Shown here: positions 1 through 64,000 of the stretch, in pieces
How the letters are laid out: each line of letters starts with the position of its first letter
Position numbering within the stretch: position 1 is the stretch's first letter
Origin: Oceanococcus sp.
GTDB taxonomy: Bacteria; Pseudomonadota; Gammaproteobacteria; Nevskiales; Oceanococcaceae
Direction: 5' to 3'
NCBI GenBank assembly: GCA_030147945.1
Contig: JASBUL010000011.1
Location: 1 to 64,000 of the forward strand
Length of the DNA stretch: 64,000 bases
Translations under genes and position numbers: made by a program
Notes under the pieces: model-generated
What the model was told of the DNA's origin: nothing
Databases searched by the model: none
What the model saw: only the letters and a program-made list of their open reading frames with translations

Positions 1-18
1 GGCCGCTGCGCGCGCGCT

Positions 19-891
19 TTATGCGGGGTGAAACGCAGCCTCGAGCGCAGCATCCACCCGCGGATAGCGAAAGGCGAAACCGGCATCCAGCAAGCGTGCG
101 GGGCGAACCTGCTGATCAACCAGCACCAGATCGGCCATCTCGCCCATCATGATCCGCAGCAGCGGCCGCGGAAAACGCCACAACACAGGCCGATGAACCG
201 CCCGCCCCAGCGCCTGGGCAAAGGCGCGCTGACTGACGGCCTCGGGGGCGACCAGATTGTAAACACCCTGAAACTGGCTTTGTTCCAGGGTCTGCACAAT
301 CGCCGCGACGGCATCATCCAGCGCCACCCACGGCATATGCTGTGGTCCTGGCCCCATCACCGCACCCAGGCCCAGACGGAACGGCCAGCGCAGTTTGTCG
401 AGCATGCCACCATCACCGATGACCACGCCCAGCCGCACAATCACCAGCCGGGCCTCACCGGCGGCCCGCCTTGCGCTGTCTTCCCAGTCGGCACAAAGAT
501 GCGCGGCAAAATCATCACCGGCCGGGCTGCGCTCATCGAGTACACGCCCCGGCGCATCGCCGTAGAACCCCACGGCAGAGGCATTGATCCAATGCGCCGG
601 ACGCTGACCACTGGCCTGCAGGGCTTGACCCAGGGCCTGGGTCAGCGCGATGCGTGAATCACGCAGGGCCTGCTTGCGCGCCGCCGACCAGCGCCGCGCA
701 CCGATATTCTCACCGGCCAGATTGATCACCGCATCAAGCGGCTGATCAATCTGCGCGACATCATGGATGGCCCGAGCATGCGCCGGCAGGGTCGCCGAAC
801 CACGCACCAGGCACCACACCCGATGGGTCTGAAGTCTGGCCAGCAGGGCCTGGCCTATGAACCCCGTCGCACCGGTGAGCAGGATGTTCAT
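19..891 (-). CDS. yfcH: YfcH-like TIGR01777 family NAD(P)-dependent epimerase
   Basis: An extended short-chain dehydrogenase of 290 residues, the normal length for the TIGR01777/YfcH family. The N-terminus carries the nucleotide-binding motif GATGFIG at residues 7-13 directly after a beta strand, and the C-terminal part (RPLLRIMMGEMADLV) looks like the DUF1731 tail of this family. The substrate is not known for the family; the E. coli member is a non-essential putative sugar-nucleotide epimerase. It ends the minus-strand run that begins with the peptide transporter and follows the M2 peptidase by 9 bases, so it is probably co-transcribed. The stop TAA lies at 19-21, so the gene is complete. 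Family assignment is firm; function is unknown. Confidence 0.9.
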   Translation of the reverse strand: MNILLTGATGFIGQALLARLQTHRVWCLVRGSATLPAHARAIHDVAQIDQPLDAVINLAGENIGARRWSAARKQALRDSRIALTQALGQALQASGQRPAHWINASAVGFYGDAPGRVLDERSPAGDDFAAHLCADWEDSARRAAGEARLVIVRLGVVIGDGGMLDKLRWPFRLGLGAVMGPGPQHMPWVALDDAVAAIVQTLEQSQFQGVYNLVAPEAVSQRAFAQALGRAVHRPVLWRFPRPLLRIMMGEMADLVLVDQQVRPARLLDAGFAFRYPRVDAALEAAFHPA

Positions 892-900
892 GTCAACCCG

Positions 901-2703
901 CTACCAGCCGCAACTGCGGCTCTGGTTCTGCTCGGCCAGCCACGCCGTCAATGGCTGGAAATACTCCAGCAGGGCTGATGCGTCCATGCTGCGGGTGCCG
1001 GTCAGCTCGAACAGCGCCTCCTGCCACGGCTGACTCTGGCCCGACTGCAGCATGGCCCACAGGCGCGCACCCGCCTCTTCACTGCCGGCAAAGCTGCATT
1101 CATGCAGCGCGCCCTGATGCCCGGCGGCATCGCACATGGCCTGATAAAACTGGAACTGCAGAATGTGCGCGAGGAAGTAACGCATGTACGGCGTGTTGCC
1201 CGGAATGTGGTATTTCGCCCCCGGATCGAAGGCGTCCTCCGGACGCGGCTTGGGCGGCACCACACCCTGATACTTGTACTTCAGCTCCCACCAAGCGCGG
1301 TTGTAATCCTGCGGCCCGGCCTCACCCGAGAACACCTGCCAGCGCCATTTGTCGACGAGCAATCCGAAGGGCAGGAAAGCAACCTTGTCGAGCGCCATCT
1401 TGAACTGCTGGTTGATCACCGCCTCATGACTCTGCGACGGCTCAGGGGCCAGACCCACCGAACTCAGATAGCGCGGCGTCATGGCCAGCATCATGGTGTC
1501 GCCAACCGCTTCATGGAAGCCGTCATGCGCACCCGACTGGAACAGCACCGGCTGCGGGTTGTAGGCGAGGTCGTAGTAGATATGCCCCAGCTCGTGATAG
1601 ATGGTCATGAGCTGTTCTTCGTCCGGCACGATGCACATCTTGATGCGCACGTCGCCCTGATAATCGATATCCCAGGCGCTGGCGTGGCATACCACATCAC
1701 GATCGCGCGGCTTGGTCAGCATGGACTTGTCATAGAAGCTCTGCGGCAGGGCCGGGAAGCCGATGCTGGTGTAGAACGCCTCGGCCTGCTTGACCATGCG
1801 CTTGGCGTCGTAGTTCTGGGCTTTGAGTGCGGCCGTTACATCCAGATCCGATACGCCCGGATACGGCTCCATGCGCGGGTACAGCTCACCCCATTGCTGG
1901 GCCCACATATTGCCCAGCAGATGCGCTGGTATGGGCTGCTGCTGGGGTACGGCGGTCTGACCATATTGCTCACCCAGCTCGGCTCTCACATGACAATGCA
2001 ACGCCTCGTACAGCGGCTGGACCTGCGCCCACAGGCGCTCGACTTCGGCGCTGAACTGATCCGCCGGCATGTCGTAACCGGCCCTCCACAGGGCGCCGGC
2101 ATCGGCATAACCCAGATCGCGCGCACCGATGTTCTGCAATTCGGCGAAGCGCACGTAATCCTGCTGCATGGCCGGAGCAACACTGCGCCAGCCTTCCCAG
2201 GCCATCAGCAGCTGATCCGGCTCACGGCTGCTGCGGATGATGTCTTCCAGCGCCTCCAGATCCAGACAGGCCGCCTCATCCTCACCGGGCGGACAGTAGC
2301 GACCGGCGCCATACGCCGCTTCCAGACGCGCGCCCAGCTGGGTCAGCTCGGCCAGCTGAGCCGGGTCGCTGGGCACGCCGGAACTCAGTTGCAGCAGCTT
2401 GAGCAAACGCGCGGTGCGTGCATCCTCGTTCTGCGGGTCATAAGCCCGCGCCAACCGCGCCTGCTCGGACAAATAGGCCAGCGTGCGCTCCATGGCTTTG
2501 GCCGCCAGAATCTGAGTGTCCTCGGTGATGAACGTGGACTGCACCCACGCGGCCCGCGCCGCTTCTATGCTGACGTCGCGCGCCTCAACGTCGAAGCGCT
2601 CAAGAAAGGCGCTGGCACTCTCACGCCCACCTCCCAGTTCCATCCAGCTCGCGCAGCCGCTCAGCGCAAGCAGCGACACCACACCCACATGCCTGATATT
2701 CAT
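901..2703 (-). CDS. Lipoprotein M2 family metallopeptidase (ACE-like peptidyl-dipeptidase)
   Basis: Zinc peptidyl-dipeptidase of the M2 (angiotensin-converting enzyme) family, expected to remove C-terminal dipeptides from oligopeptides. The 600-residue protein begins with a lipoprotein signal ending LSGC (Cys17), so it is probably anchored in the envelope. The zinc motif HELGH is at 370-374, and the third ligand Glu398 lies in GFHEAVGD, as in ACE. The start ATG overlaps the stop of the upstream peptide transporter as ATGA, so the two are translationally coupled. This suggests peptides are trimmed to dipeptides in the periplasm and then imported. The coupling is seen; the physiological link is inferred. 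Confidence 0.93.
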   Translation of the reverse strand: MNIRHVGVVSLLALSGCASWMELGGGRESASAFLERFDVEARDVSIEAARAAWVQSTFITEDTQILAAKAMERTLAYLSEQARLARAYDPQNEDARTARLLKLLQLSSGVPSDPAQLAELTQLGARLEAAYGAGRYCPPGEDEAACLDLEALEDIIRSSREPDQLLMAWEGWRSVAPAMQQDYVRFAELQNIGARDLGYADAGALWRAGYDMPADQFSAEVERLWAQVQPLYEALHCHVRAELGEQYGQTAVPQQQPIPAHLLGNMWAQQWGELYPRMEPYPGVSDLDVTAALKAQNYDAKRMVKQAEAFYTSIGFPALPQSFYDKSMLTKPRDRDVVCHASAWDIDYQGDVRIKMCIVPDEEQLMTIYHELGHIYYDLAYNPQPVLFQSGAHDGFHEAVGDTMMLAMTPRYLSSVGLAPEPSQSHEAVINQQFKMALDKVAFLPFGLLVDKWRWQVFSGEAGPQDYNRAWWELKYKYQGVVPPKPRPEDAFDPGAKYHIPGNTPYMRYFLAHILQFQFYQAMCDAAGHQGALHECSFAGSEEAGARLWAMLQSGQSQPWQEALFELTGTRSMDASALLEYFQPLTAWLAEQNQSRSCGW

Positions 2704-4286
2704 CGATTGGTCTCCTGAGCCAGTTCCTCACCGATCGCATCCGGATCAATGTCCGCGGCGTGCCCCATCAACTTCTTGAGCAGCGGCGTCAGCAGCAGCA
2801 GGACAACCGCAGTCCCCAAGCCAACCCACAACAACTTGTCGAACAGGGTCGCGTAGACCTCGCGCGCCGCATCAATATTCAGCACCTCGCCATCGTGCAT
2901 GTCGATGGCCGCCAGCTTGGAAATCTGCGCGGCGATGAACTCGGAATACGCGGTGGCCAGAAACCACGCGCCCATCATCACCCCGACCACGCTCGGCACC
3001 GCCAGCTTGGTCACCGCCGACAAGCCCACCGGCGACAGACACAGCTCGCCCGTGGTGTGCAGCAGATAGGCCAGCACAAACCAGATCAGGGCCACCTTGC
3101 CCGCCTCATCCGGCATTGATGAACCCATCACCAGCGCCCCGAAGCCGAGCCCGGCCTGGGCAATCCCGAGCACGAATTTCATCGGCGGACTGGGGTCCAG
3201 ACGGCGCCGCCCCAGGCTCTGCCACAACCAGGCGAAAAACGGCGCCAGCATGAAGATGAACATGGCGTTGAGCGCACCCAGCTGCGCCGCGGTGAACTCG
3301 ACACCAAAGGCGCTGCGGTCCAGCACACGATCAGCGAACAGGGTCATGCTGGCCGCCGATTGCTCGAACAGCGCCCAGAACACCACGGTGAAGATGGTCA
3401 AGGTGGCCAGCACGATCATGCGCCCCCGCTCCTCGGCATTGCAGCGCGTACTGAGGAACCAAGCCAGCCACACCAGCACGCTGAGCGAAAGCAGATTGAG
3501 GGTCCAGTGGACCACCGCTTCGTACTGCAGCATCTGCCACACCACGAACAGCGAACCGACAGCCCCGAGGTAGATCAGCCATTCGCGCGACAACGGCCCG
3601 AATACTTTCTCGGCCAGCATCTTCGGATCGTGCGGCTCGGCGTGCCCGTGCAGGTACTTCTGTCCGCCAAGGAAGGTGATCAACCCCAACACCATGCCCA
3701 CGCCGGCGGCACCGAAGCCCCATGACCAGCCGTAGGTCTCCCCCAGGTAGCCGCACAGCAAGGTCGCGGTGAAGGCGCCGATGTTGATGCCCATGTAGAA
3801 AATCGTGAACCCGGCATCACGGCGTGGGTCGCCATCGGCATACAGACGCCCGACGATGGTCGAGATATTGGGCTTGAGAAAACACACCCCGACGGAAATC
3901 AAGGCCAGCGAAAAGTAGAACACCTGCAGGGCCGCGGTATCACGCACGATTTGGCCGTCGATGACCGACGCCTGGTGCCCTTCCACGGCCATCCCCAGAT
4001 GGCCCAGACACAACAGTATGGCCCCGAAAGTAACGGCCTTGCGCATGCCCAGATAGCGGTCGGCCAGCATCCCGCCGATCACCGGCAGGGCATAGGCCAG
4101 CGCCGCGTAGGAGGCGAGTACGCCAAGGCCCATCTCATCGGTGAACAAGTGGTATTTGGTCAGGTACAGCAGAAGCAGATACTTCATGCCGTAGAACGAG
4201 AATCGCTCCCACAATTCGGTCGCGAAACAGATAAGCAGGCCCCGGGGATGCCCGAAGAAGGCGCGGTCTGGTGTCGTGGTGGACAT
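2700..4286 (-). CDS. POT family proton-dependent oligopeptide transporter
   Basis: Inner-membrane di/tripeptide:proton symporter of the PTR2/POT (major facilitator) family, 528 residues from the chosen start. The N-terminus has the POT signature region FATELWERFSFYGMKYLLLLY, including the ExxER motif implicated in proton coupling, and FYMGINIGAF follows about a third of the way in. Many hydrophobic segments fit about 14 helices. I chose ATG at 4286 because GAGGAAAAC precedes it, rather than the in-frame codon 11 residues upstream. A sigma70-like promoter lies just upstream and the downstream M2 peptidase overlaps its stop codon. Confidence 0.94.
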   Translation of the reverse strand: MSTTTPDRAFFGHPRGLLICFATELWERFSFYGMKYLLLLYLTKYHLFTDEMGLGVLASYAALAYALPVIGGMLADRYLGMRKAVTFGAILLCLGHLGMAVEGHQASVIDGQIVRDTAALQVFYFSLALISVGVCFLKPNISTIVGRLYADGDPRRDAGFTIFYMGINIGAFTATLLCGYLGETYGWSWGFGAAGVGMVLGLITFLGGQKYLHGHAEPHDPKMLAEKVFGPLSREWLIYLGAVGSLFVVWQMLQYEAVVHWTLNLLSLSVLVWLAWFLSTRCNAEERGRMIVLATLTIFTVVFWALFEQSAASMTLFADRVLDRSAFGVEFTAAQLGALNAMFIFMLAPFFAWLWQSLGRRRLDPSPPMKFVLGIAQAGLGFGALVMGSSMPDEAGKVALIWFVLAYLLHTTGELCLSPVGLSAVTKLAVPSVVGVMMGAWFLATAYSEFIAAQISKLAAIDMHDGEVLNIDAAREVYATLFDKLLWVGLGTAVVLLLLTPLLKKLMGHAADIDPDAIGEELAQETNR

Positions 4287-4357
4287 GTTTTCCTCACGCC
4301 GGACGTCGCCCTCCCCCAATGCGATGGCCTGTACCGTCCGGGTCTGATCAGCGTCCG

Positions 4358-4387
4358 AGTATAGCCATCGCCCGCGCGCACGAACAA
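4358..4387 (-). promoter_or_regulatory. Candidate sigma70 promoter of the peptide transporter operon
   Basis: On the minus strand TTGTTC (4387-4382) is followed after 18 bases by TATACT (4363-4358). Transcription would begin near 4351, giving a leader of roughly 65 bases before the ATG at 4286. The match is good at -10 and moderate at -35. Read by eye only. Confidence 0.5.
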
Positions 4388-4435
4388 GGCATTAAACACA
4401 ACTGCACGGAAGTTTTTGCGCAAACATCGCGCAAT

Positions 4436-4471
4436 AAAAAAGGCCACAAGTTGCGATCAGCACTTGTGGCC
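4436..4471 (-). terminator. Intrinsic terminator after degV
   Basis: A perfect 10-bp inverted repeat (GGCCACAAGT / ACTTGTGGCC, arms 4442-4451 and 4462-4471) with a 10-base loop is followed on the minus strand by six T (4441-4436). It lies about 100 bases after the degV stop and closes the gatC-gatA-gatB-hslO-degV operon. Confidence 0.9.
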
Positions 4472-4567
4472 CCAACCGGGTACTCGTGGTCCCGGATCTC
4501 CCCCAAACACACCTCGGCGGGTGCTCGAAACCCGGATCGTGGCCGGGCTCCAGAATCGGTCAGAACT

Positions 4568-5515
4568 TCAGTGGAACGTGTGCGGCTGTGCGATCAGCCC
4601 CAGGCTCAATGCGCCTGGCCCCATATTGACGCCGGCGGTCACACTCATGACCGATGCCAGCAATTCCACCCCGGCCTCCTGACAGGCCGCCGATAGTTGA
4701 TCATAACCGGGCAGCGCACGCAAGTCCTTCATTTCTCCGGCAAAACTGACCGAAAGGTAAGGAGCCATCAATCCCTGCTCGATTTTCCGCACGGCATACG
4801 CAAAAAGCTTGCGTGCAGCGGGCTCGAAGCCGCGCACCTTGTCGACCGGCTTGGTCTCGTCGCCGTAGCCGCACAGGATCGGTTTGATATCCAGCGCCGA
4901 GCCCAGCGCCGCGCTCAGCAAAGACACGCTGCGATCGCCCTTGAGCCGGGCCCGCGCACGCAGATAGTAAAGATCGGTGGGAATGGCATAGGCGCGGGTG
5001 CAGTTCACCAGCGTCTCGATGCGCTTGCGAATGTCGTTCGGGTCCATACCGTCGGCAATCATGCGTGCGGTTTCGGCCGCCAGCACACCCTGCCCGGCAA
5101 ACAGCGTCCCGGTGTTGATCACGCGCAAGGCGAACGGCCCCTGCACACCGGCCGCTCGGCGCGGTTCGTGATATTGCGACAGAATGGAGAACGACGCTTT
5201 GGTGGCATTCTCGAAAATCGGACTGCGGGAGCGCATCACGGTCTGACAGAACACGAAATCAAACTCGCTGACCAGTCGCTCCAGAAACAGCGCGTTGATC
5301 TGCTCGGTGGTGTACGGCACCGATTCGGCATCGTGGGCCTTGTCACCAATCTGGCTGCGGTAGAACGCCAGCGCGGCCTGCTCGCTGCGTTGATCGATCA
5401 GCTGATCGTCACCCAGACGAATGCTGACCGGCAAAATCTCGATGCGGTGCTGGCGCACGAAGTCCTCGGGCAAATCACAGCTCGCATCGACCACCAGCCC
5501 TACGCGTGATGCCAT
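4568..5515 (-). CDS. DegV family fatty-acid-binding protein
   Basis: A 315-residue DegV-type protein. The family binds fatty acids and in Gram-positive bacteria forms the FakB subunit of fatty acid kinase; no FakA partner is visible here. The N-terminus VGLVVDASCDLPEDFV matches the family start, where Ser/Thr contact the carboxylate (here the VDASCDLP loop). The ATG at 5515 overlaps the hslO stop as TGATG; a TTG one codon upstream (5518) is an alternative. It is the last gene of the gat operon, and the terminator follows. Family assignment is firm; the role in a gammaproteobacterium is unclear. Confidence 0.88.
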   Translation of the reverse strand: MASRVGLVVDASCDLPEDFVRQHRIEILPVSIRLGDDQLIDQRSEQAALAFYRSQIGDKAHDAESVPYTTEQINALFLERLVSEFDFVFCQTVMRSRSPIFENATKASFSILSQYHEPRRAAGVQGPFALRVINTGTLFAGQGVLAAETARMIADGMDPNDIRKRIETLVNCTRAYAIPTDLYYLRARARLKGDRSVSLLSAALGSALDIKPILCGYGDETKPVDKVRGFEPAARKLFAYAVRKIEQGLMAPYLSVSFAGEMKDLRALPGYDQLSAACQEAGVELLASVMSVTAGVNMGPGALSLGLIAQPHTFH

Positions 5516-6351
5516 CAATGCACCGCCGCATCGTCGGATGGCGGCGTGAACAACGCGTCGGCGCGGGCGGCATCAAAACGATATTCCTGACCGCAGAATC
5601 CGCATTCGACGCTGACGCTACCCTGCTCTTCGACGATGGAACGCACTTCATCCTGGCCCAGGCCGACCAGCATGCGCGAAACACTGGATTCATTACACGG
5701 GCAATGTATGCGCACCGTCTGCGGCTGCTCGCTGACACGCAAATCCATACCCAGCATGACCGACAGCCACTCACCGGGCTCGTCCGGCAGCATGTCCACG
5801 GCCATGGCATCCATGGCGGCCTGCCAGTCAACACCCTCGGCCTCGCCCTGGCCCGGAACAGCCTGCAGCATCAGGCCCTGCGCACCATGTTCATCGGCGC
5901 ACAGAATCAAGCGGGTCTCAACCTGCTCCGACTGGTGAAAATAGCGCCGCAACCAGGCCGCCGGATCATCGCCGTCCAGGGCCACGATGCCCTGGTATTT
6001 TTCGTTGCTGTTTTCCGGCTCCAGGGTCACCACCAGCTGCCCGCTCAGCGCGCCGAGGTCAAAACTGGGTGCATCGCTCTTGATCAGCCCGCGCAAGGCG
6101 CCGTCGGTGCCCGCCTGGGCGGTCAGCAACTTGACCTCACCGGCCTGACTGATCTGCAGGCTCATGCGCGCCGGGTTTTTCAAATGGGTGGCCAGCAGCG
6201 GCATGGCCACCATGACCTGACCCAGCAAGCCGGCCTGATCGGCACTGTAGGCACGGCTGGCGACCAGCTCGGCCCAGTCGTCACCCAGGCTGACAAACGC
6301 GCCACGCACCGGCTGCTCCGGCAGACTCAGCGACCACAGACGTCCCTTCAC
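5515..6351 (-). CDS. hslO: Hsp33 redox-regulated holdase chaperone
   Basis: Cytoplasmic chaperone switched on by oxidation and heat. At 278 residues it is close to the usual length. The C-terminal zinc switch is intact: Cys217 and Cys219 in CPC, and Cys250 and Cys253 in CGFC, matching the family CxC-Xn-CxxC pattern that releases zinc on oxidation. The start ATG overlaps the gatB stop as ATGA, and its own stop overlaps the degV start, so it is translationally coupled on both sides. Placement in a GatCAB operon ties a protein-damage chaperone to an aminoacyl-tRNA quality step; whether that is functional is not known. Confidence 0.96.
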
Positions 6352-7793
6352 AGCTTGGACTTGAGCAGACGATTGACTTCACCGGGATTGGCCTTGCCCT
6401 TGGACAGCTTCATGACCTGCCCGACAAAGTAGCCAAACACCTTGTCCTTGCCACTGCGATATTGCTCGACCTGCGCCGGGCTGTCGGCAATCACCTGATC
6501 AACCAGCGTCTCGATCGCACCGCTGTCGGTGATCTGCTTGAGCCCACGCGCTTCGATCACGCTGTCAGCATCATCTTCGCCAGCCCACATGGCGGCGAAC
6601 ACATCCTTGGCGATCTTGCCGGACACGGTGTTGTCGAGCACCCGCTTGAGCAGTCCGGCCAGCGCATCCGGCGTCACCGCCGAGGCCGCGACATCCAGGT
6701 TGTGCTCATTCAGACTCGCGGTCAGTTCGCCCAGACACCAATTGGCCGCCAGCTTGGCGTTGTCTTCACCCAGTGCGGCAACCAACGCCTCGAAGTAGGC
6801 TGCCAGATCGCGCTCGGCGACCAGTGCATCGGCATCGTAGGCGGGCAGACCGAAGCTCGCCATGAAACGCGTGCGGCGCGCCTCGGGCAGCTCCGGCAAG
6901 ACATCGCGAATGCTGCTGACAAACGCGCCATCGCACACCACCGGCAACAGATCAGGATCGGGGAAGTAGCGATAGTCCATCGCTTCTTCCTTGCTGCGCA
7001 TGGTCCGGGTTTCGCCTTTGTCCGGATCGAACAGACGGGTTTCCTGATCCACGCTGCCACCGCTTTCGAGCACGTCGATCTGACGCTCAATCTCGAACTC
7101 GATGGCCTTCTCGACGAAACGGAAGGAGTACAGGTTCTTGGTTTCGGTACGCGTGCCGAGCTCTTCCTGCCCCACCGGCCGCACCGAGACATTGGCATCG
7201 CAGCGGAAGGAGCCTTCCTGCATGTTGCCGTCACAAATCTCCAGGTAACGCACCAGCGAATGCAACTTCTTGAGATAGGCCACCGCCTCGCCAGCGGAGC
7301 GCAGATCCGGCTCGCTGACCACCTCGATCAAGGGCGTGCCGGCGCGGTTCAGGTCAATGCCTGAGGCCGCTTCAAAACCTTCGTGCACCGACTTGCCCGC
7401 GTCCTCTTCGAGGTGGGCACGCAGAATACGGATACGCTTGCTGGTCTCGCCACCGTCCGTGCTGATGTCGAGATGGCCATGCGCCACGATCGGCAGCTCG
7501 TACTGCGAGATCTGGTAGCCCTTGGGCAGATCCGGGTAGAAATAATGCTTGCGCGCGAACACGCAGCGCTCGGCAATCTGGGCATCCACCGCCAGGCCGA
7601 ACTTGACCGCCATCTCCACCGCTTGCTGATTGAGCACCGGCAGCACGCCCGGGAAGCCCAGGTCGATCGCACAGGCCTGGCGGTTGGCCTCGGCCCCATA
7701 GGTGGTGGCCGCACCGGAAAAAATCTTGCTCTGGGTCTTGAGCTGAACATGCACTTCCAGCCCGATCACCACTTCCCAACCGGGATAACTCAT
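6348..7793 (-). CDS. gatB: Asp/Glu-tRNA amidotransferase subunit B
   Basis: The tRNA-binding kinase/transamidation subunit of GatCAB, which converts misacylated Glu-tRNA(Gln) or Asp-tRNA(Asn) to the amidated form. The 481-residue protein starts [21 protein letters not shown] and contains the family stretches [14 protein letters not shown]-like (here [15 protein letters not shown]) and [12 protein letters not shown]. The C-terminal YqeY-like domain ends [12 protein letters not shown] chose ATG at 7793, which overlaps the gatA stop as ATGA; the reading frame open upstream of it lies inside gatA and does not resemble GatB. Confidence 0.97.
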
Positions 7794-9256
7794 TGGGCCA
7801 CCTCCGCGCGCTGCAGATGCCAATCGGTGGCTTGCTGGTAGGCATGGGTGGCCGCCAGCAGGCGCCCCTCGGCGAATTGCGGGCCGATCAGCTGCATCCC
7901 GACCGGCAGCCCTTCGACCATGCCGCACGGTGCTGACAAGGCGGGCAGACCAGCCAGATTGGCCGAGACGGTGTAAATGTCATCCAGATACATGGTCACC
8001 GGATCGTTGTTCTTCTCACCCAGTTTGTAAGCTGGCGTCGGCGTGGTTGGCCCGATGATCAGATCCACATCGGCAAAGGCGCGCTCGAAATCGGCGGCGA
8101 TCAGCTGCCGCACCTTCTGCGCCTGCAGGTAGTAGGCGTCGTAATAGCCATGCGACAGCACATAAGCGCCGATCATGATGCGGCGCTGCACCTCACGCCC
8201 AAAGCCCTCGCCACGCGAACGGCTGTACAGGTCTTTCAGGTCGGCCGGGCTGTCCGCACGGTGGCCATAACGCACGCCGTCAAAGCGGGCCAGATTGGAC
8301 GAGGCTTCGGCCGGCGCCACCACATAGTAGGTCGGCACCGACAGCCCCACATTGGGCAGACTGATGTCGACGATCTCGGCCCCGAGCTGACGATACTGCT
8401 CAATCGCCGCGTCCACTGCAGCGCCGGTGGCCGCATCCAGCCCGGCCGCAAAAAATTCGCGCGGACGCCCGATCTTGATGCCGGCCAGAGGCTGCGCCAG
8501 CTCGGCCAGATAATCCGGCACATCCTGCTGCGCCGAGGTTGAATCCTTGGGATCAAAGCCGGCCATGGCCCCCAGCATCAGGGCCAGGTCTTCGGCGCTG
8601 CGCGCAAAGCCACCCGCCTGATCCAGGCTCGAGGCGAAAGCCACGATGCCCCAGCGCGAGCAGCGTCCGTAGGTCGGCTTGAGCCCGGTCAGACCGGTCA
8701 GCGCAGCGGGCTGACGCACCGAGCCACCGGTGTCCGTGCCGGTCGCCAGCGGTGCAAATCCGGCTGCCACAGCCGCGGCAGAGCCCCCGGATGAGCCGCC
8801 GGCAATACGCTCGGCATCCCACGGGTTGCGGCTGGCGCCGTAGTAACTGGTTTCGTTGGACGAGCCCATGGCGAATTCGTCCATATTGGCTTTGCCCAGG
8901 CTGACCACGCCGGCCTGCTTGAGCTTGGCCACCACCGTGGCATCGAACGGCGCCACGAAGTTGTCGAGCATGCGCGATGCGCACGTGGTGCGAACACCTT
9001 CGGTCAGAAAGATGTCCTTGTGAACCAGTGGAATGCCGGTCAGCGCACCCGCCGTGCCGGCGGCCAGCGCCGCATCGGCCCGGCGCGCATCATCCAGCGC
9101 CTCGTTTTCGGTGCAGGTGATCAGAGCATTGATGTGCCCGTCATGCGCCTTGATGCGGGCCAGGAAATGCTCGGCCAGCTCAACCGCCGAATAGGATTTG
9201 TCGCGCAGCCCCTGAGCGAGCTCGCTGACACTTAATGTATGCAATGCGTTTGTCAC
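7790..9256 (-). CDS. gatA: Asp/Glu-tRNA amidotransferase subunit A
   Basis: The glutaminase subunit of GatCAB; it releases ammonia from glutamine for use by GatB. The 488-residue protein is an amidase-signature enzyme with its full catalytic triad visible: Lys80 in VHKD, Ser155 in GGSSGGS and Ser179 in [11 protein letters not shown]. The start codon is GTG at 9256, seven bases after the gatC stop; I see no better in-frame ATG. Presence of gatCAB suggests the organism lacks either GlnRS or AsnRS, which the window cannot show. Confidence 0.97.
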
Positions 9257-9262
9257 GATGGC

Positions 9263-9550
9263 TTACTCGATCACCCGGGGCACCAGGTAATGCCCGCCCT
9301 CAGCTTGCGGCGCCAGGGCCTGAAACGCCTCCCGGTCCGGTTTTTCGGTCACCGCATCCGCACGCAGACGCTGCACCATATTGAGCGGGTGAGCCATCGG
9401 CTCGACGCCCTCGGTGTTGGCAGATTGCAGCTGGTCGACCATATTCAGAATGCTCGACAATTCTTGGGCGTAAACCGGCAGTTCAGCGTCATCGACAGCC
9501 AAACGGGCCAACTCGGCCACGCGGCGCACCTGGTCGGCGTCCAGACTCAT
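9263..9550 (-). CDS. gatC: Asp/Glu-tRNA amidotransferase subunit C
   Basis: A 95-residue stabilising subunit of GatCAB that wraps the GatA-GatB interface. The sequence runs through the usual features: an N-terminal helix VRRVAELARLAV, a central helix SSILNMVDQL, the VEPMAHPL motif and a C-terminal HYLVPRVIE ending. It is the first gene of the gatC-gatA-gatB-hslO-degV operon and is divergent from mreB, with 141 bases between the two start codons. Confidence 0.96.
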   Translation of the reverse strand: MSLDADQVRRVAELARLAVDDAELPVYAQELSSILNMVDQLQSANTEGVEPMAHPLNMVQRLRADAVTEKPDREAFQALAPQAEGGHYLVPRVIE

Positions 9551-9601
9551 GGATATCCTCGGGTAAAGCCAATCGCAACGGGGGCGCGGAAATTACCATA
9601 A

Positions 9602-10729
<1,128 letters not shown>

Positions 10730-10756
10730 CGCGCCTGTTGCATTGCGGCCTACTGC

Positions 10757-10786
10757 CAGTCGCCGCACCGGGCGACTGTTCTCTTT
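10757..10786 (+). terminator. Hairpin after mreB, possible partial terminator
   Basis: A perfect 8-bp stem (CAGTCGCC / GGCGACTG, 10757-10764 and 10771-10778) with a 6-base loop is followed by TTCTCTTT. The T-rich run is interrupted, so it may only attenuate, letting mreB be made in excess over mreCD. A common arrangement in which mreB is more highly expressed would fit, but this is inference. Confidence 0.6.
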
Positions 10787-10901
10787 AGATTGCAAACTTC
10801 GGCCCACGGATTTTTTCCAAGAATTCAGGGGCTTGTATCTGCTTACCCGGATTATCGCAGTTGCATTTTAAGAAGCTGCATTGCGTTTGCCGTATAAACC
10901 T

Positions 10902-10929
10902 TTGCTGTGCAAGCATTTTTGTCTATGCT
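10902..10929 (+). promoter_or_regulatory. Weak candidate promoter before mreC
   Basis: TTGCTG (10902-10907), 16 bases, then TATGCT (10924-10929). It would give mreCD and the genes behind it a start of their own below the post-mreB hairpin. The -35 box is poor. Confidence 0.3.
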
Positions 10930-10974
10930 TTGGCCATGTAGTTCGTGGGGACGCAGACCCGTGGAGGAGAATCG

Positions 10975-11889
10975 GTGAGCGCTTACCAGTTTGACGACGA
11001 TGCCCGGCCGATTTTTTCGCGCGGGCCACTGCTCGTCCTCAAGCTGGCCGTGTTGCTGCTGTGTTCGGGCGCCCTGATGTACTACGACCGGGTGGCGGAT
11101 GAGCAGGAACTCGCCCCGCTGCGCGACACCATTGCCGTCGCCCTGACCCCGGTGTTCTGGATCAGCGATATGCCGCGTCAGTTCGGCAATCTGCGCGAGC
11201 ACCTGCACAGCCGCGAACGCCTCATTTCCGAAAACGACGATCTGCGCCACGAGCATCTGCGTCTCAACGCGCGCTTGCAGAAGCTGCTATCGCTCGAAGC
11301 CGAGAACCACCGCATCCGCGCCCTGCTCGACTCCTCACGCCAGATCCACGAAGCCGTGATGATTGGCGAGATTCAGTCAACCAGCCTGGATCCCTACCAG
11401 CAGCGTCTGCGTATCAACCGCGGCAAACAGGATGGCGTGATTGAAGGCCAGGCCCTGATCGACGCCCACGGCATCCTTGGCCAGGTCATCGAAGTCACCC
11501 CCTACGCCTCGACGGCCGTACTCATTACGGACCAGAGCCAGGGCGTACCGGTCCAGGTCAACCGCAATGGTCTGCGCACCGTTGCCCACGGCAATGGCAG
11601 CCCCAAACTCAATCTGCCGTTCCTGCCCGCCAACTCCGACATCCAGGTCGGCGACATGCTGGTCAGTTCCGGCCTCGGTGGCCGCTATCCGGTGGGCTAC
11701 CCGGTTGCCATCGTGGAAAAAATCGAGCACCACCCGGGTGAACACTTCCTGGAAATCGTTGCGGTCCCGGCGGCACGCATCCCCAACGGTCGCGAAGTTC
11801 TGCTTGTTCGCGATGATGTGCCGGCGCCCAGCACTGCACAAATGATTGACCCCGAGGCCAAGCCAGGCCGCGTAGCGACCGCGGACTAG
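10975..11889 (+). CDS. mreC: Rod shape-determining protein MreC
   Basis: Bitopic inner-membrane protein of the elongasome that contacts PBP2 and stimulates wall synthesis. The 304-residue protein has one N-terminal membrane helix (LLVLKLAVLLLCSGALMYY), a coiled coil (about residues 65-105, rich in Arg, Glu and Leu) and the periplasmic beta domain with the motifs INRGKQDGV and GDMLVSSGLGGRYPVG typical of MreC. I chose GTG at 10975 because GGAGGAGA lies just upstream; an in-frame GTG ten codons earlier has no such site. Confidence 0.95.
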   Translation: MSAYQFDDDARPIFSRGPLLVLKLAVLLLCSGALMYYDRVADEQELAPLRDTIAVALTPVFWISDMPRQFGNLREHLHSRERLISENDDLRHEHLRLNARLQKLLSLEAENHRIRALLDSSRQIHEAVMIGEIQSTSLDPYQQRLRINRGKQDGVIEGQALIDAHGILGQVIEVTPYASTAVLITDQSQGVPVQVNRNGLRTVAHGNGSPKLNLPFLPANSDIQVGDMLVSSGLGGRYPVGYPVAIVEKIEHHPGEHFLEIVAVPAARIPNGREVLLVRDDVPAPSTAQMIDPEAKPGRVATAD

Positions 11890-11899
11890 GCGCGGCTTG

Positions 11900-12382
11900 A
11901 TGGTACGCGCCGGCTGGCTGGGCAGTCTTGTTGCACTGTCCTTGGCCCTGATTCTGACCGCACTGCCACTGCCCGATGGCCTGGCCATCGCGCGGCCTGC
12001 GGTGGTGCCTTTGGTGATGGTGTGGCTGTGCATCCATGTGCCGTCGCGCTTTGGCATTGTGTGGGCGTGGTGCCTGGGCCTGGTCCTCGATGTGGTGCAC
12101 TCAACCAGCCTGGGCCAGCACGCGGTTGCCCTGACCCTGCTCAGCTATGTGGTCATCAAGCTGCGTGGCAGCCTGCATCTGCTACCCGCCTGGCAACAGG
12201 CGCTGGTTCTGATCCCGGCCTGGGCGGGCTATCAGGGCCTGTTGTTATGGCTGGACGGTTTTGTCGGACAGTCAATCGACCCGCTATGGCGCTGGCTGCC
12301 GGTGGTCAGTACCAGCCTGTGCTGGCTGCCACTGAGTGCGATCTTTGCGCTTGTCGACCGCCCGCAGCATCATGAGGCATGA
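11900..12382 (+). CDS. mreD: Rod shape-determining protein MreD
   Basis: Small polytopic inner-membrane partner of MreC, 160 residues, with about five hydrophobic segments, from GSLVALSLALILTAL at the N-terminus to VSTSLCWLPLSAIFALVDR at the end. The segment GIVWAWCLGLVLDVVHSTSLGQHA contains the conserved G-L-x-D-x3-x-(T/S)-x-x-G-x-H/N pattern of MreD. The ATG at 11900 follows the mreC stop by ten bases; a TTG one codon upstream is less likely. Sequence conservation in this family is low, so the assignment also rests on position between mreC and mrdA. Confidence 0.93.
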   Translation: MVRAGWLGSLVALSLALILTALPLPDGLAIARPAVVPLVMVWLCIHVPSRFGIVWAWCLGLVLDVVHSTSLGQHAVALTLLSYVVIKLRGSLHLLPAWQQALVLIPAWAGYQGLLLWLDGFVGQSIDPLWRWLPVVSTSLCWLPLSAIFALVDRPQHHEA

Positions 12383-12431
12383 GCGCAAATCGTCCTGATG
12401 CGCTGTATCCGAATTTGTCACCAGGGGACTT

Positions 12432-14321
12432 TTGCTAACCCGCATGGCTGGCGCCGCATTCAAAAACACCTGGCAGGAGAAACGTGCCTTCAGCAATCGT
12501 GTCGCCGTGGCGAGCGCGTTCGTATTGCTGTTGCTGGGGGTTCTGATCTATCGGCTGGTGCAGCTGCAGTCCGTTCAGCACGAATATTTTGTAACCCGCT
12601 CGGACGAAAACCGCATGCGGGTGCATCCCGTTGTCGGGGTGCGCGGCCTGATTTTCGATCGCAACGGTGTCGTCCTGGCCGAAAACTTGCCCGCCTATCG
12701 ACTGGAGATCACCCCGGAACAAAGTCCGGACCTGAACGATACGGTGGATCGCCTCAGCCAGATCATCAGCATCACCGCGCGTGAGCGCGAGCGCTTCTTC
12801 GCCCGTGTCGAAGCCTCGGCATCCTTCGATCAGATCCCGCTCAAGCTCAACCTCGACGGTGACGACCTGGCCCGTTTCGAGGTCAACCGGCGCCAGTTCC
12901 CCGGCGTCAACGTGCGTGCCGGGCTGACCCGGCACTATCCGCTGGGTGAAGTCACGGCTCACATCGTGGGCTACGTCGGCGGCATCACGGCCAGCGATTT
13001 GCAGCGGGTTGATCCGGAGCGCTATCGCGGCGCCTCCTACATTGGCAAAACCGGTATTGAACGTCAGTACGAGCCGTTGCTGCATGGTGACCCTGGCAGC
13101 CAGCTGATCGAAGCCGACGCGCTGGGCCGGCGCCTGCGCCAGCTTGACTACACCCACCCGACCCCGGGCAAAACCCTCTATCTCACGCTGGATGCGCATC
13201 TTCAGCAGGCAGCCAAGGCCGCTTTTGAAGGACGCAACGGCGCCGCCGTGGCCCTGGATGTGAACACCGGCGAAATCCTCGCCATGGTGTCCGTACCGAG
13301 TTACGAGCCGGGCGATTTCATCGACGGGATCAGTCACAAGCGCTACGCCGAGCTGACCGAAGACACCTCACGACCGCTGTTTCACCGCGCCATACAAGGG
13401 CAGTATCCACCGGGCTCGACGATCAAGCCGATCATGGCCCTGGCCGGCCTGGAAAGTGGGGTGTTCAACCGCCGCTCCAGAGTGCATTGTCCCGGTTACT
13501 ATCAATTGCCCGACAGCACCCGACGTCACCGCGACTGGAAACGTCGCGGGCATGGCACGGTCGACACCCACGAAGCGATCGCCCAATCCTGCGACGTGTA
13601 CTTTTATGATCTGGCACATCGCCTGGAAATTGACCGCATACACGATTTTCTGGAGCAGTTCGGACTCGGTTCACGCACCGGGGTGGACATCCCCAACGAA
13701 ACCACCGGCCTGCTGCCTTCACGCGAGTGGAAGCGCCGCGTCCGCTCGGAGAACTGGTATCCCGGCGAAACCCTCAACATCGGTATCGGCCAGGGTTTCA
13801 TGCTGACCACCCCATTGCAGCTGGCCGAAGCCACCGCGCGCGTGGCCACTCGCGGTGCGGGCGCGCGCCCCCATCTGCTGCGTCAGATCAAGGACAACAG
13901 CAGCGGGGAGGTTCAGGCTGTGGCCATCGAGCCGTTGCCGCGCATCACCCTGCAGGATGCATCGCACTGGGACGAAATCCACGACGCCATGGTTGCGGTG
14001 GTGCACGGACGCACCGGCACGGCACGGCGCATCGGGGAGGACGCGGCCTACCGCATTGCGGGCAAAACCGGTACGGCTCAGGTCGCCGGCCTGGCTCAGG
14101 AAGACGACGAGGCGCCACAGCTCACCGACGTGCCCTACCATCTGCGTGACCACGCGCTGTTTGTCGCCTATGCACCGGCAGATGCCCCCAAGGTGGCCGT
14201 GGCGGTGATTGCCGAGCACAGCGGCAGCGGTGGCGCCGTTGCGTCGCCGATCGCGCGACGCATTCTGGATGTCGCGCTGGGTCATGACAACGATCCCGGC
14301 GTGCTGCCGACGCAGCCATGA
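12432..14321 (+). CDS. mrdA: Penicillin-binding protein 2 (elongasome transpeptidase)
   Basis: Monofunctional class B transpeptidase that crosslinks new peptidoglycan in the lateral wall together with RodA. It has a short cytoplasmic tail, one membrane anchor (VASAFVLLLLGVLIYRLVQLQ), the dimerisation/pedestal domain and the transpeptidase domain. The active-site motifs are complete: Ser329 in GSTIK, the SxN-type motif SCD in IAQSCDVYFYD, and KTG at Lys545 in AGKTGTAQV. The TTG at 12432 is preceded at short range by AGGGG; the ATG at 12444 is an alternative that would remove four residues. Its stop overlaps the rodA start as ATGA. Confidence 0.96.
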   Translation: MLTRMAGAAFKNTWQEKRAFSNRVAVASAFVLLLLGVLIYRLVQLQSVQHEYFVTRSDENRMRVHPVVGVRGLIFDRNGVVLAENLPAYRLEITPEQSPDLNDTVDRLSQIISITARERERFFARVEASASFDQIPLKLNLDGDDLARFEVNRRQFPGVNVRAGLTRHYPLGEVTAHIVGYVGGITASDLQRVDPERYRGASYIGKTGIERQYEPLLHGDPGSQLIEADALGRRLRQLDYTHPTPGKTLYLTLDAHLQQAAKAAFEGRNGAAVALDVNTGEILAMVSVPSYEPGDFIDGISHKRYAELTEDTSRPLFHRAIQGQYPPGSTIKPIMALAGLESGVFNRRSRVHCPGYYQLPDSTRRHRDWKRRGHGTVDTHEAIAQSCDVYFYDLAHRLEIDRIHDFLEQFGLGSRTGVDIPNETTGLLPSREWKRRVRSENWYPGETLNIGIGQGFMLTTPLQLAEATARVATRGAGARPHLLRQIKDNSSGEVQAVAIEPLPRITLQDASHWDEIHDAMVAVVHGRTGTARRIGEDAAYRIAGKTGTAQVAGLAQEDDEAPQLTDVPYHLRDHALFVAYAPADAPKVAVAVIAEHSGSGGAVASPIARRILDVALGHDNDPGVLPTQP

Positions 14322-15427
14322 ACCTTGAAAACAACAACGCCGCCTACAGTGGCTGGACCCGGCTGCATCTGGACGGCCCCTTGCTCGCCCTGCTTGCCCT
14401 GCTGACCAGCATCGGCCTGTTCACCGTCTACAGTGCAACTGGCCAGGACATGAACATGGTCATCGCCCAGGGCAAACGCATCGCCCTGGGCCTGGTGGCG
14501 CTGATCGTGGTGGCGCAATGCCCGCCGGAGTGGTTCCGCACCCTGACGCCATGGGCCTATCTGGCCGGCACGGTGATGCTCATCGCCGTACTGGTACTGG
14601 GCGACACCTCAAAGGGCGCGCAGCGCTGGCTGGACCTCGGCTTTGTCCGCTTCCAGCCTTCCGAGTTGATGAAATTTGCCGTTCCGCTGATGGTGGCCAC
14701 TTTCCTCCACGAACGACGCCTGCCACCGCGTCTGATCGCCATCGCCCTCAGCGCAACCATCATCGGCATACCGACCGTGCTGATTGCCCAGCAACCGGAT
14801 CTGGGCACCGCGCTGTTGGTGGTCAGCGCCGGCGGTTTCGCGCTCTACTTTGCCGCGTTGCGCTGGCGCCTGATTCTCGGCGCCGTGGCCCTGGCCGGGG
14901 CGGCTGCACCGCTGTTGTGGCACAACATGCACGATTATCAACGCCGTCGCGTGATGACCCTGCTTGACCCTTCATCAGACCCGACCGGTGCGGGCTATCA
15001 CATCATCCAGTCGAAGATCGCCATCGGCTCGGGCGGCTGGGACGGCAAAGGCTGGCTGATGGGCACACAGGCCCGTCTGGATTTTCTGCCGGAAGCCAAC
15101 ACCGACTTCATCTTCGCGGTGTTCGCCGAAGAATTCGGCCTCATCGGCGTGCTCGGGCTGCTGACCGTGTATCTGCTGATCATCGCGCGCGGGCTGTACA
15201 TCGCAACCCGCGCCCAGGACACCTTCTCGCGCCTGGTGGTTGGCAGCCTGAGCCTGACCTTTTTCATCTATCTGTTCGTCAACATCGGTATGGTCATCGG
15301 ATTGCTGCCGGTGGTTGGCGTCCCCCTGCCACTGGTCAGCTACGGCGGCACATCCATGGTGAGTCTGCTGGCCAGTTTCGGACTGATCATGTCCATACAC
15401 ACGCACCGGAAACTGCTCTCCTCATGA
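14318..15427 (+). CDS. rodA: Elongasome glycosyltransferase RodA
   Basis: SEDS-family polytopic membrane enzyme that polymerises lipid II into glycan strands in partnership with PBP2. The 369-residue protein has about ten membrane segments and the SEDS landmarks: GAQRWLDLGFVRFQPSELMK, the QPDLGTALL loop carrying the catalytic Asp region, DFLPEANTDFIFAVFAEE and VVGVPLPLVSYGGTSM. It overlaps mrdA and mltB by four bases each (ATGA), so the three are translationally coupled. Length and motifs match the family. Confidence 0.97.
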   Translation: MNLENNNAAYSGWTRLHLDGPLLALLALLTSIGLFTVYSATGQDMNMVIAQGKRIALGLVALIVVAQCPPEWFRTLTPWAYLAGTVMLIAVLVLGDTSKGAQRWLDLGFVRFQPSELMKFAVPLMVATFLHERRLPPRLIAIALSATIIGIPTVLIAQQPDLGTALLVVSAGGFALYFAALRWRLILGAVALAGAAAPLLWHNMHDYQRRRVMTLLDPSSDPTGAGYHIIQSKIAIGSGGWDGKGWLMGTQARLDFLPEANTDFIFAVFAEEFGLIGVLGLLTVYLLIIARGLYIATRAQDTFSRLVVGSLSLTFFIYLFVNIGMVIGLLPVVGVPLPLVSYGGTSMVSLLASFGLIMSIHTHRKLLSS

Positions 15428-16410
15428 TGCGCATCATGCTCAAACTGTCGCTGGCGCTGTGGGCCACCCAGGCGTTGGCAGACTACTCACAACACCCCAA
15501 GGCCATACAACTTGCCGACGAACTGGCTGCAACCGGGCAATACTCGCGGGCCGAGGTGCTGCAGCTGCTGAGCCAGGCCCAACGCAATCCCAAGCTGATC
15601 GAAACCGAACGCACGGCGCCAGAGCGCACCCGAACCTGGCCGGAGTACCGCAGCATCTTCATGGATGCCAAACGCATCGCCAACGGGGTGCGTTTCATGC
15701 GCGAGCATTACCCTGCGCTGGCGCGTGCCAGCGGTGAATATGGTGTACCGGCGCATGTCATCACTGCGATCATCGGGGTGGAGACCCTCTACGGCGGCTA
15801 CACCGGACCGCATCCGGTGATCGACTCGCTGGCCACGCAAGGTTTTGATCACCCCACACGCACCCCGTTCTTCTACAACGAACTCAAGGAATACTTCCTG
15901 CTGTGCCGGGACATGGGCTTTGACCCGCTGGCCCAGAAGGGTTCTTACGCCGGTGCCATGGGCCTGTCCCAGTTCATGCCCAGTAATTACCGGCGGCTCG
16001 GCCTGGACTACGACGGCGATGGTCAGGTCAATCTGTGGTCGAGCAGCGATGCCATCGGCAGCGTGGCCAACTACCTGAAGAATTTTCGTGGCAGCAACAC
16101 CGGCTGGCGTGCCGGGGAGGCGGTCGCCTTCCCCGTCAAAGTGACCTCGCTGCCTGACAAGCTGCCGCTCAACCAGAAGAGCCCCAGCCACACCTGGGCT
16201 GCTATCCGTCCATACGTAGAGGACCTGGAGGTCACGCTGGAGGCCACCCAGCCGGTTGGTCTGCTGGCGCTTGATACCGGTGACGGACAGGAATACTGGC
16301 TGGCCCTGCCCAACTTCTACAGCATCCTGTCTTACAACCCGCGGACCTATTACGCGATGGCGGTATTTCAGGTCAGCCAAGCGATCGCCGCCGCCAGTCT
16401 GGCCGAGTGA
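15424..16410 (+). CDS. mltB: Soluble lytic murein transglycosylase B (MltB/SltB type)
   Basis: Family 3 lytic transglycosylase that cleaves peptidoglycan glycan strands to 1,6-anhydro ends. The 328-residue protein has an N-terminal signal (LKLSLALWATQALA) without a lipobox Cys, so it is probably a soluble periplasmic form like Pseudomonas SltB1 rather than a lipoprotein. The catalytic Glu120 is in IIGVETLYGG, and the family segments GFDPLAQKGSYAGAMGLSQF-like and LGLDYDGDGQVNLW follow. It overlaps rodA by ATGA and meets rlpA as TGATG. Confidence 0.95.
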   Translation: MMRIMLKLSLALWATQALADYSQHPKAIQLADELAATGQYSRAEVLQLLSQAQRNPKLIETERTAPERTRTWPEYRSIFMDAKRIANGVRFMREHYPALARASGEYGVPAHVITAIIGVETLYGGYTGPHPVIDSLATQGFDHPTRTPFFYNELKEYFLLCRDMGFDPLAQKGSYAGAMGLSQFMPSNYRRLGLDYDGDGQVNLWSSSDAIGSVANYLKNFRGSNTGWRAGEAVAFPVKVTSLPDKLPLNQKSPSHTWAAIRPYVEDLEVTLEATQPVGLLALDTGDGQEYWLALPNFYSILSYNPRTYYAMAVFQVSQAIAAASLAE

Positions 16411-17264
16411 TGAACATGCGAGGCGCATGGAGCGGCATCGCCGCAGCAATCGTACTGACGGCCTGCTCCAGCACCCCCACCAGCACGCCGGGCCAAGACA
16501 GTGCGCCTGGCCATGTGCCGATCGACCCGTGGTCGGTGCCGGAGCCTGTGCCGAAAATCGAACCGCGCAGCCGCTACGGCAACCCGGCCAACTATGAGGT
16601 CTTCGGCAAGCGCTATCGGGTCCTGGAAAGCGCCGATGGCTACCGTGAGCGCGGACTGGCATCGTGGTACGGCACCAAGTTCCATGGTCGGCGCACCTCC
16701 AGTGGCGAGCCCTATGACATGTTCGCCATCACCGCAGCACACAAAACCCTGCCCCTGCCCACCTACGTCCAGGTGCGCAATCTGGAGAATGGCCGCAGTC
16801 TGATCGTGCGCGTCAATGACCGTGGTCCGTTTCATCCCGGCCGCATCATTGATCTGTCCTACACCGCGGCCGTACGCCTGGGCGTTTACGAGAAGGGCTC
16901 AGCCAAAGTCGAAGTGGTGGCGCTGACAGACGTGCCGCCGGCACCCGCCATTCCGCCACAGCAACAGGGTCCGCCACCGCCCGTGGACGAACTGGACGCC
17001 CTGATTGATGGCTTGCGCAAAGCCCCTGGCGGAGCCCTACCGGATCGCCTGCCCTTCCTCCAGATCGCCGCATTTCGTAACATGAACGCTTGCGTCGAAA
17101 CCAAAGACGCGCTGATTCGACAGAATCTTCTGGCGATTTCCATCCGCCAACGTGGTGCCCTTTGCCAGGTGCTGCAAGGACCCTTCGCCAGCGACCAAGA
17201 CGCACAAACCCAGGCTCAAGCGCTGCGTGCGCTGGGCCACAGCCCGGTTATTAGCTACCCATGA
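16410..17264 (+). CDS. rlpA: RlpA septal-ring lytic transglycosylase lipoprotein
   Basis: Outer-membrane lipoprotein that cleaves naked glycan strands. From the ATG at 16410 it has 284 residues: a lipoprotein signal ending LTAC (Cys19), a low-complexity linker, the double-psi beta-barrel domain (GLASWYGTKFHGRRTSSGE to VNDRGPFHPGRIIDLSYTAA) and a C-terminal SPOR domain (LPFLQIAAFRNMNAC onward) that would bind denuded septal peptidoglycan. The start overlaps the mltB stop by one base (TGATG); a GTG one codon upstream and an ATG two codons downstream are alternatives. The stop overlaps dacA. Confidence 0.94.
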   Translation: MNMRGAWSGIAAAIVLTACSSTPTSTPGQDSAPGHVPIDPWSVPEPVPKIEPRSRYGNPANYEVFGKRYRVLESADGYRERGLASWYGTKFHGRRTSSGEPYDMFAITAAHKTLPLPTYVQVRNLENGRSLIVRVNDRGPFHPGRIIDLSYTAAVRLGVYEKGSAKVEVVALTDVPPAPAIPPQQQGPPPPVDELDALIDGLRKAPGGALPDRLPFLQIAAFRNMNACVETKDALIRQNLLAISIRQRGALCQVLQGPFASDQDAQTQAQALRALGHSPVISYP

Positions 17265-18421
17265 CATATCGGCTTTCCCTGTTTGCTGTTTTCACCACGC
17301 TGACCCTGATGTTGGCGTCGCCCTCCGAAGCCCAGACCCGACCGCGCATGCCAACACCGGAAGCGCCGCAGATCGACGCCAGCAGCTACATCCTGGTCGA
17401 TTTCAACAGCGGACAGGTGATCGCGGACAAGAATGCCGACGAGCAGGTCGATCCGGCGTCCATCACCAAGCTGATGACCGCTTACATCGTGTTCAGCGAG
17501 TTGCGCGCCGGCAATGTCGGGCTCGACGATATGGTGACGGTGAGCAAGAAAGCCTGGCAGGCCGAGGGCTCGCGCATGTTCATCGAGGTTAACGATCAGG
17601 TCCGGGTTGAGGACCTGATTCGCGGCATGATCATCCAGTCCGGTAACGATGCCAGCATCGCCTTGGCCGAACATCTGGCAGGCGGTGAAAACACCTTCGC
17701 CACATGGATGAACCAGCATGCCGAGCGTCTCGGCATGCACCAGACCCATTATGAGAACGCCACCGGACTGACCGGTCCCACCCACAAATCCAGCGCGCGC
17801 GATATCGCCACGCTGGTGGCCGCGCTGATCGAGGAGTTTCCGGAGTACTACCGCCTCTACTCCGAACGCGAATTCACCTATGCCGGTATCACCCAGTCCA
17901 ACCGCAACCGCCTGCTGTGGCGCGACGCTTCAGTGGACGGGGTCAAGACCGGTTACACCAAAGCGGCCGGTTACTGTCTGGCCTCCTCGGCCGAACGCGA
18001 AGGCATGCGCCTGATTTCCGTGGTGCTGGGCACGCCCAGCATGCGGGCCCGCGAACAGGCCAGCGAATCGCTGCTCAACTACGGCTTCCGCTTCTTCGAA
18101 AGTGTTCAGGTGGCAACCCAGGGCGAGGCGGTGGCCAACGCCAAGATCTGGAAATCCAGTGCTGAAAACGTTCAGCTCGGCCCTTCGCAAACCACCTTTG
18201 TCACCGTTCCGCGTGGTCGTGCCGATGACATCAGCCTCAAACCGCAGCTGGATCAGCGCCTGATCGCCCCGATCACCGCCGGCCAGCAGCTCGGCGCACT
18301 CAACGTGTCACTGGATGACGACAAGCTCACCAGCGTGCCCCTGGTGGCCCTGCAGGCCATGCCGCTGGGCTCGTTGTGGCAACGCCTGCGCGATGAAGTC
18401 CTGCTGTTCGTCAAGCGATGA
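17261..18421 (+). CDS. dacA: D-alanyl-D-alanine carboxypeptidase (PBP5/6 type)
   Basis: Periplasmic DD-carboxypeptidase that trims the terminal D-Ala of pentapeptide stems. The 386-residue protein has a signal peptide (ending about PSEA), the S11 catalytic domain with Ser67 and Lys70 in SITK, Ser127-Gly-Asn129 and Lys229-Thr-Gly231, then the PBP5-type C-terminal beta domain and a terminal amphipathic helix (LWQRLRDEVLLFVKR) expected to tether it to the inner membrane. Both ends overlap neighbours by ATGA, placing it firmly in the rlpA-dacA-ybeD run. Confidence 0.97.
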   Translation: MTYRLSLFAVFTTLTLMLASPSEAQTRPRMPTPEAPQIDASSYILVDFNSGQVIADKNADEQVDPASITKLMTAYIVFSELRAGNVGLDDMVTVSKKAWQAEGSRMFIEVNDQVRVEDLIRGMIIQSGNDASIALAEHLAGGENTFATWMNQHAERLGMHQTHYENATGLTGPTHKSSARDIATLVAALIEEFPEYYRLYSEREFTYAGITQSNRNRLLWRDASVDGVKTGYTKAAGYCLASSAEREGMRLISVVLGTPSMRAREQASESLLNYGFRFFESVQVATQGEAVANAKIWKSSAENVQLGPSQTTFVTVPRGRADDISLKPQLDQRLIAPITAGQQLGALNVSLDDDKLTSVPLVALQAMPLGSLWQRLRDEVLLFVKR

Positions 18422-18687
18422 GCCTGCATGCCGCGCTGCAGGATCTCGACTACCCCTGCACCTACCCGTTCAAGCTGATCTGTCAGCCTGACGCCGTTGA
18501 GAACGTGCGCCAGTGCGTACTTGCATCGCTGGGTGACAGTGCCGATGTCACGGATGTCCATCAGCGCGCCAGCCGCAATGGCCGTTTCGTCGCCCTGACC
18601 GTCACGCTCAAGGCCGAGTCGGCGGCACAGATCGAGAAAGTGTATGCCGATCTGGCACCGCTGCCCGGCATTGTGACCAGCCTGTAA
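18418..18687 (+). CDS. ybeD: YbeD/DUF493 family protein
   Basis: A small ACT-like cytoplasmic protein of 89 residues, nearly the usual length. It carries the family features YPCTYPFKLIC near the start, RASRNGRFVALTVTLKAES in the middle and the ending PGIVTSL. The function is not established, although the gene sits between dacA and lipB in many gammaproteobacteria and may act on lipoate metabolism. The start overlaps the dacA stop as ATGA and lipB follows after six bases. Confidence 0.95.
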   Translation: MSLHAALQDLDYPCTYPFKLICQPDAVENVRQCVLASLGDSADVTDVHQRASRNGRFVALTVTLKAESAAQIEKVYADLAPLPGIVTSL

Positions 18688-18693
18688 ATCGGC

Positions 18694-19365
18694 ATGACGG
18701 GCGTCAGCATCCATTGCCTGGGCCGTGCGGACTATGCCGAAACCTTCGCGGCCATGCGCGCCTACAACGACGCACGCGGCCGCGATGGGCAGGATCAGAT
18801 CTGGGTTGTTGAGCACCCGCCGGTGTATACCCAGGGTCTGGCCGGCAAACCTGAACATGTGCTGGCTGCCGGTGATATCCCCATCGTTCAGACGGATCGC
18901 GGCGGTCAGGTCACCTACCATGGCCCCGGCCAGACCGTGGTTTACCCGCTGCTCGATCTGAAGCGCCTGAAGATCGGCCCCAAGGCACTGGTGCACGGCC
19001 TTGAGCAGGTCCTCATCGACGAACTCGACGCCCACGGAATTGCCGCCGCTCGCCGCGACGGCGCACCGGGTGTTTATGTGGCAGAGAACAAGATCGCTTC
19101 GCTGGGACTGCGCATCCGTCACGGCTGCTGCTATCACGGCCTGTCACTCAATGTCGATATGGATCTGGAACCGTTCGCGCGCATCAACCCGTGTGGTTAC
19201 GCCGGTCTGCAGATGACCCAGCTGGCCGATTTTGGCGCGGCAGAGGATGTCTTCGTCCTCGGTCAACGTCTGGCCAAACGTATCGTTAAACAGTTCGAAC
19301 TGTCCCTCTGCGAGCCGCAGACTGCTAGAATCGCAGGAACCTTCTCGCCCCCCGCCGGTCCCTAA
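18694..19365 (+). CDS. lipB: Lipoyl(octanoyl) transferase
   Basis: Transfers octanoate from acyl carrier protein to the lipoyl domains of 2-oxoacid dehydrogenases and GcvH. The 223-residue protein contains the conserved RGGQVTYHGPGQ (69-80), the catalytic Lys133 in ENKIASLGLR and the acyl-accepting Cys167 in RINPCGYAGL. In many relatives lipA, which inserts the sulfurs, follows directly; here the next gene is mlaC, so lipA must be elsewhere if the pathway is complete. Confidence 0.97.
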   Translation: MTGVSIHCLGRADYAETFAAMRAYNDARGRDGQDQIWVVEHPPVYTQGLAGKPEHVLAAGDIPIVQTDRGGQVTYHGPGQTVVYPLLDLKRLKIGPKALVHGLEQVLIDELDAHGIAAARRDGAPGVYVAENKIASLGLRIRHGCCYHGLSLNVDMDLEPFARINPCGYAGLQMTQLADFGAAEDVFVLGQRLAKRIVKQFELSLCEPQTARIAGTFSPPAGP

Positions 19366-19370
19366 AGCCT

Positions 19371-20003
19371 ATGAAGATTCAGTTACTTGCCGCCCTGTTC
19401 CTCGCGCTCGCAAGCATCGCCGGGGTGCACGCTCAAGGTGGCGCCAAGAGCACGCCGGCGGCCGCGCAGCCAGCCAGTCCCAATCAGGTGATCAGTTCGG
19501 TTGCAGAAGAGCTGCTGGGACGGATCAAGCAAGACCGCGAGGCTCTGGACAAGGATCCGCAACGGCTTTACGCCATGGTCGACGAGGTCGTACTGCCCTA
19601 TTTCGACTTCCCGCTGATGTCACGCCTGGTTCTCGGGCCGGCCTGGGACAAGGCCGACGAAAGCCAGCAGAAACGTTTCATGGACGGTTTCAAGACCTTG
19701 CTGGTCAAGACCTACGGTAATGCCCTGCTGCAATACAGCAACGAAAAAGTCAGCTTTGCCGATGCCGAACCTGGCTCCAAACCTGACCGCGCCAGCGTCG
19801 CATCGACCATTCAATCACCTGGCGCCGACCCCGTTACCATGCATTACCGCATGCGCCAGAAGGACGGCCAGTGGCTGGTGTATGACGTGGTCGTCGACAA
19901 TATCAGCCTGGTCACCAACTACCGCGGCACCTATGCATCGGAGATCAAGCGTGGCGGCCTTCAAAGCCTGATCGAAAAGCTGGAGAAGCAAGCAGCGGGC
20001 TAG
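19371..20003 (+). CDS. mlaC: Periplasmic phospholipid-binding protein MlaC
   Basis: Periplasmic carrier (MlaC/Ttg2D family) that shuttles phospholipids between the outer-membrane MlaA complex and the inner-membrane MlaFEDB transporter. It has 210 residues with a cleavable signal (LAALFLALASIAGVHA), then the family segments DEVVLPYFDFPLMSRLVLG, FKTLLVKTYGNALLQY and DVVVDNISLVTNYRGTY. The gene is separated from the transporter genes mlaFEDB, which are not in the window, and sits next to mlaA instead. Confidence 0.93.
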   Translation: MKIQLLAALFLALASIAGVHAQGGAKSTPAAAQPASPNQVISSVAEELLGRIKQDREALDKDPQRLYAMVDEVVLPYFDFPLMSRLVLGPAWDKADESQQKRFMDGFKTLLVKTYGNALLQYSNEKVSFADAEPGSKPDRASVASTIQSPGADPVTMHYRMRQKDGQWLVYDVVVDNISLVTNYRGTYASEIKRGGLQSLIEKLEKQAAG

Positions 20004-20054
20004 TCCGCACCATTTACCGGCCGGCCTGCCGGCTACCTGTTCGTGGGGAACCAG

Positions 20055-20780
20055 GTGTACAAGCAGATATTTCAGGGGACACTGATCGCGCTGATCGTGG
20101 CGCTCGCCGGCTGTGCGCATCGCCCGGCGCACGATCCTTCCGATCCGCTGGAGAGCGTCAACCGCGGTATTTTTGCCTTCAACATGACCGCCGACAAATA
20201 CGTCCTGCGGCCTGTGGCAAAAGGCTACCGCTGGGCCGTACCCGGCTTTGCCCGCACCGGGATCAAGAATTTCTTCCAGAACCTGGGTTATCCGGTCACC
20301 ATCGCCAACCAGTACCTGCAAGGCAAACTGGCTGATGGCACGGCGGACCTGGGCCGCTTTCTGCTTAACACCACGCTGGGCATCGGCGGACTGGTCGACG
20401 TCGCAGGTTACTGGGGGCTGCCGGCTCACGATGAGGACTTTGGTCAGACCTTCGGACGCTGGGGCGTTGGCGAGGGCTGGTACCTGATGCTGCCGTTCCT
20501 GGGCCCCAGCACCAACCGCGATGTCGTCGGCATGGTCTTTGGTGGCCCCTTGAACCCGACCTACTACTCCGACGAAACGGCCACGATCTGGGGGCTGACC
20601 GTGCTTGATGCAATCCAGACGCGGGCTCAGTACCTCAATGCGGATGCCTTGCTGATGCAGCAACTGGATCCCTACGCCTTCATGCGCAACGCCTATCTGC
20701 AACGCCGCTGGTCGGCCGTACATGATGGCAATCCGCCGCTGGATGACGAACCTGATTTCGAAGCCTACGACGATTTTTGA
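20055..20780 (+). CDS. mlaA: Outer-membrane lipid asymmetry lipoprotein MlaA (VacJ)
   Basis: Removes misplaced phospholipids from the outer leaflet of the outer membrane and hands them to MlaC. The start GTG at 20055 is preceded by GGGGA at suitable spacing; another GTG four codons upstream is possible. The 241-residue protein has a lipobox LAGC (Cys20) and the family motifs DPLESVNRGIFAFN, NLGYPVTIANQYLQ, RFLLNTTLGIGGLVDVA and EDFGQTFGRWGVGEGWYL. Its stop overlaps the start of the next gene as TGATG. Confidence 0.95.
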   Translation: MYKQIFQGTLIALIVALAGCAHRPAHDPSDPLESVNRGIFAFNMTADKYVLRPVAKGYRWAVPGFARTGIKNFFQNLGYPVTIANQYLQGKLADGTADLGRFLLNTTLGIGGLVDVAGYWGLPAHDEDFGQTFGRWGVGEGWYLMLPFLGPSTNRDVVGMVFGGPLNPTYYSDETATIWGLTVLDAIQTRAQYLNADALLMQQLDPYAFMRNAYLQRRWSAVHDGNPPLDDEPDFEAYDDF

Positions 20781-21700
20781 TGAAAAAACTGCTGCTGCTG
20801 ATCATCCTGCTCATCGCTGGCGTTGTCGCCTTTGATCTGCTGTTCCCTGCCCAGGCCGCACACTACGGCGTTGCCCTTGAACGCTGGCGCAATGGCCTTG
20901 AAAGCAAGCAGCTCAATGTCGACGGCATGCACATCGCCTACAACGAAGGCGGCCAGGGCGAGCCATTGCTGCTCATTCACGGCTTCGGCGCCGACAAGGA
21001 CAACTGGACGCGGGTGGCCGGCTACCTGACCCCGCACTACCGCGTCATCGCAATCGATCTGCCAGGTTTCGGCCAAAGCAGCCGCATTCCCGACGCCGCC
21101 TTCGATATCGTCAGTCAGACCCGCCGCGTGCATCAGATTGCCGGGGCACTTGGGCTCGAACGCTTCCACCTCGGCGGCAGCTCCATGGGCGGCAACATCA
21201 GCCTGACTTACGCTGGTATGTACCCGGACCAGGTCATGAGCGTGTGGGTGCTGGCCCCGGCCGGTGTGGAAGGCAGCCAGATCAGCGAGTTGCGCCAGCG
21301 CTACGCGCAGACCGGCGAAAACGCCCTGATCGTGAAACGTGCTGAAGATTTTCCCAGCATCATGCAGTTCACCATGAGCAAGCCGCCGTTTCTGCCCTAC
21401 AGCGTGAAACATCAGCTTGGCTTGCGTGCCGCTGCCGATCACGACCTGCATCAGCGCATATTTGAGACGCTGAACAGCGACGCACAGAGCGTCAACGCAC
21501 TGATCAAGGACAGCCCGATCCCCGCGCTGGTGGTCTGGGGTGACCAGGACAGAGCCCTGCATTACAGCGGCGCCAACATACTCAAGAGTCTGATGCCAAA
21601 CGCGAAGATCGTGGTCCGACCGGGCATCGGACATCTGCCCATGATCGAGGAACCACAGCGCTCCGCACAGGACTGGCTGAGTTTTCAGGCACAGCGCTAG
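20780..21700 (+). CDS. Membrane-anchored alpha/beta hydrolase
   Basis: An alpha/beta-fold hydrolase of 306 residues, preceded by an N-terminal membrane segment (KKLLLLIILLIAGVVAFDLLF), so it probably faces the periplasm. The oxyanion region LLLIHGFGADKDNW, the nucleophile elbow GGSSMGG (Ser135), Asp in VVWGDQDRAL and His in PGIGHLPMIEEP give a full catalytic triad. It is closest in layout to lipases and esterases of the MhpC type; the substrate cannot be read from the sequence. Translational coupling to mlaA (TGATG) hints at a lipid-related role. The ATG at 20780 was chosen over an upstream TTG. Confidence 0.88.
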   Translation: MKKLLLLIILLIAGVVAFDLLFPAQAAHYGVALERWRNGLESKQLNVDGMHIAYNEGGQGEPLLLIHGFGADKDNWTRVAGYLTPHYRVIAIDLPGFGQSSRIPDAAFDIVSQTRRVHQIAGALGLERFHLGGSSMGGNISLTYAGMYPDQVMSVWVLAPAGVEGSQISELRQRYAQTGENALIVKRAEDFPSIMQFTMSKPPFLPYSVKHQLGLRAAADHDLHQRIFETLNSDAQSVNALIKDSPIPALVVWGDQDRALHYSGANILKSLMPNAKIVVRPGIGHLPMIEEPQRSAQDWLSFQAQR

Positions 21701-21720
21701 GTCGCGAACACACGCCGGAC

Positions 21721-21746
21721 AAGCGCTTGGTGTACATTCTGCGCTT
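21721..21746. promoter_or_regulatory. Candidate operator of the FabR-like regulator
   Basis: A 26-bp palindrome with outer arms AAGCGC and GCGCTT and a central TGTACA, all sharing one centre at 21733.5 and separated by imperfect 4-base spacers. A -10-like TACATT lies inside it and the regulator's GTG starts 19 bases later, so binding here would be autoregulatory. The position fits a TetR-family operator; the protein that binds is inferred. Confidence 0.5.
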
Positions 21747-21765
21747 TCGAGTCAGGAACTAGGCC

Positions 21766-22398
21766 GTGCCGGCGTCTTCCCATCACCGCGGCAAGCAGCA
21801 TATCAATCGTCAGGACTTGCTTGATGCCGCGTTGAGGTTGCTTGGCCCCAATCGCAGTGTCTCGACACTGGGCCTGCGTGAGGTGGCCCGCGCTGCCGAC
21901 ATCGCGCCGAACAGCTTCTACCGCCATTTTCGTGACATCGACGAACTCGCCGTCGCCCTGATCGAACAGGCCGGCGGTGCCTTGCGCACCATCATTCGTG
22001 AAGCCCGCAACCGGGTCAGCGACGACCGCAGCACCGTGGTCAGCTCGGTCGAGACCTTCATGGAACAGCTGGAAGCGGACGAGAAGTACCTACACCTGCT
22101 GCTGCGCGAAGGCAGTGCCGGGTCCACCGCGTTCAAGCAGGCCATCGAACGCCAGCTGCAGTATTTCGAAAGCGAACTTCAGGAAGATCTGGTGCGCCTG
22201 TCGAACGCCGCCGGTCGCCCGTTGTCGCGCCCTGACCTGGTCTCCAAGGCCATCACGCGGATGATCTTCGCGTTGGGGGGCACGGCCATGGACCAGGGCC
22301 CGGAACAACGTGAAGAGACCGCCCAGCAGATGATCGTGATCATTCGCATGATCATCGCCGGCTCCTTGATTCTGCCGCGCCAGCACAGCGACCTCTAA
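21766..22398 (+). CDS. fabR: FabR-like TetR family transcriptional regulator
   Basis: A 210-residue TetR-family repressor. The N-terminal helix-turn-helix (about residues 12-58) includes LRLLGPNRSVSTLGLREVAR and the stretch IAPNSFYRHFRDIDELAVALI, very like E. coli FabR, which represses unsaturated fatty acid genes. The ligand domain is alpha-helical and ends with a hydrophobic helix (MIVIIRMIIAGSLIL). The start is GTG. The symbol rests on resemblance of the DNA-binding domain only; DesT-type regulators are close relatives. The candidate operator sits just upstream, and a strong terminator follows. Confidence 0.82.
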   Translation: MPASSHHRGKQHINRQDLLDAALRLLGPNRSVSTLGLREVARAADIAPNSFYRHFRDIDELAVALIEQAGGALRTIIREARNRVSDDRSTVVSSVETFMEQLEADEKYLHLLLREGSAGSTAFKQAIERQLQYFESELQEDLVRLSNAAGRPLSRPDLVSKAITRMIFALGGTAMDQGPEQREETAQQMIVIIRMIIAGSLILPRQHSDL

Positions 22399-22417
22399 CC
22401 CACAAACACAGGCAAAA

Positions 22418-22444
22418 AAAACGCCCCGACATGCGGGGCGTTTT
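22418..22444. terminator. Bidirectional terminator between tetR and TonB receptor
   Basis: A perfect 10-bp stem AAAACGCCCC (22418-22427) / GGGGCGTTTT (22435-22444) with a 7-base loop. It has an A run on the left and a T run on the right, so it serves both the plus-strand regulator and the minus-strand receptor gene that converge here. Confidence 0.9.
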
Positions 22445-22461
22445 GAGCTTATCGGGATGTC

Positions 22462-25400
22462 TTAGAAATCGGCGCTCACGCCGATGAAGACATAGCGACC
22501 CAAGGCATCGTAAATCTGCGGGAAGGTGTTGCCGTTACCCACAACGCCAGGCAACGGATCACCCGACCCACCGCTGATCACAGGCGGATCTTTGTCGAGC
22601 AGGTTGTTGATGCCCGCGCGGAAGCTGAAGCGATCAAACGGCACGGTGAAACCCAGGTCAAAGTAGCTGTACGACGCCAGGTGATCGTTAACCGAGGCCG
22701 GAGGCACTTCGCCCGTCTCAGGATCAGGGGTGCGATCGGACAGGCTGGCATCATCTGCCGTTACGCCACCAATATAACGCCAAGCCAGTGAGGCTTCGAT
22801 GCCGTAGTAGGGCGTCATCCAGCGGGCACGGAACTTATGCCGCCAATCCGGTTTCGGTACGCCGCATTGCAGACCGTAGCGACCATCGCAGTCATAGGTA
22901 CTGCTGCCCGGCACCGGCTCAACCACTTCCGACAGGTTGTAGGCGCCAGCGAGTTCCAGGTTCAACATACCGTAGTCGTTCAAGCTCATACGGTAGTTCA
23001 TACCCAGGTCGATACCTTTGACCTTAACCGAACCGGTATTCAGCGTCTGCACATTGACGAAACCGTTCTGCCCCAGCCACAGGCTGCCGGTGTTCGGATC
23101 ACGGCTGATCAGATCACACAGGTTGTTGTTTTCGTAGCATTCACGCAGCACGGTGTCGGCACCATAGCTGTCAATCAGACCACTCACTTCGATGTCATAG
23201 TAGTCCAGGGTCACGCTGAAGTTTTCGATGAACTCAGGGGTGTAAACGAGGCCCAGCGTGAAGGTATCCGCTTCTTCCGGCTCCAGCCCCGGCGTGGTGC
23301 CGTACAACCCGTTGTACTGACCCGCCGGATTCTGCGATACGTTGCCGTAAGCATCCGGGTTGGCCGCGAAGAACGCATCATTCTGGCACTGCTCTGCTGT
23401 GGCGGTCGGGCGGGCCGACTCGTCAGCCGCATTGGGGTCACCGGCACACGGGTCGGTGTTACCCGCCAGGTTCACCGAGATCGGCTGCGACAGTTCAATG
23501 ATGTTCGGTGCACGCACCGCACGGTTATAGCCGCCACGCACGTTGAGCTGCTCGTCGAACGCCCAGTTCAGCAGTGCTTTGTAGGTGTGCGTGGAATCAG
23601 TCGAACTGTAATCGGAGAAACGATAACCCAGTTCCAGATTCACGTCGTACATGCCGGGGCGATCCTGCAGCAGCGGGATACGCGTCTCGCCGAAGATCTC
23701 GAACAGATCGAACGCACCACCGGTACCGATCGTGGCGCCGCCCTGACCTGCCAGATCACCGGTCACGAACGACTGATCGGGATCGAAGTTGAGCTTTTCG
23801 CTACGCCGTTCAACACCGAATGCAAAGCCCACCGGGGTCGAGGCCGTCGGCAGCAGCAGGTCGTCAAAAGCACCGGAGACCGTGGCACCCAAAACGGTCT
23901 GCTCAGTCCGGCCCGCGAGCAGGCCCGGCGTCAGGATGTAGTCCAGAGCCGCCGGATCAACTTCGACACTGTCATCGAAGATGTTGTAGACCACACAATC
24001 CGGATCGCTGCCATCAACCACGCTACGGCACACGATGTTGCCTTCGTCGTCCTGAACCGCGTCAACCGCACGATTCTGGCGCGTGATCGACATGTCGTTA
24101 CGGTAGATCTGGTTGACCTTGGCGCTGGCGATCTGACCGAATATGTCATACGACCACAGGCCTTTGTACTCAAATTCGCCTTCCAGACCAAACACGCTGC
24201 GCATGCTGGTGTGGGTCAGATCGTCATCACGCGGACCACCCTCAACGTTACGACGCAGAATGAACACGTTTGCGGTGTCCGTGGGACCGTAACCCTGGTC
24301 AGTACAGAATTTCTGAACCTGATCAGCGGACAACAACGGGTTGTCGCAACGCACGGTGTCTACGGTTGCAAAAATGCCACTCGGTGCAATCACGCCATTG
24401 GTACGATCTTCGGTGAAACTGAAGTTGGCGTAAGCGAGCATCGTTTCATTGATTTCGCGCGAGAACATGGCGCCCAGCGACAGATTTTCGTTGTTACGCT
24501 GGTAGTAGTTGAACGGGGCAAAGTTGAACAGGCTGTCGCCATTCGGATCAATCAAGCTATTGCCGCCTGGCTCAAGGCTGTACAGGGTTTCGTTGCCGAA
24601 ATCTGCGTCGTAGGAGATGAAGTTCGCCGGCGCGTTGGTGAACGAGCCCAGACATGCCTGCGGGTTGCCACCCACCGAACATGCGGAATAGTCACGCTCG
24701 GACTGGCGCACAGCATTGAGTTCACGGTAGACCGCGTAGAAGGTCGAATTACCCAAACCATCGGCGGAATCCGAACCCACAATCAGGCTCAGGGTGTTGC
24801 TCTGCCCATCGGCCACAGTCGCACTCGGCTCATCAAAGCCACGAGCCCGCAGGCGATCACGCGCGGCTTGGTTGTCGTTCTCGTGGAAGTAGAAGCCGTG
24901 CTGGTAATCCAGCTGCACGCCGCTGAAGCCCTTCTTCATGATGAAGTTGACGACACCGGCCACAGCATCGGAACCGTAGACCGCGGAGGCACCGCCGGTA
25001 ACGATCTCGACGCGCTCGATTAGTGCCGCCGGGATGGTGTTCAGGTCAGGCACCGGCTCACGCGGATCACCGGAGTGCATGCGCTTGCCGTCGATCAGCA
25101 CCAGGGTACGCTCGGAACCAAGGTTGCGCAGGTTGACGGTGGCCGTACCGGTGGCGCCGTTGGACAGGTTACCGCCCTGATCCGCGAAGGCCTGCGGCAG
25201 GCTGTTGATCAGGTCTTCGACACGGATCGTACCTTGGTACTTGATCTCGGTATCGTTGACGATCGTGACAGGACTGCCGCTGGTCAGGTTGGCCTGCTTG
25301 ATACGCGAGCCGGTGACCTGAATCGCGCCCAGATCAACTGACGGATCGTTCTCCGATTCCATCGCCTCGACGGCGGCATCCGAGGACTCCAGATCAATCT

Positions 25401-25503
25401 GCTCGACGTCCTGTGCGAAAACGGGCGCAGCCAGCGTCAGCGCTGCAACCCCCCAAATAGCGGATAGCGGCGAGCCAATCGTCGCCGACCTTATCTTGAT
25501 CAT
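22462..25503 (-). CDS. Large TonB-dependent outer-membrane receptor
   Basis: Outer-membrane active transporter of 1013 residues. It has a signal peptide (ending VFAQ), a short acidic segment, a TonB-box-like IQVTGSRIK, the plug domain (INSLPQAFADQGG, ERTLVLIDGKRM, GGASAVYGSDAVAGVVNFIMKKG) and a long 22-strand barrel ending in an aromatic-rich C-terminus (GRYVFIGVSADF). This group of receptors is expanded in sphingomonads, caulobacters and xanthomonads; substrates include peptides, glycans and vitamins and cannot be told here. The ATG at 25503 follows GGGGAAC; an upstream TTG is less likely. No N-terminal signalling (STN) domain is present. Confidence 0.95.
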   Translation of the reverse strand: MIKIRSATIGSPLSAIWGVAALTLAAPVFAQDVEQIDLESSDAAVEAMESENDPSVDLGAIQVTGSRIKQANLTSGSPVTIVNDTEIKYQGTIRVEDLINSLPQAFADQGGNLSNGATGTATVNLRNLGSERTLVLIDGKRMHSGDPREPVPDLNTIPAALIERVEIVTGGASAVYGSDAVAGVVNFIMKKGFSGVQLDYQHGFYFHENDNQAARDRLRARGFDEPSATVADGQSNTLSLIVGSDSADGLGNSTFYAVYRELNAVRQSERDYSACSVGGNPQACLGSFTNAPANFISYDADFGNETLYSLEPGGNSLIDPNGDSLFNFAPFNYYQRNNENLSLGAMFSREINETMLAYANFSFTEDRTNGVIAPSGIFATVDTVRCDNPLLSADQVQKFCTDQGYGPTDTANVFILRRNVEGGPRDDDLTHTSMRSVFGLEGEFEYKGLWSYDIFGQIASAKVNQIYRNDMSITRQNRAVDAVQDDEGNIVCRSVVDGSDPDCVVYNIFDDSVEVDPAALDYILTPGLLAGRTEQTVLGATVSGAFDDLLLPTASTPVGFAFGVERRSEKLNFDPDQSFVTGDLAGQGGATIGTGGAFDLFEIFGETRIPLLQDRPGMYDVNLELGYRFSDYSSTDSTHTYKALLNWAFDEQLNVRGGYNRAVRAPNIIELSQPISVNLAGNTDPCAGDPNAADESARPTATAEQCQNDAFFAANPDAYGNVSQNPAGQYNGLYGTTPGLEPEEADTFTLGLVYTPEFIENFSVTLDYYDIEVSGLIDSYGADTVLRECYENNNLCDLISRDPNTGSLWLGQNGFVNVQTLNTGSVKVKGIDLGMNYRMSLNDYGMLNLELAGAYNLSEVVEPVPGSSTYDCDGRYGLQCGVPKPDWRHKFRARWMTPYYGIEASLAWRYIGGVTADDASLSDRTPDPETGEVPPASVNDHLASYSYFDLGFTVPFDRFSFRAGINNLLDKDPPVISGGSGDPLPGVVGNGNTFPQIYDALGRYVFIGVSADF

Positions 25504-25741
25504 TCCGAAGTTCCCCAAAACTCTAGATGGATACGTCAGTTGTTATCTGACTTGGGAGCAAAGCTACCGCATCTCGGTACAAATTGAAATGCACAACTGC
25601 ATAACACTCAGAAATACGGCACCCGGCAGCAGACACGTATACCTCTTCAATGTGGTTCCACTCCAAAGCCAATTTCGTGCCAAGCGCTATCAAAGCTGAC
25701 TTTGCTGATGCATCCGTGGGTATCAACACCTTCCGCCGCCC

Positions 25742-25768
25742 AAAAAAACGCCCTGCAAAAGCAGGGCG
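25742..25768 (-). terminator. Intrinsic terminator after the SH3b-TonB receptor
   Basis: An 8-bp stem CGCCCTGC / GCAGGGCG (25749-25756 and 25761-25768) with an AAAA loop, followed on the minus strand by seven T (25748-25742). It separates the two receptor genes, so each probably has its own transcript. Confidence 0.9.
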
Positions 25769-25792
25769 TTTGAGACTTCGTTGAAAGCCGAT

Positions 25793-28700
25793 TTAGAACT
25801 TGTAGGACACCTTGGCGTACAACACGCGACCACGGGGATCCGCGTAACGCAGGTCGTAACCCACCGGGTGACCGGCGTCGATGGCCAGAGTCAGAGGCGG
25901 ATCTTCGTCCAACAGGTTCAGCACACCGGCGGAGACCGATACCGCATCCGTGGCATCCCAGTAGGTCTGGAGATCCCAGGTGATGTAACGATCGACATCC
26001 AGACGAATCGTGTCACCTGACGACGCCCCACCCAGAACCGGCTCACCCGAGGCATCCAGTTCGAAGACATAGTCGTCGACGTACTGCTCTGCATCGGAGT
26101 AACCGCTGGTGAAGTTCATGGTCAGGCTGTGGCGCCAGTCGCCCATCTCTATGGAGTTGATCCAACGCGCTTTCAGACGGAAGGTAACGCTACCCAATTC
26201 ATCCGAGTAGTCACCGACCAGATCGTAGGTTTCACCCAGAATTTCGATGTCGCGGGTCAGGAACAAGGTTCCAACCAGCTGAGAACCGAACTTTCCGACC
26301 GGCGTGTTCAAGGTCAGCTGACCGTCGAAATCGATACCTTCAGCCTTCTCTTTACCCAGGTTCACGTTGCCCTGAATGTAAGCGAGGAAGTTACGCCCGG
26401 TACCCGGATCGATCGCGGTGGTCCAGGAACCCGGATAGCGCAGCGGATTACCAAAGGCTTCACCTTCGGAAATCTGGCCAAACGCATCGTCGATCTCCAC
26501 ATTCCAGTAGTCAACGCTCAACGACACCGCCGGATCCATGTCAGCCAGCAGACCGAAGGTCGGCAGCTCAGCCACGAAACCAATCGAGTATTGATCAGAT
26601 TCCTCTGGCGTCAGCGCTTGGTTACCGCCAGCAAAGACATCGTATTGCGAGTTACCCGGACGACATTCGCCACCCACGGCATTTGCAATCTGCTGCAGGT
26701 CAGCCGTACACGGATAGCCTGCGGCGGTCACACCGTAGGTTTGCTGCGACGCATTCAGCTGCGGAACCGTCGGTGCCTTGAAGCCAGTACCGAACGATGC
26801 GCGAGCCAACAGACCCGGCATTGGTGTCCAACGCACACTGAACTTGTGATTGGTGGTGTCACCAACATCCGAATAATCGTCGTAACGCAGCGAACCAACC
26901 AGCTCCAGCGAATCGCCGATCATCACACCCACTTCGGTGAAGATGCCCAGCAGGTCACGATCGGCGCTGTAAGGAATGAACGCGGCAGCATCACCAAAGC
27001 GCTGATCACCGGTGCCCGGACCACCCGCTGCCGGCGTGCCGGCCACAGGATCATCCAGGTTGGCCTGGGCGAATTCACTCGGCTTGGACTGGAACTCTTC
27101 ATTCTGCCAGGTTGCGCCGACAGCGATGTTGACCACATTGGCGTCACCGAACTCGAACAACTCACGTGAACCCTGAGCACTCAAGGTATTCAGGGTTGAC
27201 GTACCACCGTCCCAGTATCCGTTGTAATTAATCGCGTTGAGAGCGGCCTGACCTTCAGCGGACTGTTGACCTGGGCCGACGAAGGGATCCAGCAACCCCG
27301 CACCCAACAGGCCAACAAAGGCCGCCGTGCCTGGATAACCGGAGATGTCACCCTTCACGTCACTTTCCGACTGCGTCAGAGCGACGTTGTAGTCCCAACC
27401 CGCGGCGAAGCCTTCCAAACCAAGAACGGCCTGGTAGAACGTGTTGGTGTCCATGGTACGGCGGTTACCCAGATCGAACACACGATAGAGAATGAATGCA
27501 TCTTCACCATCGGGCACAACCTGAACACCATCCGGGCCATTCAAGCCGGGGAAGTATTGGTTCCAGAGATCTGTTCCGGCTTCAATCAGGAACGAGCCCG
27601 GTACCGGTGCAATCGCGGATTCCTGTTCGGAACGCGAGTACAACAGATCAGCAAACAGATTGTGATCTTCGGCCAGCTTCATGTTGAAGGAAACAATTCC
27701 GGTCTGACGTTCGCGCTTCGGATAGATTTCCAGCGTCTGCACGTAGTCGTAACCGCAGGCGAAGTCACCCCAGTAAGGCGAGTATCCGGTTGCTCCCTCG
27801 CAAGACTGGCCTTGCAGCAAGGGTATCGAAGCCACCTGCCCATCCAGCACGCTGTTGGGATTATCGACCAGGATATTGCCCGGGATCGGAGACGGCGAAT
27901 CGTTGATGAAGCGGTAGTTGTAACCGTTCGCACTGAAATCCACGAAGCCCGACTCAGCAAAGCTGCGATCCGTGGACTTGAGCTTGTCGCGCGAATCTGC
28001 AGACACGGTCATGAACACGTTCCAGCCGTCCTTGTCGTAGTCACCGAAGCCCTTCGACAGACTCACGCCCCACTCCTGCGCACCATCAGCAGGACTGTAG
28101 TACGAGAAGCTGAGATCACCTTCTGTGGTGGAATCTTTGGTGATGAAGTTGACCACACCCGCCACAGCATCAGAACCGTAGATTGCGGACGCGCCGTCCT
28201 TCAGGATTTCGACGCGCTCAATCGCGGCAATGGGCAGACTGTTGATGTCCATCGCTGCACCGAAACCGGTCAGCGTTTGGCCACCGAACTGCGCCATGCG
28301 ACGACCGTTGAGCAGAACCAGCGTACGCGTTTCGCCGATGTCATGGATGGACACGCCAGCGAAACCGTAGGTCGAACCACCAACGGCTTCGGCCTCGGCA
28401 ACACCACCCTGAATGACGGGAAGTTTCTGCAGCAGGTCGACCACCGAGCTCGCACCGGTGCGATCAATCGCAGCGCGGTCAATCACTTGGACCGGCAGCG
28501 GACCTTCACCCGCGATGCGACGAATCGCAGAACCCGTCACCAGAACCTTGCTCAGCTGAGTGGCGTCGTCGGACGACGCGCTCGCGGCAGGAGCAGGCGC
28601 GGGAGCCGGAGCTTGCGCGACTGGGGCCGGCGCCGGCTCCGGGGCCACCATCGGAGCGGGCGCAGGGGCCGGAACGGGTTCCGGAGCTGCAACCATTTCT

Positions 28701-28984
28701 TTGGTGACGTTCAGATACTTCTGCTTCAAGTAGCCCTCAGAGCCACCCGCCGTACGAATCCGTACGAACTCGCCGTCGTAATCAAGGATATCTACTTCCT
28801 GCCCTGCGGACAGAGTTGTGACAATCGGAAAATCCGTTCCCATGCCATCACGAACGTTAATCCGAATTTTGGCCTCACCGGTGTCAGCGATTGCAGCGCC
28901 GCTGAAGCCGATGGTCGTCGCAGTTGCGAGTACAGCCAGGGTACGTAAGCCGAAAGGCAAACGCTTGTCCTTTGCTTCCCTCAT
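25793..28984 (-). CDS. TonB-dependent receptor with N-terminal bacterial SH3 domain
   Basis: A 1063-residue outer-membrane receptor with an unusual front end. After the signal peptide (cleavage near AAIA, residue 33) comes a bacterial SH3 (SH3_3/SH3b) domain at about 37-93, with INVRDGMGTDFPIVTTLSAG and EGYLKQKYLNV, then a Pro/Ala-rich linker (about 98-137). The TonB-box-like LVTGSAIRR, a normal plug (LLQKLPVIQGG, GASAIYGSDAVAGVVNFITK) and the barrel follow, ending RVLYAKVSYKF. SH3b domains commonly bind cell-wall peptides, so the extension might tether the receptor to peptidoglycan. The ATG at 28984 has GGGGAG upstream; an ATG 12 codons earlier is the alternative. Confidence 0.93.
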   Translation of the reverse strand: MREAKDKRLPFGLRTLAVLATATTIGFSGAAIADTGEAKIRINVRDGMGTDFPIVTTLSAGQEVDILDYDGEFVRIRTAGGSEGYLKQKYLNVTKEMVAAPEPVPAPAPAPMVAPEPAPAPVAQAPAPAPAPAASASSDDATQLSKVLVTGSAIRRIAGEGPLPVQVIDRAAIDRTGASSVVDLLQKLPVIQGGVAEAEAVGGSTYGFAGVSIHDIGETRTLVLLNGRRMAQFGGQTLTGFGAAMDINSLPIAAIERVEILKDGASAIYGSDAVAGVVNFITKDSTTEGDLSFSYYSPADGAQEWGVSLSKGFGDYDKDGWNVFMTVSADSRDKLKSTDRSFAESGFVDFSANGYNYRFINDSPSPIPGNILVDNPNSVLDGQVASIPLLQGQSCEGATGYSPYWGDFACGYDYVQTLEIYPKRERQTGIVSFNMKLAEDHNLFADLLYSRSEQESAIAPVPGSFLIEAGTDLWNQYFPGLNGPDGVQVVPDGEDAFILYRVFDLGNRRTMDTNTFYQAVLGLEGFAAGWDYNVALTQSESDVKGDISGYPGTAAFVGLLGAGLLDPFVGPGQQSAEGQAALNAINYNGYWDGGTSTLNTLSAQGSRELFEFGDANVVNIAVGATWQNEEFQSKPSEFAQANLDDPVAGTPAAGGPGTGDQRFGDAAAFIPYSADRDLLGIFTEVGVMIGDSLELVGSLRYDDYSDVGDTTNHKFSVRWTPMPGLLARASFGTGFKAPTVPQLNASQQTYGVTAAGYPCTADLQQIANAVGGECRPGNSQYDVFAGGNQALTPEESDQYSIGFVAELPTFGLLADMDPAVSLSVDYWNVEIDDAFGQISEGEAFGNPLRYPGSWTTAIDPGTGRNFLAYIQGNVNLGKEKAEGIDFDGQLTLNTPVGKFGSQLVGTLFLTRDIEILGETYDLVGDYSDELGSVTFRLKARWINSIEMGDWRHSLTMNFTSGYSDAEQYVDDYVFELDASGEPVLGGASSGDTIRLDVDRYITWDLQTYWDATDAVSVSAGVLNLLDEDPPLTLAIDAGHPVGYDLRYADPRGRVLYAKVSYKF

Positions 28985-29014
28985 CTCAGTTAACTCCCCA
29001 GTTAAAGGTATGCC

Positions 29015-29073
29015 ATCCATTCCAATGGATGTGACAACGCTAGCGCAATTGCCACGGAAATGAAATATTGCGC
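29015..29073. promoter_or_regulatory. Inverted repeats upstream of the SH3b-TonB receptor
   Basis: Two inverted repeats lie in the 200-base region before the receptor: a perfect 7-bp pair ATCCATT-CC-AATGGAT (29015-29030), and GCGCAAT (29043-29049) with ATTGCGC (29067-29073) spaced by 17 bases. A TTGTCA (minus strand, 29037-29032) lies between them. They may be operator or promoter elements; no regulator is identified. Confidence 0.35.
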
Positions 29074-29185
29074 CGCAGCATCATTCACTCATGTATGCAA
29101 CAGGTGTGAATAGAGAGATATTCGGTGCATCCTGATCACCCGAAAACGCGCACTTGGCCGGTGCAAAACCAGTGATCCGCCCGGC

Positions 29186-30148
29186 CTAGCGAGGTAGCAC
29201 CTCATCAACCTGAATAACAGGCCGATAACCCAGTTCCTGACGCGCTTTTTGGTCATCCACAGTGACCGGCTTGGCGCCCAGCTCGATCATCAAACGGTGC
29301 ACCGGTGGCGCACCACGCAAGGGCAGGTTTTCCCACAGCCATTCGGCCGTGCGGGCGAAACGCGCAGCCAGCCACAAGGGCACAGATTTGGTCGGCTCAG
29401 CGTAACCGTGCGCGCGCATCTGCCGGCCCAGAAAGTCGCGGTAGGTTCGCGGCTCGCCGTCGCTGACGAAATAGGCCTCGCCGCCACGGCCACGCTGCGC
29501 CGCCAGCCACAAGCCCTCACACACGTTGTCGACATGACAGGTGCTGGTCAGGGCACGTCCGTGATCCGGCCAGACAAACTTCCCGGCCTCAACCTGGGCC
29601 AGAATCTTGGGCAGCACAGATGTGTCGTCGCGGCCCCATATCAGGCGCGGGCGCACACTGACGCAGCGCATCGCCGTACTGTTGGCGGCCAAAACCCGAC
29701 GTTCGGCTTCGCCTTTGGTCAGGGGATAGCGCGGCAATGGGTTGTCCGGCAAAGGGCGTTGTTCATTGAGCCCCTGCATAGCATCGCGCCCGGTGGCATA
29801 GACTGCCTCGGTGCCAACATGCACAAAGCAACCAACCTCGGCCGCGCGTGCCGCCGCCAGGGTGTTCTCGGTGCCGACCACATTGATCTGCCAGAACAGC
29901 TCATGCGGCCCCCAGTCCTCAACCGTGGCCGCGGCATGAAACACCACATCACAACCCTGCATCCCGCTCGCCATGCTCTGTGGCACGGTCAGATCGCCGC
30001 GCACCGGCACCGCACCCAGCGCGGCAACGCTGTTGGCCGCGGCTTCGGAGCGGGCCAGCGCGGCCACGGCCACACCCTCGCTGCGCAAGCGGCGGATCAG
30101 ATTGCGGCCAACGAATCCGGAACCACCAGTAACAAATGCCTTGTTCAT
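29186..30148 (-). CDS. NAD(P)-dependent epimerase/3beta-HSD-like extended SDR
   Basis: An extended short-chain dehydrogenase of 320 residues with the Rossmann motif GGSGFVG near the start, a HAAATVEDWG segment, and the catalytic Tyr-x3-Lys in RYPLTKGEAE. RPRLIWGRDD and the DNVCEGLWLAAQRG segment resemble the 3-beta-hydroxysteroid dehydrogenase/sterol-4-alpha-carboxylate dehydrogenase branch. Possible substrates are sterols, hopanoids or olefin precursors, none provable here. ATG at 30148 has GAAGG upstream and was chosen over a longer in-frame start. It is divergent from the MoxR operon and stands alone. Confidence 0.88.
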   Translation of the reverse strand: MNKAFVTGGSGFVGRNLIRRLRSEGVAVAALARSEAAANSVAALGAVPVRGDLTVPQSMASGMQGCDVVFHAAATVEDWGPHELFWQINVVGTENTLAAARAAEVGCFVHVGTEAVYATGRDAMQGLNEQRPLPDNPLPRYPLTKGEAERRVLAANSTAMRCVSVRPRLIWGRDDTSVLPKILAQVEAGKFVWPDHGRALTSTCHVDNVCEGLWLAAQRGRGGEAYFVSDGEPRTYRDFLGRQMRAHGYAEPTKSVPLWLAARFARTAEWLWENLPLRGAPPVHRLMIELGAKPVTVDDQKARQELGYRPVIQVDEVLPR

Positions 30149-30190
30149 GGACGCCTTCTCAGCTTTCGAACGGAACACCACAGCAACACA

Positions 30191-30219
30191 TTGGTCGTAT
30201 GCGCCGCAATACCTACAAT
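30191..30219 (+). promoter_or_regulatory. Candidate sigma70 promoter of the MoxR/Bat operon
   Basis: TTGGTC (30191-30196), a 17-base spacer and TACAAT (30214-30219) lie 32 bases before the MoxR ATG. The -10 box differs from consensus at one base. Confidence 0.7.
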
Positions 30220-30251
30220 AATTCGTTTACTCGAGGACTTCGCCTTTCACG

Positions 30252-31211
30252 ATGGCCAGCGACAATGCCCTGACGCCCCTTCGGCAACATATCGAATCCC
30301 GCATCATCGGACAGCAGACCCTGGTCGAGCGTCTGCTGATCGCCCTGCTCGCCGATGGTCACCTGCTGGTCGAGGGCGCCCCCGGGCTGGCCAAGACACG
30401 CGCGATCAAGGCGCTGGCCGAAGGTGTCGAGGCCGATTTCCATCGCCTGCAGTTCACCCCTGACCTGCTGCCCTCGGACCTGATCGGCACCGACATCTAT
30501 CGGCCCGAGAACGGCAGCTTCGAGTTTCAGCACGGCCCAATCTTCCACAATCTGCTGCTTGCCGACGAGATCAACCGGGCGCCTGCCAAGGTCCAGTCGG
30601 CCCTGCTTGAAGCCATGGCCGAGCGCCAGATCACCGTCGGCCAGACCACCCGCACCCTGCCCGACCTGTTCCTGGTCATGGCGACACAGAACCCGATCGA
30701 GCAGGAAGGCACCTACCCGTTGCCCGAAGCGCAGCTTGACCGCTTCCTGCTGCATGTCCGTGTGGACTACCCCGACCGCGACAGCGAACGCCCGATTCTG
30801 CGCCTCGCCCGCGGCGAGGCGCGCCACGATGCTGGCCCGCCACCCCAGCCACTGACCCAGAGCGTGATCCTCCAGGCCCGCCAGGACTGCCTGGCCCTGC
30901 ACCTGAGCGAGGCGGTCGAGGAATACATCGTTCAGCTGGTCCACGCGACGCGACAGCCATCCGCCTATGGTGATGATCTGGCCCGCTGGATCGACTATGG
31001 CGCCAGCCCACGCGCCAGCATTGCCCTGGAGCGCTGCGCCCGCGCGCGGGCCTGGCTTGAGGGACGCGATTACGTCTCTCCGGATGATATCCAGGCGATC
31101 GCCCCGGATGTCCTGCGCCACCGCGTCCTGCGCAGCTACACCGCAGAGGCGGAAGGCATCAGCGATGATCACCTGATCAGCGAACTGCTCGGCCGCGTGC
31201 CGGTCGCCTAG
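30252..31211 (+). CDS. MoxR family AAA+ ATPase
   Basis: A 319-residue MoxR-type AAA+ ATPase that probably acts as a chaperone-like remodeller for the VWA proteins encoded downstream. Walker A is GAPGLAKT (42-49) and Walker B is LLLADEIN (Asp105-Glu106). The sensor-1 region reads MATQNPIEQEGTYPLPEAQLDRF, diagnostic of the MoxR branch. It heads a six-gene block (MoxR, DUF58, DUF4381, BatA, BatB, BatD) that is a known gene order in proteobacteria, linked in various species to stress tolerance and envelope integrity. Confidence 0.95.
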   Translation: MASDNALTPLRQHIESRIIGQQTLVERLLIALLADGHLLVEGAPGLAKTRAIKALAEGVEADFHRLQFTPDLLPSDLIGTDIYRPENGSFEFQHGPIFHNLLLADEINRAPAKVQSALLEAMAERQITVGQTTRTLPDLFLVMATQNPIEQEGTYPLPEAQLDRFLLHVRVDYPDRDSERPILRLARGEARHDAGPPPQPLTQSVILQARQDCLALHLSEAVEEYIVQLVHATRQPSAYGDDLARWIDYGASPRASIALERCARARAWLEGRDYVSPDDIQAIAPDVLRHRVLRSYTAEAEGISDDHLISELLGRVPVA

Positions 31212-31219
31212 GCCCGGCG

Positions 31220-32116
31220 ATGGCGCTTCATCGCATCGAACTGGCGGATCTGCTGGCCCAGCGACAGCATGCCGGCAGCGTCGACCTGGCCAGCCGACGG
31301 CGCGTTTACACCGACCTCGCCGGCACCCATTTGTCCGGCTTCCGCGGACGCGGCATGGAATTCGAAGAACACCGCCGCTACGTGCCGGGGGACGAGATTC
31401 GCAGCATCGACTGGCGCGTCACCGCACGCACCGGTCACACCCATGTGCGCAACTACCGCGAAGAGCGCGAACGCCCGGTCATCCTGGCCTGCGACCTGCG
31501 TGCACCGATGTGGTTCGGCTCGCAGGGCTGCTTCAAGGCCGTGCTGGCGGCACGCGTAGCCGCCCGCTTCGCCTGGGCCGCCAGCGCCAATGGCGACCGT
31601 GTTGGAGGCCTGTGCCTGCATGCTCAGCACAGCGAATCACGCCCGGCCAGCGGGCAGCGCGGAGTGATGCGCCTGTTTCGGCTGCTCTGCGATGCGCCCC
31701 CGGCGGCGGTCCAGATGCCGCCCTTGTCTCAACTGGTCGAAGAACTCCGGCGCATTGCCCGGCCGGGCGCCTTGATCGTGGTGATCAGCGATTTTCACGA
31801 CTTCGACAGCCGCGGCCAGCAGGGCCTGAGCATGATCGGCCGGCATTGCGAGCTGATTCTCGGACTGGTTTCGGACCCGCTGGAACGCCAGGCGCCACGT
31901 CCGGGCCTGTATCCGACGCGCGCTTCGGACGGCAAAACCGCCATTCTCAACGCGCGTGACGGACGCACGCGGGAGCGCTGGTCGCGCCAGTTTGCCCAGC
32001 GCCAGGAGCAGGTCCGTGCCCTGGCCTATGCCTGCCGCGCCCAGTATCTCGATCTGCGCACTGAAGACGGCCCGGACAGCGCCTTTGCGCAGCCATCTCG
32101 GCGGAGGGCAGGATGA
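31220..32116 (+). CDS. DUF58 domain protein of the MoxR/Bat operon
   Basis: A 298-residue DUF58 protein with the signature FRGRGMEFEEHRRYVPGDEIRSIDWRVTARTGHTHVR split across residues about 42-80. The later part resembles a von Willebrand A fold (LIVVISDFHDFD). It has no signal peptide or membrane helix, so it is likely cytoplasmic. DUF58 proteins are constant partners of MoxR ATPases and may bridge the ATPase to the membrane VWA proteins. It lies eight bases after MoxR and overlaps the DUF4381 gene by ATGA. Confidence 0.93.
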   Translation: MALHRIELADLLAQRQHAGSVDLASRRRVYTDLAGTHLSGFRGRGMEFEEHRRYVPGDEIRSIDWRVTARTGHTHVRNYREERERPVILACDLRAPMWFGSQGCFKAVLAARVAARFAWAASANGDRVGGLCLHAQHSESRPASGQRGVMRLFRLLCDAPPAAVQMPPLSQLVEELRRIARPGALIVVISDFHDFDSRGQQGLSMIGRHCELILGLVSDPLERQAPRPGLYPTRASDGKTAILNARDGRTRERWSRQFAQRQEQVRALAYACRAQYLDLRTEDGPDSAFAQPSRRRAG

Positions 32117-32601
32117 GCCCAGGCGCCGATCCGCTCGCCAATCTGAAACCCATCCATCTGCCCGCCGAGCCCGGCTGGTGGCCTCCTGCACCGGGCTGGT
32201 GGCTGCTCGCCCTGAGTGTGGTGGTGCTGGCCATCGGCATGGTGCTGGCCTGGCGGCATTGGCAACGACGCCGCGCGCCTGTGCGCCAGGCCGACGCCGA
32301 GCTGGCCTGCATCAGCGCAGAAACCGATGCCGTTCGCCAGCTCAGCGCACTCAATCAGCTGTTGCGCCGGGTCGCAGCACGGGTCTACGGGCCAGGCGCC
32401 GCCAGCCTGGCGCCCGCGCAGTGGTCAGACTTTCTCACCACCCATGCCCCTGCTGGTGATCAGAATCCGCTGCGCTGGCAGCAACTCGCACAAGCGCCCT
32501 ACCGCGGCATCGACGCAAGCGATGACACGCTCAGCATCGATGCGCTGGGCATGACCCGAGCCTGGATTCAGGCCAACCTCAAGCGGGCAAAGCCATGCTG
32601 A
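32113..32601 (+). CDS. DUF4381 membrane protein of the MoxR/Bat operon
   Basis: A 162-residue protein with the DUF4381 opening (NLKPIHLPAEPGWWPPAPGWW) followed by a single membrane helix (LLALSVVVLAIGMVLAW) and a basic helical cytoplasmic part. It fits the small membrane subunit found between DUF58 and BatA in proteobacterial MoxR operons. No biochemical function is established. It overlaps the DUF58 gene by four bases and BatA by seven bases. Confidence 0.9.
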   Translation: MSPGADPLANLKPIHLPAEPGWWPPAPGWWLLALSVVVLAIGMVLAWRHWQRRRAPVRQADAELACISAETDAVRQLSALNQLLRRVAARVYGPGAASLAPAQWSDFLTTHAPAGDQNPLRWQQLAQAPYRGIDASDDTLSIDALGMTRAWIQANLKRAKPC

Positions 32602-33565
32602 GCCTGCACTGGCCCTGGATGCTGCTGTTGTTGCCGCTGCCCTGGCTGGTCGCCGCGTTTGCACCCGCGGCTGCGCGCGGCGACGCCATCACCCTGCCGC
32701 TGGCATTGAGCCAGCTGGCCGGCCAGCACGAGCAGGCCCGCAAGCGCCCGTGGCTGGCCCTGCTCGCGTGGCTGGCCCTGCTCATCGCGGCCAGTAGGCC
32801 GATCTGGCTGGGCGAGCCAGTGGCGCTACCGACCTCGGGGCGCGATATCGTCCTCGCGGTTGATCTGTCCGGCAGCATGGACGAGCGCGACATCGCCTAC
32901 CAAGGGCGTACCGTGCAACGCCTGGCCGTGGTCCAGGCGGTGGCCGGCGAATTTCTGCAACGCCGTGTGGGTGACCGGGTCGGCCTGGTGTTGTTCGGTG
33001 AACGCGCCTACCTGCAAAGCCCGCTGAGTCTTGACCGCCCCACCACCCGCCAGCTGCTGGATGAGGCCGAAGTCGGACTGGCCGGACAGAAAACCGCCAT
33101 CGGCGACGCCATCGGCATGGCGGTTAAACACCTGCTGGCGGCCGGGCGCAACGACGACAAAGTGGTCATTCTGCTGACCGACGGCGAAAGCAACGCCGGC
33201 CATCTCAGCCCGCTCAAGGCCGCAGAGCTGGCCGCGCAGTCGGGCGTGCGGGTCCACACCATCGGCTTTTCCGGCGAACAGACCATCCGTCTCGGACCGT
33301 TCGTGCAAAGCCGTCAATCACCCATTGATGCGCAGACTCTCAAACGTGTGGCCGAAGCCACCGGCGGACGTTTCTTCACCGCGCAAAGCGTTGCCGCACT
33401 GGAGCAGATTTACGCCCTGCTCGATGAGATCGAACCGGTCGAAGTGGCCAATCTCAGCTTTCGCCCGCAGACCGCCCTGTTTCACTGGCCGCTGGGCCTG
33501 GCCCTGCTGCTGACCCTGTTGCAGCTCGCCCCTGGAGTGACGCAGCGCTGGCGGGAGCAGCGCGC

Positions 33566-33569
<4 letters not shown>
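32595..33569 (+). CDS. batA: BatA-like von Willebrand factor A membrane protein
   Basis: A 324-residue membrane protein with an N-terminal helix, a second helix near residue 53-70 (WLALLAWLALLIAAS), a VWA domain and a C-terminal membrane helix (LGLALLLTLLQLAPGV). The metal site (MIDAS) is intact: Asp90 in DLSGSM, Thr in QKTAIGDAIG and Asp in LLTDGES. It probably binds ligand through a divalent metal in complex with the BatB-type protein encoded next, whose start overlaps its stop as ATGA. The gene symbol follows Bacteroides nomenclature and indicates the family only. Confidence 0.93.
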
Positions 33570-35371
<1,802 letters not shown>

Positions 35372-35376
35372 TCATC

Positions 35377-37011
35377 ATGCGAACCCTCATCCTGCTTTTC
35401 ATCGGGCTGATCAGCACGCCCTTACACGCCACGGTCAGCGCCTACCTGGACAAGAACCCGCTGCTGGCGGGGGAAACCGTGACCCTGACCATACGCAGTG
35501 AATCAGGCAAGGATGACCCGGATCTGTCCGCACTGGAACAAGATTTCCAGATTCTCGGACGCAGCAGCTCCAGCCAGATTCGCATGGTCAATGGAACCAC
35601 CACACGGACCCACGACTGGCTCATTCAGCTCCGCCCTAAGCGTCTGGGCACACTGCAGATTCCGGCGATCCGCGTCGGCCAGGCGCAGACCGACCCGATC
35701 ACCCTGGAGGTGCGCAAGCCGGAGCTGGCCCAGGGCCAGCTACCCGAGGCCTTCATCGAGTTCGAAGCGGACAAGCGCAGCGCCTGGCTGCGCGAGCAGA
35801 TCACCGTAACCGCACGGCTGTACGTGCGCGGCGACCTGCTCTCCGGCAGCTTTTCCGAACCGGCCAGCAGCCATGCCGTAATCGAACAGCTGGGCGATCA
35901 AAGCGAGAGCCAGAGCCTGCGCGGTACACACCGCTACCGGGTGATCGAGCGGCGTTACGCCATCTTCGCCGAGCAGTCCGGCACGCTGACCTTGGACGGC
36001 CCGGTGTTCAGCGGTGAGGTGGCCGACAGCAACCGGCGCAGCCAGGGGCTGTTCGGGTTCGGCACGCCGTCGCGCAGCCTCTATGCCGCGGCCGATCCGC
36101 TGCAGATCGAAATCAAACCGCCGCCGTCAGACGCCGCAACGTGGCTGCCGGCGCATGATGTGCAACTCAGCCAGAGCATCAGCCCGGCCGATGGCCCCTG
36201 GCAGGTCGGTCAACCGCTGACTCGCACCGTCACCCTGACCGTATTCGGGCAGCTGCACACCCAGTTGCCCGACTTCACGCCGGCCCTGCCCGCCAACACG
36301 CAAAGCTTCACCGAACCGGCCCAGGAACAAACCCGCAGCGACGGCGAGCAACTGATCGCCACACGCAGTTACAGCACGGCGATTATTCCCGGCGCTGGCG
36401 ACACACTGACGCTGCCCGCGGTCACGCTTGAGTGGTGGGATACGACCAGCAATACGCTGCGTCAGGCGACCTTGTCCGAGCGTGTGCTCACGCTCACTGG
36501 CGCGCCCCCGCCAGCGCCAACACCGCAACCAGCGGCGCAGCCCTTGTCAGCCGCCGACAACATGGCCGCACCCGCGCCGGCAAGCATCGACACGGGAGTG
36601 GACTGGCGTTGGCAGGTCGCCGCCCTGACCTGCGCCGCGGGCTGGCTGGGCACCTTGCTGGCATGGCTGTGGCAGACCCGCCGACGCGAACGCAGCCCGG
36701 CCGCAGCCCCGCCCGCGCCGGACCGTCGCGAGGTCCTGCGTGTACTGGAGCATGACGATGCACGACGCTGCCGCCAGGCTTTGCTTGACTGGGCGCGCCA
36801 GGCCAGCGGTCAGGCGCTGAGGCTGGACCAGCTCAGCCAGCTGAGTGATGATCCCGCCCTGCCCGCGGCCCTGGCCGCGCTGGATCAGGCGGCTTACGGC
36901 GGCGGTGACAACGTCCCCCGCGAGCCCCTGATGCAGCTGGTGCGTCATTTTCGCCCTACCACGCAGCAGGCCGAGACCCGCGCTGCGCTCGCCCCTCTTT
37001 ACCCGGAGTAA
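35377..37011 (+). CDS. batD: BatD-like membrane protein
   Basis: A 544-residue protein with a signal peptide (LILLFIGLISTPLHA), a periplasmic beta-rich region carrying the BatD opening (SAYLDKNPLLAGETVTLTI), a Pro/Ala-rich stretch, one membrane helix (WQVAALTCAAGWLGTLLAWLW) and a cytoplasmic helical tail. It is expected to sit in the inner membrane with BatA and BatB. I chose ATG at 35377, where the signal peptide begins; the frame is open further upstream but that part lies inside batB and does not look like a protein start. The thioredoxin-fold gene follows after four bases. Confidence 0.92.
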   Translation: MRTLILLFIGLISTPLHATVSAYLDKNPLLAGETVTLTIRSESGKDDPDLSALEQDFQILGRSSSSQIRMVNGTTTRTHDWLIQLRPKRLGTLQIPAIRVGQAQTDPITLEVRKPELAQGQLPEAFIEFEADKRSAWLREQITVTARLYVRGDLLSGSFSEPASSHAVIEQLGDQSESQSLRGTHRYRVIERRYAIFAEQSGTLTLDGPVFSGEVADSNRRSQGLFGFGTPSRSLYAAADPLQIEIKPPPSDAATWLPAHDVQLSQSISPADGPWQVGQPLTRTVTLTVFGQLHTQLPDFTPALPANTQSFTEPAQEQTRSDGEQLIATRSYSTAIIPGAGDTLTLPAVTLEWWDTTSNTLRQATLSERVLTLTGAPPPAPTPQPAAQPLSAADNMAAPAPASIDTGVDWRWQVAALTCAAGWLGTLLAWLWQTRRRERSPAAAPPAPDRREVLRVLEHDDARRCRQALLDWARQASGQALRLDQLSQLSDDPALPAALAALDQAAYGGGDNVPREPLMQLVRHFRPTTQQAETRAALAPLYPE

Positions 37012-37015
37012 GCTG

Positions 37016-37777
37016 ATGTCCAAGCTGTCCCGCATCGTCGATCTGAATCTCAATCTGCTCGCCAGCAGCCTGCGTGGCTGGCGTGGCAGCGCCGCGTTCA
37101 AACCTGTCTCTCAGCCCGAGAAGATGCTCGAACTCTACGACATCGAAAACTGCCCCTATTGCCGCCTGGTGCGCGAAACCCTGTGCGAGCTTGATCTGGA
37201 TGTGCGCATCCTGCCCTGCCCGCGTGGCGGCACGCGCTTTCGTCCGCAGGCCGTGGAGCGTGGCGGCAAGGCCCAGTTCCCCTTGCTGCATGACCCCAAC
37301 ACCGGCGTACTGATGTACGAATCACGCGACATCGTGGCCTACCTGCAGCGCACCTACGGCCACGGTGAGACCTCTGGCCTGACCCATCCGCTGCGCGTTG
37401 CCAGCTCGATGCTCAGTTCCGCCACCCGCGCCGCCAGCAGCGGACTCAACGCACGCGGCCGCGCAGCCCCCGCACAGGATCTGGAGCTGTACAGCTTCGA
37501 ATCCAGTCCGTTCTCGCGTCCGGTGCGCGAACGCCTCAGCGCGCTGGAGCTGCCGTATATTTTGCGCAACACCGGCAAGGCCGAATGGAAGGACATGGGG
37601 CCGCCGCAAATGCGCAAGCAGTTCTTCCCCGATGCGCCCGTTGTCGGCCGCAATCGCAAGGCGCTGCTGGAGCGCGCCGGCAAGGTTCAGGTGCCCTATC
37701 TGGTCGCCCCCAACAGCGGCACCGAAATGTTCGAGTCGGCTGACATCCTGGATTACCTGGACACCCACTACGCCTAG
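37016..37777 (+). CDS. Tandem glutaredoxin/GST-N domain protein
   Basis: A 253-residue protein of two thioredoxin-fold (GST N-terminal/glutaredoxin-like) domains. The first (about 38-115) has a full CPYC motif at 46-49, the classical glutaredoxin dithiol site. The second (about 156-252) keeps the fold pattern (ELYSFESSPFSRPVRERL, VPYLVAPNSGTEMFESADI) but reads SPFS at 164-167, having lost both Cys. Only four bases separate it from batD, so it is probably the last gene of the MoxR/Bat operon, giving that system a redox component. No GST C-terminal helical domain is present. A glutathione-dependent reductase is possible but unproven. Confidence 0.86.
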   Translation: MSKLSRIVDLNLNLLASSLRGWRGSAAFKPVSQPEKMLELYDIENCPYCRLVRETLCELDLDVRILPCPRGGTRFRPQAVERGGKAQFPLLHDPNTGVLMYESRDIVAYLQRTYGHGETSGLTHPLRVASSMLSSATRAASSGLNARGRAAPAQDLELYSFESSPFSRPVRERLSALELPYILRNTGKAEWKDMGPPQMRKQFFPDAPVVGRNRKALLERAGKVQVPYLVAPNSGTEMFESADILDYLDTHYA

Positions 37778-37879
37778 ACCGCAGTCCGTCCGGTCAAACC
37801 GCACGCTGATCGGCACAGGCTTGCCGCAGCCTGCGAGCGCGCGATAATGCCTGCTCGTCGCAGCGCGCAGGAGAGTCTG

Positions 37880-39757
37880 ATGGAAAATCTTCGCAAGGTG
37901 ATCGTGGCCGGGGCATTTGCTGTGCTGGCCAGCGCATGTGGTGGTGGTGACAGCGGGCCATTGCCTACGCCCAGCGCCGCCCCCGACAACACCGACACCC
38001 CCAAGACTCAGCTGCAGCAGCAAGCCTTCGCCTCCTGCGCTGCGTTCAAGGATTACTACGCGCAAGCGCTGGCCGAGGAGTATTTCAGCGGCTACAGCTA
38101 CAACCGCAACTGCTTTGGGTGCGAGCCGGCCACGCTTGAGGTGGTCGATTTCGCCCAGGGCGATGCGGTGGCCGCACCCGCAGCGCCGGAGGCTGCCCCG
38201 CAGCGCGAGATCAGCGACACCAACACCCAGGAAGCCGGCGTCGACGAAGCCGACATCATCGAAACCAGCCCGGATGGGCAAACGCTGTACGTCTTGCGTC
38301 GCGAGGCCCGCGAACTGCTGGTCATCGACATCAGCGATGTCGACAATCTGAACATTCTGGCGCGGCTGGGCTTGAGCGAAACCAGGCAACCCAGCGGCAT
38401 GTTTCTCGATGCCGAGAATCAACGTCTGGCCATCATTTTGACTCCTGGCTACATCTACTACCTCGATGCCCCGGCGGTCAGCGACGCGGGTTTTGCCGGA
38501 CCAGCGGGCAAATCGAGTATCGCGCCCCCCGACTTCGAAGACGCCACCGAAGTGCGTTTCTTCGACGTGTCCGATCGCAGCAATCCGCGCGCCCTGGAAT
38601 CCCTGCGCCTGGACGGTCAGTTTGTCGATGCCCGGCGCATCGGCGCGCGCATACATCTGGTCACCCAGTTCGGCCTGCCCTATCCGGCAAGCCTGTACGA
38701 CAACGAGAACTTCCACACCCTGGCCTACGAGGAATATCCACGCGCCTACGCCGACCAGGACCAGGCCCGCATGGACGCCCTCAAGCCGCAGATACGCGCC
38801 CTCATCGAACAGGCCGTTGCGGCGCTGCCAGCCGAGGACTTGCTGCCCCGCCTCGGCACCGAGGCCAGCGGCATGCAGCCTCTGGCCTGCACCCAGATTC
38901 AGCACCCAGCGGTCAGCACACGTATGGGTCTGCTGATGATCTCCAGCATCGACAGCGATGGCAGCGCATTGAGCACGCTGGGCAGCATCAACAACGCCTG
39001 GCAGCTGTATGCCAGTGCACAGTCGCTGTATCTGAGCCAGCACAGCGGCGGCTGGTGGTTTGACCCACAGCAGACGCAGCAAACCGCCATCTACCGCTAC
39101 GACATCAGCAACGGCAGTGCCGAACCTGGCGGCCTGGGCCTGGTCGATGGCTGGCTGGGCAACCGCTATCAGATGAGTGAGTTCGAGGATCATCTGCGTG
39201 TGGTCACGACCGAGGCGCGACCAGGCGCCGAAGCGCAAGATCGGTGGATCAATCACCACCACCTGAGCGTACTCTCGACCGCCAGCATGACCCTGAGCGG
39301 CCAGGTCGAAGACTTTGTCGATGTCAGCGAAAAACCCCGGGAAACCATCCGCGCGACCCGCTTTGTCGGCAACAAGGGCTATGTGGTGACCTTCGAGCAG
39401 ATCGACCCGCTGTTCACCTTCGATCTAAGCGATCCGGCCGCGCCCTTGAAGGTCGGGGAACTCGAGATCCCGGGCTTTTCAAGCTATATGCATCCGCTGG
39501 GTGATGATCACCTGCTGACCATCGGACGCAACGCCGGCGACAATGGCGTGGGCAGCGGGCGGGCCTTTCAGCTGCAGATCTTCGACGTCTCCGATCTGGC
39601 ACAACCGCAGCTCGTGGCCAGCGCAGAACCCGCGCTGGGCAGCAATGACTATGCCTTCAGCCTGGCGGAACACGATCCGCATGCCTTCACGTTCAGCCAA
39701 ACCGCCGCGTTGCTGGATCTGAACGACCTGAGTGGCGTGCTGAGCATTCCGGTGTAG
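37880..39757 (+). CDS. Secreted beta-propeller domain lipoprotein, cut short by in-frame TAG
   Basis: A lipoprotein of the beta-propeller domain family (PF09826-like). The ATG at 37880 has AGGAGAG upstream and starts a signal ending LASAC (Cys20). The segment TNTQEAGVDEADIIETSPDGQ split over its middle, repeated DISDVDN/DVSDRSN/DLSDPAA blades, LHTLAYE and LGDDHLLTIGRNA are typical. Translation stops at TAG (39755-39757), directly after LSGVLSIPV, where relatives continue. The same frame stays open for another 114 codons that read as the last blade. So this CDS is either a nonsense allele, a readthrough gene or a sequence error. Its function is unknown; the family is extracellular or periplasmic. 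Confidence 0.85.
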   Translation: MENLRKVIVAGAFAVLASACGGGDSGPLPTPSAAPDNTDTPKTQLQQQAFASCAAFKDYYAQALAEEYFSGYSYNRNCFGCEPATLEVVDFAQGDAVAAPAAPEAAPQREISDTNTQEAGVDEADIIETSPDGQTLYVLRREARELLVIDISDVDNLNILARLGLSETRQPSGMFLDAENQRLAIILTPGYIYYLDAPAVSDAGFAGPAGKSSIAPPDFEDATEVRFFDVSDRSNPRALESLRLDGQFVDARRIGARIHLVTQFGLPYPASLYDNENFHTLAYEEYPRAYADQDQARMDALKPQIRALIEQAVAALPAEDLLPRLGTEASGMQPLACTQIQHPAVSTRMGLLMISSIDSDGSALSTLGSINNAWQLYASAQSLYLSQHSGGWWFDPQQTQQTAIYRYDISNGSAEPGGLGLVDGWLGNRYQMSEFEDHLRVVTTEARPGAEAQDRWINHHHLSVLSTASMTLSGQVEDFVDVSEKPRETIRATRFVGNKGYVVTFEQIDPLFTFDLSDPAAPLKVGELEIPGFSSYMHPLGDDHLLTIGRNAGDNGVGSGRAFQLQIFDVSDLAQPQLVASAEPALGSNDYAFSLAEHDPHAFTFSQTAALLDLNDLSGVLSIPV

Positions 39758-40102
39758 ATCGCAGCGGCCGAAAGCAGCGACGCGCTGAGCGGCTTCATCG
39801 CCTATCGCATCGGTGTACAAGGCAGTGAGGTCAGTATCGACGAGTACGCGCGCATCGATCACAAGGACAGCGGCGACAATGGCCAGGGCTGCCCGCCCAA
39901 CGCCGACGAACTGCCGCCGGAAGGCTGCAACGGCTTCGCCCCGGTGATTTACAACGAGCCCTTGCGCAGCGTGATCATCCAGGACACCGTCGAACTGCTG
40001 GCCACCACCACGCTGCTGACCCTGTCCTCGTCTTACCTCAAGGTGCTGGACGCCAGCGCCGACACGCCGCGCGAAAGCGACACGCTGGATCTGCGCCCCT
40101 GA
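39758..40102 (+). pseudogene. C-terminal remnant of the beta-propeller lipoprotein
   Basis: 114 codons in the same frame as the upstream CDS and ending in TGA at 40100-40102. It begins IAAAESSDALSGFIAYRIG, matching the family stretch in which the strand is followed by a 'GFQGAYVF'-type segment, and continues through DEYARIDHK, a Cys pair (GCPPN, EGCNG) and the closing blade RSVIIQDTVELLATTTLL...LKVLDAS, which corresponds to the family's 'RSLYIGDVLYTISDS..IKVND' ending. No start codon with a ribosome site precedes it. A single base change at 39755-39757 would restore a 740-residue protein. Confidence 0.8.
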
Positions 40103-41407
40103 TCAAACGGCCTCGGGGTTCCCCAGCAACAGGGCTGACCCCAGACCGCCGCCGGCACAGGTCGCCACCACCGCGTAGCGTCCGCCTTCCAGGCGCAAAC
40201 GGCGAGCGGCCGTGCTGATCAGGCGGATGCCGGTCCCGGCAAACGGATTGCCCAGCGCGAGCGAGCCGCCCCAAAGATTCAGACGCTCGGCGGGGATGGC
40301 GCCGGGCGCATACTCCAGCCCCAGTTCCTCACGCGCAAAGCGCGTGTCGGCGAGGGCCGCCTGATTGGCCAGAATCTGAGCGGCAAACGCTTCGTGCAGC
40401 TCGAACACGGCGATGTCCTGCATGCGCAGCCCGTGACGCGCCAGCAATGGCGGAATCGCCATGGCCGGCCCCAGCAGCATCTCGCTGTGCATGTCGTGCA
40501 CGCCCGTCAGCTGTGCATCACAAACCCGCGCCAGCGGTGTCAGGCCGCGCTGTTCGGCTTCGCCCTGCGCCATCATCAGCAAGGCTGCAGCGCCGTCGGT
40601 CAGTCCGGATGCGTTGCCGGGTGTCACGATGCCACTGGGGTCGAACGACGGCTTCAGCGCGGCCAGGCGTTGCAGCGAGGTGTCGCCGCGGATGGCGTCA
40701 TCGCGGCTGACCTCAATCTGCGCCAGGCTCACCCGCATGACATCGGCATAGTGACCCGCATCCCAGGCAGCCTGGGCGCGCTGATGGCTGCTCAGCGCGT
40801 AGGCGTCGGCCGCTTCGCGCGTCACGGCAAAGCGTTGCGCCATGTTTTCACAAGCGCTGCCCATGCTCAGGCCGGTGGTCAGATCCTGACTGCTCGGCAG
40901 TTCAGGCAGCAGATCAGCCGGCCGAATCCCGCCAAGCAGCTTGAGACGCTGTCGCAGGCTGCGTGCCTTGGACAGGCGAATCGCACGCTGGCGCATGCGC
41001 CGCGGCAGGCGTATCGGCAGATCGGAGAAGTTCTCCGTGCCTGCCGCCACTCCGATTTTCAGACGCCCCAGCGCGATCGCATCGCACAGGTTGATCACAC
41101 CGACATTGGGCGACACGCCGGCCATGGAAATGCTGTAGGCCGGGATATGACTGGGGTAACCCGCCAGCAGCATGGCTTCGCGCGCCACGTTGGTGGTCTC
41201 CACGTCCTGCACCACCATGCCCATGGTGACCAGCTCAACCGCTGCGGCATCCAGCCCGGCACGGCGCAAAATCTCGGCCAGCGGCAAGGCAGCCAGCTGG
41301 TAGTTGTGCAATTGCGCATAAGCGCCGGTGGAGTTCAGAAACGGTGTCCGTACGGCGTCCACCACAACAGGGCGACGTGCGTCGGCGACCTCAGTAAATC
41401 CGGGCAT
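40103..41407 (-). CDS. Thiolase-fold protein (HADHB/FadI branch) lacking catalytic Cys and His
   Basis: A 434-residue thiolase of the FadI/HADHB (trifunctional protein beta) branch, colinear throughout with that branch (VQDVETTNVAREAML, GNASGLTDGAAALLM, FELHEAFAAQILAN). Key catalytic residues are changed. The nucleophilic Cys of the MAC-x-S-x-N motif is Gly97 (codon 41119-41117, GGC), and the His of the GHP motif that activates it is Asn387 (LGNPF). His338 in HEAFA and the second Cys417 (ATCAGGG) remain. It is therefore unlikely to perform normal thiolysis. It could bind acyl-CoA or have another activity. It may be co-transcribed with the esterase 66 bases upstream. Confidence 0.88.
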   Translation of the reverse strand: MPGFTEVADARRPVVVDAVRTPFLNSTGAYAQLHNYQLAALPLAEILRRAGLDAAAVELVTMGMVVQDVETTNVAREAMLLAGYPSHIPAYSISMAGVSPNVGVINLCDAIALGRLKIGVAAGTENFSDLPIRLPRRMRQRAIRLSKARSLRQRLKLLGGIRPADLLPELPSSQDLTTGLSMGSACENMAQRFAVTREAADAYALSSHQRAQAAWDAGHYADVMRVSLAQIEVSRDDAIRGDTSLQRLAALKPSFDPSGIVTPGNASGLTDGAAALLMMAQGEAEQRGLTPLARVCDAQLTGVHDMHSEMLLGPAMAIPPLLARHGLRMQDIAVFELHEAFAAQILANQAALADTRFAREELGLEYAPGAIPAERLNLWGGSLALGNPFAGTGIRLISTAARRLRLEGGRYAVVATCAGGGLGSALLLGNPEAV

Positions 41408-41473
41408 GCAGCTTTCCAGTCAAAAACCGGATGCGATGTTACCGCAAAGAAACATGACGCACAGCGCGCACAC

Positions 41474-42304
41474 TCAGGGCCTGGCGGTTTTGACGTGGCG
41501 ATCCAGAAACGCGAGCACCTGAGGCCAGATCCAGCCATCGACCAAAAAGGTGGTGGCATGCCCCGACAGCGACACCTCAAGCAACTGATAGGGCGCCCCC
41601 TCGGCCTTGAGCGCAGAGGCAAGCAGACGCGATTGCTCGATGTCCACCAGCAGGTCCCAGGTGCCGTGATACATCAGGGTTGGCGGATCATCGGACGAAG
41701 CCAGGAACAACGGTGACGCGGCCCGGTACTCGGCTTCGTGACCGGCGTATTCACCGATCAGCTTGTGCAGGTAGGGACTCTCGGGGTAGCGCGTCAGATC
41801 GGTTGGCCCGGCGCCGGACACCACCGCGCGGACCCGATGACGCGTGCTCGGCTCATCCAGCCCCAGCATCAGGGCCAGGTGGCCCCCCGCCGAATATCCC
41901 ATCACGCCAACCCGCGTGGGGTCCACCTTCCAGCGTGGCGCCTGCGCTTCCAGATAGCGGTGTGCCGCAGCCACATCCAGGCTTTGCGCCGGGTAGCGAA
42001 ACGCCGGCGCCAGCCGGTAGCCCAGATTCATCACCACATAACCGGATGCGACCAGACGCTGGGCAAATTTGTCCATGTTTGCCGGTTCACCGCGCGCCCA
42101 GCCGCCACCGTGGATGAGCAGCACCGCCGGAAACGGCCCGGCCCCCGACGGCACATAGATGTCGGCGTGCTGACGCTCATGCGCCTGATCGACATACGCC
42201 TGATCACGCGACACCTCGTAGTCCGACTGCACCGGGCTGCGCACGCTGCAGCCCGCCAGCGCCATGGCGACACAGGACAGCACAGCAAGGGATGTTCGCG
42301 ACAT
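41474..42304 (-). CDS. Lipoprotein alpha/beta hydrolase (carboxylesterase/BD-FAE-like)
   Basis: A 276-residue esterase-like hydrolase with a lipoprotein signal ending LAGC (Cys19). It shows the oxyanion motif HGGGW (about 65-69), the nucleophile elbow GYSAGG (Ser138), Asp in HGTWDLLVD and His in SGHATTF, the hormone-sensitive-lipase/BD-FAE arrangement. It is probably anchored in the envelope and cleaves ester bonds of an unknown substrate. The ATG at 42304 was preferred over a GTG four codons upstream. It is divergent from the MFS gene and precedes the thiolase-fold gene on the same strand. Confidence 0.9.
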   Translation of the reverse strand: MSRTSLAVLSCVAMALAGCSVRSPVQSDYEVSRDQAYVDQAHERQHADIYVPSGAGPFPAVLLIHGGGWARGEPANMDKFAQRLVASGYVVMNLGYRLAPAFRYPAQSLDVAAAHRYLEAQAPRWKVDPTRVGVMGYSAGGHLALMLGLDEPSTRHRVRAVVSGAGPTDLTRYPESPYLHKLIGEYAGHEAEYRAASPLFLASSDDPPTLMYHGTWDLLVDIEQSRLLASALKAEGAPYQLLEVSLSGHATTFLVDGWIWPQVLAFLDRHVKTARP

Positions 42305-42473
42305 GATCCATTCCACAAAACGAGTTCACTGACTCTACGCCGCCTAGCCGGCCAGCGGATGCAGGCATGCCGCCCGAATGGGGTATTTGCGCCGTATCGA
42401 CGCAACCTACACTGAGGCGCAACCAGCCCGACAGGCCGCACGGCCGGCGGGCTCAAACGAACTGGAGACCCGT

Positions 42474-43781
42474 GTGCCCATTGCCAATCCGTCGCCCTAC
42501 GGGCACATGAACAACCCGAGCGGCTGGTACCGCAGTTACTGCCTCAGCCTGATTTTTGTGGTGCTGGTGATCGCCTATATCGATCGCGGCATTTTCGGCG
42601 TCATTCTGGAACCGATAAAACAGGAGTTCGGCCTCAGCGATCTGCAACTGGGTGTACTCACTGGACCGGCCTTTGCCTTGTTCTATGCCTTGATGGGCAT
42701 ACCGCTGGCGCGCTGGGCCGATGTCGGCAACCGGCGCACTGTGGTGGCCCTGTGCCTTGCCGTCTGGAGCGGCATGACCGCACTGGGCGGCATGGCGCAG
42801 AATTTTCTCACCCTGTTTCTGACCCGCATCGGGGTCGGCGTGGGTGAAGCCGGGGCGGTCCCGCCAACCCATTCATTGGCCTCCAACTACTACCCGCCAA
42901 CCCAGCACGGCAAGGTGGCGAGCATCCTGTCGTTTGCCGCGTTGATCGGCAGCTTCGTCGGGGTGATTCTGGGCGGCGAAGTGCTCAAGGCCAGCACCTG
43001 GCGGATCACACTCATGGTGGTCGGCATTCCGGGCCTGCTGCTGGCCGTGGTGGTATTCGCGAGCTTGCGCGAGCCCCGTCAGATCACTCGGGTGCCACGT
43101 CCGGGCGAGATTTTCGATGCCTCCTCGCGCGCGGTCATGCGCAAGCTGCTGGCCACAAAAACCTATTTCCAGCTGCTGCTGACTTTTGCCACGGTGTCGT
43201 TCTTTACCCTCGGCATGCCGGCCTTCGCCATTCCGTTCTTTCAGCGCAGTTTTGAGCTTGAGGTGAATATCGCCACGCGCAGCTACGGCAGCGCGGCCCT
43301 GGTGTCCACGCTGATCGGCACGATCCTGGCCGGCATCATCGTCGACCGACTGGCCCGCCGTGACGTGGCCTGGAAGCTGCGCCTGCCGGGCCTGGCTTGC
43401 CTGATCGCGGCCCCGATCATGGCAGCGGCCTTGCTCGCACCCGATTACCGCTTGTGCCTGGCTTTGTATGTCGTCGCCAATACACTGGTGTTCATGGCTC
43501 TGCCGGCACTGTATTCCGCAGTTTATGGCGTGGCCCACGACAGCGAGCGCTCGATGGCCATTGCACTGCTGGGCCTGGTCACCAATCTGATTGGCCTGGG
43601 TGTCGGCCCGGTGCTGATTGGCGCAGCCAGCGACTGGCTGCAACCACAGTTCGGCAGCGATTCGCTGCGCTATGCACTGGCCGGTTCCGTGCTGTTTCTG
43701 GCCTGGGCCTCGCTGCACATGCTCAAGGGTGTGCGCACCTATCGCCAGGATTACGTTGCCGGCGACACCGCCTCAGACTAG
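42474..43781 (+). CDS. Spinster-type MFS transporter
   Basis: A 12-helix major facilitator of the spinster-like branch, 435 residues from GTG 42474. The first helix reads LIFVVLVIAYIDRGIFGVILEPIKQEF and is followed by LTGPAFALFYALMGIPLARWAD and the RIGVGVGEAGAVPP segment typical of this branch. The GTG has GGAG at seven bases. A longer in-frame ATG at 42378 was rejected because it overlaps a promoter-like TTGCGC...TACACT and its extra residues do not look like protein. Substrates of bacterial spinster homologues are mostly unknown. It converges with thyA, leaving three bases between stop codons. Confidence 0.88.
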   Translation: MPIANPSPYGHMNNPSGWYRSYCLSLIFVVLVIAYIDRGIFGVILEPIKQEFGLSDLQLGVLTGPAFALFYALMGIPLARWADVGNRRTVVALCLAVWSGMTALGGMAQNFLTLFLTRIGVGVGEAGAVPPTHSLASNYYPPTQHGKVASILSFAALIGSFVGVILGGEVLKASTWRITLMVVGIPGLLLAVVVFASLREPRQITRVPRPGEIFDASSRAVMRKLLATKTYFQLLLTFATVSFFTLGMPAFAIPFFQRSFELEVNIATRSYGSAALVSTLIGTILAGIIVDRLARRDVAWKLRLPGLACLIAAPIMAAALLAPDYRLCLALYVVANTLVFMALPALYSAVYGVAHDSERSMAIALLGLVTNLIGLGVGPVLIGAASDWLQPQFGSDSLRYALAGSVLFLAWASLHMLKGVRTYRQDYVAGDTASD

Positions 43782-43784
43782 GGC

Positions 43785-44576
43785 CTAGACCGCAACCGGC
43801 GCCTTGATGTGCGGCAGCGGGTCGTAATCGACGATTTCGATGTCTTCGAAGCGGTAGTCGAACAGGCTGGGTGCCTTGTTCAGGCGCAGGCGCGGCAAAC
43901 TTCGCGGTGTGCGTGCCAGCTGCTCGGCAGCCTGCTCCAGATGATTGGAGTAGAGGTGCACATCGCCACCGGTCCACACGAAATCGCCCGGTTCGTAGCC
44001 GCATTGCTGGGCGAACATGTGGGTTAGCAAGGCGTAGCTGGCAATGTTGAACGGTACGCCGAGGAAGAAATCGCAGGAGCGTTGATACAACTGGCAGCTC
44101 AGGCGCCCGTTGGCGACGTAGAACTGAAACAGCAGATGACAGGGCGGCAACGCCATGTTCGGCACATCGGCCACGTTCCACGCACACACAATATGACGCC
44201 GCGAATCAGGGTTGTTGCGCAGTGAATCCAGCACCTGGCTGATCTGATCGATATGTCCGCCATCGGGGGTTGGCCAGCTGCGCCATTGATGCCCATACAC
44301 CGGCCCCAGGTTGCCATGCTCGTCAGCCCATTCGTCCCAGATGGTGACGCCGTTGTCCTTGAGATAGGCAATATTGGTGTCGCCACTGAGAAACCACAGC
44401 AACTCGTGAATGATCGAGCGCAGATGCAGCTTTTTGGTGGTCAGCAGCGGAAAGCCCTGGCCCAGATCGAAACGCATCTGCGCGCCGAAGATCGAACGGG
44501 TGCCGGTGCCGGTGCGATCACTCTTGTCCGCGCCGGTGTCGACGATGGTCTGCATCAGGTCCAGATACTGGCGCAT
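43785..44576 (-). CDS. thyA: Thymidylate synthase
   Basis: Methylates dUMP to dTMP with methylene-tetrahydrofolate. The 263-residue protein is one residue shorter than the E. coli enzyme. The catalytic Cys146 is in [13 protein letters not shown], and [30 protein letters not shown] and [18 protein letters not shown] all match. Its ATG overlaps the lgt stop as TGATG, so it is coupled to lgt; lgt-thyA is a familiar pair in gammaproteobacteria. Confidence 0.98.
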
Positions 44577-45379
44577 CAGCGCTCTCCGTTACGACGATAA
44601 GCCCAGATCATGATCGCCATGCCCGACAACCACATGGGCGCTGACAGGATCATACCCATGGTCAACCAGCCACCGTAGAGGAAGCCGATATGGGCGTCGG
44701 GTGTGCGGAAGAATTCCACGAATGTGCGGGCCACGCCATAGCCGATCAGGAACAGGCCGGAGGCTGCCATGACCGGGCGCGGCTTGCGCGCAAACCACAG
44801 CAGGATAAGCAACAGGGCCAGCCCTTCCAGGCCGGCTTCGTACAGCTGCGAAGGGTGGCGCGGCAGCGGGCCGGCGCCAGCGTGCGGAAACACCATGCCC
44901 CAGGGCACTTCGGTCACCCGCCCCCACAGCTCGCCATTGATGAAGTTGCCGATACGCCCGGTCAGCAGCCCCACCGGCACCGCCACCGCAATGAAATCCA
45001 TCACTTCCCACCAGCGCCGGCGGTATTTGTGGGCATGCCAGAACTCGGCCAGTAGCACCCCGATCAGGCCGCCATGAAACGACATGCCACCTTCCCAGAT
45101 ACGCAGCAGATACATGGGGTCGGCGAGAAAGGCGGAAAAATCGTAGAACAGCACATAACCCACGCGGCCGCCCAGAATCACGCCGAGGATGCCGGTGAAC
45201 AGCACGTCGCTGATTTCATCCCGGGTCCAGCGCGCGGCGGCCACATGTGGCAGCTTCAGGCGCTGCACCTGAATCAGCCAGAACAGCGCGAAACCGGCCA
45301 GATACGACAAACCGTACCAGTGAATCTGCAACGGCCCGATGGCAATCGCAACGGGGTCGAAATTCGGATGAGTCAGCAT
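44576..45379 (-). CDS. lgt: Prolipoprotein diacylglyceryl transferase
   Basis: Inner-membrane enzyme that attaches diacylglycerol to the lipobox Cys of prolipoproteins, first step of lipoprotein maturation. The 267-residue protein has seven hydrophobic segments and the family signatures [23 protein letters not shown] (catalytic His region) and [17 protein letters not shown] at 45379 has AAGG six bases upstream; an in-frame TTG five codons earlier was rejected. Several lipoproteins predicted in this window are expected substrates. Confidence 0.97.
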
Positions 45380-45440
45380 GAAAAGCCTTGGCAAGTCAGG
45401 TCGCGAATGGGCCGCGGTGCGCGTGCAAAAGCGCTGCCCG

Positions 45441-45914
45441 TCACCACGCCGGCGGCTGCGCAGGATACCGAATCAGCGCGGCAATGTAGAGATCAACCAG
45501 GGCTTCTGCACAGGCCTGATCCTGCGCATCGAAGCGCGCCTTGAGCGGACTGTCTATATCCAGCACCCCGATCACCCGGCCCTGCTGCACCAGCGGCACA
45601 ACCAGTTCGGAGGCGGAGGTGGGATCGCACGCGATATGCCCGTCAAAGGCATGCACATCCGCGACCCGCAGAGTGCGCTGCTGCGCCGCGGCGGTGCCAC
45701 ACACACCTTGCCCCCAGGCGATGCGGGTGCACGCCGGCAAGCCCTGGAAAGGCCCCAGCACCAGCTCCTCACCACGACGCAGGTAAAACCCGGCCCAGTT
45801 GATGTCAGGCCACTGCTGATACAGCAGGGCCGAAAGATTGGCAGCGTTGGCCAGGGCATCCGGCTCGCCGCTGATCAGCGCGTCCGCCTGCTTCAAAAAC
45901 AGCGCGTGGTTCAT
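45441..45914 (-). CDS. msrC: Free methionine-(R)-sulfoxide reductase (GAF domain)
   Basis: A 157-residue single GAF-domain protein that reduces free methionine-R-sulfoxide. Three Cys at 62, 72 and 96 (PACTR, GVCGTA, HIACDP) have the same 10- and 24-residue spacing as the catalytic Cys84, Cys94 and Cys118 of E. coli YebR/MsrC. The tail LVVPLVQQGRVIGVLDIDSP is the usual GAF ending. The ATG at 45914 overlaps the stop of the MATE gene as ATGA, which argues against the longer open frame upstream. Cytoplasmic, oxidative-stress repair. Confidence 0.94.
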   Translation of the reverse strand: MNHALFLKQADALISGEPDALANAANLSALLYQQWPDINWAGFYLRRGEELVLGPFQGLPACTRIAWGQGVCGTAAAQQRTLRVADVHAFDGHIACDPTSASELVVPLVQQGRVIGVLDIDSPLKARFDAQDQACAEALVDLYIAALIRYPAQPPAW

Positions 45915-47281
45915 GTTTGGCTCTCCTGATATTTCGCTGGCAGGCGCCGCACCTGCCAGGCAAACCGTATGCCGAGCAAGGCCGCCGCAGCGGCCAGGGC
46001 GGCACAATACACCCACCACACGGCCTGCGCGCCACTGGCCTTGAAATGGAACAGCCAGATAAACGCCGCCCCACCCACGCCCCAGTAAGCAAAGGTGGTC
46101 GCCTGCATCACGAAGGCGGTGTCCTTGAGCCCTCGCAACATGCCCGAGCCCAGCGCCTGCAAGGCATCAACCAGATGAAACACCCCGGCAATGCGCAAAA
46201 AACTGACGGCAATGGCAGCCACCGCCGCGTCATCGGTATACAGGGCCACGATCGGCAACGGCATGCTCAACAGCAGCAACGCGATCAGGCCACTGAGCAC
46301 GCACATGCCCTGGTAACCAAGCGCGCCGATGCGGCGCACCGCCGCGGCCTGACGCGCACCCGCCGCCTGACCGATGAGCACCGCCACGGCCTGACCCAGA
46401 CCCAGCGCAATCATGAACATCATCCCGGTGAAATTGAGCGCGATCTGACTCGCGCCTATGGTTTCGGTGCCGAAGCGCGTCATCAAAAGCCCGCCGGTCG
46501 CAAACAGGGCGGTCTCGCTGGCCAGGGCAGCGCCAATCGGAAAACCCTGCTGAAGCACCTCGCGGCCGGCTTCGGGCTGCCACGCACCACGCGGCTGATA
46601 AGGCACAAATCGCGGGTCGCGCCAGAACAACCAGACCATCGCAGCCGCCAGCCACATCTGCACCAGCGCGGTGGCCAGACCGCAGCCCAGGGCACCCAGC
46701 GCCGGCAACGGCCCCCAGCCGGACATCAGCGCCAGATCCAGCGGAATATTCAGCAGCAAGGCGGTGAAACCGATCCACATCACCGGACGGCTGTGCCCCA
46801 AACCTTCCAGCGTATTGCGCAGGGCGAAGAACACACCAAGAAAAGGAGTGCCCAGCGACAGCGCGCGCAAATATGACACCGCGCCGTCACGCACGGCCGG
46901 CTCCAGACTGAGCTGATCCAGCACCAGCGGCGGAAACAGCCACAGCAACACACCCCACAACGTCCACAGCACCACCATCAAGCGCAGGGCCGATGCGCTG
47001 AAGCGCCCGATCTCCGCGACCTCGCGTTGCTCGCCGATGCGGTGTGCCACGCCCGGCGACACGGCCAGACCAAAGCCCAGCAGAAAGGTCATGCCAATCA
47101 TCAGCATGGTGCCGCCCAAGGCCACACCGGCCAGCACATCGGCGCCCAGTTGCCCAGCGACGATGGTGTCGGTGGTGTTCATGCCAAAAAAGGCAATCTG
47201 GGCAAACACGATGGGACCGGCCAAACGGACCAGACGCGACAGGCGCGGCAATTCAAGCGCAGGGGGAGACACAGCAGACAT
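45911..47281 (-). CDS. MATE family multidrug/cation efflux transporter
   Basis: A 456-residue, 12-helix MATE antiporter of the NorM type, which exports cationic drugs in exchange for sodium or protons. Family stretches include FAQIAFFGMNTTDTIVAGQLG in the first helices, LNIPLDLALM, and the second-half repeat GFPIGAALASETALFATGGLLM. ATG at 47281 was taken; a GTG six codons upstream is possible, and neither has a strong ribosome site. Its stop overlaps msrC, suggesting a MATE-msrC-lgt-thyA transcript. Confidence 0.92.
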   Translation of the reverse strand: MSAVSPPALELPRLSRLVRLAGPIVFAQIAFFGMNTTDTIVAGQLGADVLAGVALGGTMLMIGMTFLLGFGLAVSPGVAHRIGEQREVAEIGRFSASALRLMVVLWTLWGVLLWLFPPLVLDQLSLEPAVRDGAVSYLRALSLGTPFLGVFFALRNTLEGLGHSRPVMWIGFTALLLNIPLDLALMSGWGPLPALGALGCGLATALVQMWLAAAMVWLFWRDPRFVPYQPRGAWQPEAGREVLQQGFPIGAALASETALFATGGLLMTRFGTETIGASQIALNFTGMMFMIALGLGQAVAVLIGQAAGARQAAAVRRIGALGYQGMCVLSGLIALLLLSMPLPIVALYTDDAAVAAIAVSFLRIAGVFHLVDALQALGSGMLRGLKDTAFVMQATTFAYWGVGGAAFIWLFHFKASGAQAVWWVYCAALAAAAALLGIRFAWQVRRLPAKYQESQT

Positions 47282-47369
47282 CGGCGGGGAGTACGGCACA
47301 ACGAGGCCGGGACGAAACCGCGTATTATCGCGCCTCCTGATTGAACCCGGCGGCCCGTCTGTCGGTCAC

Positions 47370-47717
47370 ATGGCCATGTCTGTCAGCCCAAGCCCCGATA
47401 CCCTGCAGCTGGTGTTGTGCACCTGCCCGCAAAGCGAAGCCCGCGATCTGGCGCAGTCGCTGGTTAGTCGGCGTCTGGCCGCCTGCGTCAACATCCTGCC
47501 GACGGTGAGCTCGGTCTACCGCTGGGATGAACAGGTGGTCGCCGAAGACGAAGCCTTGCTGATGATCAAGACCTGTGCTGACCAGCGCGAGGCCTTGTTC
47601 ACCCAGCTGGCCGAGCTGCACCCCTACGCCGTGCCCGAAATCATCAGCCTGCCGGCGGGCAGCGTGTGGCCCGGCTACCAAGCCTGGGTCCGCGACGAAA
47701 CCCGGCCCCTGCCCTGA
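47370..47717 (+). CDS. cutA: CutA1 divalent-ion tolerance protein
   Basis: A trimeric ferredoxin-like-fold protein of 115 residues linked to copper tolerance and possibly signalling. It has the CutA landmarks LCTCPQSEARDLAQSLVSRRLAACVNI, SVYRWDEQVVAEDEALLMIKT and the C-terminal VPEIISLPA plus W-x-x-Y-x-x-W. ATG at 47370 was taken, with ATG 47376 as an alternative; the long open frame upstream lies antisense to the MATE gene and is not real. It is next to the DsbD/TlpA genes as in Pseudomonas-like chromosomes. Confidence 0.94.
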   Translation: MAMSVSPSPDTLQLVLCTCPQSEARDLAQSLVSRRLAACVNILPTVSSVYRWDEQVVAEDEALLMIKTCADQREALFTQLAELHPYAVPEIISLPAGSVWPGYQAWVRDETRPLP

Positions 47718-47728
47718 ACATCCCGAAC

Positions 47729-48178
47729 ATGATGCGAACTGTGACGATCGGCCTGCTGGCCCTGATCTGGCCGTGGATGGCCAGCGCCGGATTTTTTGAT
47801 GACACCCGCAGCAGCCAGGATGCCTTTCTGCCTGCCGAATACGCCTTTCGGGTTGAGGCCATCGCACTGGACCGCGAGCGCATTCAGGCGCGCTGGACGA
47901 TTGCTCCGGGCTACTACCTCTACCGGCATCGCCTTGATGTCGCGGTGGTCGAACCCGACGGCCTGACCATTCGCTGGCAGCCCCCGCAGGGCCAGCCGTA
48001 CCACGACGAACACTTCGGCGACGTCGAGATTTACCACGATGTGCTGGATCTGCCGATTGCCCTGACGGGACAAGGCGAATCGGTTACGCTCAAACTGCGC
48101 TATCAGGGCTGCGCCGACGCGGGCCTGTGCTACCCACCACAAACGCATACCGTGACACTGGATCTGACCACACCATGA
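47729..48178 (+). CDS. Stand-alone DsbD alpha (N-terminal) domain protein
   Basis: A 149-residue periplasmic protein with a signal peptide (IGLLALIWPWMASA) and a single DsbD alpha domain. The redox pair is intact: Cys128 and Cys134 in YQGCADAGLCYPPQT, spaced as Cys103/Cys109 of E. coli DsbD. Normal DsbD is about 560-600 residues and adds eight membrane helices and a thioredoxin domain; both are absent, and the next gene starts within its stop codon. It would need another electron donor, such as a CcdA-type protein elsewhere. It may pass electrons to the TlpA-like protein encoded next. Confidence 0.88.
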   Translation: MMRTVTIGLLALIWPWMASAGFFDDTRSSQDAFLPAEYAFRVEAIALDRERIQARWTIAPGYYLYRHRLDVAVVEPDGLTIRWQPPQGQPYHDEHFGDVEIYHDVLDLPIALTGQGESVTLKLRYQGCADAGLCYPPQTHTVTLDLTTP

Positions 48179-48696
48179 AAGCCCTGACCTATGCCGTGAT
48201 CGCCGCGCTGGCACTGGGCCTGGGTTTTGTCCTGGGCGGCATGCGCCACAATCACGGACACGGCACCGATGACAGCAGCCCCATGCCGGCGCCGGCCTTC
48301 TCGTTGATCGATCTCAACGGTGAGGCGCACACTCCGGAGCGTTACCGCGGACAACTGCTGCTGATCAATTTCTGGGCCACCTGGTGCACACCATGTGTGC
48401 TCGAAATGCCGCGTCTGGATGCGGCCTATCAGCAATATGCCGAGCAAGGCCTGGCGATACTCGGGCCGGCGCTGGACGATTCGGCTGCAGTCAGCGCGTT
48501 TCTCAAGGACAACCCGATCAGCTACCCGGTCACGGTGGGCGATCAGGCGCTGTTCTCGCTGATGGACGAATTCGGCGACACGCTGGGCGCTTTGCCCTTC
48601 AGCGTGCTGATCGATCGCCAGGGGCTGATCGTGGAGCGCCACTGGGGTGAACTGACCCAGGCTCAGCTGGATGAGCTGCTCGAGACTTATCTGTAG
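48175..48696 (+). CDS. TlpA/ResA-like membrane-anchored thioredoxin
   Basis: A 173-residue thiol-disulfide protein with an N-terminal anchor (ALTYAVIAALALGLGFVLGG), a His-rich spacer (RHNHGHG) and a redoxin domain with the active site WCTPC (Cys71, Cys74) and the cis-Pro segment GALPFSVLIDRQG. It should act in the periplasm as a reductant, for example in cytochrome c maturation or disulfide repair. ATG at 48175 overlaps the DsbD-alpha stop as ATGA. It follows the position of full-length DsbD at this locus in other gammaproteobacteria. Confidence 0.92.
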   Translation: MKALTYAVIAALALGLGFVLGGMRHNHGHGTDDSSPMPAPAFSLIDLNGEAHTPERYRGQLLLINFWATWCTPCVLEMPRLDAAYQQYAEQGLAILGPALDDSAAVSAFLKDNPISYPVTVGDQALFSLMDEFGDTLGALPFSVLIDRQGLIVERHWGELTQAQLDELLETYL

Positions 48697-48829
48697 AACG
48701 CAAAGTTCGGCAAAAATCGCAAAAATGTAGGAATTTGCCGACATCGTGCTGCGATCTTTCGCAAAACCTATACATTGACCCACAACTGCGACACAATGGT
48801 GCAAAACAGCATCAACAGGATCAATCGCA

Positions 48830-49282
48830 GTGGGCAAACTGCTTTTACTCAATGGCCCGAATCTGAATCGGCTCGGCACCCGTGAGCCGCAAACCTACGG
48901 CCACACCACGCTCGCCGATATCGAGCAGCACCTGACCTCACTGGCAGATGCACAAGGCCATGCTCTGACGTGCTTCCAAAGCAATGCGGAGACTGCCCTG
49001 ATTGAGCGCATACATCAAGCCGGCGACGACGGCTGCGATCTCATCCTGTTCAATCCGGCCGCGTTCACCCACACCAGCGTCGCGCTGCGCGATGCACTGC
49101 TCGCGGTGAACCTGCCGTTTATCGAAATTCACCTCAGCAATGTGCACGCCCGCGAGGCGTTTCGCCATCACTCGTATTTCTCCGACATTGCTGTCGGCGT
49201 GATCTGCGGGCTGGGTGTGCACGGCTACGAACTCGCACTGAATGCCGCCATGCGGCGACTCGAATCGCAACAGGACGACTGA
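48830..49282 (+). CDS. aroQ: Type II 3-dehydroquinate dehydratase
   Basis: Third step of the shikimate pathway, trans-dehydration of 3-dehydroquinate. The 150-residue protein has the type II landmarks [20 protein letters not shown] (with the catalytic Tyr and flexible Arg loop), [30 protein letters not shown] and [17 protein letters not shown]. It starts with GTG, with AGGA ten bases upstream. Its stop TGA shares a base with the accB ATG (TGATG), giving the usual aroQ-accB-accC order. Confidence 0.97.
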
Positions 49283-49737
49283 TGGACATTCGCAAAGTCA
49301 AAAAACTGATCGAGCTGGTGGAAAGCTCGGATGTCGCGGAAATCGAAATCAAGGCTGGTGAAGAGGCCATCCGCATCAGCCGCTTCAGCCAGCACGCAGC
49401 CCCCGTGGCCAGCACGCCGATCGCAACGCCAGCCCCAGCGGCCGCACCGCGCTCCGGCGACAGCGCGCCCGAAACATCGACCGAACCGGCCAAGCGTGAC
49501 GAGAGCAAACTGGTCCGCTCACCCATGGTCGGCACGTTCTACGCCTCACCCTCGCCCGGCGCGCCGTCGTTTGTCGAAGTCGGCCAGACCGTATCCGCCG
49601 GCCAGACTCTGTGCATCATCGAAGCGATGAAGATGCTCAACCAGATCGAAGCCCCGCACTCCGGCACCGTGACCGAGGTGCTGGTGGACAACGAAGAATC
49701 GGTGGAATTCGACCAGCCCATGTTCGTTATCGAATAG
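49282..49737 (+). CDS. accB: Acetyl-CoA carboxylase biotin carboxyl carrier protein
   Basis: The biotin-bearing subunit of acetyl-CoA carboxylase, first committed step of fatty acid synthesis. The 151-residue protein starts with the helical [15 protein letters not shown], has a Pro/Ala-rich linker (about 40-65) and the biotinyl domain with Lys117 in EAMKM. The thumb-bearing [22 protein letters not shown] is present. Accumulated AccB is known to repress accBC in E. coli; no such signal can be read here. accC follows after seven bases. Confidence 0.97.
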
Positions 49738-49744
49738 GTGCCGC

Positions 49745-51109
49745 ATGACCCCACCGTTCGAAAAAGTCCTGATCGCCAATCGCGGCGAAATCGCCCTGCG
49801 CATCCAGCGCGCCTGCCGTGAACTCGGCATCGCCACCGTCGCGGTTTATTCCAGCGCTGATCGCGAGCAGAAGCATGTGCTGCTTGCCGATGAGTCGGTG
49901 TGCATTGGCCCACCGCCGGCCGGCAAAAGTTACCTCAACATGGCCGCCATCATTTCCGCCGCGGAAGTGACCGGCGCCAATGCCATCCACCCCGGCTACG
50001 GCTTCATGTCGGAGAACGCCGACTTCGCCGAAAGCGTGGTGCGCAGCGGCTTCGCCTTCATCGGACCACGCGCCGAAACCATCCGCCTGATGGGCGACAA
50101 GACCGCCGCCATCGAAGCCATGCAGCAGGCCGGCGTACCGTGCGTGCCCGGCTCCAACGGCGTGCTGGATGATGACCCCAAGCACTGGCACGAACTGGCC
50201 GAGGGCATCGGCTATCCGGTGCTGGTCAAAGCCGCCGCCGGCGGTGGCGGTCGCGGCATGCACGTGATCCGCTCACCCGCCGAGCTCGAACGCAACATCG
50301 GCCTGGCCCGCCAGGAAGCCGCTTCGGCCTTTGGCAACGATGCCGTGTTCCTGGAGAAATACCTGGAAACACCGCGCCACATCGAAATTCAGGTGCTCGC
50401 CGACATGCATGGCAAGGCCATCCATCTGGGTGAGCGCGACTGCTCGATGCAGCGGCGCAACCAGAAGGTCATGGAAGAGGCACCGGCGCCGGGCATAAGC
50501 CCCGAGGCTCGCGCGGAAATTGGCGCCCTGTGCGTCAAGGCCTGTGAAGACATGGGCTATGTCGGCGCTGGCACCTTTGAATTTCTGTACGAGAACGGCG
50601 CGTTTCATTTCATCGAGATGAACACCCGCATTCAGGTTGAGCACCCGGTCACTGAGATGATCACCGGTGTCGACCTGGTCAAGGAACAGCTGCTGATTGC
50701 AGCCGGCCAGCCGCTGCGCTACAGCCAGGACCAGATTCACATCAACGGCCACGCGTTGGAGTGCCGCATCAATGCGGAAGACCCGCTGCGCTTCGTGCCG
50801 TCGCCTGGCGAGGTCACCAAATACCACGTGCCCGGCGGCCCGGGCGTACGCGTCGACTCGCATGTGTATCGCGGCTACACCGTGCCGCCGCACTACGACT
50901 CCATGATCGGCAAGCTGATCGCTCATGGCGAGGACCGCGAATGTGCCATGGCGCGCATGCGCACCGCCCTGTCCGAACTGGTGGTCGAAGGCGTACGCAC
51001 CAATCGCGAATTGCACCAGCGCATCCTGCATGACCCGCAGTTCGTAGCCGGTGGCGCGCACATCCACCATCTGGAATCGCGTCTCAACGAATGGAGCCGC
51101 GATGTCTGA
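49745..51109 (+). CDS. accC: Acetyl-CoA carboxylase biotin carboxylase subunit
   Basis: ATP-grasp enzyme that carboxylates the biotin on AccB. The 454-residue protein has the usual length and all expected stretches: [20 protein letters not shown], the glycine-rich [13 protein letters not shown], the [14 protein letters not shown] loop and [20 protein letters not shown] with its metal and bicarbonate ligands. Its stop codon overlaps the start of prmA by eight bases. Confidence 0.98.
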
Positions 51110-51995
51110 ACCCGGCAGCTGGGGCCAGATTCATATTGCCGCGGATGACCCGGACCGTATCGAGGAACAGCTGATCGAACACGGCGCGCTGGCCGTGACC
51201 TTCAGCGACGCTGAAGACACGCCGGTGTTCGAACCCGGCCCGGGTGAACTGCGCCTGTGGCCGCGCACCGTTGTCACCGGCCTGTTCGAAGGCGCGGCTG
51301 ATCTGGTCGGCCTGGCCACCGTGCTGGTCGCCGGCGCACATTGCCAGCCCGCGCACATTCGCATCGATGGCCTGGCCGATCGCGCCTGGGAGCGCGAATG
51401 GCTCAAGGACTTTCGCCCCATGGCCTTTGGCCAACGCCTGTGGGTCAGCCCCCACCAGGCGCAGGCCTGCTGGCCGGACGATGCGGTGGTGCTGCGCATG
51501 GACCCGGGACTGGCCTTTGGCACCGGCACGCACCCGACCACCCGGCTGTGCCTGAACTGGCTCGATCAGACTGATCTGAGCGGCTGTCATGTGATTGACT
51601 ACGGCTGCGGCTCGGGCGTGCTGGCGGTGGCGGCAGCGCTGCTCGGCGCGGCTCGTGTGACGGCCTTCGACATCGACCCCCAGGCCATGACCGCGACGCT
51701 GGAGAATGCGCGCGCCAACAAGGTGGCCGACAAAATCACCCTGTGCCCCACCGAGCAACCGCCCACACAGCCGGCCGACATTGTTGTGGCCAATATTCTG
51801 GCCGGCACGCTGGTCGATCTGGCCGCACCGTTGAGCGCGCTGGTCAAACCCGGCGGACATCTGGTGATGTCCGGCATTCTCGCGGAACACGCGCAATCGG
51901 TTCGCTCCGCCTTCGCTGAGCAATTTTTGCTCAACGCTGCAAATTCAGAGGCTTGGGTCAGACTCGACGGAAGGCGATTTGCGCCGCACGACTAA
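51102..51995 (+). CDS. prmA: Ribosomal protein L11 methyltransferase
   Basis: SAM-dependent methyltransferase that trimethylates ribosomal protein L11. The 297-residue protein has an N-terminal substrate-binding domain ([20 protein letters not shown]), the link [21 protein letters not shown]-binding [20 protein letters not shown] and the catalytic-region [16 protein letters not shown] at 51102 was chosen as it overlaps the accC stop by eight bases and gives the normal N-terminus. Confidence 0.96.
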
Positions 51996-52006
51996 ACCGC
52001 TATCAT
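51979..52006 (+). promoter_or_regulatory. Candidate fis promoter with GC-rich discriminator
   Basis: TTGCGC (51979-51984), 16 bases, then TATCAT (52001-52006), followed by a C-rich stretch (52011-52020). GC-rich discriminators are known in stringently controlled fis and rRNA promoters. It overlaps the end of prmA. Confidence 0.4.
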
Positions 52007-52014
52007 CCCTGCCC

Positions 52015-52034
52015 CCCGCGAGTCTGCTCGCGGG
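52015..52034 (+). other. Leader hairpin upstream of fis
   Basis: A perfect 8-bp stem CCCGCGAG / CTCGCGGG with a TCTG loop in the 79-base prmA-fis gap. No T run follows, so it is not a standard terminator; it may stabilise or protect the fis message. Confidence 0.55.
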
Positions 52035-52074
52035 CCGGGGATTACGCAGAGTCAGGGCGACGCAAGCGCGAACG

Positions 52075-52344
52075 ATGTCAGGAAAAGAACAAAAAGAAGC
52101 CGGTCTGGATGACCACAAGCCGCTGAGCTACTACGTCGACGCCAGCCTCAAACGGTACTTCAAAGAACTGAACGGCCATCCGCCGAACGAGTTGTACCGC
52201 CTGATTCTGTCCGAAGTGGAAAAACCGCTGCTTGAGCGCGTCATGCTCCACTGCGACGGCAACAACAGCCGCGCCGCCGAGATGCTCGGCATCAACCGCG
52301 CCACCCTGCGCAAGAAAATTCAGCAGTACCGCATTTCACTTTAA
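52075..52344 (+). CDS. fis: Nucleoid-associated DNA-binding protein Fis
   Basis: A growth-phase-regulated DNA-bending protein, 89 residues from ATG 52075. The C-terminal helix-turn-helix [27 protein letters not shown] is the conserved Fis domain (full stretch about residues 61-86). The N-terminal half is shorter in homology. In E. coli, Pseudomonas and many relatives dusB precedes fis; here prmA does, and no dusB is present. The start has only a weak ribosome site, and the open frame continues upstream through the leader hairpin, which was not accepted as coding. Confidence 0.93.
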
Positions 52345-52361
52345 AACCCCACAGGACTGAC

Positions 52362-53921
52362 GTGACTTACGCTATCCGCCGTGCCCTGCTTTCGGTCTCG
52401 GACAAGACCGGCATTGTTGAACTCGCCCAGGCGCTGCGCCAGCGCCAGGTGGAGTTGATTTCCTCCGGCGGCACCGCCCGCACCCTCAAGGACGCCGGGA
52501 TCGAGGTGACCGAAGTCTCGGCGCACACCGGTGCGCCGGAGATCATGAACGGGCGGGTCAAAACCCTGCACCCGAAAATCCATGGCGGCATCCTGGCCCG
52601 ACGCGGCATCGACGATGCCACCCTGGAAGAGCAGAACATCGCGCCGATTGATCTGGTCGTGGTCAACCTCTATCCGTTCAGCCAGACCGTGGCCAAGCCG
52701 AACTGCACGCTGGATGACGCCATCGAGAACATCGATATCGGCGGCCCGACCATGGTTCGCGCGGCAGCCAAGAACCACAAGGACGTCAGCATCGTGGTCG
52801 ATCCAAGCGACTACCAGCGCCTGCTGGACGCGATGGATGGCGACGGCGTCGACGCCGGCATGCGACGCGATCTCGCGGTCAAAGCCTTTGCGCACACCGC
52901 CGCTTACGACGACGCCATCGTCAATTATCTGAGCGCGCTGGATGACAACGACAACGCGCAGCCCCAGCCGCGCATCTTCAATCGCCAGTGGCACCTGCAC
53001 ACGGCCTTGCGCTATGGCGAAAACCCGCATCAGCAGGCCAGCTTTTACGCCGATGCCAACGCCCCCTCCGGCACCATTGGCGCGGCCCGCCTGATCCAGG
53101 GCAAGCCGCTGTCGTACAACAACCTGGCCGACGCCGATGCGGCCTGGACCGCCGCGCTGGAATTCATCATGCCGGCCTGCGTTATCGTCAAACACGCCAA
53201 CCCCTGTGGCATTGCCGTCGCCGCAGACATTGGCAGCGCCTATGAGAAGGCCTTCTCGACCGACCCGACATCCGCCTTCGGCGGCATCATCGCCTTCAAC
53301 AGCGATCTGGACGGGGAAACCGCGGCCGAGATCCTGAACAACCAGTTTGTGGAAGTGATCATCGCACCGAAGATCACAGCCGACGCACGCAAGGCGCTGG
53401 CCACCAAGGCCAACGTGCGCGTGCTGGAAACCGGCTGCGCGCCGGACCAGCTCAACAACTGGGAACTCAAGACACTGTCGGGCGGCTTGCTGGTGCAATC
53501 GGCCGATCAGGCCCGTATCCACCGTGAGGAACTCACCGTGGTGACCGAAAAAGCGCCCACCGACCACGAAATCAACGACATGATTTTCGCCTGGCCAGTG
53601 GTCAAGATGGTCAAATCCAACGCCATCGTGTTTGCCCGTGACGGCCAGACCATGGCCATCGGCGCCGGGCAGATGAGCCGTGTCGACTCCGTGCGCATCG
53701 CCATTCGCAAAGCCGAAGATGCCGGCTTCGACCTGCGTGGCAGCGTGATGGCCTCCGACGCCTTCTTCCCGTTCCCGGATGCCATGCTGGCCGGCGCCGA
53801 AGCCGGTGCCACGGCGATCATCCAGCCGGGCGGCTCGATGCGTGATGAGGACGTCATCACCGCCGCGAATGAAGTTGGCGTGGCCATGGTCACCACCGGA
53901 CGCCGCCACTTCCGCCATTGA
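52362..53921 (+). CDS. purH: Bifunctional AICAR transformylase/IMP cyclohydrolase
   Basis: Carries out the last two steps of IMP synthesis: formylation of AICAR and ring closure. The 519-residue protein has the IMP cyclohydrolase domain first ([51 protein letters not shown]) and the transformylase domain after about residue 200 ([28 protein letters not shown]). It starts with GTG, preceded by AGGA at six bases. The usual partner purD is not downstream; greB converges instead. Confidence 0.98.
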
Positions 53922-53927
53922 TCTGGC

Positions 53928-53955
53928 CAGACCGCGGCCTGCTCGCCGCGGTCTG
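53928..53955. terminator. Convergent hairpin between purH and greB
   Basis: A perfect 10-bp stem CAGACCGCGG / CCGCGGTCTG (53928-53937 and 53946-53955) with an 8-base loop in the 44-base gap between convergent genes. No T run is present on either side, so the terminating role is likely but not certain. Confidence 0.6.
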
Positions 53956-53965
53956 ATGCCGCAAC

Positions 53966-54433
53966 TCAAACCCGGTAATCGATCTCCACGATCACGTACT
54001 GCTCGCGCCCTGCGGGCAGTGCGACGCTGATCTCGTCATCCAGCCGCTTGCCAAGCAAGGCCTTGGCCATGGGCGCACGCAAGCTGATCCAGCCCTGCTT
54101 GGGGTCCGTTTCGTCCGAACCCACGATGCGCAGGGTGCGGCAATCGCCGGCTTGATCCTCCAGCGTCACCCAGGCACCGAAGTAAACCCGCGAGGTGTCC
54201 TGCGGCAAAGCCTGAGGCACCTTGAGCTCATCCAGACGACGCCCCAGATAGCGCAAACGCCGGTCGATCTCGCGCAACTCTTTCTTGCGATAGATGTACT
54301 CGGCGTTTTCCGAGCGATCGCCTTCGGCCGCCGCCGCCGACAAGGCTTTGACGACCTCGCGACGGCGCAGCCACAAGGCCTGATGCTCCTCGCGCAGCGC
54401 TTGAAGCCCCGCCGCGGTGATGTAATCCGCCAC
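53966..54433 (-). CDS. greB: Transcript cleavage factor GreB
   Basis: Rescues backtracked RNA polymerase by stimulating cleavage of the nascent RNA. The 155-residue protein has the N-terminal coiled coil (ALREEHQALWLRRREVVKAL, with the acidic tip EGDRSENAEYIYRKKELREIDRRLRYL spread over about 37-63; the tip Asp-Arg-Ser-Glu-Asn-Ala-Glu is intact) and the FKBP-like C-terminal domain. YIYRKKEL is typical of GreB rather than GreA. It starts with GTG, sharing one base with the stop TAG of the upstream SDR gene. Confidence 0.95.
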   Translation of the reverse strand: MADYITAAGLQALREEHQALWLRRREVVKALSAAAAEGDRSENAEYIYRKKELREIDRRLRYLGRRLDELKVPQALPQDTSRVYFGAWVTLEDQAGDCRTLRIVGSDETDPKQGWISLRAPMAKALLGKRLDDEISVALPAGREQYVIVEIDYRV

Positions 54434-55281
54434 TATTGAACGATATCGGGCAGATCATCCGGCAGAAAGAAATCCGGCAACAGCTTGGTCCCTGGCGCGT
54501 GCTGGTACTGGGCAAAGTCGGTGTGCCCGGCCTGCTGAAGCACCAGATCATCGATGCAGAACTGACCGGTGAACTCACGACTGGGTTTGGTCAGCACATG
54601 CCAGGCGGCATCCCCCATGATCTGCGGCGTGCGGCTGGCCTGGACCATGGACTCGGCGCCCGGCATGTTCTGAATCGCAGCCGTGGCAATCGGCGTGTGC
54701 GGCCACAAGCAGTTAAAGGCAATGCCCGCCGAGCGGAATTCCTCGGCCATGGCCCAGGCGTACACGCTCATCGAATACTTGGCCAGGGTGTAAGCCGCGT
54801 GCGGCTTGAACCAGCGGATGTTCCAGTCCAGCGGCGGTGAAATGTTCAGCACATGCGGGTTATCTGCTTTCTTGAGATACGGAATGCACAGCTTGGACAG
54901 CAGAAAGGTGCCTCGCCCATTGACCTGGTGCATCAGATCGTAGCGTTTCATGCTCAGCATTTCGGTGCCGATCAGGTTGATCGCGCTCGCATTGTTGACG
55001 CAGATGTCGATACCACCGAAATGATCTGCGGCCTGCTTGACCGCCGCCGCAGTGGCGTCGTCGTCGCGGATGTCGCACACAATCGGCAAGGCCTGGCCAC
55101 CGGCCTGCTCGATCTCCTGTGCCGCGCTGTGGATGGTGCCCGGCAGTTTGGGATGCGGCTGATCGGTTTTGGCCAGGATGGCCACATTGGCGCCATCACG
55201 TGCCGCCCGCACCGCAATGGCCAATCCGATCCCGCGCGACGCGCCGCTGATCACCAGCGTTTTTCCCGCCAGTCCTTGCAT
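54433..55281 (-). CDS. HSDL2-like short-chain dehydrogenase
   Basis: A classical SDR of 282 residues resembling the N-terminal domain of hydroxysteroid dehydrogenase-like protein 2. The nucleotide-binding motif GASRGIG lies near residue 13-19, NNASAINL follows, and the catalytic segment reads LNISPPLDW with Tyr-x3-Lys in AAYTLAKYSMSVYAWAMAEEF. The human HSDL2 SCP2 domain is absent. Substrate unknown, possibly acyl or steroid alcohols. ATG at 55281 follows GGGGAGA; a TTG six codons upstream was rejected. Confidence 0.9.
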   Translation of the reverse strand: MQGLAGKTLVISGASRGIGLAIAVRAARDGANVAILAKTDQPHPKLPGTIHSAAQEIEQAGGQALPIVCDIRDDDATAAAVKQAADHFGGIDICVNNASAINLIGTEMLSMKRYDLMHQVNGRGTFLLSKLCIPYLKKADNPHVLNISPPLDWNIRWFKPHAAYTLAKYSMSVYAWAMAEEFRSAGIAFNCLWPHTPIATAAIQNMPGAESMVQASRTPQIMGDAAWHVLTKPSREFTGQFCIDDLVLQQAGHTDFAQYQHAPGTKLLPDFFLPDDLPDIVQ

Positions 55282-55388
55282 GAATGTCTCCCCGTTCAAA
55301 AGTCTCGATTGTACTCAATGACCCGGACCATTTTTGGCCCCGGGCGGGCATGCCCTACACTGCGGACTCGCCCCTGCAACTGCACAGC

Positions 55389-56720
55389 ATGAAAGACTTC
55401 AAGATCACGCTCTGGATACTGGTCGGGCTGGTCGCCGGCGGCATACTCGGTGAGGCCCTTTATCAAATCTATGATGGCCAGGTTCCGGGCGGCTGGTTGA
55501 GCGGCCTGTCCGTGGTTGGCAACACCGTGTTCATGGGTTTGCTCAAGATGATTCTGGTGCCCCTGATCACCGCCAGCGTCATCGTCGGGGTCAACGCCAT
55601 CGGCGACCCCAGCAAGCTCGGCCGTGTCGGTGGCTGGACCGTCACCTATTACTTCAGCACCATGCTGGTGGCCGTGATAACCGGTTTGATTCTGGTCAGC
55701 CTGATCGCCCCCGGCGATCCCGGCGGACAAGGCACCGGCCTTGGCCTTGACGTACTCAGCAGCGGCGAGCAGGCCTACGCGGCGGAGTCCGGCGAGAAAC
55801 GCGCCCGCGTCGAGGCCACCGGCGCCAGCGGCCTGGGCGGCGCCCTAATGAATCTGATCGGCCAGCTGATCCCCTCCAACCCGCTTGGCGCCGCCGCAGA
55901 CTTCAAACTGCTGCCGGTCATCGCCTTCTCCATCATCCTGGGCATATCGCTGGCCGCAGGCGGTGAGAAAACACGCCCGGTGGTGGTCTTTTTCGAAGCG
56001 CTGCTGGATGCGGTGATGCGCCTGGTCGACTGGATTCTCAGGCTGGCCCCCGTCGGGGTCTTTGCGCTGGTCGCCTGGAGCGTCGCGCGTATCGGCCTGG
56101 GTTCGCTATTCGGCCCGCTGGCCGCCTACGTCGCCACCGTCATCGGTGGCCTGCTGGTGCATGCGCTGATCACGCTGCCGCTGGTGCTGTGGCTGTTCAC
56201 CCGCTACTCACCCTGGCGTTTCGCCGTGGGCATGCGCCCGGCCCTGCTCACCGCCTTTGGCACCGACTCGTCCTCAGCGACCCTGCCGGTGACCATGGAA
56301 GCGGCCGAAGCCAGCGGCTGCAGCCGCCGCGCCTCACGTTTCGTGCTGCCCTTGGGCGCGACCATCAACATGGACGGTACCGCGCTGTATGAAGCCGTGG
56401 CCGTGGTGTTTCTGTTTCAGGCCTACGGCATTGATCTGGGCACCACCGAACTGATTCTGATCGCCGTCACCGCGACGCTGGCCGCCATCGGTGCCGCCGG
56501 CATCCCGTCAGCCGGCCTGGTGACCATGGTGATCGTGGTCGAAGCGGTGAATTCTTCACTCGCCGCCCTGCCCGGCACCAGCACCCTGCCGATTGCCGCC
56601 GTGGGCCTGATTCTGGGCATCGACCGCCTGCTCGACATGTGCCGCACCACGGTCAATGTCTGGGGTGATGCGGTCGGCGCCCGCATCATCACCCGCCTGA
56701 CACCGGACCAAGCTGGCTAG
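55389..56720 (+). CDS. Dicarboxylate/amino acid:cation symporter (DAACS family)
   Basis: A 443-residue inner-membrane symporter of the glutamate/aspartate/C4-dicarboxylate family. The family signatures are clear: FLGLLKMILVPLI-type opening (here FMGLLKMILVPLITASV), the serine-rich TAFGTDSSSATLPVTMEAAE that forms hairpin HP1, NMDGTALYEAVAV (the NMDGT motif binding cation) and the HP2 region AAIGAAGIPSAGLVTM. ATG at 55389 begins the first helix. The actual substrate among glutamate, aspartate, serine or dicarboxylates cannot be told. Confidence 0.95.
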   Translation: MKDFKITLWILVGLVAGGILGEALYQIYDGQVPGGWLSGLSVVGNTVFMGLLKMILVPLITASVIVGVNAIGDPSKLGRVGGWTVTYYFSTMLVAVITGLILVSLIAPGDPGGQGTGLGLDVLSSGEQAYAAESGEKRARVEATGASGLGGALMNLIGQLIPSNPLGAAADFKLLPVIAFSIILGISLAAGGEKTRPVVVFFEALLDAVMRLVDWILRLAPVGVFALVAWSVARIGLGSLFGPLAAYVATVIGGLLVHALITLPLVLWLFTRYSPWRFAVGMRPALLTAFGTDSSSATLPVTMEAAEASGCSRRASRFVLPLGATINMDGTALYEAVAVVFLFQAYGIDLGTTELILIAVTATLAAIGAAGIPSAGLVTMVIVVEAVNSSLAALPGTSTLPIAAVGLILGIDRLLDMCRTTVNVWGDAVGARIITRLTPDQAG

Positions 56721-56743
56721 GCCAGGACAAAACCATCAGGCAC

Positions 56744-56770
56744 AAAAAAGGCCAGCAATCTGCTGGCCTT
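56744..56770 (-). terminator. Intrinsic terminator of the cold-shock gene
   Basis: A perfect 10-bp stem AAGGCCAGCA / TGCTGGCCTT (56748-56757 and 56761-56770) with a 3-base loop; on the minus strand it is followed by six T (56749-56744, partly in the stem). It lies between the convergent symporter and cold-shock genes and probably serves the latter. Confidence 0.85.
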
Positions 56771-56789
56771 CGAATATTCTTGGCGCGCT

Positions 56790-57002
56790 TTACAGCGGGC
56801 GGATTGCAGCAGCCTGCAGGCCCTTGGGACCTTCTTTGACTTCGAACTGCACTTGCTGGCCTTCTTTCAGGGTACGGAAACCGCCCCCTTCGATGGCACG
56901 GTAATGGGCGAACAGATCTTCACCACCGTTAGCTGGCGTGATGAACCCGAAACCTTTGGCTTCATTGAACCATTTGACCGTACCGGTCGCTACTTCAGAC
57001 AT
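56790..57002 (-). CDS. Cold-shock domain protein
   Basis: A 70-residue CspA-family single-stranded RNA/DNA-binding protein, full family length. RNP1 is KGFGFI (16-21). RNP2 reads DLFAHY (29-34) where most family members have VFVHF, so two aromatic-patch neighbours differ. ATG at 57002 has GGAAG five bases upstream. The frame is open 43 codons further upstream but that region is AT-rich with runs of T and A and is better read as a long untranslated leader, as usual in csp genes. Confidence 0.95.
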
Positions 57003-57131
57003 TGAAACTTCCAAATAAAAACGAAAAATTACGAAGACCACCCGGCCTTCGTTAAAGAAGCGCATAGCGCCTCTCACAGCACCATAGAGTAAATTTGCTG
57101 CCAAGTCGACAATTTTTACGACACCCGGCAA
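57003..57131 (-). promoter_or_regulatory. Probable long 5' leader of the cold-shock gene
   Basis: About 130 bases upstream of the ATG are notably AT-richer than the rest of the window on the minus strand and contain short T and A runs. csp genes in proteobacteria typically have a 100-160 base structured leader that controls translation with temperature. No cold-box motif was identified; this is position and composition only. Confidence 0.4.
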
Positions 57132-57214
57132 TTGGCGCTAAACCCTTACCCTGCCGGGGTGCACGGGCATGACCGGGTGCCTATACTGCGCAGCCATTCG
57201 CCATCGCAAGCAAC

Positions 57215-57574
57215 ATGATTACGCTCTACGGCATCCCCAATTGCGACACCGTCAAACGTGCACGTAAAACCCTGGATAGCGCGGGCATTACCCACCACTT
57301 CCATGATTTTCGGCGCGACGGCCTGAGCCCGGAACAGGCGCAGAGCTGGCTGGACACACTGGGCGCCGATCAGCTGATCAACCGCCGTGGCACGACCTGG
57401 CGCCAACTGGACAGCACCGCGCAGGCACAGGCTGACAGCGCGCAGGCCGCGCAACTGCTGTGCGACCACCCCGCACTGATCAAACGTCCGGTCATAGACC
57501 GTGGCGATGCCCTGCGCGTCGGCTTTCCGGCCAAACAGGCCGACGAGATCATCCGCTGGCTGCAGCAAGCCTGA
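57215..57574 (+). CDS. yffB: ArsC/Spx family protein YffB
   Basis: A 119-residue thioredoxin-fold protein of the ArsC-like/Spx group, YffB branch. The start LYGIPNCDTVKRARKTLD places Cys10 where arsenate reductase has its catalytic Cys, and the C-terminal RPVIDRGDALRVGFPA is typical of YffB. The family may be a glutathione-dependent thiol reductase; arsenate reduction is not established. A TATACT-like -10 lies about 28 bases upstream. Confidence 0.93.
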   Translation: MITLYGIPNCDTVKRARKTLDSAGITHHFHDFRRDGLSPEQAQSWLDTLGADQLINRRGTTWRQLDSTAQAQADSAQAAQLLCDHPALIKRPVIDRGDALRVGFPAKQADEIIRWLQQA

Positions 57575-57635
57575 CAGGCGGCGGGAACTTTCCGCCGTCC
57601 CATGTCTCCATGCAGGTGTCAGCCCGGGAGACAGC

Positions 57636-57905
57636 ATGATGAAAACCACCGCTTTGGCCCTTGTGGTCACCGCCATGGCAGGCGCCGCCAGCGCCAATGC
57701 ACAAACGGCAGAACCCAGCTCGAAGTTGCCCGACATCACCGTGTATCCCAATCCGGTGGCCTTGCTGATTGATCGACTGAGCCGACAGATCATTGATGAC
57801 ATGGACACTGCCGCACGCCTGCCTGAACTCTTGCATCAGGAAGCCCATGCACCGGACGTCGATGCTCCAGACGCCGAAACGGCACGCGTCACGCGCGACG
57901 CCTGA
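57636..57905 (+). CDS. Small secreted protein of unknown function
   Basis: An 89-residue protein I do not recognise. It begins with a clear signal peptide (KTTALALVVTAMAGAASANAQ), so the mature part of about 67 residues would be periplasmic or secreted. That part (LPDITVYPNPVALLIDRLSRQII to LLHQEAHAPDVDAPDAE) is acidic and rich in Asp, Ala and Pro, with one predicted helix. ATG 57636 follows GGGAGACAGC, a good ribosome site; a second ATG is the next codon. It lies between yffB and the SRPBCC gene. Confidence 0.75.
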   Translation: MMKTTALALVVTAMAGAASANAQTAEPSSKLPDITVYPNPVALLIDRLSRQIIDDMDTAARLPELLHQEAHAPDVDAPDAETARVTRDA

Positions 57906-57972
57906 GCGCCGCAGCCCACGCCACACTGTCGCAAACTGAGCTATCTTGGTCCCCGAACCTGGGGGTGATGGC

Positions 57973-58506
57973 ATGAAGATTCCGTACCTGGCGCTGGCCC
58001 TGTGCAGCGCCGCAGGCAGCGCTCAAGCGGCGGTGCTGGCACAAACCGACAATGGCTTTCAGCTGGAAAACCAGGTCGAGGTCAAACGCGATGCGGCGCA
58101 GGCTTACCAGGCTCTTGTCGAGCACGTCGGCCACTGGTGGCCGGCCGACCACAGCTGGTTCGGGGCCTCGGAAAATTTCTCCATCCAGGCCCGGCCGGGC
58201 GGCTGCTTGTGCGAGATCGCCGGCGCAGATCAGGTGGAGCACATGCGCGTGGTTGTCGCGCGCCCTGGCCATCTGCTGCGCATGGTCGGTGGTCTCGGTC
58301 CGCTGCAAAGCATGGGTCTGAGCGGCCCGCTGGACTGGATCTTCGAGCCGCTCGACCAGAACAAACCCGAGGCCGGCACCCGCATCCGCCTGCGTTACAC
58401 CGTCAGCGGCTTCGTACCCAAGCCGCTGGGGGACTTCGTCAACATCGTCGACCAGGTCCAGGCGCAACAGCTTGGCGCGCTGGCCGACTTCATCAACAAC
58501 AACTGA
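57973..58506 (+). CDS. Exported SRPBCC (START-like) domain protein
   Basis: A 177-residue protein with a signal peptide (IPYLALALCSAAGSAQA) and an SRPBCC/polyketide-cyclase-like fold. The typical first strand and helix of that fold read FQLENQVEVKRDAAQAYQALVEHVGHWWPADHSW, and the protein ends with a long helix (VDQVQAQQLGALADFINN). Such domains bind hydrophobic ligands in a deep pocket; export to the periplasm is less common and suggests a lipid or small-molecule carrier. ATG at 57973 was taken in preference to an open frame nine codons upstream. Confidence 0.82.
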   Translation: MKIPYLALALCSAAGSAQAAVLAQTDNGFQLENQVEVKRDAAQAYQALVEHVGHWWPADHSWFGASENFSIQARPGGCLCEIAGADQVEHMRVVVARPGHLLRMVGGLGPLQSMGLSGPLDWIFEPLDQNKPEAGTRIRLRYTVSGFVPKPLGDFVNIVDQVQAQQLGALADFINNN

Positions 58507-58510
58507 ATCT

Positions 58511-59017
58511 GTGGACATATTCAACGCTGAATTGCTCAGCGCGATCCTGCTGTGGACAGGCGCTGCAACGCTGATCACGCTGGGCCTGATTGGCCTGGTG
58601 TTCCCGGCAATTCCAGGCCCGCCGCTGCTGTTCGGCGGCTTATGGATGGCTGCGTGGATGGAAGACTACGTGCATGTCGGGCTGTGGACGCTGGTGATAC
58701 TGGGCGTACTGACTCTGCTCGGCGTGCTCGCTGATTTTGTTGCCGGGGCACTCGGCGCCAAACGCTTCGGCGCCTCCGGCCTGTCCGTGCTGGGCGCCAC
58801 GCTGGGCGCCATTGTTGGCATCTTCTTCGGACTCATTGGCCTGCTGATCGGCCCCTTTGCCGGTGCGGTGATAGGTGAGCTGATGTCCGGCCGCACGCTG
58901 GATGCCGCTGGCCGCGCCGGTGTGGGCGCCACCATCGGACTGCTCATCGGCACCGCGGCCAAGCTGGCCACCGGCATCATGATGGTCGGCATTTTCCTGT
59001 TCATGCGACTGACCTGA
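58511..59017 (+). CDS. DUF456 family membrane protein
   Basis: A 168-residue, glycine-rich protein with about five membrane helices. The DUF456 features LVFPAIPGPPLLFGGLW near the start and GAKRFGASGLSVLGATLGAIVG plus AGRAGVGATIGLLIGTAAKL later are clear. Function is unknown. The likely start is GTG 58511, four bases after the SRPBCC stop, and the two genes are probably co-transcribed; I see no ATG that preserves the first helix. Confidence 0.86.
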   Translation: MDIFNAELLSAILLWTGAATLITLGLIGLVFPAIPGPPLLFGGLWMAAWMEDYVHVGLWTLVILGVLTLLGVLADFVAGALGAKRFGASGLSVLGATLGAIVGIFFGLIGLLIGPFAGAVIGELMSGRTLDAAGRAGVGATIGLLIGTAAKLATGIMMVGIFLFMRLT

Positions 59018-59040
59018 AGCACGGCCCGGCTAGGCCACGA

Positions 59041-59049
59041 TGCTATTAT
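59041..59049 (+). promoter_or_regulatory. Candidate extended -10 promoter of the acyl-CoA synthetase
   Basis: TG-C-TATTAT (59041-59049) forms an extended -10 element 59 bases before the acyl-CoA synthetase ATG. No convincing -35 box was found, which extended -10 promoters can lack. Confidence 0.45.
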
Positions 59050-59107
59050 CAGCGGTGGTTTGGCCAGCCCGCTGGCCCTTGAAAAACGATCAACCTGGGA
59101 GACCCGC

Positions 59108-60922
59108 ATGAGCAGCGCCAACACGCTCGAATTTCGCGATCTGGCACGCAGCGCCCTGAAACTCACTCCGGACCTGCCACGTGCGGCCACCGCCATGGCC
59201 CGGACCCTGCTGCTCAAGAAAGACAAGGCGCAATCGATCGGCTCCTTGATCGAAAAGCAGGCCCAGCAGCGGCCCAATCAGCTCGCTATACGCTATCAGG
59301 ACAGCCGTTACACCTACGCCGAATTCAATCAGGCGGCCAACCGTGTGGCGCATTATCTCGAAGGCCAGGGTGTCAGCGGCGGCGACGTGGTCGCGGTGAT
59401 GATGGAAAACCGCCCGGAAGTGCTGATTGCGGTGGCCGGCATCGTCAAGCTGGGCGCCATCGCCAGCATGATCAACACCTCGCAACGCGATCACGTGTTG
59501 ATCCACAGCCTAACCCTGGTCAAGCCCCGCTTCACCATCGTCGGCAGCGAGCTGCGCAGCGCCATTGACGACATCAGCGATGAGCTGGGCGAGGGCTTCC
59601 GCGACAGTCGCCTGTTCCAGCGTGACGGCACCAATGAACCCTGCCCCGAAGGTTATGTCGACCTGGACGCCGAGCTTGGCGCCCAACCGGATACCAACCC
59701 TTCGAGCACCGACGATGTGCTGCTGGGCCAGCCGGCCTATTACATCTTTACCTCAGGCACGACCGGTCTGCCCAAGGCTTCGGTGATGAGCCATCTGCGC
59801 TGGACCCGGGCCTGTTATTCCATGGGGCAGGCCGCCATGGGCACCCGCGACAGCGACGTGTTCTATTGCGCCTTGCCGCTCTATCACAACAACGCCCTGA
59901 CCCTGGCCTGGTCTGCCGCGCTGGGTGGCGGCGCAACCATGGCGCTGGCGCGCAAATTCTCGGCCAGCCGTTTCTGGGACGATATCCGCCGCTTCGACGC
60001 CACCATGTTCTGCTACATCGGCGAACTGTGCCGTTACCTGCTGGCCCAGCCCGCGCGCGACAATGACCGTCAGCACAAGGTCCGTCTGTGCGTGGGCAAC
60101 GGTCTGCGGCCGGAAATCTGGGACGAATTCAAAAACCGCTTCGGCATCGAACGCATCAATGAATTCTACGGTGCCTCCGAAGGCAACCTGATCTTCACCA
60201 ATGCCTTCAACATGGACCGAACCGCCGGTTTCTGCCCGATGTCGTTCGCGGTGGTCAAATACGACATCGACGCCGATGAGCCGGTGCGTGATACCAGCGG
60301 ACACATGGTTCGGGTCGACAAGGGCGAATCCGGCCTGCTGCTGACCGAAGTCACGGAACGCTTCGGGTTCGAGGGCTACACCGACCCCAAGGCCAGCGAG
60401 AAAAAGCTCTACCGTGATGTATTCACAAGCGGTGATTGCTGGTTCAACACCGGCGACCTGGTGCGCGACCAAGGCTTCAAGCACATCCAGTTTGTCGACC
60501 GTCTGGGCGACACCTTCCGCTGGAAGGGCGAAAACGTCGCCACCACCGAGGTGGAAGCCGCAGTCAACCGCTGGCCGCAGGTCGAACAGTCGGTGGTCTA
60601 CGGGGTCGAAGTGCCCAACACCGACGGGCGTGCCGGCATGGCTGCGATCACCCCCAGCTGCGCTGTGGATGCTTTCGACTTCGCCGGCTTCGCCGCACAC
60701 ATGGCCAGCGCCTTGCCAGCCTATGCACGACCGCTGTTCCTGCGTCTGCGCGAGGCCCAGGAAATGACCGGCACGTTCAAATACCGCAAGGTCGAGCTGA
60801 AGCAGGAAGGCTTCGAGCCGGCCGCCTGCGGCGAGCCGCTGTATCTGCTTCAGGGCAATGACTACGTCGCCCTGGGCGAGCAGGAATTCACCGCCATACA
60901 GGCCGGTGAACTGCGCTTGTAA
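59108..60922 (+). CDS. Long-chain/very-long-chain acyl-CoA synthetase (FATP type)
   Basis: A 604-residue adenylate-forming enzyme of the FATP/SLC27 branch that activates long-chain acids to acyl-CoA. The ATP/AMP motif is FTSGTTGLPKASVMSHLRW, the second conserved segment FYGASEGN, and the hinge region FRWKGENVATTEVEAAVNRWP is specific to this branch. The C-terminal Lys region is MTGTFKYRKVELKQEG. ATG 59108 follows GGGAG at seven bases. Together with the HSDL2-like SDR and thiolase-fold protein nearby it suggests attention to fatty or steroid-like acids, but the genes are not in one operon. Confidence 0.93.
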   Translation: MSSANTLEFRDLARSALKLTPDLPRAATAMARTLLLKKDKAQSIGSLIEKQAQQRPNQLAIRYQDSRYTYAEFNQAANRVAHYLEGQGVSGGDVVAVMMENRPEVLIAVAGIVKLGAIASMINTSQRDHVLIHSLTLVKPRFTIVGSELRSAIDDISDELGEGFRDSRLFQRDGTNEPCPEGYVDLDAELGAQPDTNPSSTDDVLLGQPAYYIFTSGTTGLPKASVMSHLRWTRACYSMGQAAMGTRDSDVFYCALPLYHNNALTLAWSAALGGGATMALARKFSASRFWDDIRRFDATMFCYIGELCRYLLAQPARDNDRQHKVRLCVGNGLRPEIWDEFKNRFGIERINEFYGASEGNLIFTNAFNMDRTAGFCPMSFAVVKYDIDADEPVRDTSGHMVRVDKGESGLLLTEVTERFGFEGYTDPKASEKKLYRDVFTSGDCWFNTGDLVRDQGFKHIQFVDRLGDTFRWKGENVATTEVEAAVNRWPQVEQSVVYGVEVPNTDGRAGMAAITPSCAVDAFDFAGFAAHMASALPAYARPLFLRLREAQEMTGTFKYRKVELKQEGFEPAACGEPLYLLQGNDYVALGEQEFTAIQAGELRL

Positions 60923-60928
60923 GCGCTC

Positions 60929-60990
60929 GGCGTGGTTGCCCACGCCACCCCATAAAAAAGAACGAACGCCAGGCCAGCCCCGCTGGCCTG
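60929..60990. other. Two hairpins between the acyl-CoA synthetase gene and metY
   Basis: Two perfect stems: GGCGTGG/CCACGCC (60929-60935, 60940-60946) and CAGGCCAGC/GCTGGCCTG (60970-60978, 60982-60990). A run of six A lies between them, so neither is a standard plus-strand terminator; on the minus strand the second would be followed by a T run. No SAM-riboswitch consensus is recognisable. Confidence 0.5.
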
Positions 60991-61026
60991 TGTTACGTCA
61001 TACACAGCACAGGAAACCCCACAATC

Positions 61027-62301
61027 ATGAGCATGCACCCCGATACCATCGCCCTGCATCACGCCTACGACCCGGACAATCAGAACGCGGTTGCGGTACC
61101 GATCCATCAGACCACCTCATACGCCTTTGACAGCGCCCAGCATGCGGCGGATCTGTTCGACCTCAAGGTTGCAGGCAACATTTACAGCCGCATCATGAAC
61201 CCAACCTGCAGCGTGCTCGAGCAGCGCATGGCCGCACTTGAGGGCGGCGTTGGGGCGCTGGCCATGGCCTCCGGCATGGCCGCTATCACGGCAGCCATCC
61301 AGACCATTGCGCAAGCCGGCGACAACATCATTTCGGTCAGCGAACTGTACGGCGGCACCTTTAACTTGTTCGCACACACCCTGCCACGCCAGGGCATCGA
61401 AGTGCGTTTTGCCGACAAGGACGACTTCGCCGGCATGGCCACCAAGATCGATGCCCACACGCGTGCCATCTACTGCGAGTCGATCGGCAACCCGTCAGGC
61501 AATGTGGCCGACATCGAAAATCTGGCCAAACTGGCACACGACCACGGCATTCCGCTGATTGTCGACAGCACGGTCTCAACCCCGTTCCTGGAAAAACCGA
61601 TCGACTTTGGCGCCGACATCGTTGTACACGCCGCCACCAAGTACATCGGTGGGCACGGCACCAGCATCGGCGGCGTGATCGTCGACAGTGGCAAGTTCGA
61701 CTGGCTGGCCAATGCCGAGCGCTTCCCGCTGCTGACCCAGCCGGATGTGTCCTATCACGGGGTCAACTACGCACAGGATGTGGGCGAAGCCGCCTTCATC
61801 ACGCGCGCCCGGGTGGTGCCGCTGCGCAACATGGGCGCGGCCATGAGCCCGTTCAACGCCTTCCTTTTCCTGCAAGGCCTGGAAACGCTGTCGCTGCGTA
61901 TGGAGCGGGTCAACAGCAACACCCTGGCGGTGGCTGAGCACTTGCGCCAGCACAGCAAGGTCAACTGGGTCAGCTATGCCGGTCTTCGCGACCATCGCGA
62001 TCACGCGCTGGCGCAGAAATATCTCAACGGACACGGCTCGGGCATCCTCAGCTTCGGCATCGAAGGCGGACGCGAGGCCGGTGTGCGCTTCTACGACGCG
62101 CTGCAGCTGATCCTGCGTCTGGTCAATATCGGCGATGCCAAGAGCTGCGCTGCCATTCCGGCCTCAACCACGCACCGCCAGCTGAATGACGAGGAGCTGC
62201 GCCAGGCCGGCGTTACCCCGGACATGGTGCGCCTGTCGATCGGTATCGAGCACATTGGCGATCTGATTGCAGACCTGGATCAGGCCCTCAACGCAGTCTG
62301 A
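61027..62301 (+). CDS. metY: O-acetylhomoserine sulfhydrylase
   Basis: A PLP-dependent gamma-replacement enzyme of 424 residues, which makes homocysteine (or methionine) directly from O-acetylhomoserine and sulfide. The family landmarks are PIHQTTSYAFDSAQHAADLF, YSRIMNPTCSVLEQRMAALEGG, CESIGNPSGNVADIE and the PLP-binding Lys205 in VHAATKYIGGHGT. The residues usually read as DNT-A-TPYL are DSTVSTPFL here. The length and the C-terminal VRLSIGIEHIGDLI favour MetY over MetB or MetZ. Confidence 0.95.
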   Translation: MSMHPDTIALHHAYDPDNQNAVAVPIHQTTSYAFDSAQHAADLFDLKVAGNIYSRIMNPTCSVLEQRMAALEGGVGALAMASGMAAITAAIQTIAQAGDNIISVSELYGGTFNLFAHTLPRQGIEVRFADKDDFAGMATKIDAHTRAIYCESIGNPSGNVADIENLAKLAHDHGIPLIVDSTVSTPFLEKPIDFGADIVVHAATKYIGGHGTSIGGVIVDSGKFDWLANAERFPLLTQPDVSYHGVNYAQDVGEAAFITRARVVPLRNMGAAMSPFNAFLFLQGLETLSLRMERVNSNTLAVAEHLRQHSKVNWVSYAGLRDHRDHALAQKYLNGHGSGILSFGIEGGREAGVRFYDALQLILRLVNIGDAKSCAAIPASTTHRQLNDEELRQAGVTPDMVRLSIGIEHIGDLIADLDQALNAV

Positions 62302-62310
62302 TTCGGCGTG

Positions 62311-62340
62311 TGCGTCCCCGGCTGCCAAGCCGGGGGCGCA
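62311..62340. other. Convergent hairpin between metY and the PilZ gene
   Basis: A 13-bp stem (62311-62323 with 62328-62340, one G-U pair) and a 4-base loop GCCA lie ten bases after the metY stop and just before the end of the opposite gene. It is strong but has no T run; it may still terminate or protect 3' ends of both messages. Confidence 0.55.
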
Positions 62341-62346
62341 GCCCGC

Positions 62347-62700
62347 TCATTCGCGCCCGAAGAAGGCGGGATATTTGCGGATCAAACGGCGCTGCTCGCT
62401 GACCATCAAGGCCAGGGGAATGCCTTCCGACAGCACCAGGACCACTTCATCGCTCTGCTTGCGCAAGACCCGCCCTTCAACCGCAACGCTGTCGCCAGGC
62501 AGCTGCAATATGCCCACGATCTGGCGTTGCTGAGTCAGATCGTCGCCCTGATCCAGGGCAACCAGGCGCATGCCGCCCTCGGAAATCTCACTGACCGGAT
62601 AACTGGCTCCGTCGGTCAGCAAGCACGGCCGCTCCACTTGCGGGTAAAGCAAGCGAAAGTACGCGCGCCGTTGCGCCTCATTGTCATCCGATTTGGCCAT
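62347..62700 (-). CDS. PilZ domain protein (c-di-GMP binding)
   Basis: A 117-residue single PilZ domain, probable cytoplasmic c-di-GMP receptor. The first motif RxxxR is R12-AYF-R16. The second, normally D/N-x-S-x-x-G, reads EISEGG (38-43) with Glu in place of Asp/Asn, so ligand binding is probable but unproven. No fused output domain is present; such proteins act through partners controlling motility or exopolysaccharide. It follows gshA on the same strand after 56 bases. Confidence 0.88.
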   Translation of the reverse strand: MAKSDDNEAQRRAYFRLLYPQVERPCLLTDGASYPVSEISEGGMRLVALDQGDDLTQQRQIVGILQLPGDSVAVEGRVLRKQSDEVVLVLSEGIPLALMVSEQRRLIRKYPAFFGRE

Positions 62701-62756
62701 GCACAGAACGAACTCAAACCCGCAGCATCACTAGCCTACACTGCCTGATCGCCGGC

Positions 62757-64000
62757 TCAGAGCAGACTGGCCAGCATGTCATCACAAACCGAGGCGAAAT
62801 AGTCCTGAACATAGGCCTCGACCTGCTCGGCGGTCGCGCCGGGCAAAGCTGCGGCCTGCTCGAAGGATGCGCGGGTCAATTGCGCCAATTCCGCCGCCAC
62901 CGCCGTATCCATGGTCTGCTCGGCAAACCCTCGGGTATGGCGCTCGGCCAGACCCAGCGCCCAGTCGTGGTAGCCGCCGTCGGCACCGGCATCCAGAACG
63001 CGCTGGGACGGCAAGGTCTCCGGCGCCTGCCATTTGTCGCGCTGAATTTGCACCGCCTCGGCGTATTGATGCCCTCCATGGGCGCGATCAAGCTGGACCG
63101 CGATCAAGGCGCAATCATCCAGGCATTCATCCAGCCAGTGTCGCAATGACAGGCTGGACGAGCCCCGCATCAGCTTGACGCCGGGCTGACGTCCGTAGCG
63201 GATCGCCACCGTACGATTGTGCTTGTCGATTTTCTCGCGCCCAGTGTTGTCCTCTCCCCAGGCCAGACAGGCGAGCAGAAACACCTCCATGAACCGCGCG
63301 CTGGCGCCACTCAGACCAAGCGGATCAAACGGGTCCACATCCAACATGCGGACTTCGATGTAGCTCACGCCGCGATTGAACAAGGCACACGCCGGCCGCT
63401 CGCCGCGCTCGGCAATCTGCTTGGGCCGAATCGCGCTGTAGTACTCGTTCTCGATCTGCAGGATATTGCCGTTGAGCTGCACCCAATCGCCATTGGCCTG
63501 CGCACCCAGGGCTTCATAGGCTGGCCATGGCGTGCGCGTGGCCAGCACCAGCTCACGCACGTAATCCGTGAGATCGCGGTGCGAGATATTGAGGTCCGAC
63601 TGCGCCGGACTCTGATAACCGATGTCGCTCATGCGCAGGCTGGTGGCATATTCGCCGTAGACATGCTGATCGTCCAGCCTGCGCAGCCAGTTGGTTGGCT
63701 GTGCCATGGAACTGCGCGCGGCAATGGGCGAAGCGCCAAACAGATAAGGCAGAACCCAGGCGTGTTGATCAAAGCCGCGGATCAACCGGAAATACAGCTG
63801 GTTGCGACACACCTGTTCGCTCAGCCCCTGCCCCATGCGGGTGTGCATGTGGGCCAGAAAGCGTGGATCGAAGGAAAAATTGAAGTGCACGCCGGCAATG
63901 ATCTGCATGATCTTGCCATAACGTGAAGCCAATCCCTGGCGATAGATCTGCTTCATGCGACCGCTGGCGCTGGGACCAAAATCGGCTATGCGAATCTGCT
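62757..64000 (-). CDS. gshA: Glutamate-cysteine ligase (5' end beyond window)
   Basis: Makes gamma-glutamylcysteine, the first step of glutathione synthesis. The visible part is the C-terminal 413 residues of the proteobacterial type 1 enzyme (about 520 residues). The frame continues in from the right edge with IRIADFGPSASGRMKQIYRQGL, matching the family; the ATG at 63956 is therefore internal. Conserved stretches include GVHFNFSF, NQLYFRLIRGF, DPFDPLG and YIEVRMLDVDPFDP. Its product would serve the glutaredoxin-like protein and hydrolases elsewhere. Confidence 0.95.
   Translation of the reverse strand, partial: QIRIADFGPSASGRMKQIYRQGLASRYGKIMQIIAGVHFNFSFDPRFLAHMHTRMGQGLSEQVCRNQLYFRLIRGFDQHAWVLPYLFGASPIAARSSMAQPTNWLRRLDDQHVYGEYATSLRMSDIGYQSPAQSDLNISHRDLTDYVRELVLATRTPWPAYEALGAQANGDWVQLNGNILQIENEYYSAIRPKQIAERGERPACALFNRGVSYIEVRMLDVDPFDPLGLSGASARFMEVFLLACLAWGEDNTGREKIDKHNRTVAIRYGRQPGVKLMRGSSSLSLRHWLDECLDDCALIAVQLDRAHGGHQYAEAVQIQRDKWQAPETLPSQRVLDAGADGGYHDWALGLAERHTRGFAEQTMDTAVAAELAQLTRASFEQAAALPGATAEQVEAYVQDYFASVCDDMLASLL

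Follow-up and report, generated by a model that had tools for sequence, protein, structure and literature searches.

The window analyzed here is a 64,000-nucleotide stretch of an Oceanococcus contig (JASBUL010000011.1, assembly GCA_030147945.1), and it carries on its reverse strand a gene coding for a TonB-dependent receptor that has a bacterial SH3 domain at its N-terminus (Table 1). Plug (PF07715) and barrel (PF00593) matches both score above the curated Pfam cut-offs in the one protein, identifying it as a TonB-dependent receptor, and the SH3_3 domain (PF08239) scores 40.2 bits against a gathering cut-off of 27. A first-pass annotation, made from the sequence alone, had proposed an SH3 domain at residues 37-93 and a Pro/Ala-rich linker between the signal peptide and the plug. 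These proposals are borne out by an SH3_3 match above the Pfam cut-off (E 3.8e-10) and by the presence of proline or alanine at 30 of the 41 positions in the linker, and the order of signal peptide, SH3, linker, Plug and barrel is the same in all four Oceanococcaceae genomes. Pfam searches with the receptor gave no match to STN (PF07660) or AMIN (PF11741) at E <= 1 and no match to SLH, and the barrel is of the TonB-receptor type rather than a porin. The receptor reaches no equivalog cut-off in NCBIfam; against TIGR04211, which describes an SH3 domain followed by a coiled region and an anchor, it scores 40.2 bits, below the curated 65, and matches with its SH3 part only. A VTGS-containing, TonB-box-like stretch ahead of the plug aligns with other receptors; TonB boxes have no strict consensus.

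Sequence searches with a profile of the four family heads find SH3b domains of known structure (2kq8 at E 8.5e-8 and 2kt8 at E 5.8e-5). The head contains no tryptophan, and the usual aromatic positions are occupied by F and Y. The structure prediction that the first-pass annotation had recommended gave a single-sequence AlphaFold model of residues 34-144 with five strands but of low confidence (pLDDT 67), and we claim nothing from it; with this low-confidence model Foldseek returned nothing significant, and the best VIA-align score (Z 5.8) was to an unrelated small beta fold.

Comparison with the receptor gene of a congeneric genome gives a dN of 0.058 and a dS of 1.26 for the SH3 codons, the latter being near saturation, and a dN of 0.17 for the linker codons. 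The SH3 domain and linker are thus translated together with the receptor, with strong purifying selection acting on the SH3 codons. The suggestion that the true start might lie after the linker fails in the face of this codon-level constraint, the GGGGAG sequence preceding the ATG at 28984, and the signal peptide; a wrong start or other artefact is ruled out by the constraint, the ribosome-binding site and the recurrence of the architecture in four separate genomes. A sigma-70-like promoter was looked for and none was found, and Rfam searches revealed no RNA element at the receptor gene. Elsewhere in the window, Rfam reports a match to the cspA thermoregulator at 56743-57076 (-) with 80.3 bits, just over the gathering score of 78.

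Table 1. Features of the SH3-headed receptor gene (window coordinates) and of the small SH3 proteins in genomes of the order (coordinates within each locus).
Feature	Position	Strand	Basis
SH3-headed TonB-dependent receptor, 1063 aa	25793..28984	-	ORF translation and Pfam
GGGGAG, ribosome-binding-site-like, nine bases 5' of ATG	28994..28999	-	Direct reading
Putative signal peptide, residues 1-33, cleavage AIA|D	28886..28984	-	Direct reading
SH3_3, residues 42-91	28712..28861	-	Pfam E 3.8e-10; solved SH3b relatives
Whole SH3 domain, about residues 37-93	28706-28876	-	
Pro/Ala-rich linker, residues 97-137	28574..28694	-	Direct count
TonB-box-like stretch KVLVTG, residues 145-150	28535..28552	-	Alignment with receptors sharing VTGS
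Plug, residues 161-277	28154..28504	-	Pfam E 4.8e-21
Beta-barrel, residues 286-1063 (Pfam 494-1024)	25796..28129	-	Pfam E 1.2e-28
Head/body junction, end of linker	28540..28590	.	DNA similarity to congeneric gene stops
Probable allele-exchange breakpoint near codon 10	28954..28958	.	DNA comparison with congeneric genome
Small SH3 protein, one or two SH3 copies	L062 1267-2400	+	No strong Pfam match in barrel part
Small SH3 protein, one or two SH3 copies	L063 763-2064	-	No strong Pfam match in barrel part
Small SH3 protein, one or two SH3 copies	L064 766-1890	-	No strong Pfam match in barrel part
Small SH3 protein, one or two SH3 copies	L065 766-1920	-	No strong Pfam match in barrel part
Small SH3 protein, one or two SH3 copies	L066 1063-2298	-	No strong Pfam match in barrel part
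Small SH3 protein, one or two SH3 copies	L067 1251-2255	+	No strong Pfam match in barrel part
Small SH3 protein, one or two SH3 copies	L068 1516-2805	+	No strong Pfam match in barrel part

Exactly one SH3-headed receptor is present in each of the four family genomes, where it is the only one so equipped among 18-29 Plug matches per genome. The window's genome (G000) and G003 belong to one genus and form a congeneric pair, and G001 and G002 belong to a second genus. Because all four genomes contain one such receptor and the head is under purifying selection, the architecture is not an artefact. The assembly containing the window is in 133 contigs (93.5% complete, 3% contamination), and a chimeric contig cannot account for three other genomes that share the architecture but have different bodies. 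Among the matches listed for 85 genomes of the order, the four family receptors are the only frames of more than 700 residues with SH3_3, and no SH3-receptor is among those listed for the other 81 genomes. A profile of the head searched against 369 genomes of the class finds nothing outside the family except frames of 199-338 residues and a 616-residue frame in which the match begins at residue 429; in 398 genomes of the phylum it matches only frames of 216-253 residues. With a profile of head plus plug, no other receptor with a full SH3 part in the match was found in 350 genomes of the class. A match in genome G072 that starts at residue 2 turned out to be an Ala/Pro-rich N-terminus lacking SH3. 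Searches with the receptor gave one distant receptor only in a genome-contig collection (from Ferrimonas, 27%, with the match starting past the SH3), none in a viral-contig collection, and matches confined to the plug in a plasmid collection; the receptor body has no close relative in the class sample at E <= 1e-90. A survey of 34,893 TonB transporters using Pfam 31 describes five N-terminal architectures – none, CarboxypepD_reg types, STN, AMIN, and combinations – and SH3 is not among them (PMC6434023). The searches of the class and phylum are of samples, and rare SH3-receptors may occur elsewhere. The first-pass annotation knew of no described receptor of this kind, and its rarity is supported by both the genome samples and the survey; the architecture is real and, as far as could be found within the survey and samples examined, undescribed.

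The head and body of the receptor differ sharply in their conservation within the congeneric pair. The G000 and G003 proteins are 89% identical in SH3 and 80% in the linker, falling to 44% in the plug and 25% in the barrel. Their overall identity is 35%; for 20 other ortholog or best-match receptor pairs from the same two genomes it ranges from 51 to 99% and exceeds 90% in 14. Except for one extra gene in G003, the locus is collinear to either side of the receptor gene, and the neighbouring proteins are closely similar (epimerase, 99%; a second receptor, 97%). This second TonB receptor lacks SH3 and lies directly downstream on the same strand (22462-25518, -). The extra G003 gene codes for a transglutaminase/TPR protein (L016 255-1436, +), lies between the two receptor genes, and is missing at this place in the window.

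At the DNA level the flank upstream of the receptor gene is about 97% identical to G003 as far as coordinate 35123, and the downstream flank is 71-94% identical. About 300 bp of complete identity lie 5' of a probable breakpoint and extend to about codon 10, after which identity is about 70-78% across the signal peptide and SH3 and is then lost at the end of the linker. Throughout the segment 17101-35123, divergence from G003 shifts sharply at the receptor gene, with about 97% identity on the high-coordinate side and mostly 80-90% on the low-coordinate side. The head could be kept for a mundane cause involving no partner at all, such as export, folding, BAM assembly, or provision of a shared 5' end for recombination; the congeneric alleles are indeed alike at the 5' end, and exchange via shared ends would preserve it. 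However, the breakpoint of the last exchange near codon 10 is ahead of the SH3, which is therefore unneeded as a shared arm, the low dN relative to dS indicates protein-level constraint on a folded domain, and some 20 further receptors in the genome manage without a head. We consider this explanation to be improbable.

The second genus has the receptor at one locus shared by G001 and G002, divergent from dgt and gltB, and the neighbours of the receptor gene are quite different sets in the two genera. The G001 and G002 receptors are 60% identical in SH3 and 27% in the barrel, and the heads of all four family receptors are 46-89% identical, or 46-60% outside of the congeneric pair. In a maximum-likelihood tree of 41 receptor bodies the four SH3-headed bodies are on separate branches, and the well-supported branches force four label changes; the G002 body groups with L053, a receptor from another family that has no SH3 head. 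Placing the four bodies in one clade is rejected (AU p 7e-13), as is a single clade of the two bodies of the congeneric pair (AU p 4e-38). How many exchanges took place is uncertain, because the sequences in this tree were picked by similarity to the window receptor and it has several long branches. The SH3 domain is short and its tree poorly resolved; in it G000 pairs with G003 and G001 with G002, matching the genera, and a single clade of receptor heads is not rejected (p 0.53). These data firmly establish that more than one body lineage lies behind the SH3 heads. The histories of head and body differ, and the simplest reading is that the head has been retained and the receptor body exchanged. 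Body exchange behind a conserved head is a new point that goes beyond the first-pass annotation, and is more surprising than the architecture itself.

Seven further proteins, 335-434 residues long and encoded in genomes of the order, are also matched by the head profile. Each has SH3 and a C-terminal part of about 185 residues, in most cases with a Pro/Ala-rich linker between them; one, in the window's genus, has two SH3 domains. OMP_b-brl families match their C-terminal parts weakly (best E 3e-4), the terminal strands are typical of such barrels, and these small proteins are probably outer-membrane barrels. PDB profile matches of the small proteins to xylanases were judged to be chance. In the SH3 tree the small-protein and receptor heads are together, apart from the YgiM-type domains (88/83 support), and an SH3 head on outer-membrane barrels probably recurs in the order with two types of barrel. 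The window's genome also contains a 344-residue frame (L089, G000:C21, SH3 at 6552-6716) in which SH3_3 is C-terminal and there is no obvious signal peptide.

The best explanation we can offer is that the SH3 head serves as a periplasmic anchor or dock independent of the cargo, with peptidoglycan as the most likely target, and that the body is exchanged behind it; judged from sequence, we see the case for this as evenly balanced. The protein would be an outer-membrane TonB-dependent importer whose N-terminus is predicted to face the periplasm, with a single SH3b on a flexible Pro/Ala stalk just ahead of the TonB box. The head would dock the receptor to a fixed periplasmic target, foremost the stem peptides of peptidoglycan, in a manner akin to the SLH stalk of OmpM or the AMIN domains of PilQ. 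The spacing from SH3 to TonB box is about 50-66 residues across the four proteins, and such a stalk when fully extended would span roughly 15-20 nm (our own estimate, at 0.31 nm per residue), long enough to reach the wall with the TonB box still accessible to TonB. The body would be swapped by recombination, presumably under changing substrate, phage or bacteriocin pressure, and the head would be kept through the exchange because its docking target is independent of the cargo. Three features favour a periplasmic target of this type: where the head sits, how it is conserved with different bodies, and its recurrence on other barrels.

Many SH3b domains are wall-binding modules. Peptidoglycan is also suggested as the likeliest target by the Gram-negative lipoprotein TagV, for whose SH3b wall binding has been proposed (PMC7614798), by the AMIN domains of PilQ, which sediment with peptidoglycan (PMC5285504), and by OmpM, in which an N-terminal wall-binding domain is followed by a linker and an outer-membrane barrel (PMC10628300); AMIN-headed TonB receptors exist as well (PMC6434023). 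The first-pass annotation had suggested a possible tether to peptidoglycan. Tethering or docking at the wall is a plausible role and the best fit, and it is strengthened by the presence of the same SH3 subfamily on small probable barrels and the retention of the head with different bodies. Wall binding itself is something that we infer from the sequence, and is weakened by the missing tryptophan, a conserved residue on which ligand binding depends in some of the SH3b domains that have been studied (PMC7614798). Binding of the wall by a single SH3b could be weak, and the ligands of SH3_3 domains could vary.

Outside the congeneric pair the heads share only 46-60% identity, which leaves room for a specific protein partner. 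The main rival to wall docking is that the head binds a periplasmic protein – TonB, ExbD, a substrate-binding protein or a lipoprotein – and recruits the energy or uptake machinery to any body. The head adjoins the TonB box, and its retention with different bodies is what one would expect of a shared partner. About 70 residues of TonB form a Pro-rich segment with polyproline II structure (PMC10771500), a kind of peptide that SH3 folds can bind. However, the small probable barrels with the same head subfamily would have no use for TonB, and a head on just one of about 20 receptors per genome must be unnecessary for TonB coupling. Binding of PxxP peptides is not known as a general property of bacterial SH3_3 domains, which also counts against TonB as the partner. 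We regard a protein partner as unlikely, although less so than a mundane cause.

The first-pass annotation had raised a second role for the domain, as a reporter of wall state or TonB-system state. The head would then act in place of STN, signalling receptor occupancy or wall state to an inner-membrane regulator, and it does sit where STN sits, ahead of the TonB box and joined by a flexible linker (PMC11658791). STN-type signalling nonetheless finds no support: the receptor has no STN match in Pfam, the neighbouring genes examined in the window include no FecI/FecR-like sigma/anti-sigma pair, nor do the open frames beside the second-genus loci, and the receptor genes of the two genera have quite different neighbours. 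We consider it the least probable of these explanations.

Wall docking can be extended to a more general proposal, that the SH3-linker head is a cargo-independent docking cassette on outer-membrane barrels of the Nevskiales. In the Oceanococcaceae it would stay at a fixed locus in each genus as whole bodies from different receptor lineages are exchanged, and in relatives it would sit on small barrels. We offer this as a tentative proposal that may well not hold in all its parts. If true, the cassette would tether particular transporters to the wall and set where or how they meet the Ton motor; ExbD binds peptidoglycan, and the part played by the wall in the Ton motor is still being worked out (PMC10771500). 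The combination of one periplasmic head with several receptor bodies is a natural experiment, making testable both the tie of a transporter to peptidoglycan and the effect of this tie on TonB-driven uptake.

The SH3 head would constitute a sixth N-terminal architecture of TonB-dependent receptors, and has parallels in several known systems. AMIN-headed TonB transporters (PMC6434023) likewise have a domain of a potentially peptidoglycan-binding class N-terminal to plug and barrel, but AMIN is unrelated to SH3_3 and has no match in the window receptor. The STN-headed transducers FecA, FpvA, FoxA and PupB also have a small periplasmic domain and a flexible linker ahead of the TonB box, whereas the window receptor has no STN match, no adjacent sigma/anti-sigma genes were found, and its linker is Pro/Ala-rich and about 50 residues long. 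In the Gram-negative envelope, TagV (PMC7614798) and the YgiM/TIGR04211 proteins likewise have a single SH3b-type domain close to the N-terminus; however, TagV is a lipoprotein, the short TIGR04211 proteins carry a C-terminal anchor, neither kind is a transporter, and the SH3 of the window receptor is in a different subfamily from this group (88/83 support). OmpM of diderm Firmicutes (PMC10628300) likewise joins an N-terminal domain of wall-binding type through a linker to an outer-membrane barrel, although it is built from SLH, a coiled-coil stalk and a trimeric porin, whereas the window protein has SH3b, a disordered Pro/Ala stalk and a TonB receptor. Wall binding has been shown for OmpM and we infer it for the window receptor, and the principle that the two would share is the combination of a tether and a nutrient channel in one protein.
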